From an uncultured Rhizobium sp. (GTDB lineage: Bacteria; Pseudomonadota; Alphaproteobacteria; Rhizobiales; Rhizobiaceae), in assembly GCA_945952415.1 (NCBI GenBank), contig CAMFIF010000015.1, positions 35,529 to 99,528 of the forward strand: DNA of 64,000 nucleotides. The letters are read 5' to 3'. Position 1 is the first letter of the stretch. Each line of letters opens with the position of its first letter. A program made the translations under genes and the position numbers. Below are positions 1-64,000 of this stretch, in pieces. The notes under the pieces are model-generated. The model had not been told where the DNA came from. It saw only the letters and a list, made by a program, of their open reading frames with translations, and searched no databases.

Positions 1-1
1 G

Positions 2-148
2 GACAAGAGCGTGAAGCGCAAGGAAAAGCTGGAGGCGGATTATGTCGGCTTCGAATGCCCCGATTACTTCGTCGTCGGCTATGGCATGGATGTGGCCTAT
101 GCCTTCCGCGAATTGCCCTTCGTCGGCGTGGTGACCGGGGACGCCTGA
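2..148 (+). CDS. hpt: hypoxanthine phosphoribosyltransferase, C-terminal fragment (runs off window start)
   Basis: Frame 2 translates to DKSVKRKEKLEADYVGFECPDYFVVGYGMDVAYAFRELPFVGVVTGDA*, the HPRT C-terminal pattern. Confidence 0.75.
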   Translation, partial: DKSVKRKEKLEADYVGFECPDYFVVGYGMDVAYAFRELPFVGVVTGDA

Positions 149-279
149 CCCATATCGGGAATTGCCTTCATCTTTAAGAATCCCGTTAACCATCCATTTG
201 GTTAACCAAGGCCGTTTACGCGCCGCAAAGAAAAATCGCGCCATGTAGGTCTCGGCAAAGACGAGCAGGAGCGACCCAG

Positions 280-639
280 ATGGCCCGGATTCTCATCACC
301 GAAGACGAAGATTCCCTTCGCCGTTTCGTCGCCCGTGCGCTTCGCATGGACGGACACGAAACCCATGAGGCCGCCGATGGTGCGGAGGGGCTGGAAATGC
401 TCCAGGAAGGTCGTTTCGACCTTCTTCTTTCCGATATCCGCATGCCGGTCATGGACGGGATCGAGCTCGCTCACCGGGCTGCCGATGCCTTTCCGGGCAT
501 GAAGATCCTGCTGATGACGGGTTATGCCGAGCAGCGGGAGCGCGCCGACGACCTCATGGAGAAGATCGTCGACGTGGTGCCGAAACCCTTCGCCCTTCCC
601 GATATACGCCGCGCGGTGGCGCTGGCGCTCGCCGCCTGA
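280..639 (+). CDS. cpdR: single-domain response regulator, CpdR-like
   Basis: 119 aa receiver domain: ITEDEDSLRRFVARAL, DLLLSDIRMPVMDGIEL, KPFALPDIRRAV; typical alphaproteobacterial CpdR size. Confidence 0.85.
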   Translation: MARILITEDEDSLRRFVARALRMDGHETHEAADGAEGLEMLQEGRFDLLLSDIRMPVMDGIELAHRAADAFPGMKILLMTGYAEQRERADDLMEKIVDVVPKPFALPDIRRAVALALAA

Positions 640-653
640 GAGGGAACGGCGCC

Positions 654-3197
654 TCAGTTCAGATTGAGGAGGCGCTCCAGATATTGCCGGCCCGTCGGCG
701 TCATGCCGCCTTCGCCCAGCTTGCGGCGGATGGCATCCAGAATGTCGCGGGCGCGCTGCACGTCGGTCGTGTCGGGCAGCTTGTCGCCGCCGTAGTCACC
801 GAGCCCGTCATTGCCGTTCGAGCGTCCCAACGGATCCTTCATGCCGCCGCTGCCCGGTCCGGCCTGATTCATCCCGCCGCCCTGGCCTTGCCCCTGCCCC
901 TGGCCGGCCATGGACTGCATCATTTCCTGTGCGCCCTTGCGCAGCGCCTGCAGCGCCCGCCCCTGGCTGTCGATGGCGGGCTGGCCTTCGCCGCGGCCGA
1001 GCGACTTGCCGGCCCCGTCCATCTCCTTGCCCGCATCGCCCAGGCCCTTGTTGGGCTTCATGCCAAGGCCTTTCAGACCTTCGCCCAATTCCTGCAGCTG
1101 CTTTTCCAGCGCGCGCTGGCGCTTCTCCAGCTGCCGCATCGCCTCTTTCTGCTTCTCGGTCATCGCGCCCGGGTCGGTCGCCTGTTCGTTGGTCATGGGA
1201 TCGAGGGGTTCGTCCTCGCCAGGCACGCCCGGATCGGTCTGCCATTGCTGCTGCTCAAGCTCCTGGTTGAGCTTGTAGGTGTCCTCCATCAGCTTCTGCT
1301 GGTCGCGGAGGATCTTGCCGAGCTTGTCTACCTGCTCGCGGGCCCGATTTTCCGCTTCCGAGGGCTGGCGGGGCGTTCCTCCCGCCTGAAGATTGTTCAT
1401 CAGCCGCTGCATGTCCGACAGAAGCTGCTGAGCCGCCTCCCGGTTACCGGAGCGCGCCATGTTTTCCAGCTGGTTCAGCATCTTTTCCAGATCCTGCTGG
1501 CGAATCACGTTGCGCGCTTCGGCATTGGGCTCTCGTCCGGGCTTCTGCTGCTCCAGCCGGCGGGAAAGCGCCTGCATGTAGTCCTTCATGGCCTTGCGCA
1601 GATTGTCCATCAGCGCCTGCACCTCGCTGTCCGGCGCGTTGCGCTTCAGCGCATCGGCGAGCGCCTTCTGCGCATCCCGCACCGCCCGCTCCGCCATGGA
1701 GAGATCACCGCCATCGATGCCGAGCGCGATATCCCAGAGATAATCGGCGGCATCCTTCAGGGAGGCTTCGTCACGGGCGAGCGCCATGCGGGCCCGGGCC
1801 GATTTCAGCAGCAGGAAATGGGAGACCTTCGGGACCGTCTCTTCGGCGCGCAGCAGCGCCGCGTCATTGTAATCGATGGCCTTCTGGATCTGCCTCGCAT
1901 CGAGGGCGAAGATCTGCCGCTGCTCGGCGGTGGCCGCGGCCAGCGGATCGGAAAAATCGCGGGCCGGAAGGATCATGTCCAGCGGATCGGAGCGGCCGGT
2001 CTGTCCGGCGGCATCCGTCGCAACCAGGGTCACCCGCACGCGCTTGCCGGCCAGCGGATGTTCGGTGAGATTGCGGCTCGTCACGCCCTTGACGTCCCCG
2101 GCCTTCCGGCCCGGCGAATCCAGCGGAAATTCCGGCAGGGGATAGAGCGGAAGGGCCTGAGGCGGCTGGTCCAGGGGCACGATGTCCGCCCTTGCGCTTT
2201 CCAGCCCGTAGTCGTCATGGCCCTTGAAGCGGATTTCCAGCGCGCCGGTAACGGTGCGGCGTGGCTTGCCGTCGAAGCTGATCCGCGGCGGTTCGTCGGC
2301 CAGCAGCGCGATCGGGTAGCGGGTATCGCCGGCTGCAAGCTCGCCGGCGGAATCGAGCTTGAGCTTGTAGGCAAGGGCGCCGCCAGCCGCCGGCTGATCG
2401 GCGGAGATCCTGCCTTTTTCCGCGGAGAGCGTGACGGGCTTACCGCCATTGGCCGGAGTGAAGACGACCGGTCCCCCGGGCTCCCCGCCGCTGATGCGGA
2501 TCGCGAGTTCGGAGAACTGCGGCACGGTAACCGGCTTGCCATCCGCGCTTAAGGTCAGGGCGGGCTTGTTCGTATAGGCGGGCGGCGTCACCCAGACATC
2601 CATCCGGAGGCCGGCCGTCGTATCGACGGTATCGTTGCTGAGGAAAGCATCGCCGATCCGGCCCGACTGGCCGGAAAGCGAATAGGCGGCCGCAATCACG
2701 AAGACCAGAGCCGGCACGGCGCGCAGCCCCATCGCATCGAAGCGGCTGATATCGGGGCGGGGAAGGCCCGCCTCCAGCGGTCCGATCCGCGCGGCCATCG
2801 ATGCCCTGTGGCGGTCCCAGAGCGCGCGGGCAAAGGGCGTGTCCTCGACGGGGTGGTCCGACTGGATGGAAATCGCCTGATGGGGAAGCCGGTTCAGGGT
2901 TTCGAGCCGGCGGTCGATCTCGGCGCGTGAGGGACGGCGCAGCCTCGCAAGCGGCAAAAGGCTCGCCAGAAAGGCAAAAATCAGGAGACCGGCAACGATC
3001 AGCCGCGGCCATTCGGGCAGGCTGCGAAAAAGACCGAACCAGGAGGCGGAAAGAAAAAGCGACAGGATGGAAAGCGGTGCGACAGCGAGGGGCAGGGCCT
3101 GCTCGGCCAGAAGCGAAATCCCCGCAAGCCAGCGCGCCGCGGCAATGCGCCGGGAGAGGCTCGTTTCTATGGGCTCGCCTTTTGCACTCGTCATCAT
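654..3197 (-). CDS. TIGR02302/DUF4175 family membrane protein
   Basis: 847 aa, N-terminal TM segments, Q/G-rich C-terminal region, C-terminus LGEGGMTPTGRQYLERLL. Confidence 0.75.
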   Translation of the reverse strand: MMTSAKGEPIETSLSRRIAAARWLAGISLLAEQALPLAVAPLSILSLFLSASWFGLFRSLPEWPRLIVAGLLIFAFLASLLPLARLRRPSRAEIDRRLETLNRLPHQAISIQSDHPVEDTPFARALWDRHRASMAARIGPLEAGLPRPDISRFDAMGLRAVPALVFVIAAAYSLSGQSGRIGDAFLSNDTVDTTAGLRMDVWVTPPAYTNKPALTLSADGKPVTVPQFSELAIRISGGEPGGPVVFTPANGGKPVTLSAEKGRISADQPAAGGALAYKLKLDSAGELAAGDTRYPIALLADEPPRISFDGKPRRTVTGALEIRFKGHDDYGLESARADIVPLDQPPQALPLYPLPEFPLDSPGRKAGDVKGVTSRNLTEHPLAGKRVRVTLVATDAAGQTGRSDPLDMILPARDFSDPLAAATAEQRQIFALDARQIQKAIDYNDAALLRAEETVPKVSHFLLLKSARARMALARDEASLKDAADYLWDIALGIDGGDLSMAERAVRDAQKALADALKRNAPDSEVQALMDNLRKAMKDYMQALSRRLEQQKPGREPNAEARNVIRQQDLEKMLNQLENMARSGNREAAQQLLSDMQRLMNNLQAGGTPRQPSEAENRAREQVDKLGKILRDQQKLMEDTYKLNQELEQQQWQTDPGVPGEDEPLDPMTNEQATDPGAMTEKQKEAMRQLEKRQRALEKQLQELGEGLKGLGMKPNKGLGDAGKEMDGAGKSLGRGEGQPAIDSQGRALQALRKGAQEMMQSMAGQGQGQGQGGGMNQAGPGSGGMKDPLGRSNGNDGLGDYGGDKLPDTTDVQRARDILDAIRRKLGEGGMTPTGRQYLERLLNLN

Positions 3198-3293
3198 CCA
3201 ACCCTAGCTCTTCCTGCCGGCCCGCAGGATGCTGCGGGCCTCGGAGGGAAGATAACACTCTTTGTGGCGCCGAGGTGGAGGTGCCGAAAGATT

Positions 3294-4562
3294 TTATGCC
3301 AGCCAGTCCGGCACCGAATCGAGGCCGATAATGTCCTCATAGGTGGGGCGCGAGCGGATCACATGGAAGCGATCGCCATGAACCAGCACTTCGGGCACGA
3401 GGCGGCGCGTGTTGTAGGTTCCGGCCTGAACCGCGCCATAGGCGCCGGCCGATCCCACAGCCATCAGATCGCCGGTCCGCGGCATGGGCATTTCCCGGTC
3501 GAGCGCGAGATAGTCACCGGTCTCGCAGACGGGCCCCACTATATCCGCCTTGATGCGCGGCGCATTGGCGGCGGTGAGGATGACGGGCCGGACCTCGTGA
3601 TAGGCTTCGTAAAGGGTGGGTCGGATGAGGTCGTTCATCGCGGCATCCACGATCACGAAGGTCTTTTCCCCGCCATCCTTTACATAGATCACTTCGGTCA
3701 CCAGAATGCCGGCATTGCCGACGATCAGGCGGCCGGGTTCGGTGACGATCTTGCAGCCGAGATCCTTGAGCTGGTTCTTCACCGTGGTGGCATAGGCATC
3801 GGGAAGCGGCGGCGGGTTGTTGTCCTCCCGATAGGGAATGCCGAGGCCGCCGCCAATATCCACATGCTCGATGTGATGGCCGTCACCGCGCAGCGTGTCG
3901 ACGAGCTCGCGCAGCAGCTTGAAGGCATCGTCGAAGGGGCGCAGCTCGGTGATCTGGCTGCCGATATGCATGTCTATGCCGGTCACCTGGATGCCGGGCA
4001 GGGTCGCCGCATGGGCATAGACCGCCCGGGCGCGTTCCCAGGAAATGCCGAACTTGTTTTCCTTCTTGCCCGTCGAGATCTTCGCATGGGTGCGCGCATC
4101 CACATCGGGATTGATGCGGAAGGAGACCGGCGCTTTCTTGCCGAGAAGCAGGGCGCGGCGGTTCAGGACCTCGAGTTCGGGCTCGGATTCCACGTTGAAG
4201 CAGTAGATACCGGATACGAGAGCCAGATCCATTTCCGCGACCGTCTTGCCGACGCCGGAGAACATGATCCGGTCGGCAGGAAAGCCCGCGGCAAGGGCCC
4301 GCCTGAGCTCGCCTTCCGAAACCACGTCGCAGCCGGCGCCGAGGCGGGCCAGCGTCTTCAGCACGGCCTGGTTCGAATTGGCCTTCATGGCGTAGCAGGT
4401 CAGTGCGTCCACATCGGCAAAGGCGGCGGAAAAGACCTTGTAATGCCGTTCCAGCGTGGCGGTGGAATAGCAGTAGAAGGGCGTGCCGACCTGATCGGCA
4501 ATGTCGGTAACGGGAACGTCTTCCGCGTAAAGAACGCCGTCGCGATAATCGAAGTGGTTCAC
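3294..4562 (-). CDS. lysA: diaminopimelate decarboxylase
   Basis: 422 aa; CYAMKANSNQAVLK (PLP Lys motif), GGGLGIPY, EPGRLIVGNAG, GPVCETGDYL. Confidence 0.95.
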   Translation of the reverse strand: MNHFDYRDGVLYAEDVPVTDIADQVGTPFYCYSTATLERHYKVFSAAFADVDALTCYAMKANSNQAVLKTLARLGAGCDVVSEGELRRALAAGFPADRIMFSGVGKTVAEMDLALVSGIYCFNVESEPELEVLNRRALLLGKKAPVSFRINPDVDARTHAKISTGKKENKFGISWERARAVYAHAATLPGIQVTGIDMHIGSQITELRPFDDAFKLLRELVDTLRGDGHHIEHVDIGGGLGIPYREDNNPPPLPDAYATTVKNQLKDLGCKIVTEPGRLIVGNAGILVTEVIYVKDGGEKTFVIVDAAMNDLIRPTLYEAYHEVRPVILTAANAPRIKADIVGPVCETGDYLALDREMPMPRTGDLMAVGSAGAYGAVQAGTYNTRRLVPEVLVHGDRFHVIRSRPTYEDIIGLDSVPDWLA

Positions 4563-4589
4563 GGGGTTTAGGGACCTGGTTTGGGGAGA

Positions 4590-4784
4590 TCAGAGAAGCG
4601 GATCGAGTATGAAGGGCTTGTTCGGGACAGGCGGGGGCGGCGCATCCTTCTTGCCGTATTTGCTGTCGGCCTGGGCAGCGACGCTCGGCGGGTCGAGATC
4701 GCCCTTGCGCCCGCAGGACGAAAGAGCCAGCGATGCGGCAAGCACCGTGAGCAGCGATATGAGCTTCAGCTTTTTCAAGGGCAT
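4590..4784 (-). CDS. lptM: small LptM/YifL-like lipoprotein
   Basis: Lipobox LALSSCGRKGDLDPP; located next to lysA. Confidence 0.75.
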   Translation of the reverse strand: MPLKKLKLISLLTVLAASLALSSCGRKGDLDPPSVAAQADSKYGKKDAPPPPVPNKPFILDPLL

Positions 4785-4915
4785 CGGATCCTCTTGCACA
4801 ATTTCGGGCTTGCGGTGCTTTCCCGCCCTTCGGGACGATGAGAACGGTTGCCGGTTCTACTGGAAAACCGGGCCGGGAGCAAAGTCTATCTGCCCCGGGC
4901 GGCCCCGTCTTTTCG

Positions 4916-6319
4916 TCAGATGCGCGAGCGCCACCCGGCGATCTGGCGGCGGACTTCCGCCGGTGCGGTGCCGCCGTAGCTCTTGCGGGAGGCAACCGAT
5001 GCCTCAACGGTCAGGACCGAATAGACGCCGTCATTGATCACGGGGTTGATGGCCTTCAGCTCTTCCAGCGTGAGTTCAGAGAGGGTGCAGCCCCGTGCCT
5101 CAGCGGCTGCGACCGCCCGACCGGTCACATGGTGGGCTTCGCGGAAGGGCAGGCCTGCTTCCCGCACCAGCCAGTCGGCAAGATCGGTGGCGGTGGAATA
5201 GCCGGAGCCTGCGGCATCTTTCATCCGGTCGGTGCGCACCGTCAGGTCTCGCACCATGCCCGTCATGGCGGCGAGCGCCAGTTCCAGGCTTTCGGCGGCA
5301 TCGAAGACCTGTTCCTTGTCTTCCTGCATGTCCTTGGAATAGGCGAGCGGCAGGCCCTTCATCACGGTCAGCAGTGCGATCAGCGAGCCGTTGATGCGGC
5401 CGGTCTTGGCGCGCACGAGTTCGGCTGCATCCGGGTTCTTCTTCTGCGGCATGATCGAGGAGCCGGTCGAGAAGGCGTCGGACAGGCGCACGAAGCCGAA
5501 TTGCGGCGTCGTCCAGATGACGATTTCTTCCGCAAGGCGTGAGAGATGCATGGCGGCAATGGCGGCAACCGAGAGGAATTCCAGCGCAAAATCCCGATCC
5601 GATACCGTATCGATGGAATTTCGGGTCGGCTCGCGAAAGCCGAGCGCTGCAGCCGTCATGTGCCGGTCGATCGGATAGGGCGTGCCGGCAAGCGCAGCCG
5701 CACCGATCGGGCTTTCATCGAGGTGTTCGATGGCATGGCGCACACGGGCTCGATCCCGGCCGAACATTTCCACATAGGCCATGCAGTGATGGCCGAAGGT
5801 CACGGGCTGGGCGGTCTGGAGATGGGTGAAGCCGGGCATGACGGTTTCGGCATGTTCTTCGGCGCGGTCGAGGAAGGCGGCAATCAGCTTGGTCAGCGCC
5901 GCATCGGTGCGCTCGAGTTCGGCCTTGACCCAGAGACGGAAATCCAGCGCGACCTGATCGTTGCGTGAGCGGGCGGTGTGAAGCCGCCCGGCCGCGGGGC
6001 CGATGAGCGTTGCCAGCCGTGCCTCGATATTCATGTGAATGTCTTCAAGCTTGCGTGAGAAGGCGAAGTTTCCGCTTTCGATCTCGCCGCGGATGGTGTT
6101 CAAACCGGAGACGATCGCGTCGCGGTCGCTCTCGCTGATGATGCCCTGCTTCGCGAGCATCGTTGCATGGGCGATGGAGCCGCGAATATCCTCGGCATAG
6201 AGCTTCTTGTCGAAGTCGATGGAGGCATTTATCTCCTCCATGATGGCATCCGGACCGGACGCGAAGCGGCCGCCCCACATCTGATTGGAAGCCTGAGTGT
6301 CGGAACTGCCGTTTGCCAT
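4916..6319 (-). CDS. argH: argininosuccinate lyase
   Basis: 467 aa; [38 protein letters not shown]. Confidence 0.96.
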
Positions 6320-6343
6320 GCGCTGACCATCCTGGAGACTGAA

Positions 6344-7018
6344 ATGACCGAGAAGAAGCCGTTTGGCCTTTCCCCCGCCCTCTTGATCGCAGCCGCCCTT
6401 GTGGCGGGCGGCCTTGCCGGTGTGGCAGGGATATACGTGAAGGGCATGGCTTCTGGCAATGCCGGCACGGCCCAGAACGGTACGGAAGTCGCTGGTGCGG
6501 AATGCCCGATCGCCCCGGCGCGCAAGACTGCCTTTGCCCAGGCGGCCAAGGGTTCGGTGGCGGCCATGACGCCGCTCGATCCGCCGCGCAGCCTGTCCGG
6601 GCTTTCATTCAAGGGGCCAGACGGAAAAGAGCTGACGCTCAAGGATTTTACCGGCAAGACCGTGCTTCTCAATCTCTGGGCCACCTGGTGCTTTCCCTGC
6701 CGGGAGGAAATGCCGGCGCTGGACCGGCTGGAAAATCTCGCCGGCAGCAGCGGCTTTGAAGTGGTGGCGGTCAATATCGACACGGGATCGGACGAGAAGC
6801 CCAAGGCCTTTCTCGCAGAAACCGGCATCGAGAGCCTGAAGCCTTATCGCGATGACAGCATGGGCATCTTCAACGCGCTGAAGAAGGAAGGACTGGCCCT
6901 TGGCCTGCCCGTCAGCCTGCTGATCGATCCGAAGGGATGCGTGATGGGTGCGATGAACGGGCCTGCGGCCTGGGACGGGCCGGAAGCGAAGGCCCTGATC
7001 GAGGCCACCGGGAGCTGA
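6344..7018 (+). CDS. tlpA: TlpA-family thiol:disulfide interchange protein
   Basis: N-terminal membrane anchor, thioredoxin-like motif [18 protein letters not shown]. Confidence 0.88.
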
Positions 7019-7038
7019 GGCTCCCGGAGCGATGTCGG

Positions 7039-7911
7039 TCAGCGCGTGGGAACGGGATGTTCGCCGCGGTAATCGTAGAAGCCGCGGCCGGACTTGCGGC
7101 CAAGCCAACCGGCTTCGACATATTTGACGAGAAGCGGGCAGGGCCGGTACTTGCTGTCGGCGAGGCCATCATGCAGCACCTGCATGATCGAAAGGCAGGT
7201 GTCGAGGCCGATAAAATCGGCAAGCTGCAGCGGGCCCATCGGGTGGTTGGCGCCGAGACGCATGGCGGTGTCGATGGCATCCACCGTGCCCACGCCTTCA
7301 TAGAGCGTGTAGATCGCCTCATTGATCATCGGCAGGAGAATGCGGTTGACGATGAAGGCGGGGAAGTCCTCGGCCACCGTGGTCGTCTTGTCGAGCGTGT
7401 TGACGAATTCGCGGGCCGCCCGGAAGGTGCCCTCATCGGTCGCAATGCCGCGCACCAGTTCCACGAGCTTCATGACCGGAACCGGATTCATGAAATGGAT
7501 GCCCATGAAGCGCTCGGCGCGGTCGGTTGAAGAGGCCAGGCGGGTGATGGAGAGCGAGGAGGTGTTGGTGGCGAGGATCGCTTCCGGCTTCAGGACCGGA
7601 CAGACCTGCGCATAGATCTTGCGCTTGATCGTCTCGTCCTCGGTTGCCGCCTCGATGACCAGATCCGCATTGGCGAGATCGTTGACATCTGCGGATGCGG
7701 TGATGCGGGCGAGCGCCTCGGTCCTCACCTCATCGGTCATCTTGCCGGAGGAAACCTGCCGGGCAAGGTTGCCGTTGATGGTCGCCAGCGCCGGCTCGAT
7801 GCGCTCCTTGGCAACATCGTAGATATGGACCTTGTAGCCCGCTACTGCGGAGACATGGGCAATGCCGCAGCCCATCTGACCCGCGCCGATGATGCCGATG
7901 TTCTTGATCAT
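7039..7911 (-). CDS. 3-hydroxybutyryl-CoA dehydrogenase
   Basis: NAD-binding GIIGAGQMGCGIAHV; ERFMGIHFMNPVPVMKLVE; GFYDYRG. Confidence 0.92.
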   Translation of the reverse strand: MIKNIGIIGAGQMGCGIAHVSAVAGYKVHIYDVAKERIEPALATINGNLARQVSSGKMTDEVRTEALARITASADVNDLANADLVIEAATEDETIKRKIYAQVCPVLKPEAILATNTSSLSITRLASSTDRAERFMGIHFMNPVPVMKLVELVRGIATDEGTFRAAREFVNTLDKTTTVAEDFPAFIVNRILLPMINEAIYTLYEGVGTVDAIDTAMRLGANHPMGPLQLADFIGLDTCLSIMQVLHDGLADSKYRPCPLLVKYVEAGWLGRKSGRGFYDYRGEHPVPTR

Positions 7912-7957
7912 GTCGACCTCCTGAGGGCAGGCCAAACCTGCTCCAGACCAGAAATTT

Positions 7958-7980
7958 GCCGGGCCCAACCTGGGCCCGGC
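7958..7980 (-). terminator. GC-rich inverted repeat downstream of etfA, terminator-like
   Basis: gccgggcccaacctgggcccggc perfect stem. Confidence 0.45.
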
Positions 7981-8054
7981 AAGAGTGATAGTCTTCTGTT
8001 CGTCGATTGACCAGCCCCCTCTTTCACCAGAAGAGGGTGCGGTTAAGGACCGAC

Positions 8055-8984
8055 TTAGAGTGCCTTCTCGAGCTCCGGCAGGGCTTCGAAGATATCGGCG
8101 ACGAGGCCGTAATCGGCAACCTGGAAGATCGGGGCTTCTTCGTCCTTGTTGATCGCGACGATGACCTTCGAGTCCTTCATGCCGGCGAGATGCTGGATCG
8201 CGCCCGAGATGCCGCAGGCGATGTAGAGCTGCGGGGCAACCACCTTGCCGGTCTGGCCGACCTGCCAGTCGTTGGGGGCATAGCCGGCATCGACGGCGGC
8301 ACGCGAGGCGCCGACGGCGGCACCGAGCTTGTCGGCAACCGGCAGGATCACTTCCTTGAACTTCTCTGCCGAACCGACGGCACGGCCGCCCGATACGATG
8401 ATCTTGGCGGAGGTGAGTTCCGGACGGTCGGAAGAGGAAAGCGCATCGGCCACATGGGTCGACAGGCCCGGATTGCCGGCGGCAGCCACGTTTTCGACGG
8501 ATGCCGAGCCACCTTCGCCAGCGGAAGCGAAGGATGCGGTGCGCACGGTGATGACCTTCTTGGCGTCGGTCGTCTGGACGGTCTGGATTGCGTTGCCCGC
8601 ATAGATCGGACGCTTGAACGTGTCGGCCGAAACCACTTCGGTGATTTCCGAGACCTGCATGACGTCGAGAAGGGCGGCCACGCGCGGCATCACGTTCTTG
8701 GCAACCGAGGTCGCAGCCGCGATGATCGTGTCATAGGAGCCGGCGAGCGATACGACGAGGGCCGCCAGCGGTTCAGCCAGGTTGTTGGCATAGTCGTCGC
8801 CATCGGCAACGAGGACCTTCGACACGCCGGAGAGCTTTGCGGCAGCGGCGGCAGCGGCAGAAGCGCCCTTGCCAGCGACCAGCACGTGGATGTCGCCACC
8901 GATCTGCTGGGCGGCCGAGAGTGCCTTCGCGGTCTGGTCGGAGAGGGTGGTGTTGTCGTGTTCTGCGAGAAGCAGGATAGCCAT
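8055..8984 (-). CDS. etfA: electron transfer flavoprotein alpha subunit
   Basis: [57 protein letters not shown]. Confidence 0.95.
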
Positions 8985-9009
8985 TTTAATGTTCTCCTGA
9001 TCAGAATTC

Positions 9010-9759
9010 TTAGAGGACGCCAGCTTCGACTTTAAGCTTTTCGACAAGCTCGGCAACCGACTTGACCTTGACGCCAGCCTTGCGGCCACCGGGCTCTTCG
9101 GTCTTCAGCACCTTGAGACGGGCAGCGGTCGAGACACCGAAATCGGCAGGGGTCTTTTTGTCGAGCGGCTTCTTTTTTGCCTTCATGATGTTCGGCAGCG
9201 AAGCATAGCGCGGCTCGTTGAGGCGAAGATCGGTCGTGACAACGGCCGGAAGCTTGATGTCGATGGTCTGTAGACCGCCGTCGACTTCGCGGGTGACGGT
9301 TGCCTTGTCGGCACCGATCTCGACCTTCGAGGCAAAAGTGCCCTGGGCCCAGCCGAGAAGGGCTGCGAGCATCTGGCCGGTCTGGTTGGCATCGTCATCG
9401 ATCGCCTGCTTGCCGACGATGATGAGGCCCGGCTGCTCGGCTTCGGCAACGCCCTTCAGGATCTTGGCGACGGCGAGCGGCTCGACGGTGTCGTCGGTCT
9501 CAACCAGGATGGCCCGGTCGGCACCCATGGCGAGCGCGGTGCGGAGCGTTTCTTCCGCCTTGGCCGGGCCGATGGAAACGACGACCACTTCTTCTGCCTT
9601 GCCGGCTTCCTTGAGACGCAGCGCTTCCTCGACCGAGATTTCGTCGAAGGGGTTCATCGACATTTTCACATTCGCAAGTTCAACACCGGAGCCATCCGGC
9701 TTCACGCGGATCTTGACGTTGTAATCGACGACGCGCTTCACGGGTACGAGGATTTTCAT
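9010..9759 (-). CDS. etfB: electron transfer flavoprotein beta subunit
   Basis: [38 protein letters not shown]. Confidence 0.96.
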
Positions 9760-9922
9760 GAGGTCCTTCCTTCAAACTCTGTCGGCGGAAAAAATGCGCC
9801 ATCGGGCGCGTTCTTGATGGTCGAATGGCGACATGGAACCGCGCTTTTCCTCCTGAACGCGAGACTTCGCCATGCCAGCCGCCAAATTCCGGGTTCGGAT
9901 TTAAAGCGCGCAGCCTTCTGCG

Positions 9923-10732
9923 TCAACGTCCCCAGCGGTGGCGGGGCGGTTCCTTCCCGTCCTTCGCCGTCGCGTCGCGGCCGTTCTCAATGCGACGCCA
10001 GGGGGTGACCGGCACCGGCTCCTCCGGGGCTTCGCGGCTACGCGCCACCTCTCGCCCGAAGAGCGGAACGCCCGGACGCCGCATGACGAGCACCAGAAGC
10101 CCGCCCGCAATGATACCGCCCACATGGGCTGCGAAGGACACGCTTTCCCCGTAACCCGAGATCAGGGCGAAGAACTGCTGCCCGATCCAGAAGGCGAGGG
10201 GGATGAAGGCCGGAAGGGGTACGGGGATGCCGAAGAAGACAAGCACCCATAGGCGCACATGCGGGTGCAGGAGCGCATAGGCGACAACAACACCGGAGAT
10301 GGCCCCCGATGCCCCGATCAGCGGCGCCTCTGCCTGGCCCGAGAGCAGGAGGTGCATGCCCGCACCGGCGGCCGCGCAGGCGAGATAGAAGAGGAGGAAG
10401 CGGACATGGCCCAGTGCATCCTCGACATTGTCGCCGAAGATCCAGAGGAAGATCATGTTGATGCCGATATGGGTAATGCCGCCATGAATGAAGGCATAGG
10501 TGACGAAGGTCGCCTCTGGCGGCACGCCCCGCAGGGCTTCCGGCAGCACCGCATGATGGGTGACGAGCGCGGGAATGAAGCCGAACATGGCGACGATGCG
10601 GTTGGCGAGGTCGCCTGCTCCCTCCGGCAGCATGACCAGCCAGACGAGAATGTTGATCGCGATCAGGGCACGGGTCACGTAGGGGGTCGAAATGTGCCGT
10701 AGCGCATTCGCGTCATGGATGGGGATCAGCAT
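9923..10732 (-). CDS. rhomboid family intramembrane serine protease
   Basis: FIHGGITHIGINMIFLWIFGDNVED and LIGASGAISGV (GxSG). Confidence 0.9.
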   Translation of the reverse strand: MLIPIHDANALRHISTPYVTRALIAINILVWLVMLPEGAGDLANRIVAMFGFIPALVTHHAVLPEALRGVPPEATFVTYAFIHGGITHIGINMIFLWIFGDNVEDALGHVRFLLFYLACAAAGAGMHLLLSGQAEAPLIGASGAISGVVVAYALLHPHVRLWVLVFFGIPVPLPAFIPLAFWIGQQFFALISGYGESVSFAAHVGGIIAGGLLVLVMRRPGVPLFGREVARSREAPEEPVPVTPWRRIENGRDATAKDGKEPPRHRWGR

Positions 10733-10820
10733 GGTCTGCCTTCTGCGTCGCTTTGCCGCGGCGTTTCTCCACCATGAAGGAGGTCTTTCCTCCTGGCAAG
10801 GGGCAGGACCGGCGGCAGGC

Positions 10821-11399
10821 TCAGCGATTCTTGCCCGGCACCCAGAGCACATCCGCCCGACCGTGGTCATTGGCGTGACGGGCGGCGACGAAGAGCAGGT
10901 CCGAGAGCCGGTTGAGATACTGGATCACTTCGGGTCCGACGATCTCGCCGGGCTCCTTCGAAAGTGCGACGACCAGGCGCTCGGCCCGCCGGGCGACGGT
11001 GCGGGCGAGATGAAGATGCGCGGCTGCGGCCGTGCCGCCCGGCAGCACGAAGGAGTTCAGCGGTTCGAGATCGGCGTTCAGCCGGTCGATATCCGCCTCC
11101 AGCCGGGCAACCTGGGCCGGCACGATGCGCAGCGGCTCCCATGCGGGCTTCTCGCCGGTGTCAGGCGTGGCGAGATCGGCGCCGAGATCGAAGAGGTCGT
11201 TCTGCACATGCTCCAGCATCGCATCGAGTGGATCGAGGCCGCGGGTATGCAGCCTCGCCATGCCGATGACGGAGTTGGTTTCATCCACGCTGCCATAGGC
11301 ATCGACGCGCAGGTCGTGCTTCAGGCGGCGGGGGCCGGTGACGAGCGCGGTGGTGCCATTGTCTCCGGTGCGGGTGTAGATCTTGTTCAGCTTGACCAT
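10821..11399 (-). CDS. cob(I)yrinic acid a,c-diamide adenosyltransferase (PduO type)
   Basis: VKLNKIYTRTGDNGTTALVTGPR; FVLPGGTAAAAHLHLARTVARRAER. Confidence 0.93.
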   Translation of the reverse strand: MVKLNKIYTRTGDNGTTALVTGPRRLKHDLRVDAYGSVDETNSVIGMARLHTRGLDPLDAMLEHVQNDLFDLGADLATPDTGEKPAWEPLRIVPAQVARLEADIDRLNADLEPLNSFVLPGGTAAAAHLHLARTVARRAERLVVALSKEPGEIVGPEVIQYLNRLSDLLFVAARHANDHGRADVLWVPGKNR

Positions 11400-11529
11400 G
11401 GTTTCGATCTTTTCGGGCGCCGCAAGGCCGCTTGCGGTTCTTGACGATTATCAGGGGCCAGTCTCCCCGGGGAGGGGAGGGCGTGCTTTGCCGGATGCGC
11501 CGCCTGACGGCGCATTTCCCTCGCCGGCC

Positions 11530-11727
11530 TCAGCGTCCGCCGCCGGTCAGCCAGAGCGTCAGCATGATCAGCACCACGGCAATCGCCTGCAGGAGGACGC
11601 GCATCTGCATGAGCTTGTTCGAAAGATTGGAATTGCCGCCCTTCATCATGTTGAAGAGGCCCCTTGCCAGGACGATGGCCACGAGCCCCATCACGATCAG
11701 GGCAAGAACGGTTGTGAAACCGGACAT
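11530..11727 (-). CDS. twin transmembrane helix small protein (HIG1-like)
   Basis: 65 aa with two TM helices, MSGFTTVLALIVMGLVAIVLARGLFNMMKGG. Confidence 0.7.
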   Translation of the reverse strand: MSGFTTVLALIVMGLVAIVLARGLFNMMKGGNSNLSNKLMQMRVLLQAIAVVLIMLTLWLTGGGR

Positions 11728-11748
11728 GAAATCTACCTTTCGAATTTG

Positions 11749-12582
11749 TCAGTCTAACCGGCGCAGGAGCCTGTAGAACAGGTCTGCGGGCAGCAGCTTT
11801 TTCAGGAAGTAGCCGCGCTTGGCCGGTGTTGTGACAAGATAATGAGGGCGCGGTCTGTCTGCGGTCAAGGCGTGGACCAGCACTTTGTAGACCGCCTCGG
11901 GGCCGAGCTTGTAGCGATTGACCGGGCCGGTGCCGTCCAGCCGTGCCAGTTCGCGACGATAGGCCGCGGCATGAACCGAGCCCTCGAGATCGATGTTATC
12001 CCGGATCCGGGCAAGCGCATTGGCCGTAAAGCGGGAGGTGATCGGGCCGGGCTCGATGAGGCTGACGGAGATGCCGCTGCCTTCGAGCTCCATGCGCAGC
12101 GTGAGGCTCAGGCCCTCAAGTGCATATTTCGAAGCCGTATAGGCGCCGCGCCAGCGATAGGGAACGAGGCCCAGGATCGAGGAGCACTGGACGATCCGCC
12201 CCTTTCCCGCAGCCCGCATCGCCGGCAGGACCCGGCGCGTCAGGTGGTGCCAGCCGAAGAGGTTGGTCTCGAACTGCTCGCGCAGCGCTTCGACGGGCAG
12301 GTCCTCGACGGCGCCAGGCTGTCCATAAGCCCCGTTGTTATAGAGTGCATCGAGCCGGCCGCCGGTGCGCTGAAGCACCTCCTCCACCAGCCGGTCGATG
12401 CTCTGCTGGTCGCGATAATCCATGAGCAGGCCCTCGATGCCCTCCGCTTCGAGCGGTGCGAGGTCTTCCTGGCGCCGCACGGTCGCAAAGACGCGCCAGC
12501 CATCCTGCTTCAGGGCGCGGGCGCAATAGGCCCCGATCCCGCTCGATGCGCCGGTCACGATGATGGATTTCCTGTCGGTCAT
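11749..12582 (-). CDS. SDR family oxidoreductase
   Basis: SIIVTGASSGIGAYCARAL; YTASKYALEGLS. Confidence 0.9.
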   Translation of the reverse strand: MTDRKSIIVTGASSGIGAYCARALKQDGWRVFATVRRQEDLAPLEAEGIEGLLMDYRDQQSIDRLVEEVLQRTGGRLDALYNNGAYGQPGAVEDLPVEALREQFETNLFGWHHLTRRVLPAMRAAGKGRIVQCSSILGLVPYRWRGAYTASKYALEGLSLTLRMELEGSGISVSLIEPGPITSRFTANALARIRDNIDLEGSVHAAAYRRELARLDGTGPVNRYKLGPEAVYKVLVHALTADRPRPHYLVTTPAKRGYFLKKLLPADLFYRLLRRLD

Positions 12583-12671
12583 GTGATTCCTGTACAAAAG
12601 CGGTGACGTTTCCCATATTGCGGATGCGGGCCGAAGGGCCGCTCTTCGCCCGTCGCTCACCCGGAGATGGA

Positions 12672-13571
12672 ATGCCGACCTTTATCCGCGTTATCTATCG
12701 TGTCGTCTATGATGCTCTCTATCATTTCACAGAGGATGATGGGTGGGCGATGGCCAGTCACGTGGCGCTGTCCACCCTTCTTGCCCTGTTTCCCTTCCTG
12801 ATCTTCGGTACGACACTGGCCACCTATCTCGGCGCGGACCGGTTTTCGGAAACGGCCGTGCATCTGATCTTCGACACCTGGCCGCCCAGCATTGCCAAGC
12901 CAATCTCGGACGAGGTGCGGCAGGTGTTGACCATACCCCGCGGCGGGCTTCTCACCATCTCCGTTCTCGCGGCCGCCTATTTTGCCTCGAACGGGGTCGA
13001 GGCCGTGCGCGTCTCGCTCAACCGGGCCTATCGCATCCTGGAGACGCGACGCTGGTACATCACCCGCCTGACCAGCCTGTTCTGGGTGCTGGCGGCGGTG
13101 CTCTCGCTGGCGGCGATCAGCCTGTTTCTCGTGGTGGTGCCGGTTGCCCTCGGCTTTGCGGAACAGCGCTTTCCCTGGCTCAAGGAGCCGCTCGGGGTGA
13201 TCTCCAGCTGGCGCGTGTATGGAACGCTGATCGTGCTTGCCATCGGCGTGACGATTTCCCATCTCTGGCTGCCGGCCGGGCGGCGGCGCATTCGCGACGT
13301 GCTTCCGGGTGTCGTCGTGACCCTGATTGCCTGGACGATCGCCGCCATCGTCTTTGCCTATTACATCTCGACCTTCGCCAATTATGCCCGCACCTATGCG
13401 GGTCTGGCCTCGCTGATGATCGCCCTCGTCTTCCTTTACATGTCGGCTGTCATCTTCATCATCGGTGCGGAAATCAATGCGGCGATGATCAAGTATCGGG
13501 TGATGAACCGGATGCTCTGGCGGGTTACCGGTCCGGAGCCGCTAGAGGCTGACGAGGCCGCGGATATCTGA
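12672..13571 (+). CDS. YihY/BrkB family membrane protein
   Basis: DDGWAMASHVALSTLLALFPFLIF; LYMSAVIFIIGAEINAAM. Confidence 0.88.
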   Translation: MPTFIRVIYRVVYDALYHFTEDDGWAMASHVALSTLLALFPFLIFGTTLATYLGADRFSETAVHLIFDTWPPSIAKPISDEVRQVLTIPRGGLLTISVLAAAYFASNGVEAVRVSLNRAYRILETRRWYITRLTSLFWVLAAVLSLAAISLFLVVVPVALGFAEQRFPWLKEPLGVISSWRVYGTLIVLAIGVTISHLWLPAGRRRIRDVLPGVVVTLIAWTIAAIVFAYYISTFANYARTYAGLASLMIALVFLYMSAVIFIIGAEINAAMIKYRVMNRMLWRVTGPEPLEADEAADI

Positions 13572-14423
13572 GGGCGAGAACCCCTCTCGCCTGAGCGTGG
13601 CCAGGGCGGTGGAACGATTGCTTTTCGAGAGCTTCTCACCCTTGTCGTCGAGCACAAGCCGGTGGTGGTGATAGACTGGCTCCGGCAGGCCCAGGAGAAC
13701 CTGGAGCAATCTCTGCACAGCAGTGGCGTGGTAGAGATCGAGACCACGAACCACGTGGGTGATCTCCTGCGCGGCATCGTCAACGATCACGCAGAGCTGA
13801 TAGCTGCCCGGCGCATCCGAGCGCGAGAGAACGATATCGCCCCAGGCGAGGGGGTCGGCGGTAATCCATCTGTCTTCGCCGCTCCCGGTTTCGGTCCAGC
13901 CGAGACCGGCACCCGCAGCGGCGACGGCTTTTGCCATGTCGAGGCGGATCGCGTGACGTTCGCCTGCATCCAGCCGCCTTGCCCTTTCGGCCGGGGGGCG
14001 CAGACGATCCAGGTCAGGATAGAGCGGGGCGCCATCGGGATCGCGGGGCCAGGGGTTCCCAGCGCGTTCGGAATGCGCCACGAGCGCCTTTACCTCGCCG
14101 CGGGTCATGAAGGCCGGATAGGTCAGTCCTAACCTCTCTAATTCCTGAAGCGCGGCCTGATATTCGGAAAGATGGTCCGACTGGCGTCGCTCGGGCGCAT
14201 CGGAGGAGAGGCCAAGCCAGGCGAGATCATCGAGCAGCGCCCTTTCCAGGGCCGGAGTGCAGCGGGTCTGATCGATGTTTTCGATCCGCACCAGATAGGC
14301 GCCGCCGGCTTCCCGCGCCATGTCATGGTTGAGAAAGGCGGACAGCGCGTGGCCGAGATGCAGCTCGCCGTTCGGGCTCGGCGCAAAGCGGAATTTCGCG
14401 GATTGACGGTGACTGTTGGGCAT
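13542..14423 (-). CDS. gluQRS: tRNA glutamyl-Q(34) synthetase
   Basis: RFAPSPNGELHLGHALSA (HIGH-like), LVLDDKGEKLSKSNRS (KMSKS). Confidence 0.92.
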   Translation of the reverse strand: MPNSHRQSAKFRFAPSPNGELHLGHALSAFLNHDMAREAGGAYLVRIENIDQTRCTPALERALLDDLAWLGLSSDAPERRQSDHLSEYQAALQELERLGLTYPAFMTRGEVKALVAHSERAGNPWPRDPDGAPLYPDLDRLRPPAERARRLDAGERHAIRLDMAKAVAAAGAGLGWTETGSGEDRWITADPLAWGDIVLSRSDAPGSYQLCVIVDDAAQEITHVVRGLDLYHATAVQRLLQVLLGLPEPVYHHHRLVLDDKGEKLSKSNRSTALATLRREGFSPSDIRGLVSL

Positions 14424-14437
14424 GGTCCCCTTCTGCC

Positions 14438-15115
14438 ATGGTTCCGGCGCAGGAGAAAAGAGTGGAGAGAGAGGCAGGCTTCGTCGAGGCGGCTGATTTT
14501 TCCGCGGCGCTCGAGGCGCTTGTCCGCATCGACCCCCTCCTTCGGCCCGTCATTGCCGCCACCGGTCCGCTGCCGGCGCGTAGCGGAAGGCCGGGCTTCG
14601 AGGGGCTCGCCTATACCGTGGTTGCCCAGCTGGTATCCCGCCAAAGCGCCGAGGCGATCTGGACCCGGCTGGTGGCCAGAACCGGCGCCTTTACCCCGGA
14701 ATCCTATCTCGCAATCGCCGGCGGGGAGGGGCCGAGGCTCGGACTGACCGCTGCCAAGGCGGATACGCTGGTTCGGGTGGCCGAGGCGATAGGTTCCGGC
14801 GCGCTCGATCTCGATCATCTGGCCCGCCTGCCGGCGAAGGAGGCGATCCGCATGCTCACGCGCATCAAGGGCATCGGGCTCTGGACCGCAGAAGTTCATC
14901 TGCTCTTCAATGCAGGACATCAGGATATTTTTCCGGCGGGGGATCTCGCCCTCCGCGTCGCGGTAGGGGCCGCGATGGATCTGGGGCCTCGGCCCGATCC
15001 CGCAGCGCTGCGGCATTTCGCCCTGCGCTGGGCGCCGCACCGGTCGGTCGCGGCCCGGCTTTTCTGGGCTTTTTACGGGCTTGTGCTGCGCCCGGGCGCG
15101 CCCCTCGTCCCCTAG
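14438..15115 (+). CDS. DNA-3-methyladenine glycosylase II (AlkA-like, HhH-GPD)
   Basis: LTRIKGIGLWTAEVHLLF HhH; AGHQDIFPAGDLAL catalytic Asp region. Confidence 0.88.
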   Translation: MVPAQEKRVEREAGFVEAADFSAALEALVRIDPLLRPVIAATGPLPARSGRPGFEGLAYTVVAQLVSRQSAEAIWTRLVARTGAFTPESYLAIAGGEGPRLGLTAAKADTLVRVAEAIGSGALDLDHLARLPAKEAIRMLTRIKGIGLWTAEVHLLFNAGHQDIFPAGDLALRVAVGAAMDLGPRPDPAALRHFALRWAPHRSVAARLFWAFYGLVLRPGAPLVP

Positions 15116-15221
15116 AATCCGGCTTCCTCGCGGAAAGGCCGGTTTTTCTGGATATTTGGCTTCACAAGCCTGTCACAAGCGACTTAGTATAAGCATCTGG
15201 AAAGCAGAATCGATCAGGAGC

Positions 15222-15785
15222 ATGACCTTGACGATTGCAGTCTCGCCGCAGGCCTTGCCGGCACTTGTACTGAATGCTGACTACAGGCCGCTGAGTTATT
15301 ATCCCTTGTCGCTATGGTCCTGGCAGGACGCGATCAAGGCGGTTTTTCTCGACCGTGTGAATATCATCGCGGAATACGATCATTCCGTTTCGTCTCCGAG
15401 CTTTTCGATGCGGCTGCCGAGCGTGGTCTGCCTGAAAACCTATGTGCAGCCGACCCGCAATCCCGCCTTCACCCGGTTCAACGTCTTCCTGCGCGACAAG
15501 TTCGAATGCCAGTATTGCGGCTCGCCCGATGATCTGACCTTCGATCACGTGCTGCCGCGCGCCCATGGCGGCCAGACGACCTGGGAGAATGTGGTGACGG
15601 CCTGTTCGCCGTGCAATCTGCGCAAGGGCTCGAAGCTGCCGAAACAGGCGGGCATGTTTCCGGCGCAGAAACCCTACCAGCCGACGGTGCAGGATCTGCA
15701 CAATAACGGGCGGCTCTTCCCGCCCAATTACCTGCATGAAAGCTGGATGGACTATCTCTACTGGGATAGCGAATTGCAGCCCTGA
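15222..15785 (+). CDS. HNH endonuclease
   Basis: FECQYCGSPDDLTFDHVLPRAHGGQTTWENVVTACSPCNLRKG. Confidence 0.93.
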   Translation: MTLTIAVSPQALPALVLNADYRPLSYYPLSLWSWQDAIKAVFLDRVNIIAEYDHSVSSPSFSMRLPSVVCLKTYVQPTRNPAFTRFNVFLRDKFECQYCGSPDDLTFDHVLPRAHGGQTTWENVVTACSPCNLRKGSKLPKQAGMFPAQKPYQPTVQDLHNNGRLFPPNYLHESWMDYLYWDSELQP

Positions 15786-15790
15786 GTTCC

Positions 15791-16306
15791 TCAGGCCTTT
15801 TGGGTCCGCAGCGACCGGAAGGCAAATGCCGCCAGAACGAGGCTTGCGATCACGTTCCAGCCGGCGAAGGAAAGACCGAGCACCCGCAGCGCCGCATCCG
15901 TGCAGGAAGGGCCCTTCACCGCGTTCAGATCGTTGAGAAGGTTGCTGGCATCCTGTGTCACGCCATTTGCGCTGGTGGCACAGGTGGCCGGGCCTTCCCA
16001 GAAATGCCATTCGACGCCCGAGTGGTAGACGCCGAGGCCGGCGCCGACCAGCATCATGATGCCGACGACGGCGGTGAGAAGACGGGTGATCCAGGCCGGG
16101 CCGCCCAGGGCGGCATTCAGGGCCGCGAGCAGCGCAACCGGGATACCATAATAATAGGGCTGCCTCTGCAGAAGGCAGAGCGCGCAGGGAATATAGCCGC
16201 CGATATGCTCGAATCCGAGGGCCGATCCCACCGTTGCGGCCATGCCAGCTGCGAGGAGAAGGGCCGAGGTCAAGCCCGGGCGGGCCGAAAGCGTGGTCAT
16301 GGGCAA
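15791..16306 (-). CDS. dsbB: disulfide bond formation protein B
   Basis: YIPCALCLLQRQPYY CxxC and TM helices. Confidence 0.9.
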   Translation of the reverse strand: MPMTTLSARPGLTSALLLAAGMAATVGSALGFEHIGGYIPCALCLLQRQPYYYGIPVALLAALNAALGGPAWITRLLTAVVGIMMLVGAGLGVYHSGVEWHFWEGPATCATSANGVTQDASNLLNDLNAVKGPSCTDAALRVLGLSFAGWNVIASLVLAAFAFRSLRTQKA

Positions 16307-16315
16307 TCCTCTGCG

Positions 16316-16906
16316 TCAGTGAGCCAAGAGCTTATAGGCGATAAAGGCCAGAATAAGAACTGCGGCGCCGACTGCCGCAATCGTGCCCAGCCTTTTCTCG
16401 ATGAATTCCCGGATCGGCTCGCCATAGGCCTTCAGCAGCCAGGCCAGCAGGTAGAAGCGTGCGCCGCGGGCGACGATGGCCGAGAGAACGAACAGAAGAA
16501 GGTTCACATGCGCAACGCCTGAAAGGATCGTCACCACCTTGATCGGCGGCAGATGGGCGAGACCGGACGTGACGAGAAGCAGCATGATGGTGGAATAATC
16601 CACCGAGGTGCGCAGCGCCTCGAAGGCCTCGAGCTTGCCGTAGAATTCCAGCACCGGCTTGGCGAATGCCTCGAAGGCGTAATAGCCGAGATACCAGCCG
16701 GCAATACCCCCAAGCACCGAGGCGACCGTTGCCACGAAGGCATAACGCCAGGCCTTTTCCGGCCGGGCCAGAGCCATGGGCAGGAAGAGAACATCCGCCG
16801 GCACCAGAAAGACCGAGCTTTCCACGAAGGCAATGATGGCAAGCCAGATTTCCGCGGATGGCCGGGCGGCCAGCGAGAGGGTCCAGTCGTAAAGGCGGCG
16901 GAGCAT
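16316..16906 (-). CDS. YqaA/VTT-domain family membrane protein
   Basis: AFVESSVFLVPADVLFLPMALARPEKAW; LGGIAGWYLGYY. Confidence 0.82.
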   Translation of the reverse strand: MLRRLYDWTLSLAARPSAEIWLAIIAFVESSVFLVPADVLFLPMALARPEKAWRYAFVATVASVLGGIAGWYLGYYAFEAFAKPVLEFYGKLEAFEALRTSVDYSTIMLLLVTSGLAHLPPIKVVTILSGVAHVNLLLFVLSAIVARGARFYLLAWLLKAYGEPIREFIEKRLGTIAAVGAAVLILAFIAYKLLAH

Positions 16907-17135
16907 GTTTTTCCGTTCCGTTGAGGCGCATCGCTTTTATGCGCGGCACGGGCCGCTGTAAATGGCCTCCCGCGCGCCCGGCTTTTCCCGGCCCATCCTG
17001 TCCCCTGTACGGATTTGATCCGGTCATTCGAATTTTACGCATTTCCGGAACGATGAATATAACAGTCGTTGAATATCATCGAAGCGGACAATGATCCTTT
17101 CGAGGATCGGGACGGAAAGAGGACAGGACGCGACC

Positions 17136-18101
17136 ATGGCCGTTTTGGATGCGCTTCGCTTTGCCCGGCAGGCAGACCAGGAGCTGGGTTCAGCCTTGAA
17201 GACGATGGCGACGGGCCGGACCGTTGCCTCTGCCAAGGAAAACCCCACCTACTGGGCGATGGCGCGCGAGACCGCTGGCGACCGCCAGGCGATGGACACG
17301 GTCAACACATCCCTCGATTATGCAGAGGTAAAGCTGGATACGGCCGAAGCGGCGCTTGAGGGCGTACACGACAATGTGACCAGGATCCAGGCGATCCTGA
17401 CCCTGGCACGCGAACCGGGAGCGGACCGGGCGAAGCTCGGAAAGGAGATCGACGCGCTCCGGGATGGTATCCGCTCCATGATCGAATCGGCGGGGGTGAA
17501 CGGTCTCAATTACATGGTGGCGAATGTGCCGACTGCTGCCGGCTATATCGGCTATCCGGCTCTTGAGCTTACCGGTTCGCTTGTACGCCAGTCGAACGGA
17601 TCGCTGGCAGTGAAGACCATCGATTTTTCCGGCAAGGACCTGGTGATGCTGAGCACGGACACGGCGACGGCCGGGCGCTTTTCGGCGGTCGGCTATCTCA
17701 ATCCCATCGCCCAGCCGGCGGGCGCTGCCTACCCCACCATGTATTACCAGCTCGTCGGCACGGCCTCCCATATGTGGGTGAATGCCCGGGATATCGGCCT
17801 GACTGCCACGACCCCGGATTCCTATATCGACGAGATGGTGTCGGCGCTGGAAAATGTCCGCTCGAAGGTGGCTCTGGCGCTGACCGATCTCGGGCTTGCC
17901 GGCCGCAGCGTCTCCGTTCAGCGCAGGATCAATGCCGCGGTGATTTCCGGCATGGATCGCCGGATCAGCACGCTCGTCGATGCGGACATGACGGAAGAGG
18001 CGGCGCGGCTTCGGGCTCTCGAAGCCCGAAGCGCCCTTTGCCGCGAGATGCTCGGCCTTACCGGGCAGAAGCCGGAAGCCCTGCTTCTGCTCGTTGCCTG
18101 A
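17136..18101 (+). CDS. flagellin-like protein
   Basis: GSALKTMATGRTVASAKENPTYWAMARE; C-terminal coiled region VSVQRRINAAVISGMDRRISTLVDADM. Confidence 0.8.
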   Translation: MAVLDALRFARQADQELGSALKTMATGRTVASAKENPTYWAMARETAGDRQAMDTVNTSLDYAEVKLDTAEAALEGVHDNVTRIQAILTLAREPGADRAKLGKEIDALRDGIRSMIESAGVNGLNYMVANVPTAAGYIGYPALELTGSLVRQSNGSLAVKTIDFSGKDLVMLSTDTATAGRFSAVGYLNPIAQPAGAAYPTMYYQLVGTASHMWVNARDIGLTATTPDSYIDEMVSALENVRSKVALALTDLGLAGRSVSVQRRINAAVISGMDRRISTLVDADMTEEAARLRALEARSALCREMLGLTGQKPEALLLLVA

Positions 18102-18181
18102 ACCCTCCCTGAGGCCACAGTTTTGTCGTTGCAATTCGAGACTGCCTTGCTTTATATCGCCGGGTCTTGCCTTCGCAGCGT

Positions 18182-18266
18182 GCCCCATTGGCGGAACTGG
18201 TAGACGCGCTCGACTCAAAATCGAGTTCCGAAAGGAGTGCTGGTTCGATCCCGGCATGGGGCACCA
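18182..18266 (+). tRNA. tRNA-Leu (anticodon CAA)
   Basis: GCCCCAT...ATGGGGC acceptor stem with ACCA, long variable arm, TTCGATCCC T-loop, anticodon loop CTCAAAA. Confidence 0.93.
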
Positions 18267-18268
18267 TA
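18243..18268 (+). repeat. putative attL (tRNA-Leu 3' end)
   Basis: ttcgatcccggcatggggcaccatat, imperfect direct copy at 50475-50499. Confidence 0.75.
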
Positions 18269-18450
18269 TCTCAGTCCACGGACGTCCAGACAAGTCCGTA
18301 AACATCCAAAAAATCAATGTAATTTAAGGGATTAGCGTCCACGGGCGTTCGTATGCGTCCATTCGAATGTTCTTGAATTCAGCGCATTTGTTGGTATCTT
18401 AGTTGGTACTGAAGGAAATACCAACGCTCGGATACCAACAGGATACCAAC

Positions 18451-19671
18451 ATGCCGCTGAGTGATTTCTCGATTAGGACCATAAAGCCAGCCGAAAAGAT
18501 TCAGAAAAAGTCTGATGGCGATGGTCTCCAGTTGTGGGTGATGCCGCTGGGTTCAAAGCTCTGGCGTTATGCATATCGATATAACGGCAAACAAAGAACG
18601 CTAGCTTTGGGCTCATATCCAGAGATTACCTTGGCAAATGCCCGCAGAAAGCGCGACGAAGCCAAAACCCTGTTGGCTTCGGGGACCGATCCCGGCCAGC
18701 AGCGCAAAGTCGACAAGATCACCAAGGCATTGTCCGATGCGGCGACTTTCGACAGCGTTGCCGAAGAATACCTCGCGAAGAAGATGCGGGAAGGGATTGC
18801 GGCGAGCACGGTGAAGCGTCTGCGCTCCCAGTTGCGCCTTGTAAGCCCTGCCTTCGGGCAGCGCCCGATCGCGGATATCACGATACCCGAAGTTCTGGCA
18901 CCGCTGCAGAAGATCGATGGCCGGGGCACGCACGAAACCGCGACACGCACGAAGGAACTGTGCGGCGCGATTTTCCGGTTTGCCATGGCCACCGGACGAC
19001 GCAGGGACGACCCGACCCAGGCGCTGAAAAACGCGCTCACCAATCACAAGGTCAAGCACCGCGCCGCCATCCTCGATCCTGCGGCCTTCGGGGCGCTTCT
19101 CCGTGCCATTGACGACTGCGACGTGCAGCCGACAACGAAGGCCGCCCTGAAACTCCTGGCGCTCGTATTCTCTCGGCCTGGTGAGTTGCGAAATGCCGAA
19201 TGGCAGGAATTCGATCTGGAGAAAGCCATATGGCGAATTCCGGCAGGCCGTATGAAAATGCGGCGTGAACACCAGATCCCGCTTTCCCGCCAGGCGCTGG
19301 ATATCCTCAAGGATCTTCAGACGATCACGGGCGACGGCAAGCTTCTGTTTCCCGGCAATCGCAGCTACCAGCGTCCGATCAGCGAAAACACGCTCAACGC
19401 GGCGCTTCGCCGAATGGGATATGACAAGGACCAGGTGACTGCGCATGGCTTTCGCGGCACCGCTTCAACGCTCCTGAACGAGAGCGGTCGGTTCTCGCCC
19501 GACGCCATCGAACGCAGCCTTGCACATCAGGACAGTGACGAAACCCGCCGCGCCTATATTCGCGGGGCCTACTGGAACGAACGTGTGGCCATGGCGCAAT
19601 GGTGGGCCGATCATCTGGATGTCCTTAGAGAGGGAGGAAAGGTGATTGAAATGCCGAAGAAGCGAAAATGA
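18451..19671 (+). CDS. P4-type tyrosine site-specific integrase
   Basis: N-terminal DUF4102-like arm-binding domain (PLSDFSIRTIKPAEKIQKKSDGDGLQLWV), catalytic HGFRGTASTLLNE...LAHQDSDETRRAYIRGAY. Confidence 0.95.
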   Translation: MPLSDFSIRTIKPAEKIQKKSDGDGLQLWVMPLGSKLWRYAYRYNGKQRTLALGSYPEITLANARRKRDEAKTLLASGTDPGQQRKVDKITKALSDAATFDSVAEEYLAKKMREGIAASTVKRLRSQLRLVSPAFGQRPIADITIPEVLAPLQKIDGRGTHETATRTKELCGAIFRFAMATGRRRDDPTQALKNALTNHKVKHRAAILDPAAFGALLRAIDDCDVQPTTKAALKLLALVFSRPGELRNAEWQEFDLEKAIWRIPAGRMKMRREHQIPLSRQALDILKDLQTITGDGKLLFPGNRSYQRPISENTLNAALRRMGYDKDQVTAHGFRGTASTLLNESGRFSPDAIERSLAHQDSDETRRAYIRGAYWNERVAMAQWWADHLDVLREGGKVIEMPKKRK

Positions 19672-19876
19672 GGATGTTCTGAAGGGCAAGACGACGATGA
19701 CCGCTTCGCGCCTTCATTTCGGCCGTCGAGACAGCTTGACCGAGCACCTTCAAGCTGCCGGTCTGTTTGCCAGGTCTGCAAAGCGCCAATAGGAGCTGTA
19801 TTTTTAGCCTGTGATGCGTCTCCGCGCCTTGTCGCCAAGGCATCGCCCCGGCTCGTATCGTCTGTAAGGCTCGGTG

Positions 19877-20776
19877 TCAGGCTGATGAAAGGCGGTCCTT
19901 CAACCGGGGCGTCGCGAAATCCGCGAAAGCTCTCAGCTTTAACGGCATTATAGCCTGCCCCGTATGCACAAGATGAACCGGAAGAGGCTCCGGCTGAAAC
20001 GCCTCCAGCACGACAACGAGGCGACCGTCTGCAATCGCTTCTGCCGCCTGATAGGAGAGAATCCGTGCAATTCCTGCACCTGCAATTGCCGCATCGATTG
20101 CGCCATCAGCAGTATTGACAGCAAAGCGCGGTCGGATGGGCACGGCCACCGTCTCCGCACCCTTTTGAAAGGTCCAGACATCCGTAGTGTAGAGCCGTTC
20201 GAAGGCGATGCAGTCGTGTGCGGCCAGAGCTTCGACGTTGCCCGGCATGCTGCGTGCGGCAAGATAAGACGGACTGGCGCAGGTAACCCAGCGGACCGCG
20301 CCCAGCTTGGTTGCCACCAGACTGCTGTCCGGTAACGGGCCGATCCGCACGGCAAGATCGACGTGATTCTCGACGAGATCGACGACATAGTCGGCGAGCA
20401 CCAACCGGACATTGATTTCCGGATAGGCCTTGAGGAATTCCAGAACGACCGGCTCGACATGCATGCGCCCAAACATGATCGGCGCGGTGATCAGCATGTC
20501 GCCACGCGGCGCGCGGTATTCACCGGTTGCAAAGCGTTCCGCTTCGTCCAGCTCATCGAGGATGCGTCTGCATGTTGCCACGAAGGCCTGTCCGGCATCC
20601 GTCAGCAGTAGTTTGCGGCTCGTGCGCACCACCAGCTGCGCACGCAGATGTGCTTCCAGATCCGAAACGCGGCGGCTGACTGTCGGCAACGGCACGCCGA
20701 GCGTCCGCGAAGCCGCAGAAAGACTGCCGCCGTTTACAGCCGCCACAAGCGTACGCATGGCTTCAAAACGATCCAT
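19877..20776 (-). CDS. LysR family transcriptional regulator
   Basis: MDRFEAMRTLVAAVNGGSLSAASRTLGVPLPTVSRRVSDLEAHL. Confidence 0.92.
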   Translation of the reverse strand: MDRFEAMRTLVAAVNGGSLSAASRTLGVPLPTVSRRVSDLEAHLRAQLVVRTSRKLLLTDAGQAFVATCRRILDELDEAERFATGEYRAPRGDMLITAPIMFGRMHVEPVVLEFLKAYPEINVRLVLADYVVDLVENHVDLAVRIGPLPDSSLVATKLGAVRWVTCASPSYLAARSMPGNVEALAAHDCIAFERLYTTDVWTFQKGAETVAVPIRPRFAVNTADGAIDAAIAGAGIARILSYQAAEAIADGRLVVVLEAFQPEPLPVHLVHTGQAIMPLKLRAFADFATPRLKDRLSSA

Positions 20777-20895
20777 TTGATATTCCAAAAAACGGAAGGA
20801 AGGCTTGCCAAACTACCGGATACTGCAACTTTCTGCAATGTTCTAGGAATTGGGCGTCGGCCAATAATGGCCTTATCCCATGAAGGAACACCCAA

Positions 20896-21447
20896 ATGAC
20901 CCGCATTCCCCTGCCTGCGACTGTTGCCGATGCGCCGGAAGCCTCCCAGCCGCTGCTGAACGCAGTTGCCAAGCAGCTCGGTTCGGTACCCAACATGTTT
21001 CGCCTGGTCGCGTCCAGCCCGCAGGCGCTCGAAGGCTATCTCGGCCTCAGCGGCGCACTCGGCAAGGGTGCATTGCCTGCCGCAACGCGTGAGCGTATTG
21101 CGCTTGCCGTCGCCGAAGTGAATGGCTGCGACTATTGCCTGTCGGCGCACAGCTATCTGGGCAAGGCCTTTGCTGGCTTGGACGACGCGGAAATCGCAGC
21201 CAACCGAAGCGGCGCATCGAACGATCCAAAGGCAGATGCCGCCGTGCGCTTCGCAGCCAAGGTGGCCAGCGCACGTGGCCACGTTACCGACAGCGATTTC
21301 GCGACGGTGAAGAATGCTGGCTACAGCGACGCACAGGTCATCGAGATCGTGCAGCACGTCGCGCTCAACAGCTGGACCAATTACTTCAACTCTGTGTTCC
21401 GGACCGAGATCGACTTCCCCGTCGTAACGCCGAGGGCCGCAGCCTGA
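20896..21447 (+). CDS. carboxymuconolactone decarboxylase / AhpD-like family protein
   Basis: ALAVAEVNGCDYCLSAHSYLGKAFAGL CxxC motif. Confidence 0.88.
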   Translation: MTRIPLPATVADAPEASQPLLNAVAKQLGSVPNMFRLVASSPQALEGYLGLSGALGKGALPAATRERIALAVAEVNGCDYCLSAHSYLGKAFAGLDDAEIAANRSGASNDPKADAAVRFAAKVASARGHVTDSDFATVKNAGYSDAQVIEIVQHVALNSWTNYFNSVFRTEIDFPVVTPRAAA

Positions 21448-21512
21448 ATAGAACCGCCGACGGACGCCGGTATCACCGGCGTCCCTTTCGGCCAGTGTTG
21501 GAGAAGGAACCG

Positions 21513-22136
21513 ATGACCAGCCCTTCAAGCGATCTCGCATTCACGCCCACCGTAAAGTCGATGCAGACAGCGCGCGGCTCGCGGGCAGGATATGCCCGGA
21601 TTGAAGAAAGCGGTGGTTTCCGGACCCGTATCACCAGCGATCTGGCGGAATTTCTCTCCACAATCGATACGGCTTATCTGGCGACCGCCAATTCTTCTGG
21701 ACAGCCCTATGCACAGCATCGCGGCGGCCCGAAGGGCTTCATCCGCATGATCGGCGACAACACGCTCGCCTTCGCCGATTATGCGGGCAACAGGCAGTAC
21801 ATCACAACCGGCAATCTGGCAGACAACGACAAGGCTTTCCTCTTCCTGATGGATTATGCCCACCGACGCCGGATCAAGCTGTGGGGCCGGGCACGCGTCG
21901 TGACGGACGATCCGGCGCTGATCGAAGACCTGATGCCGAAAGGCTACCGGGCCCGGCCGGAACAGGCCATCCTGTTCGATGTCGAAGCCTGGGACGCAAA
22001 CTGCCCGCAACATATTCCCCAGAAGTTCGACGCCGCCGACGTGGCCGGAGCCGTCAAGCGGCTCGAAGCTCGTATCGCCGAGCTCGAAACCGAAAACGAA
22101 GCCCTGAAGCGTCAGATTGAGAGGATCAAGCCATGA
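21513..22136 (+). CDS. pyridoxamine 5'-phosphate oxidase family protein
   Basis: [46 protein letters not shown]. Confidence 0.85.
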
Positions 22137-22597
22137 CCCGTCCGCCCCTTCCACCCTTTACCGCCGAAACTGCCGCCCAGAAAGCACGCATGGCCGAGGA
22201 TGCCTGGAACAGCCGCGATCCCGCTCGGGTGTCGCTGGCCTACACGGCGCACAGCCAATGGCGAAACCGATCCGAGTTTGTCGAGGGGCGGGACGAGATC
22301 GTAGCGCTGCTTGGGCGCAAGTGGGCGCGGGAGCTGGATTATCGTCTGGTCAAGGAAGTCTGGGCCTTCACCGGCAACCGCATCGCCGTCCGCTTCGCCT
22401 ACGAATATCATGACGACAGTGGCAACTGGTTTCGCGCCTATGGCAACGAGAACTGGCAATTCGATGCCGAGGGACTGATGGAGCGGCGCATTGCGAGCAT
22501 CAACGAACATCCGATTTCCGAAGTCGAACGCAAACTCCGCTGGCCGCTCGGCAGACGACCCGATGATCACCCAGGACTTTCTAACATGGGGCTATGA
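22133..22597 (+). CDS. DUF1348 / nuclear transport factor 2-like protein
   Basis: [53 protein letters not shown]-like. Confidence 0.85.
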
Positions 22598-22934
22598 ATC
22601 CTGCGGTGCAGAGGTTGCACTGGTGCAGACCTGATCTAACCGCAGCAGCGCTCGTCGACGCGCCAGATATCGGGAATTAGGTGAACTGACCGCTTGTGCT
22701 GGATCGCAGCCCCTGGAAATCCGCACTGTACAAATGCGGAATCGAGCTGCTACCTGCCAAGGGTGAGCGCGCTTCGAGCCCAATGCGAACAATGGCGCCA
22801 GATCCATTCATGTCCGCTTGGGTCTTTCGACACACCACCACCAGACAGTCCGCTCCCTGCCCAAATTCCCGACCCCAACACTCCCGCGATCCAGTTTTTT
22901 ATACCGTAGCATCTGCAGACATCATTGATGTCCT

Positions 22935-24143
22935 TCACCTTTGGCGTTTCACAATCTTTTGCAAGTCGCGGTCATATCGGTAAAGATGAAGCTCACCATC
23001 CTTGATCAGCCGCGCAGCGTGAGCGACGTGCTCTGGCAGGACATAGAACCATTCTCGCGGACGAATTCTCTTGCCAAAGCGGTCAATGATGAAGAGTTCG
23101 CCCGGTTTTGCGGCGTCAAAGAACCGATGCAGCAAGTTCTCCACCTTCGAGCGGGACAGGTTCTGCAATTCGTAGGTTGCCACGATCTCGACGGGTGCCA
23201 GCAGAAATGTTGGGTCATTGCGGGCATCGGCCACACGACGCCGGACATCCTGGGACGTCACGCCAATCTTGTAGAGAATGTCGCGCTGGGGCTTGATCGC
23301 AGGGTCTTCCGAAAGGCTGCGTGCGACGTAGATCGTGCCGGACAGCGCAATTTTATCGCTTTCCCAATCCGGGTCCAGAGGGCCGAGGCCCAGCCGCTGG
23401 ACGACGCGGGCGGTCTTGTCATCGTTGAGCGACTTTCTGAAGGATGACATCAGCGGGTCGCTCTCGGTGCCATTCGAGAAGATCACGCGAAGGCGATGAT
23501 CGCGTGCGCCGCCGCGTTGCGTGCTTTCGCTCTTTTCCGCGATATAGGCCAGAAGACCGTTGCGGATAAAGAAGTCGCCTTCCTGCGGTTCGATGACGGC
23601 CCATTTCTCGATCAGGCTTGCTTCCCGTTCCCCCGTATCAAGAGCCTGCTGCATGGTTTCGAACAGGCCCGCAAACTCATCGAAATCCTTACAGGGCACG
23701 AAGTCGGCCCTGTGGTCGGGCGTCTGCCGTTCTGCGGCCGGTGTCACATGCTTGAGCCGAACGAGGTCAGGCAAAACATCCAGGCCGTCGTCGCCAAAGA
23801 TATCATCGAGCGAGTCCGGGATGTCCTCGTCTTCAACCTCATCCCGCCACGAAACCTCCGCGACCTCCCCTTTCCGTGCCAGGAGCCCAAGCCGGTCTGC
23901 CTGACGAAGCGCATCGGTTGGAGACTTGCGAAGTCCTTCCCAGATGGTGCCGAGCCGCATCTCTTCGTGTTGCGCAGAGTTGGGGTCCGGCAGACGTCCG
24001 TTCTGTTCATAGAAGCGCGTAACATCTTTCAGGATAGCCATGCCGTCGCTGCCGGTCGATGACGCCCTCGACTTCACCTTCACAGCAAGCAGGCCAAATT
24101 CGTCCGGCTCGGCGAATATCTCTTCCAGTGTCGGGCGGGGCAT
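22935..24143 (-). CDS. GIY-YIG nuclease family protein (T5orf172-like C-terminal domain)
   Basis: C-terminus IYVARSLSEDPAI...LYKIGVTSQDVRRRVADARND...SKVENLLHRFFDAAKPGE; start overlaps helicase stop. Confidence 0.8.
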   Translation of the reverse strand: MPRPTLEEIFAEPDEFGLLAVKVKSRASSTGSDGMAILKDVTRFYEQNGRLPDPNSAQHEEMRLGTIWEGLRKSPTDALRQADRLGLLARKGEVAEVSWRDEVEDEDIPDSLDDIFGDDGLDVLPDLVRLKHVTPAAERQTPDHRADFVPCKDFDEFAGLFETMQQALDTGEREASLIEKWAVIEPQEGDFFIRNGLLAYIAEKSESTQRGGARDHRLRVIFSNGTESDPLMSSFRKSLNDDKTARVVQRLGLGPLDPDWESDKIALSGTIYVARSLSEDPAIKPQRDILYKIGVTSQDVRRRVADARNDPTFLLAPVEIVATYELQNLSRSKVENLLHRFFDAAKPGELFIIDRFGKRIRPREWFYVLPEHVAHAARLIKDGELHLYRYDRDLQKIVKRQR

Positions 24144-26269
24144 CAGCTTGCAGTCTCCCGCATCATCTGCGCCTTGCGGTTCTTGAGCCAGGCCAGCGCT
24201 TCTGCCATGCGCTTTTCCAGCGCATCTTCGGCATGAACATTCGGCTCGCGCCCTTCCTGCGCCCGGAAGCGCTTGATCCGAGGCCAGAGCGTCCGCGCCT
24301 CTTCCTCTGTCATCTGCACACGCATGGCCACCATGGCTGACTGTACCTGCGACAGAAGCGGGGCGTCGAAGCTGCGCGAAGCCACCTCGAAGCACTCCTG
24401 AAACGCGTTGACGCTGTCGATCAGATCAATATCCAGCTCTCGGACATTGATGAAGCGGCGCACCATGGCCAGCAGCGTGTTGGGTGCTGCCCGCATATCA
24501 TCATCCGCTTCGACTGCTTCTGTCTGCCACATGCCGCCGCCTGCGCCAATCGTCTCGCCCTCTGCCTGATCAGCCCCGATAAACGGCGCGCCGGCATCCT
24601 GAAATCCACGTTGGGCATCATGCCGCGCGAGCGTCAGCAGATTCATCCGGGCGGCAAGGTTCTGGCGGATGGATTCGGTTTCGTCATCGCTGAGGTTTTC
24701 ATAGCGATGCTCGATAATGTCGGGCAGCAGCATCTGCGTTGCCACTTCCGGTGCCGTGTCCGGGGAAACGATGCGGGCATCGACAGCCTGGCAGGCCGTT
24801 GCCATCAGGTCCGCCATATCGTTTTCGCAGATATCCCGCGCCCGGTCGGTCGGTGGCTCCATCAGGCCCTTGATGCCGATAGTGATGGTGCCCCTGCCAT
24901 CATCGCTGATCGGTTCGCGGATGTCGCCATCTTCCCGGCGATAGAATTTGAAATTGGGTGCCAGTACCTGCTCCATCAGCAGAGAGCCGGAAATGGCCTT
25001 CAGCATGTCGTTGACGGCATCCTTCACCGCCGCCGTTTCCACGCCCGGTTCGGCGACCAGATTGGTGAAGATGGCTTTCGTCTTGCCCGGTGCATCCCGC
25101 GTTGCGCGGCCGATGATCTGCACGATTTCGGTCAGCGATGCACGATAGCCGATGGTCAGCGCGTGTTCGCACCATACCCAGTCGAAGCCCTCCTTGGCCA
25201 TGCCGAGAGCGATGATGATGTCCACCTTGGCGCGATCGGCCGCATCGTCGCGCTTGCCATCCGGCCCCTTGATCTCTCGGGAAAGCGCGGCCTTCACGCC
25301 CTCGCGTTCCGCGCCATCATGAACGAGATCGGCCACTTTCAGTACGCGGCCATCTGCCGTGCGGATCAGATCGAAGCCGGTCTCCTCTTCAACGCCAATG
25401 TGCTCGCCGATAAGGTCGAGAATCCGGCCCACCTCATCGTTCTTCTCGCCGAAGGCTTCTGCCGAGCCGCGATGGGGAATGTGGATTATGGTCTTCAGCG
25501 TGGTGTCCAGCACATCGGGCAGGCCATTGATATATTGCCCGCGATAGAAGCTGTAGTTGACGCCGAGCGCCTTCAGATACTCGTAGCCTTCGAGCTGTTC
25601 GTAATAGGAATAGGTGATGGTGGTGAAGCGCGCCTCGTCTTCCGGCCGCAGCACGGGCACGGCATCGCCTCGGAAATAGGAGCCGGTCATCGCCATGACA
25701 TGGGTTTGCCCGCGCCCGACGATCTGGCGCAGAATTTCGCCGAGCCGGTTGTTATCGGCCGCCGAGACATGGTGAAACTCATCGATGGCGAGGAACAGAT
25801 TGTCGAAGGCCTCGATACCCTGCGCCCGCTCCACCGCCTCGAAACCGAAGCGGAAGGTGGCATGGGTGCAGACCAGCACGCGGGCGCCGGACTGCATGAA
25901 GTCGGAAAAGGCCTTCACCTTCTGCGCCGTCGAGCCATCCTCCGTGCCGGAAAGGCAGAGGTTCCAGCGGTCCTCAACCTGCCAGTCGGCATCGAAGCCA
26001 TAGCTTTTCAGGTCTGTCGAGCGGAAGGAGCCGCCAATCGAGGTTTCCGGCACGCAGACAATGGTTTTCGCCAGTCCCTGATGGTTCAGCTTGTCCAGCG
26101 CCACGAACATCAACGCGCGGCTCTTGCCTGCGGCCGGCGGAGCCTTCAGCAGAATGAACTGCGCGCTGCGGGCGGCATAGGCGCGGGCCTGCATGGGCCG
26201 CTGGCCAAGCGCATTGGTGGCCTTGGATTGCCCGGTGCCGGCATAGCGAACATTGACCATCTCGACCAT
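24143..26269 (-). CDS. SF2 DEAD/DEAH-box (DEFH) helicase family protein
   Basis: Walker A ILLKAPPAAGKSRALMF, LFLAIDEFHHVSA, IIGRATRDAPGKTK motif VI. Confidence 0.9.
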   Translation of the reverse strand: MVEMVNVRYAGTGQSKATNALGQRPMQARAYAARSAQFILLKAPPAAGKSRALMFVALDKLNHQGLAKTIVCVPETSIGGSFRSTDLKSYGFDADWQVEDRWNLCLSGTEDGSTAQKVKAFSDFMQSGARVLVCTHATFRFGFEAVERAQGIEAFDNLFLAIDEFHHVSAADNNRLGEILRQIVGRGQTHVMAMTGSYFRGDAVPVLRPEDEARFTTITYSYYEQLEGYEYLKALGVNYSFYRGQYINGLPDVLDTTLKTIIHIPHRGSAEAFGEKNDEVGRILDLIGEHIGVEEETGFDLIRTADGRVLKVADLVHDGAEREGVKAALSREIKGPDGKRDDAADRAKVDIIIALGMAKEGFDWVWCEHALTIGYRASLTEIVQIIGRATRDAPGKTKAIFTNLVAEPGVETAAVKDAVNDMLKAISGSLLMEQVLAPNFKFYRREDGDIREPISDDGRGTITIGIKGLMEPPTDRARDICENDMADLMATACQAVDARIVSPDTAPEVATQMLLPDIIEHRYENLSDDETESIRQNLAARMNLLTLARHDAQRGFQDAGAPFIGADQAEGETIGAGGGMWQTEAVEADDDMRAAPNTLLAMVRRFINVRELDIDLIDSVNAFQECFEVASRSFDAPLLSQVQSAMVAMRVQMTEEEARTLWPRIKRFRAQEGREPNVHAEDALEKRMAEALAWLKNRKAQMMRETAS

Positions 26270-28954
26270 TTACTTCGCCCCCTGCTTTACCCGCGCCGCA
26301 TAGAGCTTGAACAGCTTTTCCAGTCGCTCGGTGTCATTGCGGAAGGGGCGGCCGATATACATGCTCTCCAGCAGCTCATCATTCTCCCGGTGCACCGCCC
26401 GCAGATCTTCCGGCATCTTGTCCGGGTCGTAGAGGTCGGCGATGGTTTTGGGGTAATGCTGATAGCGTGTTTTCAGAATGCGCCGCGCCGATGCCGAAAG
26501 CTGCTCCAGCTGCTCGGCGGTGAATTTCGGCACCGGAAAGGTGTTCCAGCCCAGCGTGTTGGAATAGCGGAAATCGGATTTCAGCTTGCCGCAAACGGTC
26601 GCGATCCAGACGAGGTGCAGACGCGAGGCGATCAGGGCGATGCACCAGTCAGGGGCGTCTGGTATCAGAAATGCTAGATTTGATACGACAGCGCCACTTT
26701 CGAGCTTACCTACAGGAAACCATTCTCGCCGCTCCGAGCTTACCGAAGGGACAATTAGTGGTTCTCCTGCCCTTGGGCCAACATGTTGGAAGCGATGAGG
26801 CACAAGAGACAAAACGTCTCTTGTTTCCCGCTTCTTGCTGACTTTTCGCAAATCCTTGACAGCTAAAAGCCGCCTCGAAATTTCTGGTATTGCTTCTGCC
26901 TCTTCTCTTTGGTCGTCATCTATGGCGATGCACCATCTTCGCAGATCTTTTATGAAGTCCTCCGAACCGGAAAATCGCCTGACGAATTTTCTTGCTGCCG
27001 GCCAGTGATCTAGCAGCTCATTAACTTCCGATTCATCAAGTATAAGATTGCCACCGTCATTAGGCACGCTGCCCGTTACCATGCGCGGAAGCGTGAAAAA
27101 AAGCGGCCGAGGCTGGCTTTTTATTTCAATATCTGCGGCGTCTATAAGAAATCGATTTATATTTGTGCACTCGTGAACGATGCCATCTGTGAATAGTCGC
27201 TTTAGGTTTGTTCTCCATGTGTCCTGTATGCCTACAATGACGCAATTAACGGCTGCATTTTTGGACGCATTGTTAGCCCACTTGAAGGTCGTATAAGCGA
27301 AAAATATCGATTTTTCAGCATTAAGCACGTGTGGCCAGAGCTGGTCTACTTGTCGTCCCTGGCACAAAGAATTTGTTGAAACTAGGGCGAAGCGTGATCG
27401 TCGCCCCGATATATAGTCCGACGCCAGCAAGAACCAGCATCCAACATAATCTATATATCCTATCTGTCTTATTCTCTTTCCTAGAACGAACGCCATATCT
27501 TCTTGGTGCGCCGCGTCCTTCTTGCCCTTCCCCAAAAACGGCGGATTTCCCGCGATGTAAACCTCTTCATCCGCGCCAGGTGGCGGGCAAACCTCATCCC
27601 AGTTCACCCGCAGAGCATTGTCGCATCGGATCTGACCACCATCCCTCAACGGCAACAGCGGAGGCATCCGCCCGAACACATCGGCAAAGCGGGCGTTTGC
27701 CTGATATTCGGCAATGAACAGCGCCAGCTTTGCCGTTTCCGCCGCAAAGTCCGTCAACTCAATGCCGTAGAACTGGTTGAGGCTCACCGAGGAAAACATG
27801 ACATTCTGCGGATTGTCCTCCAGCTCTCCCAACCGTTTCAGAATGCGAATCTCGCGCTCGCGCATCTGCCGGTAGGCGACGACAAGAAAATTGCCGGAGC
27901 CGCAGGCGGGATCGAAGATGCGGATTTTCGACAGGCGGTGAAGCTGGGCCTTCAGGGCCGCCGGCTTGTCCCAGGCCTTGTCCAGTGCCTCATCCAGATC
28001 ATCCAGAAACAACGGCCCCAGCACCTTCATGATATTGGGTACCGAAGTGTAATGCATGCCGAGTTCGGCGCGGGCCTTGGGATCGGCGATCGACTGGATC
28101 ATCGAGCCGAAAATATCCGGGTTGATCAGCTTCCAGTCCAGATCGGCGGCATCGCGCAGATAGCGGAAGGAGATCGGATCGAAGGCCGGTGCCTCTATGG
28201 CATCGGCAAACAGTCCGCCATTCACGTATTCGAATTTGTCCGTCCAGGCCGGCAGGCCCTGACGCTGCCCCCTGGGAAGGTTCATGGCGGAAAATGCCTG
28301 AACAAGCACATCGCGGGCATGTTCGCCCCTGTTGCCGCCATAGGAAAAGACGGCATAGGAAAACTGGTTTTCCCCGAAGACGCCCACATCTTCAGAGAAC
28401 AGGCAGAAGATGAGCCGCGTCATGAACAGGTTCATGGCATGCCGGCGCTCCGGCACGGCCCAATCCGGGTTCGCCTTCAGAAGGGCATCATAGAGTTTTG
28501 CGAGCTTGCCGGTGGCCTTGATGTCAACCGGGTTTTCCTCTGCCGCGCGGTAGCGCTCCTTGCCGGCCGCAGGCAGGAAAAAGGCGAAGTGCGTGCCAAG
28601 TTCGGCAAACGGGCAATGCAGCGTTTCCCCCGATTTCGGATGCTCGGCCGCGATCATCTCGCCATCCGTGGCGAGAAGGATTGCGGGTTTCGCCTTGGCC
28701 GTGCGCCTGGAGGCGCGGAGCACGTCCAGCATACCGGCCGCCTCGCCAGGGAGGGCAGGGGCGTAATGGAACTTGCCGTTCAGCAGCACGCCGCCCGCAA
28801 TGTCCGACTTGTTGGTGGTCCCCGCCCTCAGCTTGGCAACGGTTGCCTGGGCATTATCCGTGGCCTGCGCAAAGGCATAGCCGAACTCGGCGGGATCGAA
28901 TTTTGCCTTGGCAATGGCATCAAGGGCGTCTGCAATGTCTGTCGGGTTCATCAT
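26270..28954 (-). CDS. class I SAM-dependent N6-adenine DNA methyltransferase (MmeI-like)
   Basis: FDPACGSGNFLVVAYRQMREREIRIL motif I, YIAGNPPFLGKGKKDA motif IV (NPPF), C-terminal putative TRD region. Confidence 0.9.
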   Translation of the reverse strand: MMNPTDIADALDAIAKAKFDPAEFGYAFAQATDNAQATVAKLRAGTTNKSDIAGGVLLNGKFHYAPALPGEAAGMLDVLRASRRTAKAKPAILLATDGEMIAAEHPKSGETLHCPFAELGTHFAFFLPAAGKERYRAAEENPVDIKATGKLAKLYDALLKANPDWAVPERRHAMNLFMTRLIFCLFSEDVGVFGENQFSYAVFSYGGNRGEHARDVLVQAFSAMNLPRGQRQGLPAWTDKFEYVNGGLFADAIEAPAFDPISFRYLRDAADLDWKLINPDIFGSMIQSIADPKARAELGMHYTSVPNIMKVLGPLFLDDLDEALDKAWDKPAALKAQLHRLSKIRIFDPACGSGNFLVVAYRQMREREIRILKRLGELEDNPQNVMFSSVSLNQFYGIELTDFAAETAKLALFIAEYQANARFADVFGRMPPLLPLRDGGQIRCDNALRVNWDEVCPPPGADEEVYIAGNPPFLGKGKKDAAHQEDMAFVLGKRIRQIGYIDYVGCWFLLASDYISGRRSRFALVSTNSLCQGRQVDQLWPHVLNAEKSIFFAYTTFKWANNASKNAAVNCVIVGIQDTWRTNLKRLFTDGIVHECTNINRFLIDAADIEIKSQPRPLFFTLPRMVTGSVPNDGGNLILDESEVNELLDHWPAARKFVRRFSGSEDFIKDLRRWCIAIDDDQREEAEAIPEISRRLLAVKDLRKVSKKRETRDVLSLVPHRFQHVGPRAGEPLIVPSVSSERREWFPVGKLESGAVVSNLAFLIPDAPDWCIALIASRLHLVWIATVCGKLKSDFRYSNTLGWNTFPVPKFTAEQLEQLSASARRILKTRYQHYPKTIADLYDPDKMPEDLRAVHRENDELLESMYIGRPFRNDTERLEKLFKLYAARVKQGAK

Positions 28955-28990
28955 GGAAATATGTGTTTCTTTTATTGGGATGGTTGCCGG

Positions 28991-29992
28991 TCATGACCAG
29001 GCAGGAATGAAAATACGCTTCAATGGCACGAGCTGCTGGGTCTCGAGGTCGAGCTTATCGTACTGCTCGAGCAGGCTTTTTACCAGATCGTCAAGATCCA
29101 TGAGCGCAGTCGGGATGCGGGCGCGTTCGGCCTCATAGCGCGCCTCGCGGGTAAAGCCGCCGGTGCTGACGTAGAGGCCCTTGTCGAGGTCATGCCGTCC
29201 GGCAATGAAATTGCGCAGGTCCGGCGCGCCCATGGAACCTTTGCGATGCTTGACCTCCACAACGATGCGGGGCGCCTCGAACCCAAAGCCATCGGGCGAC
29301 GCGACAATATCCTTGCCGCGATCAGGCCCGGCCTCTGAAATCCTTGTCTTGTAGCCAAGGGAGCGAAGCAGGCCGGCAACCAGCTCCTGCATCTCCTCCC
29401 AACCAAGCGCGCTCACCTTGTCCTTTATGAATTCCCGCGCGCGGTTCGCCATGTTCTCGAAGATGTCGTCTTCCGCCGCCTCGCTGATGGCAAGGGGCGC
29501 TTCCGGCGGCGCCGCGCCGCGTTTGGCGAGAGCCTGCCTGAGTTCGGCCGCAACCTCATTCGACAGCCTGAAAAGGGTAGAGATTGATCCAAGGCTGTTG
29601 CGGCTCTCCACGGATAGCAGATCACGGCTGACTTCCCCTTCCCATGTCACGGAGCGGACCTGTGTATCTTCGGGGTCGATGGAGGGGTCGTGTCTGTAGG
29701 GACCGGCAATCTGACCGACGAGATAGATCCGGCTTGAAGGATCATAGGTGACGATCATGTCGCCGACGGTCATCTCGTTCACGAAGCGGTGGAGCTGACC
29801 GGCAGCCATGGCCTGGCTTTGTGGCTTTGAACCGGGATAAGTTACGGCAAACGCATTGCTTATCGCCTTGCGCGTTTTCGCGGCCGAGAGATCGCCCAGC
29901 GCCGGCCATCCGATGGCAACGACCGACTTTTCCTTGAACGCTTCAAAGAGACGCCCATTTCGCTCCGCGCGCACCATCCAGGCTTTGCTCAT
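28991..29992 (-). CDS. restriction endonuclease: N-terminal PUA/EVE-like domain plus Mrr-type catalytic domain
   Basis: N-terminus MSKAWMVRAERNGRLFEAFKEKSVVAIGW; C-terminus WEEMQELVAGLLRSLGYKTRISEAGPDRGKDIVASP...IVVEVKHRKG. Confidence 0.87.
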   Translation of the reverse strand: MSKAWMVRAERNGRLFEAFKEKSVVAIGWPALGDLSAAKTRKAISNAFAVTYPGSKPQSQAMAAGQLHRFVNEMTVGDMIVTYDPSSRIYLVGQIAGPYRHDPSIDPEDTQVRSVTWEGEVSRDLLSVESRNSLGSISTLFRLSNEVAAELRQALAKRGAAPPEAPLAISEAAEDDIFENMANRAREFIKDKVSALGWEEMQELVAGLLRSLGYKTRISEAGPDRGKDIVASPDGFGFEAPRIVVEVKHRKGSMGAPDLRNFIAGRHDLDKGLYVSTGGFTREARYEAERARIPTALMDLDDLVKSLLEQYDKLDLETQQLVPLKRIFIPAWS

Positions 29993-30302
29993 GTCACTCC
30001 CCCTATCCCGCGGACAATTCCGCACTCGCAGCCGGAATGCAATAGGATCAGGCAACAATCCAAGGTCGTTGGAAAGGTGTCTTGGACAACTAGCCATGAT
30101 GACGGTAACCCGCAGCGGATCGAGACCCAGAGGGTTCGCGCGCGCACGCGATGCTGTGTGCAGAAAATCGCCCTCGGGCACCATGAAGGGTCACGATATA
30201 TCCACCCTCAGAGGATTGCCCGGCCAGAGGAAAGATTTGCCATGCGCAACCCTGGCGTGATTGGAGGATGACAAATCCTTCAGCTGGCAATAGCCTGGCG
30301 GC

Positions 30303-31136
30303 ATGAGCGCTGAAGTCTGGTCCGATCAGGAAAATGATTTTATCGTCGCGACCTATTTCGCGATGCTGAAGGACGATCTTGCAGGGCGCCCTTACAACAA
30401 GGCGGCCCTGAACAGAAGCCTGCAGCAGCTCGTCAGCCGAACACGCGGCTCCATCGAGTTCAAGAACTGCAATATCTCGGCAGCCCTGATCGGATTCGGT
30501 CTTCCCTATATCAAGGGTTACCAACCGCGCTTCAATTTTCAGATGTCGCTGGCGGAAGCCATTTCTCGGTGGCTTGCGAGGAACCCGGCCTTCGAGATGG
30601 CCCGCAGTCCGGGTGCGGAAACCAGCGGCTTTAGCGAGCCTCCACCGCTGTTCTTCGGCACTCCGCCAACCCTGCGAAATGCCCCGCCGGCACCCGAGCT
30701 TGCCCAGCTTGAGGCGATTGCCCGCAAGTTCGACGTGGCGGGTCGAGACGAGCGCAACCGCTCCCTTGGACAAGCAGGGGAAGAACGCGTCTTCCTTCAC
30801 GAGCGTTCTCACTTGAGCGCCTGCGGGCGGCCCGATCCTTCTGCCAGAGTTCGCTGGGTTTCCCGTGAAGACGGCGATGGTGCTGGCTACGATATAGCAA
30901 GCTTCACCCCGAGCGGCTCCCCTCGACTGATCGAGGTCAAGACGACAAACGGCTGGGAACGCACGCCTTTTTACATTTCCCGCAACGAACTGGAGGTGGC
31001 GACTGCCCGGAGGCAGGAATGGAGCCTCGTTCGCCTCTATGATTTTTCACGCGAAGCCCGTGCCTTCGAGATCCGGCCGCCCCTTGAGGCGCACGTATCC
31101 CTGATGGCGACCCAATATCAGGCAAGCTTTCAATGA
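30303..31136 (+). CDS. DUF3883 domain-containing protein (putative PD-(D/E)xK-like nuclease)
   Basis: N-terminal WSDQENDFIVATYFAMLKDDLAG...SIEFKNCNISAALIGFG; C-terminal YDIASFTPSGSPRLIEVKTTNGWERTPFYISRNELEVA. Confidence 0.8.
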   Translation: MSAEVWSDQENDFIVATYFAMLKDDLAGRPYNKAALNRSLQQLVSRTRGSIEFKNCNISAALIGFGLPYIKGYQPRFNFQMSLAEAISRWLARNPAFEMARSPGAETSGFSEPPPLFFGTPPTLRNAPPAPELAQLEAIARKFDVAGRDERNRSLGQAGEERVFLHERSHLSACGRPDPSARVRWVSREDGDGAGYDIASFTPSGSPRLIEVKTTNGWERTPFYISRNELEVATARRQEWSLVRLYDFSREARAFEIRPPLEAHVSLMATQYQASFQ

Positions 31137-32200
31137 AGGACATTCCGCGTAGCCGGTCCGGCCCCCGTTTCCTGCGCTTCATTGGCATCGATTATTCCGG
31201 CGCGGAAACCCGGGACGCATCGTTGAAGGGCTTGCGGGTCTATCAGGCACAGGACGGCCGGCTGCCGCGCGAAGTCCTGCCGCCGCCAGGCAACCGAAAA
31301 TACTGGTCGCGGCGAGGGGTGGCCGAATGGCTCGTGGCCATGTTGAAAGATGATATTCCGACCATCGTGGGGATCGATCACGGTTTTTCGATGCCACTCG
31401 CCTATTTCGAGCGGCATCGGCTGCCCCATGACTGGTCATCCTTTCTCGACGACTTCTGCCACCATTGGCCGACAGACCACCCAAACGTCTATGTGGACTT
31501 TGTTCGCGAAGGTGTCCTCGGCAGTGGGGCTGAGCGTATGGGCGAGCGCAACTGGCGACGCTATACGGAAGTCGCCGCCGGCTCTGCAAAGTCCGTGTTT
31601 CATTTCGATGTGCAGGGATCCGTCGCGAAATCCACCCATTCCGGCCTGCCCTGGTTGCGTTTCATACGGCAGAGCTTGCCGCAGGTGCATTTCTGGCCCT
31701 TCGATGGCTGGGAGCCGGGGCCGAATGCCATCGTCATCGCCGAGGTCTACCCGCGTCTCTGCAGCGCAAACTACGAGGCCGAGGACCGAACGCCGGACCA
31801 GCACGATGCCTATTCCGTGACAAGATGGCTCGCCGAGGCAACCGTATCTGGAGAAATAGACAGGCTGTTGCAGCCGCCCCTCCGGGGACACATCAAAGCC
31901 GCCGCCGCTGTCGAAGGGTGGATCCTGGGAACGCCATGGGACGAGAGAAGCTTTATAGCGAAAGTGACGGGTGCAGCCAGCAGCCGCACAGCGCGGAAGA
32001 CAACGCAGCCCGGATATGTGAACCGGAACAACCAGCAAGTGGTAAGGCGCACCGCTATCCCTGGCAACGATCGCCATCAAACGGTCTACGAATTGCGTTG
32101 CCTAGACTGCGAACATTCCTACGGCGCAAACGGCAGCGACATATTCCAGCGCCGCTGCCCCTCCTGCGATAAGGGTGCGGCGGGACTGCAATTCGGCTAG
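31133..32200 (+). CDS. DUF429-like (RNase H-fold) protein with C-terminal zinc ribbon
   Basis: FIGIDYSGAET; IVGIDHGFSMPLAYF; IVIAEVYPRLC; C-terminal CLDCEHSYGANGSDIFQRRCPSCD; ATGA overlap with upstream gene. Confidence 0.6.
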   Translation: MKDIPRSRSGPRFLRFIGIDYSGAETRDASLKGLRVYQAQDGRLPREVLPPPGNRKYWSRRGVAEWLVAMLKDDIPTIVGIDHGFSMPLAYFERHRLPHDWSSFLDDFCHHWPTDHPNVYVDFVREGVLGSGAERMGERNWRRYTEVAAGSAKSVFHFDVQGSVAKSTHSGLPWLRFIRQSLPQVHFWPFDGWEPGPNAIVIAEVYPRLCSANYEAEDRTPDQHDAYSVTRWLAEATVSGEIDRLLQPPLRGHIKAAAAVEGWILGTPWDERSFIAKVTGAASSRTARKTTQPGYVNRNNQQVVRRTAIPGNDRHQTVYELRCLDCEHSYGANGSDIFQRRCPSCDKGAAGLQFG

Positions 32201-32326
32201 TGGATGTTGAGGTCTGAAGCAGCGCCGTCGCAGCCGCATTGCCAAACCCAACGTCTACCACTTGGTATCGATCGGAAGGTTGGTTGTCCTCTCCTAGTGG
32301 CGAGGACAGTGCCCTATTTCTGAAAG

Positions 32327-32358
32327 CTGCCGTCTCCTGACGCGACAGGAGACGGCAG
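32327..32358. terminator. 13-bp perfect inverted repeat between DUF429-like gene and array trailer end
   Basis: ctgccgtctcctg-acgcga-caggagacggcag; no strong T-run on either side. Confidence 0.4.
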
Positions 32359-32612
32359 TGTCACCAATGGCGCCAGGACAGACACCGCCATTGCGCGCTG
32401 CCGGATGACTAGCCGACAATTGACAAATTACGATTTCACATTTCCATGGTGCGCGCATCTCTAAAATAGAGTTCTCTTATATATAAAGCGCTTCATATCT
32501 GGGTTTGGCTTCTGGGATTTCTGGACCTTACTCAATTCTCCAATGCAATATCTGCGTCTCCAGATCATAGGGAAGACGGGCGAACACTTCTCCGTTAAAG
32601 ACGACGGGGATG

Positions 32613-35600
32613 CGGTTCATCCCCGCGTGGGCGGGGAATACATCGGCGTTGGTTTGGGGGCATTCGCAGAAGGCGGTTCATCCCCGCGTGGGCGGGGAAT
32701 ACCAACAGACTGCCCGCCAGTCATTCGACCGGCTCGGTTCATCCCCGCGTGGGCGGGGAATACGCGGAGGCGGTCGGCCACGATGGCGAGCAGGACGGTT
32801 CATCCCCGCGTGGGCGGGGAATACGGTCACTCCGCCGGGCGGGGTGGTGCTGGACCCGGTTCATCCCCGCGTGGGCGGGGAATACCGCGACCAGATCAAG
32901 CTCGATGCGCTCAATCTCGGTTCATCCCCGCGTGGGCGGGGAATACGCGCTCAACACCTGCGCGCGGAACGAGGCGATCGGTTCATCCCCGCGTGGGCGG
33001 GGAATACGGCCTATGACTATGCCGTGCCGATGCGGTTCATCCCCGCGTGGGCGGGGAATACTGCGCGGCGAGGAAGGTGGCTGCCTGCAATGCCGGTTCA
33101 TCCCCGCGTGGGCGGGGAATACGATAGCGCGGAAATCAGAAGGTGTCATTGTCACGGTTCATCCCCGCGTGGGCGGGGAATACATTGGCGCAGCGTCTGA
33201 GAGACGTCCGGCGGGCGGTTCATCCCCGCGTGGGCGGGGAATACTCGGCAAGGCGGGTCCAGACAACGCGCCAAACCGGTTCATCCCCGCGTGGGCGGGG
33301 AATACTGTCTCCGACCTCGACGAATTCGATCGGCATGCGGTTCATCCCCGCGTGGGCGGGGAATACGCGGATCCGCTCGCTCGCGTCCGCCTCGATAGCG
33401 GTTCATCCCCGCGTGGGCGGGGAATACTGTCAAGGGTTTCACGTACAGTCATTAGCTCACGGTTCATCCCCGCGTGGGCGGGGAATACCCCCGTTTAAGG
33501 CGTCCAAGCGCAAAGTTCCTCTGGTTCATCCCCGCGTGGGCGGGGAATACTCGGAACTGTCGTGGCAGGGGAGGCCGCACGACGGTTCATCCCCGCGTGG
33601 GCGGGGAATACGATGCACAAGCCGCAAAGGCTCAGATCAACGGCGGTTCATCCCCGCGTGGGCGGGGAATACGACGGCGCTCGCTCCTCCGCCTTCGCAT
33701 CCGCCGGTTCATCCCCGCGTGGGCGGGGAATACCCGGAGGGCAGAAAAACAGAGCCCGCGCGCGTCGGTTCATCCCCGCGTGGGCGGGGAATACGATATC
33801 CCATTTCCGTCTCTCCTGTGTTGTGGGGGTTCATCCCCGCGTGGGCGGGGAATACTTTCGGACTATGTAAAAAACGGTCTGGAGGACCGGTTCATCCCCG
33901 CGTGGGCGGGGAATACATCATGCGCGCCAACGAGCTGCTGCTGCCCTACGGTTCATCCCCGCGTGGGCGGGGAATACTATGTTGGGGTCATACAGGGTAG
34001 CTTTCCATGCGGTTCATCCCCGCGTGGGCGGGGAATACCCGCGCGGCTTGATGAACCGCCGGGTCTGCGTCGGTTCATCCCCGCGTGGGCGGGGAATACG
34101 CCGTTGAACCCGATCGTGACCTCCTCGCTGCCGGTTCATCCCCGCGTGGGCGGGGAATACGTACCAATCACCGTCGACGGTGCGCATTTCCTCGGTTCAT
34201 CCCCGCGTGGGCGGGGAATACGACGTCCAGTAATTATACATCCGCTGCGCATCCGGTTCATCCCCGCGTGGGCGGGGAATACGGCCAGCGGCCATGCGTT
34301 ATGCCGACCCTCATCGGTTCATCCCCGCGTGGGCGGGGAATACACGGCCACGGCAGGCGCAGGCTGCGCAGGAAGCGGTTCATCCCCGCGTGGGCGGGGA
34401 ATACGGCGGGCGGAATTGAGGTCTGCTCTCTCGATGCGGTTCATCCCCGCGTGGGCGGGGAATACGCAGCAAAATCAATCAGACACGTCAACGACCGTGG
34501 TTCATCCCCGCGTGGGCGGGGAATACCTTTTTGGCGGCTTGCTTCCCCAGCTCAAAGGCGGTTCATCCCCGCGTGGGCGGGGAATACTGCGGATCGCCTC
34601 GGCTCGGGACATCGGCCGGCGGTTCATCCCCGCGTGGGCGGGGAATACGCGACGCTAAAGCCGAGCATGCGGTCGCATTTCGGTTCATCCCCGCGTGGGC
34701 GGGGAATACCCGTTGTCCGCAGGGGCCGATTACCGGGCTCGCGGTTCATCCCCGCGTGGGCGGGGAATACGCGGCATGGACCTCTGCATATGCCTGTTGC
34801 GTCGGTTCATCCCCGCGTGGGCGGGGAATACCAGGCTCTCGATCCGCAGGCGCATCGTCTCGGCGGTTCATCCCCGCGTGGGCGGGGAATACCTGGCGGA
34901 TCGTCTTGGAATCAGCAAAAGCGCCGGTTCATCCCCGCGTGGGCGGGGAATACGGTAACCCATATCCGTCTCTCCTTTTTGTGGGCGGTTCATCCCCGCG
35001 TGGGCGGGGAATACCATCACTCCGCCGGGCGGGGTGGTGCTGGACCCGGTTCATCCCCGCGTGGGCGGGGAATACGGTGAAATAACTGGATTTGTGACTG
35101 ACGTCGTGGGTTCATCCCCGCGTGGGCGGAGAATACGGCGGAAAGCGGAATTTCGAAGAAAATGGCCGCGGTTCATCCCCGCGTGGGCGGGGAATACCGG
35201 GTGCGCGGGCGCGGGTTTCGTCGGCACGCAGGTTCATCCCCGCGTGGGCGGGGAATACCGCTTTGCGCAACCCGGGCCGATGCCCGTGTGCGGTTCATCC
35301 CCGCGTGGGCGGGGAATACCGTCGGAGAGGGCGGCGGTGACTAGACGGCAACGGTTCATCCCCGCGTGGGCGGGGAATACCGCATGACACGCTCGCCCTC
35401 GCAATATGACCTCGGTTCATCCCCGCGTGGGCGGGGAATACGTCCGTCCAAATATCGTTCTGAGTACTGCGATCGGTTCATCCCCGCGTGGGCGGGGAAT
35501 ACCAGGAGGCAGCAATTAAGCGTGCACTGGACGTCTGGTTCATCCCCGCGTGGGCGGGGAATACATCGCCGGCATAGAGCTCGACATTGCCGCCTGCGGT

Positions 35601-37516
35601 TCATCCCCGCGTGGGCGGGGAATACTGGTACGCATCCGACGTTCTGGCACGGGAAGCCGGTTCATCCCCGCGTGGGCGGGGAATACCGGTCCGATTGAAA
35701 TAGACGACGCAAAGCGGGCGGTTCATCCCCGCGTGGGCGGGGAATACGTCAGGGGCAGCGTAATTCGAATCGGGAATTCCGGTTCATCCCCGCGTGGGCG
35801 GGGAATACTTTGCTCAAACGGTTTCAATCCGCCGCCATGCCGGTTCATCCCCGCGTGGGCGGGGAATACGGCAACACTAAGGGCCGCTCTTTTGATCAGA
35901 CCGGTTCATCCCCGCGTGGGCGGGGAATACTACAAGGTCAGTGTGGCGGGTATTGCTACCAGCGGTTCATCCCCGCGTGGGCGGGGAATACAAATTCAGT
36001 ACATCAAGGCGTTCTGACGCCATCGGTTCATCCCCGCGTGGGCGGGGAATACTGCGCGGCAAGAAAAGTGGCTGCCTGTAACGCCGGTTCATCCCCGCGT
36101 GGGCGGGGAATACCGCACCCACGAATATCTTTGCATTCCTCAAGCCGGTTCATCCCCGCGTGGGCGGGGAATACACACGTTCTTTCGGCTCCTGAAGCCA
36201 GTGGTCCGGTTCATCCCCGCGTGGGCGGGGAATACGTCCTAACGTCAAGCGGCGTTTCCAAAAATCGCGGTTCATCCCCGCGTGGGCGGGGAATACCTGC
36301 CCGGCCGGGTTTGTAGCCTGTGCACCTCCGGTTCATCCCCGCGTGGGCGGGGAATACCTTGACGCGGGGTTCAAGCCCGTTGATGGTTTCGGTTCATCCC
36401 CGCGTGGGCGGGGAATACATCAATGTGATTTCACGGAACATAGTTGCATCCGGTTCATCCCCGCGTGGGCGGGGAATACTCAAGGGCCTCTTCATCAACG
36501 ATGAACATTTGCGGTTCATCCCCGCGTGGGCGGGGAATACATCTGCTGGACAGCCTCAGAATACCCATCCCGCGGTTCATCCCCGCGTGGGCGGGGAATA
36601 CGGTGACCCCGCCGGGTGGAGTGGTGCTGGACCCGGTTCATCCCCGCGTGGGCGGGGAATACGAGCCGCTGCTCGGGCCTCTCCGCCTGCAATTCGGTTC
36701 ATCCCCGCGTGGGCGGGGAATACCGGACAAAGACACAGGGCTTGGATACTATAATCGGTTCATCCCCGCGTGGGCGGGGAATACGGTGCTATGATCAACA
36801 CACCAATACCCGCTGTCGGTTCATCCCCGCGTGGGCGGGGAATACTGCCTTGAATGGGAAGACGAGTTCCGCAAGCGCGGTTCATCCCCGCGTGGGCGGG
36901 GAATACGCGGTGGAGAAGAGCACCGGGCCGAAAATAGCCGGTTCATCCCCGCGTGGGCGGGGAATACGTCAAGCGTCCCATATAACGCTGTCTTGCAACC
37001 GGTTCATCCCCGCGTGGGCGGGGAATACCCTAGAGGCCGGTTTTCCGGGCATTTGAAGGCCGGTTCATCCCCGCGTGGGCGGGGAATACAGCTTTTGCCT
37101 CTTCTCGCTTTGCCCGCTCTACGGTTCATCCCCGCGTGGGCGGGGAATACCTATCGGACCGAAGGCAAGCCGGACGCGGCAGCGGTTCATCCCCGCGTGG
37201 GCGGGGAATACATTCACATGGACCTGAATTTTCCGGACATTCCCGGTTCATCCCCGCGTGGGCGGGGAATACCCCGAAACCATGCATCTGCGCATGCTCT
37301 CGGCCGGTTCATCCCCGCGTGGGCGGGGAATACGGGCATTCCTGCAGCGGTTCTTCGGCTATTGCCGGTTCATCCCCGCGTGGGCGGGGAATACGTGGTG
37401 CCGATCTTCGCCCCTTCCACCGCAAACGGTTCATCCCCGCGTGGGCGGGGAATACGAAAAATCGGGCGGTTGACCTGGTTACGCCGGCGGTTCATCCCCG
37501 CGTGGGCGGGGAATAC
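32613..37516 (-). CRISPR. type I-E CRISPR array, 81 repeats and 80 spacers; crRNA sense on minus strand
   Basis: 29-nt repeat CGGTTCATCCCCGCGTGGGCGGGGAATAC on + (sense GTATTCCCCGCCCACGCGGGGATGAACCG), 61-bp period; spacers 32 nt except one of 25 nt and two of 33 nt. Confidence 0.99.
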
Positions 37517-37615
37517 CCTTCAAATAAGCATCTGATAATTCGACGCTTTTTGCAACAGCTTTTGGCTACCGGCAAAAAGCGCAGATCTAAACGATGTCAA
37601 AGAGCTTTGTCGGCT
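37517..37615 (-). promoter_or_regulatory. CRISPR leader
   Basis: Non-coding stretch between cas2 stop and leader-proximal repeat on the transcription-upstream side; contains a 10-bp inverted repeat CGCTTTTTGC/GCAAAAAGCG. Confidence 0.85.
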
Positions 37616-38875
<1,260 letters not shown>

Positions 38876-38879
<4 letters not shown>

Positions 38880-39628
38880 CCGGGCCGCTTGATAAGCATC
38901 AGGCCACAGCCGAATGCCTTGCCCCGGCCGAACCCGGCAGCGACGCGGCGTCCGAACGGCTCCGGGTCCGTAACCTCGAGCGTGCCCGCGAGCCGCGCCA
39001 CCCCCAGTTTCGGACTATTCCTGCGGCGGCCTCCGACGATGAGGATATCCTGATCGAGCAGATCGGGTGCGCCCTTCAGGCAAAAGCCGTTCCGCTGCCC
39101 TTGCCCGTCCAGCCAGTCTTTAAGCGCCGCGGCGGCGAGCCGCTCCTTCGCCAAACCGCGCGGGCGCTCTGCGGTTCCCGCTTCACGAAGCGCATCGGCC
39201 ACCACATCGATACGCTTGCGGCCCTGTCGTCCCATTCCGGAATCCAGCTGACGGTCAACCGTTGCGTTGACGAGCAGATCGAAGACCAGCCGATCACCCG
39301 GTGCGAACCGGGGCTTCCAGGGCTTCGACTCGATGGAAAAAAATGCGCTGTCATCGCGCGGACGCGGGCCGAGCAGGTAGAAGGCATCGGTGCCAGCCGC
39401 ATCAGGTGCGCGCCGCCACAGGAATGCCGCCTTGTCCGCACCGGTTGGCAAGGAGGGCTTTCCGGCCTCCTGCATCTCGGGCGGCATCAACGTCCAGAGC
39501 AGCCGATGCGTGGTGTCGAGGCCTCGTCCATCCCCCGCATTGCCGAGCAGGATCTCGATCAGCGGAGCTACATCCGGCGCATCACGGCGGAGCGTGGCGC
39601 GGGTAAACCACAGGTCGGCAGTGCTCAT
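38876..39628 (-). CDS. cas6e: CRISPR endoribonuclease Cas6e
   Basis: FTRATLRRDAPDVAPLIEILLG; FGCGLMLIKRPG G-rich C-terminus. Confidence 0.95.
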
Positions 39629-40356
39629 GTCCTTTCCTCCGGATTGTGTTCCTGCGGCAGGCGCCACTCCTCCCGCTCGCCGAAGGTCCAGCGTATGGAG
39701 CGATCACGCGGATCGTCACGGCGAAGATGGCGGGAGGCGCGATTGGCGCCCGGCGCGTCGCCGCGCTCTTCGAGGCTGAATTCTCGCGCCATGCGCTTTA
39801 CAAGAAACGGCGTACGCTCCGCATGATCTGCAAATGCGTCCCGGACATCCTCGCGATCGAGGATGAGGGGATTGAAGGGATGGGCGGGCGGGCAGGAGCG
39901 ACGACCGACATAAGGTGCGAAAAGCGGGCGCCGAAAGGCTTCGGCTAGTTCCTCAAGCGTCAGCCTGCCCGGCATCACCGACAGGCGGTACGCCGCCTGC
40001 CAGAGACCATCGGCTCGATAACCGCGGCGCGTGATCGAGGTTGCGAGATGGTCCCGATCCTCAAGGGCATCTGCCCGGGTGCGTGCACCCTTGGCCGATT
40101 GGCTCAGGGACTGGAAGGTGTGAAAATCGGCGAGAGACTCGCCGGGTTCATGGAGCGCCGCTGCCGTCACCAAGGCCGTGGCGAGGGCTGCCTGTCCCTC
40201 GCCATCGGTGCGTTCGACACCCAGCACCGCACCGGCCAGCCCGATCAGGGCCGAACGGGTCGGCATGTCGGTAGAGTGACGTGCGGCATTGCCCGGGCTG
40301 TCGCCAAAGCTCGCAAAAGGTGCCTTGAGCACTATGACCAGCCACTTGGCCATCAC
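39625..40356 (-). CDS. cas5e: type I-E Cascade subunit Cas5e
   Basis: WLVIVLKAPFASFGDSPGNAARHSTDMPTRSALIGLAGAVLG. Confidence 0.95.
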   Translation of the reverse strand: MMAKWLVIVLKAPFASFGDSPGNAARHSTDMPTRSALIGLAGAVLGVERTDGEGQAALATALVTAAALHEPGESLADFHTFQSLSQSAKGARTRADALEDRDHLATSITRRGYRADGLWQAAYRLSVMPGRLTLEELAEAFRRPLFAPYVGRRSCPPAHPFNPLILDREDVRDAFADHAERTPFLVKRMAREFSLEERGDAPGANRASRHLRRDDPRDRSIRWTFGEREEWRLPQEHNPEERT

Positions 40357-41417
40357 AATCCCTCCGCGGCGAAGGCCGCAAGCTGGGCGAGAGACAAGGA
40401 TTTCTCGTTTCCCACCTCGAGGATAGCAGGAGGAACATCCGCATCGTCGCCATAAATATCCCGGAAGCTCTTGCGCTCCTGTTCCAGTTTGGCGATGGCC
40501 TTGGCGACGATATCCGGTCCCGTGACCGGCACGGTGAAGGCTCCCGACAGATTGAGGGGCTGCTGGTCACCCTTCAGCGCCAGGATGTAGCGGGCGCGGG
40601 CGTGATTGGCGAAGGAATTGATCTTGCCTGTCGGAACCGCCATCGCGGCAGCCCGCACCAGCGCATCGAGCCCCCGGGCGGCCAGCACCTTGTCACCGCC
40701 AAGGTTCTTCGTCAGCAGATCGCGGTTCACGCAGACATAAAGATAATAGACGCCCGACCCGAAGCCGGTTTCGCCGATAAAGCCTGCGCCCGCATCCTCA
40801 TCCTTTCCCTTGAGATCATCGACCGCGGTATAAAAATCGTCTCCGATAGCGACCCCATTGACTGTGAAGGCATGGGCGACCTGAACGGCGGCATCCCGGT
40901 TCAGGTCGGCATTGTCGGCCAGCATGCGGCCGAACATGGCGATATCGACAGCCCCATCCGCAGGGCGCATGACCATCCGGGCGAGGTCTTTCTCCTTCGG
41001 AAGCGTTTCGCCCGCATAACGCCTTTCGGCGAGATCGAGGGCGGCGGCGCGCTCGTCCGGCGAGATGAAGGCCAGTTGGGCGGTGCGGGCGAGATCCGAT
41101 TTCCTTTCCGTTTCCAACTTGCCGAAGACCGTCACGATCTCCTTGGCGATGTCTATGGCCTGATTCGCCGGAGCCCCCATGTCTTTCAGATGGGCGATGA
41201 TTACTTCGCCCATGCGCTGGGTCCGTTCGCCGAGATGCCCTGCAAGGGATGTGCGGAAAACTTCATGCGTCCGGATCGCGCGCTTGATCGCCTGGCTGGA
41301 AATGCGCTGACGCTCCACCCCACCGATCCTGGCGGATTTGGGCCGCCCGAGATCGTCGCGGTTGGGATTGGAAATGGGATAATCGGTCAAAATATGCAGT
41401 TGCAGGAAGCGGCTCAT
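40353..41417 (-). CDS. cas7e: type I-E Cascade backbone subunit Cas7e (Cse4/CasC)
   Basis: LQLHILTDYPISNPNRDDLGRPKSARIGGVERQRISSQAIKRAIR. Confidence 0.97.
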   Translation of the reverse strand: MSRFLQLHILTDYPISNPNRDDLGRPKSARIGGVERQRISSQAIKRAIRTHEVFRTSLAGHLGERTQRMGEVIIAHLKDMGAPANQAIDIAKEIVTVFGKLETERKSDLARTAQLAFISPDERAAALDLAERRYAGETLPKEKDLARMVMRPADGAVDIAMFGRMLADNADLNRDAAVQVAHAFTVNGVAIGDDFYTAVDDLKGKDEDAGAGFIGETGFGSGVYYLYVCVNRDLLTKNLGGDKVLAARGLDALVRAAAMAVPTGKINSFANHARARYILALKGDQQPLNLSGAFTVPVTGPDIVAKAIAKLEQERKSFRDIYGDDADVPPAILEVGNEKSLSLAQLAAFAAEGL

Positions 41418-41998
41418 GCGGCGGTCTCCTCGGTTGAAATGGCGTTGGTTTCGGATGAACTGGATTCAAATGGATGGCCGAAATAGTCGTAGGTCCAGCG
41501 TCGGCGGGCTTTTTCACCCCAGTAGAGAATGTCTTCAACGAAGGCGTAGAGGTTAACCTCCTCGTCCCGCGCCATCAGCAGCGCACGGCGGAGCGTCGTC
41601 ATGATCTCGGTTTCGTCTCCGCGATCGAGCGCGCCGATGAGCACCTGAAACCGAAGCGGCTTCAGAACATAGTCCGACGTATCCTGCTGCTTGCCCAGCA
41701 TACGCATCAGCCGCTTCCCGCTTGAACGGTCGGTTTTCCGGCCCGCCAGAAGGCCCGCTATCATGGCAACACGCCGGAAGCGATGGGCTTCGAAGTCTGA
41801 ACCATCGGCATTCATCCTGCGCAGGAAATCGTGAAATGCGGGCTCCAGCTCAACATCCGCTGGTGAGGCCGCCCGGCGCAATCGCGCCCGCGCTCCGGCA
41901 TCGCCGCGCCTGTTCTTTTCCTCGTCTGGATAAAGCGCCCGCCAGGCTTTGATGATTGCTTCCACTTTCGGGTTTCTTTCAATTGCAGGAATTGTCAT
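41414..41998 (-). CDS. casB: type I-E Cascade small subunit Cse2 (CasB)
   Basis: 194 aa; RRAASPADVELEPAFHDFLRR; GKRLMRMLGKQQDTSDYVLKPLRFQVLIG. Confidence 0.93.
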   Translation of the reverse strand: MTIPAIERNPKVEAIIKAWRALYPDEEKNRRGDAGARARLRRAASPADVELEPAFHDFLRRMNADGSDFEAHRFRRVAMIAGLLAGRKTDRSSGKRLMRMLGKQQDTSDYVLKPLRFQVLIGALDRGDETEIMTTLRRALLMARDEEVNLYAFVEDILYWGEKARRRWTYDYFGHPFESSSSETNAISTEETAA

Positions 41999-43650
41999 GC
42001 CACATCTCCCTTTGTGCGCTTGCGGGCTGATTTGGGTTCTGACGGTTGAAGGATGCCGAGATCGGAAGCAATCTTGCCGATGTTCCGGAGCTGCACATCA
42101 AGGCGCCGGTGCTCCTCGACAACGGCTTCGATCCGGTTGAACCGGGCGGGATCGGCGAGCGCCGGGGCCGTATGGATGTCGTAAATCCGAAGGGCCGTTT
42201 CTCGCAGCGTCCTCAACCATCCTTTCTTCAGGGTCTGGTCGTCGGGCGCATTTTGTTCGGCGATGGCACGGATGTGATCATGAAAGGCTGTTTCCGTGTC
42301 GGCGAAGAAGGCGTCGGTGGCTTCCGCGAACAGTCCGGTCTCCGTCGATTTTGCCTGTCCGGAGAACAGGGCTTGGTTCAGCGCCCTGCGCAACAGGCCG
42401 ACGACCCTGTCCGCGCTGTCGGCCAAGGAGACGGCCAGATCGGCAAGGCGCTGCGCGGACTGCTCGTCCGCGGCGATGTAGAGCGGCTGGACAGAATAGA
42501 GGTAAGTCTCGGCCTCCATGTTGTTCATGGACCAGCCGGAGGCCAGCATACGCAGTGTCTTGCCGCGCATCGCTTCGGCGGCAGGACCGTTCAGGACCGC
42601 TTTCACAACCGCAGCGGGAGAGGCGATATTACCCTTATCAACCCGGCCAACCGTCATGCCGACCCAATCGCGGTACCCCAGACGGCTGGCCTTAGGTTTA
42701 ACGCTGTAGGGTGGGTTGTCTTTAAGCTGGCGATAGGGCGTGAGTGGGTGGGTCCAGACAGAATAGTTCATGCCCCACGGCTTCTGAATGAAGCCGGTGA
42801 CCAGCGGCCCTGTTTCCCCGGTCATCGGACACTGCCCCTCCCCCCCGACAACGAGTCGAATACGCCGCGGCATGCCGAAGAAGGCCTGTGCCGGATGAAC
42901 GGCAGGATCAGCCTCAGCAATCTCCCGGGGCGGTTTCCCTTCGGAGGTGATCGTCGGGCGAAGCCAGGGAAGCACACGGCCGAGATCGGCATCGTGAAGC
43001 GCGTTCTCCCGGTTGAATTGGACCGGAAGATTGGCGAGAAGCATGCGCAGAAGCGGCACGGGCGCATTGTTGCTGATCGGCAGCACGAGTGTCGTCATCG
43101 GGCCGCCGCCGCGCATGGACGTCCGGTTCCCTGCCCCACCCGATGGCGCAAATTGCTGTAGTGTATAGAGCGCGATTGCCGCCGCTTTCAGACCAAGCCC
43201 GGGAAAACGATCCCGGTGGGTCAAGAGATCGGCATTCTTCTTCTGCCCGTTGACGCCGGGCGTATCGATCAGCAGGGCTTCGGCGGCATTCGGCTCTCCG
43301 GCCAGTTCCTCGAAATCCTGACAGAACCGGGGGCCCTTGCCGTTTTTATCGCCGAGCAGATTGAAGTGGGACCGGAGCGCCATGATACGCGCCGGCACAT
43401 CGGTTTCCGCCTCGCCATGCCAGATGTCCAGCCAGTCATCCGGCTTTGCCGGTTTGTAAACAAGGGACAGAATCCCGATGCACAATTCGATACACGCAAT
43501 GTTGAAATCGGCACGCGGCCAGTCGAAGGAAACCGCGAAATCGCCGTGCTCGACCAGAAGGTCGGAAAAGGTCATCCAGGCCTTGCCGCCCGATGCCTTG
43601 ATGACGGGAAAAACTGGATCGGTGAGTATGTTGAGCTGGGGAACAGACAT
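41995..43650 (-). CDS. casA: type I-E Cascade large subunit Cse1/Cas8e (CasA)
   Basis: LNILTDPVFPVIKASGGKAWMTFSDLL; TPGVNGQKKNADLLTHRDRFPGLGLKAAAIALYTLQQFAPSGGAGNRTSMRGGGPMTTL. Confidence 0.97.
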   Translation of the reverse strand: MSVPQLNILTDPVFPVIKASGGKAWMTFSDLLVEHGDFAVSFDWPRADFNIACIELCIGILSLVYKPAKPDDWLDIWHGEAETDVPARIMALRSHFNLLGDKNGKGPRFCQDFEELAGEPNAAEALLIDTPGVNGQKKNADLLTHRDRFPGLGLKAAAIALYTLQQFAPSGGAGNRTSMRGGGPMTTLVLPISNNAPVPLLRMLLANLPVQFNRENALHDADLGRVLPWLRPTITSEGKPPREIAEADPAVHPAQAFFGMPRRIRLVVGGEGQCPMTGETGPLVTGFIQKPWGMNYSVWTHPLTPYRQLKDNPPYSVKPKASRLGYRDWVGMTVGRVDKGNIASPAAVVKAVLNGPAAEAMRGKTLRMLASGWSMNNMEAETYLYSVQPLYIAADEQSAQRLADLAVSLADSADRVVGLLRRALNQALFSGQAKSTETGLFAEATDAFFADTETAFHDHIRAIAEQNAPDDQTLKKGWLRTLRETALRIYDIHTAPALADPARFNRIEAVVEEHRRLDVQLRNIGKIASDLGILQPSEPKSARKRTKGDVA

Positions 43651-43830
43651 GAATATGCGCTCCTACAATCTCCAGTGCGCATAGGCGCTCTGGACAAAAC
43701 CAACGAAAATCGTTTATTGAGCGCAGCAGGGAGCTGCGCTTACTTGGGTAAGACGCCCATGTGGGTCCACCTCTCGACTTCTATGCAATCAGGCACCGAC
43801 CGCGAAATCTGAGCCTGTATGCTGTTTAGG

Positions 43831-43874
43831 AATGGCGGCTGTGTGTACTATTCACGCAGCCGCCATTTTCTTTT
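43831..43874 (+). terminator. stem-loop with T-rich 3' tract on + strand; on the minus strand it lies at the predicted 5' end of the cse1 mRNA
   Basis: aatggcggctg / cagccgccatt 11-bp perfect stem followed on + by ttttctttta. Confidence 0.55.
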
Positions 43875-43898
43875 AGGGGATTCTAAAGGAGTCGTCAA
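43870..43898 (-). promoter_or_regulatory. predicted sigma70 promoter of cse1-cse2-cas7-cas5-cas6-cas1-cas2 operon
   Basis: minus strand TTGACG - 17 bp - TAAAAG. Confidence 0.5.
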
Positions 43899-43931
43899 CC
43901 CCCCTTTTAATCACCCCAAGGCTACCAACTT
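43897..43931 (-). promoter_or_regulatory. predicted protospacer plus AAG PAM targeted by the mini-CRISPR guide, overlapping the -35 of the cse promoter
   Basis: minus strand AAG-TTGGTAGCCTTGGGGTG...; matches guide positions 1-17 except position 12. Confidence 0.75.
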
Positions 43932-44016
43932 GTCCCCGCGCGGACGGGGAGCGGCGCCAACACTGGCGTGCACCCGAAGGCTACCAACGGGTCATCCCCG
44001 CGTGGGCGGAGGACTC
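43926..44016 (-). ncRNA. degenerate two-repeat mini-CRISPR in the cas3 3' region, candidate CreR/CreA-like crRNA-resembling regulatory RNA
   Basis: Sense psi-repeat A GAGTCCTCCGCCCACGCGGGGATGACCCG (43988-44016, 5 mismatches to array repeat), guide TTGGTAGCCTTCGGGTGCACGCCAGTGTTGGCG, psi-repeat B CCGCTCCCCGTCCGCGCGGGGACAAGTTG (43926-43954); both keep a 6-bp stem with 4-nt loop. Confidence 0.8.
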
Positions 44017-44021
44017 CATCC

Positions 44022-46748
44022 CTATCGTGGACTTGCTTCCCTGTCTACCTCGATAACTCTCAGGCCACGCTTGGCATCATAGACCAGACCGGTGGGCCGC
44101 ATGGTTTTCAGGTGTCCGTCCTCCCTTACCTCAAGAAGAAGAATATTCTGCTCCCATTCCGGCCAGGTCTGGTGGGTACTCTCCACAAGTGTCGAATCCG
44201 CGGGCTCGGGCAACTGGCCGCCTGAAAGGCGAGCAAGCCATTTTGTCCGGACGGAAATTTCGCTCAGCGGCCAGTTCAACCGGTCGTCGACGCCATCGCG
44301 TCTCACGAGGGGAACCAGACCTGCGCCTTCACGCCTTGCCAGCCGAATCGTGACTTGCTTCTCGCCGAGGCGCGTGCCCACATCCTCGTCAGCCGATGGG
44401 CATGTCAATTCGCCGTAGCCATTTTCCGGCTTGATGACGTTCATCTGGCCCTGTGATCGCTCCCCATAGCGCGTGCCCACCGACTTGCGATGCTTGCCAC
44501 GAAGCGCCTCAGGAAGATCGTCTTCTTCGCTGCGATAGGCCGCCTCGATCAGGCGGCGCAGGTCTTGAGGCGTGTCGAGCCTTCCCTTGTCCAGCAGCAT
44601 GCGGGCCGTGCGCCACATTACCCCGGCGAAATCGTAAACGTGAACCGCAGTCCCCAGCACGTCATTGAGCCATTCCGCCCGGACATTGTCTCCCGGCGTT
44701 GCCGTCAAGAGATAAAGGATCGGCTCGGCAATAGGCCGGTGAGGTCTGGCATGACGCCACAAACGCCCCGCTCGCTGGACGATCAGGTCCACAGGCGCGA
44801 GATCGGAAATCATCAGATCCGCATCCAAATCCAGCGATTGCTCGAGCACCTGCGTACCGATGAGAATGTGTCCCGCTCTCGCCTCCGGGGTGCTCTCCCG
44901 CCCGAACAATTCCTGCATACGGCTTTCAATAGCCAGTCGGTCATCGACCACGAAACGCGCATGGGCGAGATGGCACCGGGCGGGATCGTGCCCGGCTGCC
45001 AGCAGCCTGTCATGGCTTTCAATCGCGGCGTCGACCGTGTTGCAGATCATGATGACGGCGGCACCTTGCAGCGCAGCCTCCAGCGCGCGGACGATGCAAT
45101 CCGCCCGCGAAGCCAGGGGGCGGACCACGACGCTCCGGACGAGTTCCGGCAAGGTCTCGACCGAAAGCTCCTCCAGCCCCCCGGCAGCGCTCCAGCGCGT
45201 CAGCAGAGGATAGAGAGGGTCGTCTGCGGCCTCTGCCAACGATGTCCACATTCCGCGGCCGTCAGAAAAGGATTGGACCAAACGGTTCCGCACTTCGCGG
45301 TTCAGCGTCGCGGACAACACGATGACCGATCCACCGAGGCGAGCCTGCATTTCGACCAGCCGGTTCAGTTCTTCGCCCATATACGCATCGCAGGCATGGG
45401 CCTCGTCGACGATCAGGATGCGTCCAGCCAGGGCATACTGGCGCATGGTGAGATGCTTCTTTGGCAGGACCGACAAGAACGCCTGGTCAATGGTTCCCGC
45501 GCCGGCATCGGCGAAGAATGCTTTCTTGCGGCTGTCGCCGATCCAGGCGTTGAAGTGGGCGGCAACGCTGCCCTTGTCCCCTTTGTCCGCTCCGTCGAGA
45601 CGGGCCAAGCCATTGGCAAGCTTCGACTTGCCGTGGGCCAAGACCAGAGTGGCATCACCCTCGAACAGGCCGTTCATCGCCGCCTCAAGCCGGGCGTGCA
45701 TGGCATTTGCGGTTGCCATGGTCGGCAGCGCGACGAAGATGCCCTCGGCCCGGCCTGCCGCGACCATACGTGAGGCGAGCAGCAAGGCGGCCTCCGTCTT
45801 GCCGGAGCCGGTTCCGTCTTCGATAATGACGATTTGCGGTTCGTCTGGAATGGCAAGGGTGGCTGCCAGCGTCTGCATCGGCCGCGCCGGTCCCGCATGT
45901 GCTGACAGGTCGCCAAGGGATGCGATGCGCGCCTTCGCGGGGATCAGCCCCTTGTTAGCCAAGGCACGATCAGCGGCCTCAAGGGCCACTGGCCAATAGT
46001 CAGCAACGCCGATTTTAGAATCGGCGCACGGGAAGTATGCAAGATCAGACCCGACCCAATCCGCAAGTGTGATCAGTCCGTTGAGGGCAAAGGAAAGCTC
46101 CGCCTGCCGGCGAATCCGTTTCAAGTGACGAAGCTCAGGAAACAAGCCAATCAGTTCGGTGCACAGTTGCGCAGCGGCGGCAACGCATGCGCTGCCAATC
46201 TCGCCATCGTTCACGGCCCTGTATGGCGAAGCGGAGAGATATTCCCTCTTCGGTGCCTTCCCATGATGACCGGCGACGGCAGACACGATGAGGTCGCGCA
46301 TGCCGTCCGGCCCGAACACCGGTGTCAATGCGCTCTGGATTTCGGCCGCTTTCAATAAAACCGCCGTTGCCTCCCAATGACCGTAGCGCCGGGAGGTCAT
46401 TTCCGGCCAAGGGCCCAGAACACCAACTGGCCAAAGGTCTTGGCGCTGCGCCTGGAAGACCACAGAAATCTTGCCAAGGTCATGGAGGGCCGCCAGAAGA
46501 CCGCAAAGGCGGGCGTGATCGTCCAGAGACAGTCCGGACAGGCGCGCCTCCCGCTGCAGGCGCGTGGGATTGTTTTGAAGAAAGCGCAGAGCGCAAGCGC
46601 CTACATCCAACATGTGATGGGAGACGATCTTGTGCCCGGGCTCCTTACCGTCGTCATGTGACTTCGCCCAAAAATGCGAATGCAGAGGGGCCACGGTTTC
46701 CGTTCCATGTCTGGTTTCAGTGTTTTGTCGGCTTCGATAGTAATGCAT
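44022..46748 (-). CDS. cas3: type I CRISPR-associated helicase/nuclease Cas3 (HD + SF2 helicase)
   Basis: HD domain HFWAKSHDDGKEPGHKIVSHHMLDVG, LAALHDLGKISVVFQ; EDGTGSGKTEAALLLASRM; ILIVDEAHACDAYM; QVLEQSLDLDADLMISDLAPVDLIVQRAGRLWRH. Confidence 0.97.
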   Translation of the reverse strand: MHYYRSRQNTETRHGTETVAPLHSHFWAKSHDDGKEPGHKIVSHHMLDVGACALRFLQNNPTRLQREARLSGLSLDDHARLCGLLAALHDLGKISVVFQAQRQDLWPVGVLGPWPEMTSRRYGHWEATAVLLKAAEIQSALTPVFGPDGMRDLIVSAVAGHHGKAPKREYLSASPYRAVNDGEIGSACVAAAAQLCTELIGLFPELRHLKRIRRQAELSFALNGLITLADWVGSDLAYFPCADSKIGVADYWPVALEAADRALANKGLIPAKARIASLGDLSAHAGPARPMQTLAATLAIPDEPQIVIIEDGTGSGKTEAALLLASRMVAAGRAEGIFVALPTMATANAMHARLEAAMNGLFEGDATLVLAHGKSKLANGLARLDGADKGDKGSVAAHFNAWIGDSRKKAFFADAGAGTIDQAFLSVLPKKHLTMRQYALAGRILIVDEAHACDAYMGEELNRLVEMQARLGGSVIVLSATLNREVRNRLVQSFSDGRGMWTSLAEAADDPLYPLLTRWSAAGGLEELSVETLPELVRSVVVRPLASRADCIVRALEAALQGAAVIMICNTVDAAIESHDRLLAAGHDPARCHLAHARFVVDDRLAIESRMQELFGRESTPEARAGHILIGTQVLEQSLDLDADLMISDLAPVDLIVQRAGRLWRHARPHRPIAEPILYLLTATPGDNVRAEWLNDVLGTAVHVYDFAGVMWRTARMLLDKGRLDTPQDLRRLIEAAYRSEEDDLPEALRGKHRKSVGTRYGERSQGQMNVIKPENGYGELTCPSADEDVGTRLGEKQVTIRLARREGAGLVPLVRRDGVDDRLNWPLSEISVRTKWLARLSGGQLPEPADSTLVESTHQTWPEWEQNILLLEVREDGHLKTMRPTGLVYDAKRGLRVIEVDREASPR

Positions 46749-46951
46749 GAATTTTTCATATATGCGAGCCCTAATATTATGGATATCTACCAGACGGTTT
46801 CAATTTTTCCAGCAAGGCTTTATGTCGCCGGGGCGATCACGGTTGATATGCAAGAACGACGCGCGTGCAAGGCAGGGGATGACGGGAGGGGTCTCAGGTC
46901 ATTTTCGGAAATTAAGCCGCTTAACTCTCTCCGCTGGCTAATGCCCAGCGG

Positions 46952-48589
46952 CTAATGAGCCCGCACCTTTCCCGGATTGTTTCTTAGATAAACCGTCTGA
47001 GCACGCTCAAAATCTGGGTCGGATTCCGCAATCTCTCCCCTTTCGAATGCGAGATAAAGATCCAGTTCGCTGCGGCTGGCGAGTGCTCTCGCGCAGAGTT
47101 CATCAAGGATCTCTTCTCTCTCATTGTCAGGCATCACGGCGTAGTGCTTCCGCGTGACTTCCACCGGCGTGTGACCAAGGTTAAGCTGCAGAGCAACCTC
47201 TTCCACGACATTCATGCATCCGCGTTTGGCCAAGAAGGGATGAAGGCATTTCCTGAAGTCGTGAGATGCTATGTCCTCCGGAGGAAAGCCAGCGGCAGAA
47301 GCAGCCTCCTTGATAATCCTGTTCACGGTATCTTCGCTTCTCCAGCCTTCAGGCGGTTCTTCATCCGAACGCTTGTAACCGAGTCCCAGAGCATTGGGCT
47401 GGAGGTAGCGGTCCGGGAGGAAAAAGGGGGCGTCTTCTCCAAATCCGTTTGCCCTGCGCCAATCGGCCCATTCCCGAATGGTATCCAAAAGCCCCGAGCC
47501 CAGGTCCAGCAAATAGGTGCGAATGTGCTTTGAATTCTTTGTGTTTACCTGGCGCGGGTCCTGATTGATCCACCGTGTTGGAAGGTTCACATGTTTGCCA
47601 CGCAAGGTGATCAGGGCCGTGGCCCGAATGCCTGTTACAATCAACATGGCTATGATCGCCCGGTTGCGCAGGTCGGCAGGATGGTCTCCTTCCATGCCCT
47701 TGAAGATGCATAAAGCCTGGTCGAAGGTCAGCTTGGTTTCCCTTGCCATGCCGGCCGCCGTTGCGGCTTCCCTGCGGGACAGACTGAAGTAGCCGGCGAG
47801 ATCCGGCGCGAGTGCCACCCCGGCCTGGCGACCAAGCCAGGTGAAGAAGGCCCGGCATCGGTCAAGCGTATGCGAGGCGGTGGAACTGCTCAAGCCGGTC
47901 CCGTCTTCCCGATCACGGCATGCGCGAAGCTCTTTCTTGAAGCGGCAGGCATCGTCAATGGTCACCTTTCGATAGGGCTTGTGGCCGAGAAAGGCGCTCA
48001 TGCGGCTGATCGAACGGAGATGTTCATCCACGGTGCGTATGTCAAGGTTCTCATGGTCCTGCAGATAGGCGATATAGCTGTAGAGCCTGCGGAGATTGCC
48101 GCTGTTGGATTCTGCAGGAATGGAGCCCCCATTTCTCGCAGGACGCCAAGAAACCAGCCTATCACATACGTCGGACGAGTCTTCCGGGGTGTTGGCAGAA
48201 GCCTCGATGATTTCGGGAAGGCTTCGGTCAGGAACTCTGGTTTGTAGCATGCTGTGGCAATCGATGCATTTCCCTGTCACTTCGATGCATGCGGGTGCTG
48301 CCGCTCTGGTCCCCAATGTTCCTTTCATCAGTGGCTTGAAGCCGAGACAAAAATGGCAGAACACGCAGCCATTTTCGGGTGCTCTTCCGCCCTTCCATCG
48401 CGTCGCCGTGATGAACCGCCGCAGTTCGTAACCGGAGAACAATTGTGGCCGACCGTCATCGACCGGCTGAAGGCCCTGCTTGATCCAGTTGGTGATGGTG
48501 CTGTCGCAGACGCTGTAAAGGTGACACACACTTTCGCGGCTGTAGATCCAATGCCGCCGCGCCTTCGTCGGGTCGTACAGTCGCGACAT
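46952..48589 (-). CDS. tyrosine site-specific recombinase with N-terminal HTH and Cys-rich motif
   Basis: N-terminal SRESVCHLYSVCDSTITNWIKQGLQPVDDGRPQLFSGYELRRFI; CVFCHFCLGF...CIDCHSML; catalytic IVTGIRATALITLRGKHVN ... ASHDFRKCLHPFLAKRG ... LNLGHTPVEVTRKHY. Confidence 0.87.
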   Translation of the reverse strand: MSRLYDPTKARRHWIYSRESVCHLYSVCDSTITNWIKQGLQPVDDGRPQLFSGYELRRFITATRWKGGRAPENGCVFCHFCLGFKPLMKGTLGTRAAAPACIEVTGKCIDCHSMLQTRVPDRSLPEIIEASANTPEDSSDVCDRLVSWRPARNGGSIPAESNSGNLRRLYSYIAYLQDHENLDIRTVDEHLRSISRMSAFLGHKPYRKVTIDDACRFKKELRACRDREDGTGLSSSTASHTLDRCRAFFTWLGRQAGVALAPDLAGYFSLSRREAATAAGMARETKLTFDQALCIFKGMEGDHPADLRNRAIIAMLIVTGIRATALITLRGKHVNLPTRWINQDPRQVNTKNSKHIRTYLLDLGSGLLDTIREWADWRRANGFGEDAPFFLPDRYLQPNALGLGYKRSDEEPPEGWRSEDTVNRIIKEAASAAGFPPEDIASHDFRKCLHPFLAKRGCMNVVEEVALQLNLGHTPVEVTRKHYAVMPDNEREEILDELCARALASRSELDLYLAFERGEIAESDPDFERAQTVYLRNNPGKVRAH

Positions 48590-48591
48590 GT

Positions 48592-49140
48592 TCAGCGGTC
48601 GGCACGTGCCGTAGGAGAGAGGTGGTTGAGGTAGTGATCGATGTCTCTCCTGTCCCAGCGCGTGGATCCGCCAATCCGTACAGGACTTGGAAAAACTGCC
48701 TCTTTCCGGCAGAGACGCCATATCTTCGATACGCTGACGGACATATAGGCCGCCACGTCTTCCACTGTCATCATCCGTGCAACAGCTGTGGCCTTCGGGT
48801 GTCTCGAAGATGTGCTCTTCTTGCCCACTTCCCTTTTCCGCTCATTTGTCTTCTCAGGAGCTGCCACCTGGGTGACGGCAGCCGTAACATCGGCAAGGGA
48901 TTCTTCATTCAGGTTGAGGTCGTTCTTCTTGTCCTGATCGCCCTGTCTTTGTGGCGTGTCGAGCGGCACCGGTCGGCGCTTTGCCCCCGAAGACTGGCTT
49001 GCTTCTGCATAGGCATTCAAAAATTCCGGTTCTGCGCGGTTTGCTGGGGCATTGCCAGCGACGGCTTTTCTGTCGAGAGCGGATGTTTTTTGCGAATGCC
49101 CATCCGCGTGCGCAACTGGTTTGCACATGAGGAGCTCCAT
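48592..49140 (-). CDS. AlpA-like helix-turn-helix protein with long low-complexity N-terminus
   Basis: C-terminus MMTVEDVAAYMSVSVSKIWRLCRKEAVFPSPVRIGGSTRWDRRDIDHYL. Confidence 0.75.
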   Translation of the reverse strand: MELLMCKPVAHADGHSQKTSALDRKAVAGNAPANRAEPEFLNAYAEASQSSGAKRRPVPLDTPQRQGDQDKKNDLNLNEESLADVTAAVTQVAAPEKTNERKREVGKKSTSSRHPKATAVARMMTVEDVAAYMSVSVSKIWRLCRKEAVFPSPVRIGGSTRWDRRDIDHYLNHLSPTARADR

Positions 49141-49226
49141 GGCGTTCTGAAGAGCGTGGGGCGACTGCGCCTTGCAACCCAGAATGCTGATTTGCCTCGA
49201 ATAACCTCTGTGATGAAGGTGCCGAA

Positions 49227-49409
49227 CTACTCGCCCTTTGTCGGCAGTGTGGCAATGAACCGCTCCAGATCCGCGCGGAGGATCAGCGTGCGTTTGCCAA
49301 GCTTCCTGACGGGTAGACGTCCTTCTTTAATGACGCTGTAAAGTGTTGAACGACCTATCCCGATGATGCGGGTGGCCTCGGCAATAGAAAGGGTCGGCTT
49401 GTCGTGCAT
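49227..49409 (-). CDS. excisionase-family DNA-binding protein (HTH_17)
   Basis: LSIAEATRIIGIGRSTLYSVIKEGRLPVRKLGKRTLILRADLERFI. Confidence 0.85.
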   Translation of the reverse strand: MHDKPTLSIAEATRIIGIGRSTLYSVIKEGRLPVRKLGKRTLILRADLERFIATLPTKGE

Positions 49410-49481
49410 GGTCTTGTCTCCATCTGTACCCGTTCAATGTCGAGCGGATGCATGGACCCTGCCGTGGATGATGCCGGAAAC

Positions 49482-50234
49482 CTATTTGTGCAATTGTCCC
49501 GCAATGAATTCGTCGGACAATTTCTGGAAGCGTTTCACGCGATCAGGGTCGCGTGGCCCCCGAGGCCCCCGCCTTTGTGGCGGCTTTAACTCTTTAGAAA
49601 GCCGAAGGATGAGGTTTCTTGAAGCGGCCGGTAAGGACCGCTTCACCAGTTCGACAAGTTCCCGCTGCGTCAGTGGGTCGAGATCGGGTGGGGTCGCCGC
49701 GAAAATTTTCTCGATCAGCCGTCGCAACGTCGCCTGCGCGACAACGGCTTGAATGGAGACTAATTTTATCGCTTGTGTATGTTCCGGCCAGTGGTCCAGA
49801 ATGAGGTCGGCGCGGATCTGTATCTGCGTGTAACCGGCTACATGCCGACCGTGGATCGACCCTCCGTACTCGTCATCGCTATCCAATGCGATCAGCTGGT
49901 ATGTCTTGCCGGTCTGGTACCAATCGTTTGTTCCTGTCTGCTTCCAGATCCCGCTTGGGATAGGAACCAGTGGGCCGGGTTGATCTTGCCTTGCGCCGCG
50001 AACCAGGGATTCAGCTATGTGGGGCGGCATGTCGGCAAGCGTGCTGATCAGGGTTTCGCTCGCCTCACTTTCCCGAATGCCATATTCCGAAAGGGTCATT
50101 GGCTGGCCACGCATGGCGATCCATTCCAAAGCAGCACCAATGCCTATCCAGACACCGTCAAGATCTGAACGGTGAATGCCGGGCTGTACAATTTCGTCCT
50201 GATTGCGCGATTGAGACTGGCTTTCGTCTTCCAT
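49482..50234 (-). CDS. hypothetical protein of the island right end
   Basis: 250 aa ORF, same orientation as the adjacent integration module; no recognised domain. Confidence 0.55.
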   Translation of the reverse strand: MEDESQSQSRNQDEIVQPGIHRSDLDGVWIGIGAALEWIAMRGQPMTLSEYGIRESEASETLISTLADMPPHIAESLVRGARQDQPGPLVPIPSGIWKQTGTNDWYQTGKTYQLIALDSDDEYGGSIHGRHVAGYTQIQIRADLILDHWPEHTQAIKLVSIQAVVAQATLRRLIEKIFAATPPDLDPLTQRELVELVKRSLPAASRNLILRLSKELKPPQRRGPRGPRDPDRVKRFQKLSDEFIAGQLHK

Positions 50235-50474
50235 CCTGAGTGCCTTCCCGATGATGGCCGAGCCTGGTCGATCCCGGACTTTGATAAACGGTCTTGGAAG
50301 CTATTAAGTTGGAATAGACTTTAACAGGCATTCTGTATATGCCTTATTGACCGCGCATGATGGGGAACCGCACCTGTACCGAGAACCAACCGAGAAAAAT
50401 GTTGGTCTTTTTGTTGGTCTTTTGAAAAACCGCATTCCAGTTAAGATTTTACAATCAAATGGATAATTCGCCTA

Positions 50475-50499
50475 TTCGATTCCGGCATGGGCACCATAT
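50475..50499 (+). repeat. putative attR
   Basis: ttcgattccggcatgggcaccatat versus tRNA end ttcgatcccggcatggggcaccatat (1 substitution, 1 deletion). Confidence 0.7.
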
Positions 50500-50666
50500 A
50501 CAACTCCCGTCACCGATGCTTTCCATCCCTCATTGGCACATCCTTGTCCCGGATTCCGGGCTTTGCGCTGATATGAGAATGTAGGCAAATTGTTCATCCG
50601 TAATTACTAACTTTTAAGCGGGCGCTGGTATGGTCGGTTTCTCACGTTTGAATTATTGAGAGCACA

Positions 50667-51599
50667 ATGACTGTTGTTCGCATTCCAAAAAATCAGTTGC
50701 GCAAAGGTATGTATGTCGAGTCGGTCGAATGTTCGGACGCCGATTTCGGCAAGCGGCGTTTTATTCTCGATCACGATGAGGATCTGGAGGCCATTGCGGC
50801 GGCTCCGGCGGAATATGTGGTCATCAACATGTCACGCGGTGCGGGTGCGCGGGGCGCTGCGCGGGCGGAGCCGCGCGATGGCGCGCGTGAAGCGGACGAG
50901 ATAAGGCTGCGGAAGGCGGCGGAGACGCTGAGCCGTGCCACAAGCTCCGTCAAGACGGGCTTCGCCAGCTTCCTGTCCGGAGAGACCCAGACGCTCGACG
51001 ATTTCACGCCCGTTTCGCGCGAGATCAAGGAGCGGATGGAGGAAGATCCGGCGGTGATGCTGGAACTCACCCGTCTCAAGACCAAGGATGAGGGCACCTT
51101 CGTCCATTCGGTGGCCGTCGGAGCGCTGCTCACCTCGGTCGGGCAGGCGGTCGGCTACGACGATCAGACGGTGGAGATGCTGGGCGTTGCCGGCATCCTG
51201 CATGATTGCGGCAAGCTTCTCATCCCGAACATGATTCTCAACAAGCGCGGATCGCTGACGGATGTGGAGCGGCAGATCATTCGCAACCATCCCGAACTCG
51301 GTTATCAGCGGCTTCTCACCTATCCGGGCATGTCAGAGATCGTGCTGGAAATCTGTCGCTATCACCATGAAATGCTCGATGGCAGCGGCTATCCGCACGG
51401 ACTCAAGGCCGACGCACTCTCTCCCTTTGTGCGCATGTCGACGATCTGCGACGTCTATGATGCGCTGACCAGCGTCAGGCCATACAAGAAGGCCTGGACC
51501 AGCCGCCAGGCGATTGCCTGGATGTTCGAGCAGGGCGAGCGTTTCGACCGCAAGCTGCTGCTGCGCCTCGGCGAGATCATCGCGGACGAGAGGCCCTGA
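50667..51599 (+). CDS. HD-GYP domain protein with N-terminal DUF3391
   Basis: RIPKNQLRKGMYVESVECSD; GILHDCGKLLIPNMILNKRGSLTDVE; HHEMLDGSGYPHGL. Confidence 0.92.
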   Translation: MTVVRIPKNQLRKGMYVESVECSDADFGKRRFILDHDEDLEAIAAAPAEYVVINMSRGAGARGAARAEPRDGAREADEIRLRKAAETLSRATSSVKTGFASFLSGETQTLDDFTPVSREIKERMEEDPAVMLELTRLKTKDEGTFVHSVAVGALLTSVGQAVGYDDQTVEMLGVAGILHDCGKLLIPNMILNKRGSLTDVERQIIRNHPELGYQRLLTYPGMSEIVLEICRYHHEMLDGSGYPHGLKADALSPFVRMSTICDVYDALTSVRPYKKAWTSRQAIAWMFEQGERFDRKLLLRLGEIIADERP

Positions 51600-51733
51600 G
51601 TCAGCGGGTGCTAGGCCCTTGCAAGGGAGCACGCCATTGCGGATCGCGGGTGTGTTTCCCATTGCGCCAATCCCCTGTTTTCGATAAGAGACCGCGCAAC
51701 TTCCGTGCCCTTTCCCTGGGATGCGGAGCTTCG

Positions 51734-51768
51734 GAGTCCGGCACCCCTGCGGGTGCCGTTTGTTTGGC
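51734..51768 (+). terminator. stem-loop plus T-rich tract before lysC
   Basis: cggcacccctgcgggtgccgtttgttt. Confidence 0.55.
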
Positions 51769-51812
51769 CGGCCCGCCTCGCCCGGAGGCGGCACTTCCTG
51801 TGGAATAAGCCT

Positions 51813-53087
51813 ATGGCACGCATCGTGATGAAATTCGGCGGCACTTCGGTGGCCAATCTGGAGCGAATCCACAATGTGGCCCGCCACGTGAAACGGGAAG
51901 TCGATGCCGGCCATGAAGTGGCGGTCGTCGTGTCGGCCATGTCCGGCAAGACGAACGAACTCGTCGACTGGGTACAGACCATGCCGAAGGTCACTGGCGC
52001 CGATACGCCTTTCTTCGATGCGCGGGAATATGATGCGGTGGTGGCGTCCGGCGAGCTGGTGACGGCGGGCCTTCTCGCCATTGCGCTGCAGTCCATGGGC
52101 ATCAATGCCCGGTCCTGGCAGGGTTGGCAGATCCCGATCCGGACGGACAATGCCCATGGCGCGGCCCGTATTCTGGAGATCGAGGGCGGCGACATCATCC
52201 GCCGCATGGGCGAGGGTCAGGTGGCCGTGGTCGCGGGCTTCCAGGGGCTCGGCCCCGACAACCGCGTGGCAACGCTCGGCCGCGGCGGTTCCGACACGTC
52301 GGCAGTTGCGATTGCCGCCGCAGTCAAGGCGGATCGCTGCGACATCTACACGGATGTCGACGGCGTCTATACCACCGATCCGCGCATCGAGCCGAAGGCG
52401 CGGCGCCTGAAGAAGATCGCTTTCGAGGAAATGCTGGAAATGGCCTCGCTCGGGGCCAAGGTTCTGCAGGTGCGCTCGGTGGAGCTTGCCATGGTTCACA
52501 AGGTCCGCACCTTCGTGCGTTCAAGCTTCGAGGATCCCGATGCGCCGGGCATGGGCGATCCCGTCAATCCGCCCGGTACGTTGATTTGCGACGAGGAAGA
52601 GATCGTGGAACAGGAAGTCGTAACCGGCATTGCCTATGCCAAGGATGAAGCCCAGATTTCGCTCCGGCGTCTGGCGGACCGCCCCGGCGTGTCCGCTGCC
52701 ATTTTCGGCCCGCTCGCCGAGGCGCATATCAATGTCGACATGATCGTGCAGAACATTTCCGAAGACGGTTCTCGCACGGACATGACCTTTACCGTGCCTT
52801 CCGGCGACCTGGAAAAGGCCAAGAAGGTGCTGGCCGACAACAAGGAGAAGATCGGCTACGACGTCGCCCAGAGCGAGTCCGGTCTGGTCAAGGTCTCCGT
52901 CATCGGCATCGGCATGCGCAGCCATGCGGGCGTTGCCGCCTCCGCCTTCCGCGCGCTTGCGGAAAAGGGTATCAACATCAAGGCCATCACCACGTCCGAA
53001 ATCAAGATTTCGATCCTGATCGACGGCGCCTATGCAGAACTCGCAGTCCGGACTTTGCATTCCTGCTACGGTCTCGATAAGAGTTGA
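51813..53087 (+). CDS. lysC: aspartate kinase
   Basis: MARIVMKFGGTSVANLERI; GRGGSDTSAVAIAAAVKADRCDIYTDVDGVYTTDPR; ACT domains. Confidence 0.96.
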   Translation: MARIVMKFGGTSVANLERIHNVARHVKREVDAGHEVAVVVSAMSGKTNELVDWVQTMPKVTGADTPFFDAREYDAVVASGELVTAGLLAIALQSMGINARSWQGWQIPIRTDNAHGAARILEIEGGDIIRRMGEGQVAVVAGFQGLGPDNRVATLGRGGSDTSAVAIAAAVKADRCDIYTDVDGVYTTDPRIEPKARRLKKIAFEEMLEMASLGAKVLQVRSVELAMVHKVRTFVRSSFEDPDAPGMGDPVNPPGTLICDEEEIVEQEVVTGIAYAKDEAQISLRRLADRPGVSAAIFGPLAEAHINVDMIVQNISEDGSRTDMTFTVPSGDLEKAKKVLADNKEKIGYDVAQSESGLVKVSVIGIGMRSHAGVAASAFRALAEKGINIKAITTSEIKISILIDGAYAELAVRTLHSCYGLDKS

Positions 53088-53169
53088 TTTGCGGGCCGGA
53101 TTTTCGGTGGCGTGATCCGGCTGCCGACGGGCGGCCGGATGGGAAATTGAGATCTTAGGAGCCTACGCG

Positions 53170-55437
53170 ATGAGAGACCTGTCTGCGGGTCCGCGCGTTC
53201 TGCTCAAGCGGTTGCGCGAATTGATGGCGGAACCGCTCGAGCCACAGGAGCGCCTCGACCGCATCGTTCGCCAGATCGCCCAGAACATGGTGGCCGAGGT
53301 ATGCTCGGTCTATGTGCTCCGAGCCGATGGCGTTCTCGAGCTCTATGCCACCGAAGGTCTCAACAAGGGTGCCGTGCATCTGGCCCAACTGCAGATGGGG
53401 CAGGGTCTGGTCGGCACCATCGCGGCCTCAGCCCAGCCGCTCAATCTTTCCGACGCCCAGTCGCATCCTGCCTATCGCTACCTCCCGGAAACGGGCGAAG
53501 AGGAGTTCCATTCCTTCCTCGGCGTGCCGATCCTGCGTGCCGGCCGCTCGCTCGGCGTTCTGGTCGTCCAGAACAAGGCGATGCGCAATTACCGCGAGGA
53601 CGAGGTCGAGGCGCTCGAGACTACCGCCATGGTGCTGGCCGAAATGGTGGCCACCGGCGAACTCAAGAAGATCACCAAGCCTGGCCTGGAGCTGGATCTC
53701 ACACGACCCGTCACCATCGATGGCGACGGCTATAATGACGGGATCGGCCTTGGCCATGTGGTTCTGCATGAACCGCGCATCGTCGTCACCAACCTCCTCA
53801 ACGAGGATACGGACAAGGAAATTTCCCGCCTCGCAGACGCGATGAGTTCGCTCAGGATCTCCATCGACGACATGCTCTCGCGGCGAGAGGTCTCAATGGA
53901 GGGCGAGCACCGCGAGGTACTCGAAACCTACCGCATGTTCGCCCATGATCGCGGCTGGGTGCGGCGTCTGGAAGAAGCAATCCGCAACGGCCTGACCGCG
54001 GAGGCCGCTGTCGAGAAGGTTCAGAGCGACACGCGGGCGCGGATGATGCGCCTGACCGATCCCTATCTGCGCGAGCGGATGCATGATCTCGACGATCTCG
54101 CCAACCGGCTCCTGCGGCAGCTCACCGATTACGGCTCCAAGGCGGCCGGTGCTTCGCTTCCGAATGACTCGATCATCGTTGCCCGTGCCATGGGTGCGGC
54201 GGAGCTGCTCGATTATCCCCGCACCAATATTCGTGGTCTGGTTCTCGAAGAGGGGGCCGTTACCAGCCATATCGTCATCGTGGCGCGCGCCATGGGCATT
54301 CCCGTGGTCGGGCAGGCCGCGGGTGCCGTGGCGCTTGCGGAAAACGGCGATGCGGTCATCATCGATGGCGACGATGGCAAGGTGCATATCCGCCCGCTCG
54401 CCGACCTCCAGAAGAGCTATGAGGAAAAGGTGCGCTTCCGCGCCCGCCGCCAGGAGCAGTTCCGGGCGCTGCGCGACGTCGAGCCGGTAACCCGTGACGG
54501 GCATCGCATCAGCCTGCTGATGAATGCGGGCCTTCTGGTCGACCTGCCGCAGCTCGTGGAAAGCGGTGCCGAAGGGGTGGGCCTTTTCCGCACCGAGCTG
54601 CAATTCATGATCGCCTCGACGCTGCCGAAGCTTGAGGAGCAGGAAGACTTCTACCGGAATGTTATCCGCCAGGCGGCCGGCCGGCCGGTCACCTTCCGGA
54701 CGCTCGACATTGGCGGCGACAAGGTCGTTTCCTATTTCCGCTCGCAGGAGGAGGAAAACCCGGCGCTCGGATGGCGGGCAATCCGCCTCTCGCTCGACCG
54801 GCCGGGGCTTTTGCGCACCCAGCTCCGGGCACTCTTGAAAGCTTCCGCCGGGGCGGATCTCAAGATGATGATCCCGATGGTGACCGAAGTGTCCGAAATC
54901 CGGAAGGTGCGGGATCTCTTCCAGAAGGAAGTGCAGCATCTCTCGAAGTTCGGCCATTCGCTGCCGAAGAGGCTGCAGTTCGGCGCGATGCTGGAAGTGC
55001 CGGCGCTCATGTGGCAGCTCGACGAGCTGATGCAGGAGGTGGATTTCGTCTCGGTCGGGTCCAACGATCTCTTCCAGTTCTCCATGGCGGTCGACCGCGG
55101 CAATGCCCGGGTGTCCGACCGATTCGACATTCTCGGCCGCCCCTTCCTGCGCATCCTCCGGGATATCGTGCGGGCGGGCGAGCGGAACCAGACGCCGGTG
55201 ACCCTCTGCGGTGAAATGGCGGGCAGACCGCTTTCTTCCATGGCCCTTTTCGGCCTCGGCTTCCGATCGGTTTCCATGTCGCCGGCGGCCATCGGGCCGG
55301 TCAAGGCCATGCTGCTGGGGCTCGATGTGGGCAAGCTTGCCAATGTCATGGAAGCGGCGCTTAACGAGATCAAGCCCAAGGTGCCGATGCGCGAAGTGCT
55401 TCAGCGCTTTGCCGAGGAAAACAATATTCCGCTCTGA
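53170..55437 (+). CDS. ptsP: phosphoenolpyruvate-protein phosphotransferase PtsP (GAF + PTS enzyme I)
   Basis: N-terminal GAF; GAVTSHIVIVARAMGIPVVGQ; RTLDIGGDKVVSYF; SVGSNDLFQFSMAVDRGN. Confidence 0.95.
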   Translation: MRDLSAGPRVLLKRLRELMAEPLEPQERLDRIVRQIAQNMVAEVCSVYVLRADGVLELYATEGLNKGAVHLAQLQMGQGLVGTIAASAQPLNLSDAQSHPAYRYLPETGEEEFHSFLGVPILRAGRSLGVLVVQNKAMRNYREDEVEALETTAMVLAEMVATGELKKITKPGLELDLTRPVTIDGDGYNDGIGLGHVVLHEPRIVVTNLLNEDTDKEISRLADAMSSLRISIDDMLSRREVSMEGEHREVLETYRMFAHDRGWVRRLEEAIRNGLTAEAAVEKVQSDTRARMMRLTDPYLRERMHDLDDLANRLLRQLTDYGSKAAGASLPNDSIIVARAMGAAELLDYPRTNIRGLVLEEGAVTSHIVIVARAMGIPVVGQAAGAVALAENGDAVIIDGDDGKVHIRPLADLQKSYEEKVRFRARRQEQFRALRDVEPVTRDGHRISLLMNAGLLVDLPQLVESGAEGVGLFRTELQFMIASTLPKLEEQEDFYRNVIRQAAGRPVTFRTLDIGGDKVVSYFRSQEEENPALGWRAIRLSLDRPGLLRTQLRALLKASAGADLKMMIPMVTEVSEIRKVRDLFQKEVQHLSKFGHSLPKRLQFGAMLEVPALMWQLDELMQEVDFVSVGSNDLFQFSMAVDRGNARVSDRFDILGRPFLRILRDIVRAGERNQTPVTLCGEMAGRPLSSMALFGLGFRSVSMSPAAIGPVKAMLLGLDVGKLANVMEAALNEIKPKVPMREVLQRFAEENNIPL

Positions 55438-55471
55438 TAGCGGTTCCCATCCCATGCTGGAGTGAAAGCCG

Positions 55472-56551
55472 TTGGCAAAACTGCCTGTTGAGAAAATGCG
55501 CGAACTGGAGCGCCGCTTCGGCGAGATCGAGGCGCGCATGTCTGCGGGTCCGGCGGCGGATGTCTATGTCAAGCTCGCCTCGGAATATGCGGAATTGCAG
55601 CCGGTCGTCGGCAAGATCCGCCAGTATGAAAAGGCGCTCGGCGAGCGAGACGGTCTGGAATCCCTTCTTGCCGACCGCGATACCGATCGCGAGATGCGCG
55701 AGATGGCGCAGCTTGAACTGCCCGAAATTTCGGCTCGGCTCGACGGGCTGGAAAAGGACATTCAGATCCTTCTTCTTCCTAAGGATGCGGCAGACGAGAA
55801 AAGCGCCATCGTCGAAATCCGCGCGGGCACCGGTGGCTCGGAAGCGGCCCTTTTCGCGGGCGACCTCTTCCGCATGTATGAGCGTTTTGCCAGCGCCAAT
55901 AATTGGCGCGTTGAGGTGCTTTCCGCCTCGGAAGGGGAGGCGGGCGGATATAAGGAAATCATCGCGACGATTACCGGCAAGGGCGTGTTTTCGCGGCTGA
56001 AGTTCGAATCCGGCGTGCACCGGGTGCAGCGCGTGCCGGAGACGGAAGCGAGCGGGCGCATTCACACCTCCGCCGCCACGGTGGCGGTGCTGCCGGAGGC
56101 GGAGGAAATCGACATCGAGGTCCGCCCGGAGGATATCCGCATCGACACGATGCGCTCCTCGGGTGCCGGCGGCCAGCACGTCAACACGACGGATTCCGCC
56201 GTGCGGATCACCCATCTGCCGACGGGGCTCGTGGTCACGAGCTCGGAAAAGTCCCAGCACCAGAACCGCGCCAAGGCGATGCAGGTGCTGCGCTCTCGGC
56301 TTTATGACATGGAACGCCAGCGCGCGGAAAGCGAGCGCTCCGCTGATCGCAAGAGCCAGGTGGGCTCCGGTGACCGGTCGGAGCGCATTCGCACCTATAA
56401 TTTCCCGCAAGGCCGCGTGACGGACCACCGCATCAATCTGACGCTCTACAAGCTCGACCGCATGATGATGGGCGAAATCGACGAAATCGTCGATGCGCTT
56501 CTTGCCGACTACCAGGCCGGGCAGCTGGCGCAGCTCGGCGATCAGCCATGA
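55472..56551 (+). CDS. prfA: peptide chain release factor 1
   Basis: [51 protein letters not shown] (GGQ). Confidence 0.97.
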
Positions 56552-57402
56552 GCGAGAAGACGCTCTCCGATCTCCTCCTTGCCGTCCGGCGGCGCTTTGC
56601 CGATGCCGGGCTTGAGGAGGCGGGGAGCGATGCGCGCCACCTCATTGCCGGTCTTCTCGGCCTGTCGCAGACCGATTTTCTCACCCGTCCCGACCGGCCG
56701 GTAACCGAAGACGAGGAGCGTCTGATCGAAGCGGCGGTAAGGCGCAGAATCGGTCGTGAACCGGTGCATCGCATTCTCGGACGGCGGGAATTCTACGGGC
56801 TGGAGCTTGCGCTTTCGCCCGAGACGCTTGAGCCCCGGCCGGATACGGAAGTGTTGGTGGAGGAGGCGCTTGCCTGTCTTGCCGGGCGTGCGCATCCGCG
56901 CATTGTCGATTTCGGCACGGGAACCGGTGCCATTGCTCTTGCGTTACTCTCCGAATGCCAGGACGCGCGTGCGCTCGGCATCGATCTTTCCGAAGAAGCC
57001 CTTGAAACGGCAATGGCCAATGCGAAGCGGCTCGGTCTTTCCGAGCGGTTTTCCGTTCGCCGCAGCGATTGGGGCGATGCGGTTGACGAGCGGTTCGACC
57101 TGATCGTGTCGAATCCGCCCTATATCGCTTCAGCGGTGATCGAGGAGCTTTCTCCGGATGTGCGTCTGTTCGATCCCATGCTGGCGCTCGATGGCGGGGC
57201 TGACGGGCTCGATGCCTACCGAGCGCTTGCGGCGCAGGCGGATCGTCTCCTGAAGCCTGACGGCAGGATTGCTCTCGAGATCGGCTATGACCAGCGGGAG
57301 AGCGTGACGGATCTCTTCGGCAGGGCGGGTTTCGCCTGTCTTCGCGCTGTCCGGGACCTTGGCGGCAATGACCGGGTTCTGGTCTTCGCCCGGCAGGGCT
57401 GA
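56548..57402 (+). CDS. prmC: peptide chain release factor N5-glutamine methyltransferase
   Basis: [37 protein letters not shown]. Confidence 0.95.
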
Positions 57403-57948
57403 GGCTCGGGGCCTCGGCGATTTCTCTCGAAGGTCTGCGGATCGGGGGATGTGACGGAATGGTAATATTTTTCACACCCCCTGAGAAAGTGCTTGGATTT
57501 CCCGGCGAAGCGCGATAGTTTCCGGCCACGTACCGGGCAGACGGGGGTGGGCGATCGTTTCGTCCAGTTTCAGATCAGCCGAGGGGATGGTTTCCGAAGT
57601 GAAGCCGCAGGTGGCCGAAATCGCCGGGACGTGAACTCAGTAATCTTGACCTTCAGGCAGCGTGGTGGGCGCAAGCCACATCCAAAGCCTTATGGCCCCT
57701 GATCCGTCCTGCGGACGGGAGCCGGTCGGGCAGGCTTGCCGCTGACGACATGGACGGCAGGACGTTTTGTCCGGCCGTGAAACATTCTCACGATCGGCTG
57801 CGGATGTTTCTGCCGCGCCGGAGAATGGATACTGAAACCCGAAACCCGCCTGGCTGCGGATTGCGGGACGAATTCAATGCCCTGAGCCCAAGCGGATTGG
57901 CCGCGAGGACGGGCTGGTTATCACAACGAGAATACAGGTGAGCATTCG

Positions 57949-58728
57949 ATGAGGCCAGGACAGCAGAACAAGCGCGGTCGCGGGCGTGGCAATAACGGCA
58001 ATGGCGGAAACAACAATTTCAACCGCAAGGGCTCCAACCCCCTGACGCGCACTTTCGACAGTTCCGGTCCGGATGTGAAGATCCGCGGCACGGCACAGCA
58101 CATTGCCGAAAAATATGCGGCGCTGGCCCGCGACGCCCAGAGTGCCGGCGACCGGGTGATGGCCGAAAACTATCTGCAGCATGCCGAACATTATAACCGC
58201 ATCATTGCCGCCGCCCAGGCGCAGATGCAGGAACGCTTCCAGCGCGACGACCGCGGCGATTATCTCGACCGGGACGAGGATACGGAAACTGAAGGCGTCG
58301 ATTCCAGTGATTCCGGCGATGTGTCCGAGCAGGACGAGCAGCCGGTGGTGCAGCAGGCACAGCCGCGCGCCAACAACCATCAGGAACAGCGCGAACACCG
58401 CCGTGACCGTCGGGAACGTCCCGAGCGGCAGGACCGCCAGGAGCGGCAGGACCGGGGCGAGCGCCCCGAGCGAACGGAACGTCCCGCCCCGGCTCAGGCG
58501 GCAGCGCCCGTCATCGACGATACGACGCCCCAGCCTGTTATCGAAGGGGTGCCGGCGGAAGTGGCTGTTGCAGAGGCGGAAGCCGGTGCCGGTGCCACGG
58601 GTGGCGAACGTGCACCCCGCCGCCGCGGCTCGACCCCGCGTCCGCGCCGCCAGCCCCGGGCTGCGGCTGCCGAAGGGGGCGAAGGCGAGGCCAAGTCCAG
58701 CGAACCGGCCCTTGCCGATTCCGAATAG
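57949..58728 (+). CDS. DUF4167 domain-containing protein
   Basis: RPGQQNKRGRGRGNNGNGGNNNFNRKGSNPLTRTFDSSGPDVKIRGTAQHIAEKYAALARDAQSAGDRVMAENYLQHAEHYNRI. Confidence 0.92.
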   Translation: MRPGQQNKRGRGRGNNGNGGNNNFNRKGSNPLTRTFDSSGPDVKIRGTAQHIAEKYAALARDAQSAGDRVMAENYLQHAEHYNRIIAAAQAQMQERFQRDDRGDYLDRDEDTETEGVDSSDSGDVSEQDEQPVVQQAQPRANNHQEQREHRRDRRERPERQDRQERQDRGERPERTERPAPAQAAAPVIDDTTPQPVIEGVPAEVAVAEAEAGAGATGGERAPRRRGSTPRPRRQPRAAAAEGGEGEAKSSEPALADSE

Positions 58729-58749
58729 TTTTCAGCGTAATGCCTTTCG

Positions 58750-58777
58750 AAACCCGGCTCTGGCCGGGTTTCTTCTA
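58750..58777 (+). terminator. intrinsic terminator after DUF4167 gene
   Basis: aaacccggctctggccgggtttcttct. Confidence 0.75.
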
Positions 58778-59033
58778 TCTGCCGCCTTCGGGTCTTTTCT
58801 TCATGCAATTTCAAAAAATCTGCCGCCTCGCTTGTCGCGATCTTCAAAGCGGAAAATCAATTCCCATATGAGCTTTCGAGAGAGGTGAGGGCGCCTGCGG
58901 CGCTTGACCTCGGTCAAACCAGAGCATGGAATTGTGATGCAATCTGATGCTCGACGATCCGCCTTAAAGGGGGTCGATCCGGAACCATCATCCGCGTGCC
59001 GACATGGGCGGGATGATCCAAGGAGGTATAGGA

Positions 59034-61640
59034 ATGAATATCGAGAAATATTCCGAGCGCGTGCGCGGTTTCCTGCAATCCGCCCAGACCTGGGCGCTTT
59101 CCGAAGGGCACCAGCAGTTCAGCCCCGAACATGTGCTTAAGGTGCTTCTGGACGATGATCAGGGCATGGCGTCCTCGCTCATCGAACGGGCCGGCGGCAG
59201 CGCCCGCGAAGCGCGCATTGCCAATGATGCGGCCCTTGCCAAACTGCCGAAAGTAAGTGGCGGCAGCGGCCAGATCTATCTCTCGCAGCCGCTTGCCAAG
59301 GTGTTTTCGACCGCTGAAGACGCTGCCAAGAAGGCCGGCGACAGCTTCGTCACCGTCGAGCGCCTGCTTCTGGCGCTGGCGATCGAAAGCTCGTCATCCA
59401 CGTCTGCCACGCTGAAGAAGGCGGGCGTGACGGCGACTTCGCTCAACCAGGTCATCAATGATATCCGCAAGGGCAGGACCGCCGATGGCGCCAATGCCGA
59501 ACAGGGCTTCGATGCGCTGAAGAAATATGCGCGGGACCTGACCGCCGAAGCAAGGGAAGGCAAGCTCGATCCGGTGATTGGCCGCGACGATGAAATTCGC
59601 CGCACCATCCAGGTCCTGTCGCGCCGGACGAAGAACAATCCCGTGCTGATCGGCGAGCCCGGCGTGGGCAAGACCGCGATTGCAGAAGGCCTCGCCCTGC
59701 GCATCGTCAATGGTGACGTGCCTGAATCGCTGAAGGACAAGCGCCTGATGGCGCTCGACATGGGCGCGCTGATTGCGGGTGCGAAATATCGCGGCGAATT
59801 CGAGGAGCGGCTGAAGGCCGTGCTCTCCGAAGTGCAGTCGGAAAGCGGGGAGGTCATTCTCTTCATCGACGAAATGCACACGCTGGTCGGCGCCGGCAAG
59901 TCCGATGGGGCCATGGATGCCTCGAACCTCCTGAAGCCTGCGCTGGCTCGGGGCGAACTCCATTGCGTTGGTGCCACCACGCTCGACGAATATCGCAAGC
60001 ATGTGGAAAAGGACCCGGCCCTTGCCCGTCGCTTCCAGCCCGTCATGGTCGAGGAACCGACGGTGGAGGACACGATCTCCATCCTGCGTGGCCTCAAGGA
60101 AAAATACGAGCAGCATCACAAGGTGCGCATTTCGGATAGCGCACTGGTGGCCGCTGCGACCCTGTCGAACCGCTACATCACCGATCGTTTCCTGCCCGAC
60201 AAGGCGATCGACCTAATGGACGAAGCCGCCTCCCGTCTGCGCATGCAGGTGGATTCCAAGCCCGAGGAACTGGATGAACTGGATCGCCGGATCATCCAGC
60301 TCAAGATCGAGCGGGAAGCCCTGAAGAAGGAAACGGACCAGGCCTCACAGGACCGGCTGCAGCGGCTCGAAGCTGATCTTACCGGTCTTGAGGAACAGGC
60401 GGATGCGCTCACGGCCCGGTGGCAGGCGGAGAAGCAGAAGCTTGGCCTTGCCGCCGATCTCAAGGGCAAGCTGGACGAAGCCCGTAACGAGCTAGCGATT
60501 GCCCAGCGCAAGGGCGAATTCCAGCGCGCTGGCGAGCTTGCCTACGGCGTCATTCCGGATCTCGAGCGGCAGCTAGCCGCCGCCGAGGCCCAGGACGGAC
60601 AGTCGCAGGGCGGCATGGTGCAGGAGGTGGTGACGCCGGATGCGATTGCGCATGTGGTTTCCCGCTGGACCGGCATTCCCGTCGACAAGATGCTGGAAGG
60701 CGAGCGCGACAAGCTGTTGCGGATGGAAGACGAGCTCGCAAAATCCGTGGTCGGGCAGGGCGATGCGGTTCAGGCCGTGTCGCGGGCGATCCGGCGATCC
60801 CGTGCGGGCCTGCAGGATCCCAACAAGCCGATCGGGTCCTTCATCTTCCTCGGTCCGACCGGGGTGGGCAAGACGGAGCTGACCAAGGCGCTGGCCCGCT
60901 TCCTCTTCGACGACGAAACCGCGATGGTGCGCATGGATATGTCGGAATACATGGAGAAGCACTCCGTAGCCCGGCTGATCGGTGCCCCTCCCGGCTATGT
61001 CGGCTATGAGGAAGGTGGTTCGCTGACCGAGGCCGTCCGCCGCCGTCCCTACCAGGTCGTGCTGTTCGACGAGATCGAGAAAGCCCATCCCGATGTGTTC
61101 AACGTGCTGCTTCAGGTTCTGGATGACGGCCGGCTGACCGACGGTCAGGGCCGCACCGTGGATTTCAAGAACACGCTGATCATCATGACCTCCAACCTGG
61201 GGGCGGAATATCTGACCGCGCTCGGCGAGAATGAGGACAGCGAAGTGGCCCGGGAACAGGTCATGGGGGTCGTGAAGGCGTCCTTCAGGCCGGAATTCCT
61301 GAACCGCGTGGATGAAATCCTGCTCTTCCATCGCCTGCGCCGCAGCGAGATGGGGGCCATCGTGGACATCCAGCTGAAGCGGCTGATCGGGCTGCTCGCC
61401 GAACGCAAGATCGCGATCGAGCTGGACGAAACCGCACGCACCTGGCTGGCCGATCGTGGCTATGATCCGGTTTACGGCGCGCGGCCGCTGAAGCGGGTGA
61501 TCCAGAAGTTCGTGCAGGATCCGCTCGCCGAGAAGATCCTTTCGGGCGAGGTGCCGGATGGATCGACGGTAAAGGTACGGGCGGGCAGCGACCGGCTGCT
61601 GTTCAGCGTCTCCTCTGCCGCCACGGCGCAGGCGGCCTGA
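59034..61640 (+). CDS. clpB: ATP-dependent chaperone ClpB
   Basis: [61 protein letters not shown]. Confidence 0.98.
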
Positions 61641-61663
61641 AGAACCGGCAAGAAACGGAAATG

Positions 61664-61702
61664 GAAAAAAGGCCCCGGCACGATCCGGGGCCTTTGTCTT
61701 TT
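61664..61702 (+). terminator. intrinsic terminator after clpB
   Basis: ggccccggcacgatccggggcctttgtcttttt. Confidence 0.85.
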
Positions 61703-61739
61703 TCGGGCGTGATTGGGGAAGGGCAGGAGAGGGGCGGGT

Positions 61740-63686
61740 TCAATCCGTATTGCTTGCCAGCTGCTCCTGCTTGCCATCCTTGGCAATCAGGGCGTCGATG
61801 CGCTTGCGCTCATCCTGGAATTTCGCCAGCGCCGGTCCCTCCAGCGACTTGCCGCCAGGAAGCCTGATCTTCAGCGGGTCCACCTTGGTGCCGTTCACGA
61901 TCATCTCGTAATGCAGATGCGGGCCGGTCGATTCCCCCGTGGTGCCGACCCAGCCGATGATCTGCCCCTGATGCACCTTCGCGCCCTTCTTGACGCCCTT
62001 GGCGATGGCACTCTGGTGGTTATAGGAGGAGACATAGCCATTGGCATGGCGGATGAGCGTCTGGTTGCCATAGCCGCCGGAATCCCATCCGGCCTTTTCG
62101 ACGATGCCATCACCTGCGGCAATGATCGGCGTGCCTGATGGCGCGGCCCAGTCGACGCCGGTGTGCATCTTCATGTAACCGAGGATCGGGTGGCGCCGCA
62201 TGCCGAAGGGGGATTTGAAAATGCCGTTCGGCACGGGCTTGCGCAGCAGGAACTGCTTCAGGCTCTGGCCCTCTTCGTTGTAATAATCGATGCTGCCGTC
62301 TTCCGGATCCTGGAAGCGATAAAGGCGAGCGTCCGTATCGCCAAACTTGGCGTGGAGATAGAGAAGCTCCGAATTGGCATCGGCCTTTCCGGTCTCGCGG
62401 TTCACGGAGAAGAAGGCCTGGAGCGCATCGGTCGGGCGCAGGCGCGCCTGGAAATCGACGGTGCTTGCGAGGAGCTTGATCACCTTCGAGGTCATGGACT
62501 GGCCCATGCCATAAGAGAGCGCGGCACGGTAGATGCCGTCATAGACTCTTGGCAGATTGTCGTCCGCCACATTGGCGACCGCATCATCATCGAAGGCCGT
62601 CCTGACCGCATCGAGCATGGGGGGCTCGGAGGCCTCGACCAGGTGTTGCTTGTCATCGACGGCCACCGTCGCGAGATGGCCACCATCTCGGTAGAGGCTC
62701 GCCCGGATGATCGTCGCCTTTTCCCCCTTTTGCAGAAGGCCGATGCGGAGCACATCGCCATCCTCCAGTTGCGCCGTGCTGCGCAGATCGGAAATCGCCT
62801 GTTCCACCACCTTGGCCTGGTCGCCTGGATAGCCCGCCTCCACCATGGCATCGGAAATCGCGATATCGCGGTGGATGGGGATGATGTCGTCGGCGAATTC
62901 GGGGCTCTGGGCGGTCACCGTTTCCGGTTCGGCGGTGGACATGTTCTGCTCGACCACCTGGGCGGTGATGCCCGTGCCGAGATCGACATTCTCGTCGTCG
63001 GCGGCAAAGCGCTGCGGGTCCACGTAATAGAGGGCAGCCACCTGGCTGTCGCCGTCGGTGAGGACCGAACCATTGGTCCTGACGTTTTCCTCGATCTCCT
63101 CGCGGCTCATGGGCTCTGCAAAGCCATAGCGGGATTTGCCAAGCGGGAAATCCTCGCTCTTCAGGCTAACCTCGGATTCCACGTCGGAACCATAGATCAC
63201 GCCGGCGCGGGGTGCCTCCGGCTCCTTGTCGTCGGAGGACATGACGGCCAGCGGATCGAAGGCCGGATAGGCCTCCTGGGAGGGGTGGGCGGCGGCGAGC
63301 GACATCTTCACAAGCGCGAAGGGCTGGCGGCGAACGACTTCCTGATCGCCCTCCTTCACGAGGGTCGCGATTTCGAGGATCTTCCGGTCGGTGGCGCGCG
63401 GGGCGATGGTCGCCGGTATCAGGCGTCCGCCCTGCTTGATGCTGTCGGGCTTCACCGCTGCGGCGGTGGTCTTTGCATAGGCCTCTGCCGGAATGGCGAG
63501 TTTCTGGCGTCCGTCAAGCGCCGCAAAGAGGGCGACGCCCATCAGGATGCTGCTCGTGAGGCCGGTGAGGAAGGTGCCCGTCAGCCAGCGGAGGGAAATC
63601 TCCCGCCGGTCCGGCGCACGCCGGCCATCGGCCAGGATGGGTGGCGTATCCCCGAGCGACCGCTTCAATTGTGGATCAACATTCAT
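61740..63686 (-). CDS. M23 family metallopeptidase
   Basis: C-terminal FGMRRHPILGYMKMHTGVDWAAPSGTPI...GPHLHYEMIVNG. Confidence 0.92.
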   Translation of the reverse strand: MNVDPQLKRSLGDTPPILADGRRAPDRREISLRWLTGTFLTGLTSSILMGVALFAALDGRQKLAIPAEAYAKTTAAAVKPDSIKQGGRLIPATIAPRATDRKILEIATLVKEGDQEVVRRQPFALVKMSLAAAHPSQEAYPAFDPLAVMSSDDKEPEAPRAGVIYGSDVESEVSLKSEDFPLGKSRYGFAEPMSREEIEENVRTNGSVLTDGDSQVAALYYVDPQRFAADDENVDLGTGITAQVVEQNMSTAEPETVTAQSPEFADDIIPIHRDIAISDAMVEAGYPGDQAKVVEQAISDLRSTAQLEDGDVLRIGLLQKGEKATIIRASLYRDGGHLATVAVDDKQHLVEASEPPMLDAVRTAFDDDAVANVADDNLPRVYDGIYRAALSYGMGQSMTSKVIKLLASTVDFQARLRPTDALQAFFSVNRETGKADANSELLYLHAKFGDTDARLYRFQDPEDGSIDYYNEEGQSLKQFLLRKPVPNGIFKSPFGMRRHPILGYMKMHTGVDWAAPSGTPIIAAGDGIVEKAGWDSGGYGNQTLIRHANGYVSSYNHQSAIAKGVKKGAKVHQGQIIGWVGTTGESTGPHLHYEMIVNGTKVDPLKIRLPGGKSLEGPALAKFQDERKRIDALIAKDGKQEQLASNTD

Positions 63687-64000
63687 CCGTGGCGTCCAGC
63701 CGTCCTGTTCCCTGATGTCACAGATCGCAAGATGTGCCCCCTTATGAGGAGCAAGTCAAATCACGAGAGAGGCGCATGCCCGCTTTCCACGGGCGCGCGA
63801 AGGGATGCTCCATGACCTTTCTATACGGCACATTTGCGGCAGCCATGGCTCTAAGGCGGGCCCGGGGTGTGGGGGCGCATGGTAAAGGAAGGGTTAAGGG
63901 CCGGAAAGCGCGGCTCGAAAACGGGAAGCACTATATAACCTATACAAAACAACCACTTATCATTTTGTATGAATTTTTTATGGGAATGGGTGTTGACTGT

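Follow-up and report, generated by a model that had tools for sequence, protein, structure and literature searches.

What does a decayed mini-CRISPR do when it lies among the cas genes themselves? The question is raised by the window analyzed here, the whole 64,000-nucleotide stretch of DNA from an uncultured Rhizobium sp., which carries on its minus strand a complete type I-E system consisting of cas3, cse1, cse2, cas7, cas5, cas6e, cas1 and cas2. The cas3 stop and the cse1 start are separated by a gap of 371 nt, in which a first-pass annotation had placed two degenerate repeats around a guide, proposing an RNA that reprograms Cascade onto its own promoter.

CreTA modules, which are type VIII toxin-antitoxin systems, have been described in type I-B systems of Haloarcula hispanica and Halobacterium hubeiense (PMC8501985, PMC9458426), in the cas3-casA gap of the type I-E system of Citrobacter rodentium (PMC12055562), and in type I-F of Acinetobacter (PMC10097628). 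Short length and poor conservation are an obstacle to finding such modules (PMC10097628). CreR RNAs, which regulate cas genes, are generally uncoupled from a toxin gene (reviewed in PMC12737573 and PMC13131331), and CreR autorepression has been reported for types I-B, I-E and V-A (PMC13131331). Both CreTA and CreR are therefore already on record for type I-E.

A two-repeat mini-CRISPR in the cas3-cse1 gap

The coordinates and letters of the mini-CRISPR were as the first-pass annotation gave them. The unit follows the end of cas3:

44022..46748, minus strand: cas3, expected to be transcribed together with the guide unit
43988..44016, minus strand: psi-repeat 1, a decayed CRISPR repeat that matches the array repeat at 24/29 positions and gives the 5' handle AUGACCCG
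43955..43987, minus strand: psi-spacer, a 33-nt guide, TTGGTAGCCTTCGGGTGCACGCCAGTGTTGGCG
43926..43954, minus strand: psi-repeat 2, an 18/29 match with a 7-bp hairpin, the expected 3' handle of the guide RNA

The CRISPR array of the window consists of 81 repeats of GTATTCCCCGCCCACGCGGGGATGAACCG, the number counted before, and the description of both psi-repeats as divergent from it was upheld. Psi-repeat 1 is the top match to the array repeat in the window outside the array, and in 2000 dinucleotide shuffles of the gap the best match did not exceed 20/29. It folds into the 6-bp core stem and 4-nt loop that had been described, with one G-U pair, and its handle differs from the array handle by one base, again as claimed. 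By its letters alone, psi-repeat 2 is within chance; it carries weight because of its 7-bp hairpin (-11.9 kcal/mol) and its right position and distance. An immune CRISPR array has several near-identical repeats and spacers against foreign DNA; this unit differs from one in its two divergent repeats and in a guide whose match lies within the same gap. A search for known RNA families in the window returned a tRNA and nothing else.

Several observations concern the surroundings. Directly upstream of cas3, the segment 46952-49140 encodes a tyrosine recombinase, assigned to the phage integrases of Pfam, together with an HTH_17/AlpA-like protein, which fits a mobile island. Within the array (32613-37516), spacers 15, 41 and 77 are near-identical, as are 24 and 73 and, to a lesser degree, 42 and 61; the array seems to have sampled related protospacers repeatedly. 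A 397-aa ORF beyond the array, at 28991-30184, looks by eye like a restriction endonuclease domain in its C-terminal part.

The guide start recurs beside a PAM and a promoter-like site

The guide opens with 17 nt (TTGGTAGCCTTCGGGTG) that have a second copy downstream, right behind AAG, at 43928-43912; this recurrence was absent from the first-pass annotation. In E. coli, AAG works as a PAM for type I-E. The stretch carries the following features:

43929..43931, minus strand: PAM AAG, immediately 5' of the target
43912..43928, minus strand: target TTGGTAGCCTTGGGGTG, 16/17 to the guide start, with its sole mismatch at position 12
43893..43898, minus strand: -35 element TTGACG of the predicted target promoter, which scores highest (9/12) among the promoter-like sites of the gap
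43870..43875, minus strand: -10 element TAAAAG, at 17-nt spacing from the -35

No such match exists in the window beyond the guide start and this target, and 5000 shuffles failed to produce one. The last bases of psi-repeat 2 overlap the PAM and target. A 32-nt R-loop starting from the target would reach 43897, at the start of the -35. A partial seed match to a PAM-flanked promoter site, which is a feature of CreTA, is present here (AAG, 16/17, running into the -35).

A promoter and terminator tool, which demands T as the last -10 base, reported nothing in the gap, and TTGACG-17-TAAAAG came from a relaxed promoter scan. Shuffled sequences score at least 9 of 12 in approximately 15% of cases, and the site is suggestive, not proven, as the promoter of the gap. 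Between it and cse1 no second good promoter was found. Nor was there a clear intrinsic terminator between the mini-ORF described below and cse1, so that cse1 may belong to the regulated transcript.

Guide and target recur together in alphaproteobacterial type I-E loci

Type I-E loci were gathered at the level of the order, the class and the phylum, with plasmids as a further source; approximately 40 alphaproteobacterial loci among them were readable. A mini-CRISPR with a guide matching a PAM-flanked site in its own gap was present in 17 of these ~40 loci, namely the window, the Hyphomicrobium MAG L003, loci L020, L021, L023, L028, L029, L030, L043, L045, L048 and L077, and plasmids of Paracoccus aestuarii, Acidiphilium cryptum, Roseomonas marmotae, Haematobacter massiliensis and Azospirillum argentinense. 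Guides matched their own gap next to a PAM in 17/19 cases, compared to 3/342 when guides were swapped between loci, a control that does not fully remove the effect of choice, the 19 guides having been curated partly by eye. In L061 and L019 repeat-like units are present and a target was not found; L058 pairs well but has AAA instead of AAG and was left out of the 17. In most loci the -35 begins 24-34 nt into the target, and bound Cascade would therefore cover it. In L043, L055, L056 and L057 the guide gene overlaps the end of cas3, whose stop codon TGA falls within the psi-repeat handle (GATGAACC or GATGACCC), in line with a guide unit transcribed with cas3. Standalone crRNA-like mini-arrays, partly complementary to cas8 or cargo promoters, were reportedly surveyed by Shmakov et al. 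in 2023, and the unit described here is like them in that its spacer lies between two repeat-like sequences and is partly complementary to a promoter region. Part of the distribution seen here may therefore be known already.

Across the 17 guide-target pairs, mismatches fell at position 6 in 12/17, position 7 in 0/17, position 12 in 13/17, position 13 in 2/17 and position 14 in 3/17. The count at position 6 is partly selected, since this position was left out of the search criterion. Position 12 lies wholly outside that criterion, and its excess of mismatches over positions 13 and 14 together was significant (Fisher p = 2.5e-5). In the CreA-Cascade hybrid, bases 6 and 12 are unpaired, and repression in Haloarcula withstood their mutation (PMC8501985). 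The only mismatch of the window, at guide position 12, thus falls on a base that is unpaired in Cascade.

The first-pass annotation had proposed a check of guide and target across related type I-E gaps, and covariation was seen in one group of relatives. In L028, L029 and L030, which belong to one genus, guide and target changed together while the cargo region downstream remained 82-90% identical in alignment: guide and target share an A-to-T change at base 5, and the pair in L029 is wholly different. A chance repeat or a plain duplication does not behave in this way. The nearest same-family systems, L074 and L075 (Cse1 ~56-59% identical), have short gaps without a mini-CRISPR, and for this reason covariation was followed in other loci. 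A scan of genome contigs for close cse1 relatives returned two distant Hyphomicrobium MAGs only, and a scan of viral contigs returned none.

The phylum-wide set of 27 loci contained one clear case, L120, and one further match, in L139, which was discounted. The guide of L120 is on the opposite strand, the orientation seen in Citrobacter rodentium, and has an 11-nt match to an AAG target; its mismatches include position 12, but 13 and 14 too. Within the sampled loci the guide device is concentrated in Alphaproteobacteria, and the position-12 signal has no independent replication outside the class.

Candidate cargo of the targeted promoter

Downstream of the predicted promoter, the gap carries the following features ahead of cse1:

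43831..43867, minus strand: hairpin with which the transcript is predicted to begin, -24.1 kcal/mol, z -6.65
43768..43775, minus strand: Shine-Dalgarno sequence GAGAGGTG, -10.5 kcal/mol to the 16S tail
43740..43760, minus strand: creT-like mini-ORF of six codons, ATG GGC GTC TTA CCC AAG TAA (MGVLPK)
43718..43742, minus strand: second hairpin, directly behind the stop of the mini-ORF, with the core GCGCAGC-TCCCT-GCTGCGC
41995..43650, minus strand: cse1 (cas8e), first gene of the Cascade operon, ~212 nt past the predicted start of the repressed transcript

The z-scores of the hairpin at +1 ranged from -5.0 to -6.65, and that of the segment from the Shine-Dalgarno sequence to the second hairpin was -2.59. 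A short ORF with a Shine-Dalgarno sequence this strong is unexpected in the gap (p = 0.009, shuffles). TTA is the rarest codon by codon usage taken from the genes of the window (0.31 per 1000 among 6435 codons), ranking first in a looser gene set too, and tRNA-Leu(UAA) is represented by one gene among 38 tRNA matches in the assembly, which is 93% complete. The features shared with CreTA thus comprise psi-repeats around a psi-spacer, a short ORF with a strong translation start and a stable stem-loop beside it.

Similar arrangements occur in the relatives. A tiny ORF behind a strong Shine-Dalgarno sequence was present in 6 of 14 gaps tested (the window, L021, L023, L043, L055 and L059), compared to 0.86 expected from shuffles. 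Rare codons (TTA, ATA, AGA, AGG, CTA) made up 10/50 codons in short mini-ORFs, whereas their share among all triplets of the same non-coding DNA was 6.4% (p = 0.001). The mini-ORF of L021 contains two adjacent ATA codons, like CreT of H. hubeiense. That of L059 (Haematobacter) is without a rare codon, and so the feature is not universal. Most cargo RNAs open with a strong hairpin near the predicted +1.

Other gaps carry different cargo. L077 has a longer ORF. In L020 the targeted promoter precedes a 35-aa hydrophobic peptide (MLKIAEMILSQILSTIVDWLVSEAIQWMVLIFGYY) and then an intrinsic terminator. In L028-L030 it precedes the gene of a conserved protein of 103 aa, which starts with TTG behind a very strong Shine-Dalgarno sequence and is possibly repressed by Cascade; this protein had no Pfam match, an insignificant PHROG match and no convincing family. 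Small HTH-like proteins lie between cas3 and cse1 in L003 and L019, with weak PHROG matches to phage DNA-binding proteins and no convincing family found. Finally, L048, L057 and L058 have no space for a cargo gene: cse1 itself comes first behind their targeted promoter, as expected for CreR.

Discussion

The proposal that Cascade is reprogrammed onto its own promoter stood in part. A partial, PAM-flanked target lies on the gap's only good promoter, recurs across alphaproteobacterial type I-E loci and shows mismatches mostly at non-pairing positions; on these grounds the mini-CRISPR is very likely a CreA/CreR-like guide device directing Cascade to a promoter between cas3 and cse1. That this promoter is Pcse1 held only by half, as it lies 212 nt and a mini-ORF ahead of cse1. 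CreTA appears likelier than plain cas autorepression because the promoter would first transcribe a CreT-like RNA comprising a hairpin, a strong Shine-Dalgarno sequence, the TTA mini-ORF and a second hairpin. The locus is probably a type I-E CreTA-like module that includes a tRNA-sequestering short RNA, and it is fairly probable that the repressed RNA is a toxin.

The known modules agree with this assignment to different extents. H. hubeiense CreTA likewise has two divergent psi-repeats around a psi-spacer, and archaeal type I-B CreTAs share the PAM-flanked partial promoter match (bases 1-5 and 7-11 pair) and the few-codon mini-ORF followed by a stem-loop, theirs carrying rare codons. Unlike these, the window is of type I-E, has an extra hairpin at the 5' end and a cas3-cse1 location, and uses a single TTA (leucine), whereas archaeal CreTs have two adjacent rare codons, AGA or AUA. 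CreTA of C. rodentium is alike in subtype, in its cas3-casA gap and in a partly complementary guide by the type I-E PAM and promoter; in contrast, its creA is on the opposite strand, and its 96-bp ORF has no rare codons and must be translated. No ORF similar to the latter was found in the gap of the window. The Acinetobacter module shares a cas3-effector gap holding a guide and a mini-ORF with a Shine-Dalgarno sequence, whereas its divergent orientation, non-canonical seed and hairpin around the start codon set it apart.

The main rival is a CreR: the cas operon would itself be what the guide device represses, cse1 would be transcribed from the promoter at 43898-43870, and the rest up to cse1 would be a structured 5' leader. 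CreR resembles the window in having a mini-CRISPR guide on a promoter upstream of the Cascade operon and has been reported for type I-E (PMC13131331); the uninterrupted stretch from the target promoter to cse1, and the three relatives in which the targeted promoter runs directly into cse1, also favor it. However, the putative leader holds a toxin-like mini-ORF and strong Shine-Dalgarno sequence (p = 0.009) between hairpins, as at other cargo-bearing loci, and the L020 cargo, ending in an intrinsic terminator, cannot simply be a cse1 leader. We therefore consider a CreR alone unlikely for the window. Read-through into cse1 could make the locus a toxin module and a cas autoregulator at once.

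Somewhat less likely still is that Cascade controls the RNA but that the effect comes from the peptide MGVLPK or from a function other than tRNA sequestration. The cargo does vary by locus, from the 103-aa protein to the HTH-like proteins and the hydrophobic peptide, and the CreT of C. rodentium acts through translation and lacks rare codons (PMC12055562). A six-residue peptide is nevertheless an unlikely effector, and the rarest codon sits within the mini-ORF. A decayed remnant of a small array, with the downstream copy a duplicated repeat-spacer unit of no function, would fit two degenerate repeats and a second copy directly after psi-repeat 2 but is highly improbable, simple duplication being rejected on account of the unequal offset from the repeat hairpin (29 vs 26 nt), the targets in relatives, whose distance varies and which follow AAG or ATG and mostly precede a -35, the mismatches clustered at positions 6 and 12, and the joint change of guide and target.

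Returning to the CreTA-like module, we infer the following course for RNA processing, repression, toxicity and tRNA targeting, each step going beyond the DNA sequence. The two-repeat mini-CRISPR would be transcribed together with cas3 and cut by Cas6e, and the resulting guide RNA, expected at ~61 nt with the 5' start AUGACCCG-UUGGUAGCC, would be loaded into Cascade. Guide bases 1-11 and 13-17 would pair with the AAG-flanked site running into the -35. Judging by work on CreTA, a guide match of 11-17 nt is presumably too short for interference, so that Cascade would stay on the site and block transcription. Upon Cascade failure, the CreT-like RNA would be released, sequester the single tRNA-Leu(UAA) and poison translation, making the host dependent on Cascade. 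Transcription that continues into cse1 may bring in cas autoregulation too, for which co-transcription of cas3 with the guide and the lack of a clear terminator before cse1 leave room.

More broadly, and tentatively, the cas3-cas8e gap of alphaproteobacterial type I-E loci may be an exchangeable cargo slot. One kind of guide device, whose match to its target is maintained apart from bases 6 and 12, would then control varied cargos, among them RNA toxins that deprive the cell of tRNA-Leu(UAA). This tRNA was not found as a CreT target in the CreT literature searched. A leucine (TTA) CreT and the cargo slot in Alphaproteobacteria are thus possible new elements.

The comparison of loci yields a signature usable for finding further modules, in which a guide matches a PAM-flanked promoter site apart from bases 6 and 12. 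The same drift pattern is evolutionary evidence that the guides act inside Cascade as RNA-DNA hybrids. The locus would be a clear new example of the known 'addiction' switches, with unusually strong comparative evidence. If its RNA is indeed a leucine-tRNA-sequestering toxin, bacterial CRISPR addiction would extend to a further tRNA, and damage to the Cascade genes would be costly for the host bacteria.
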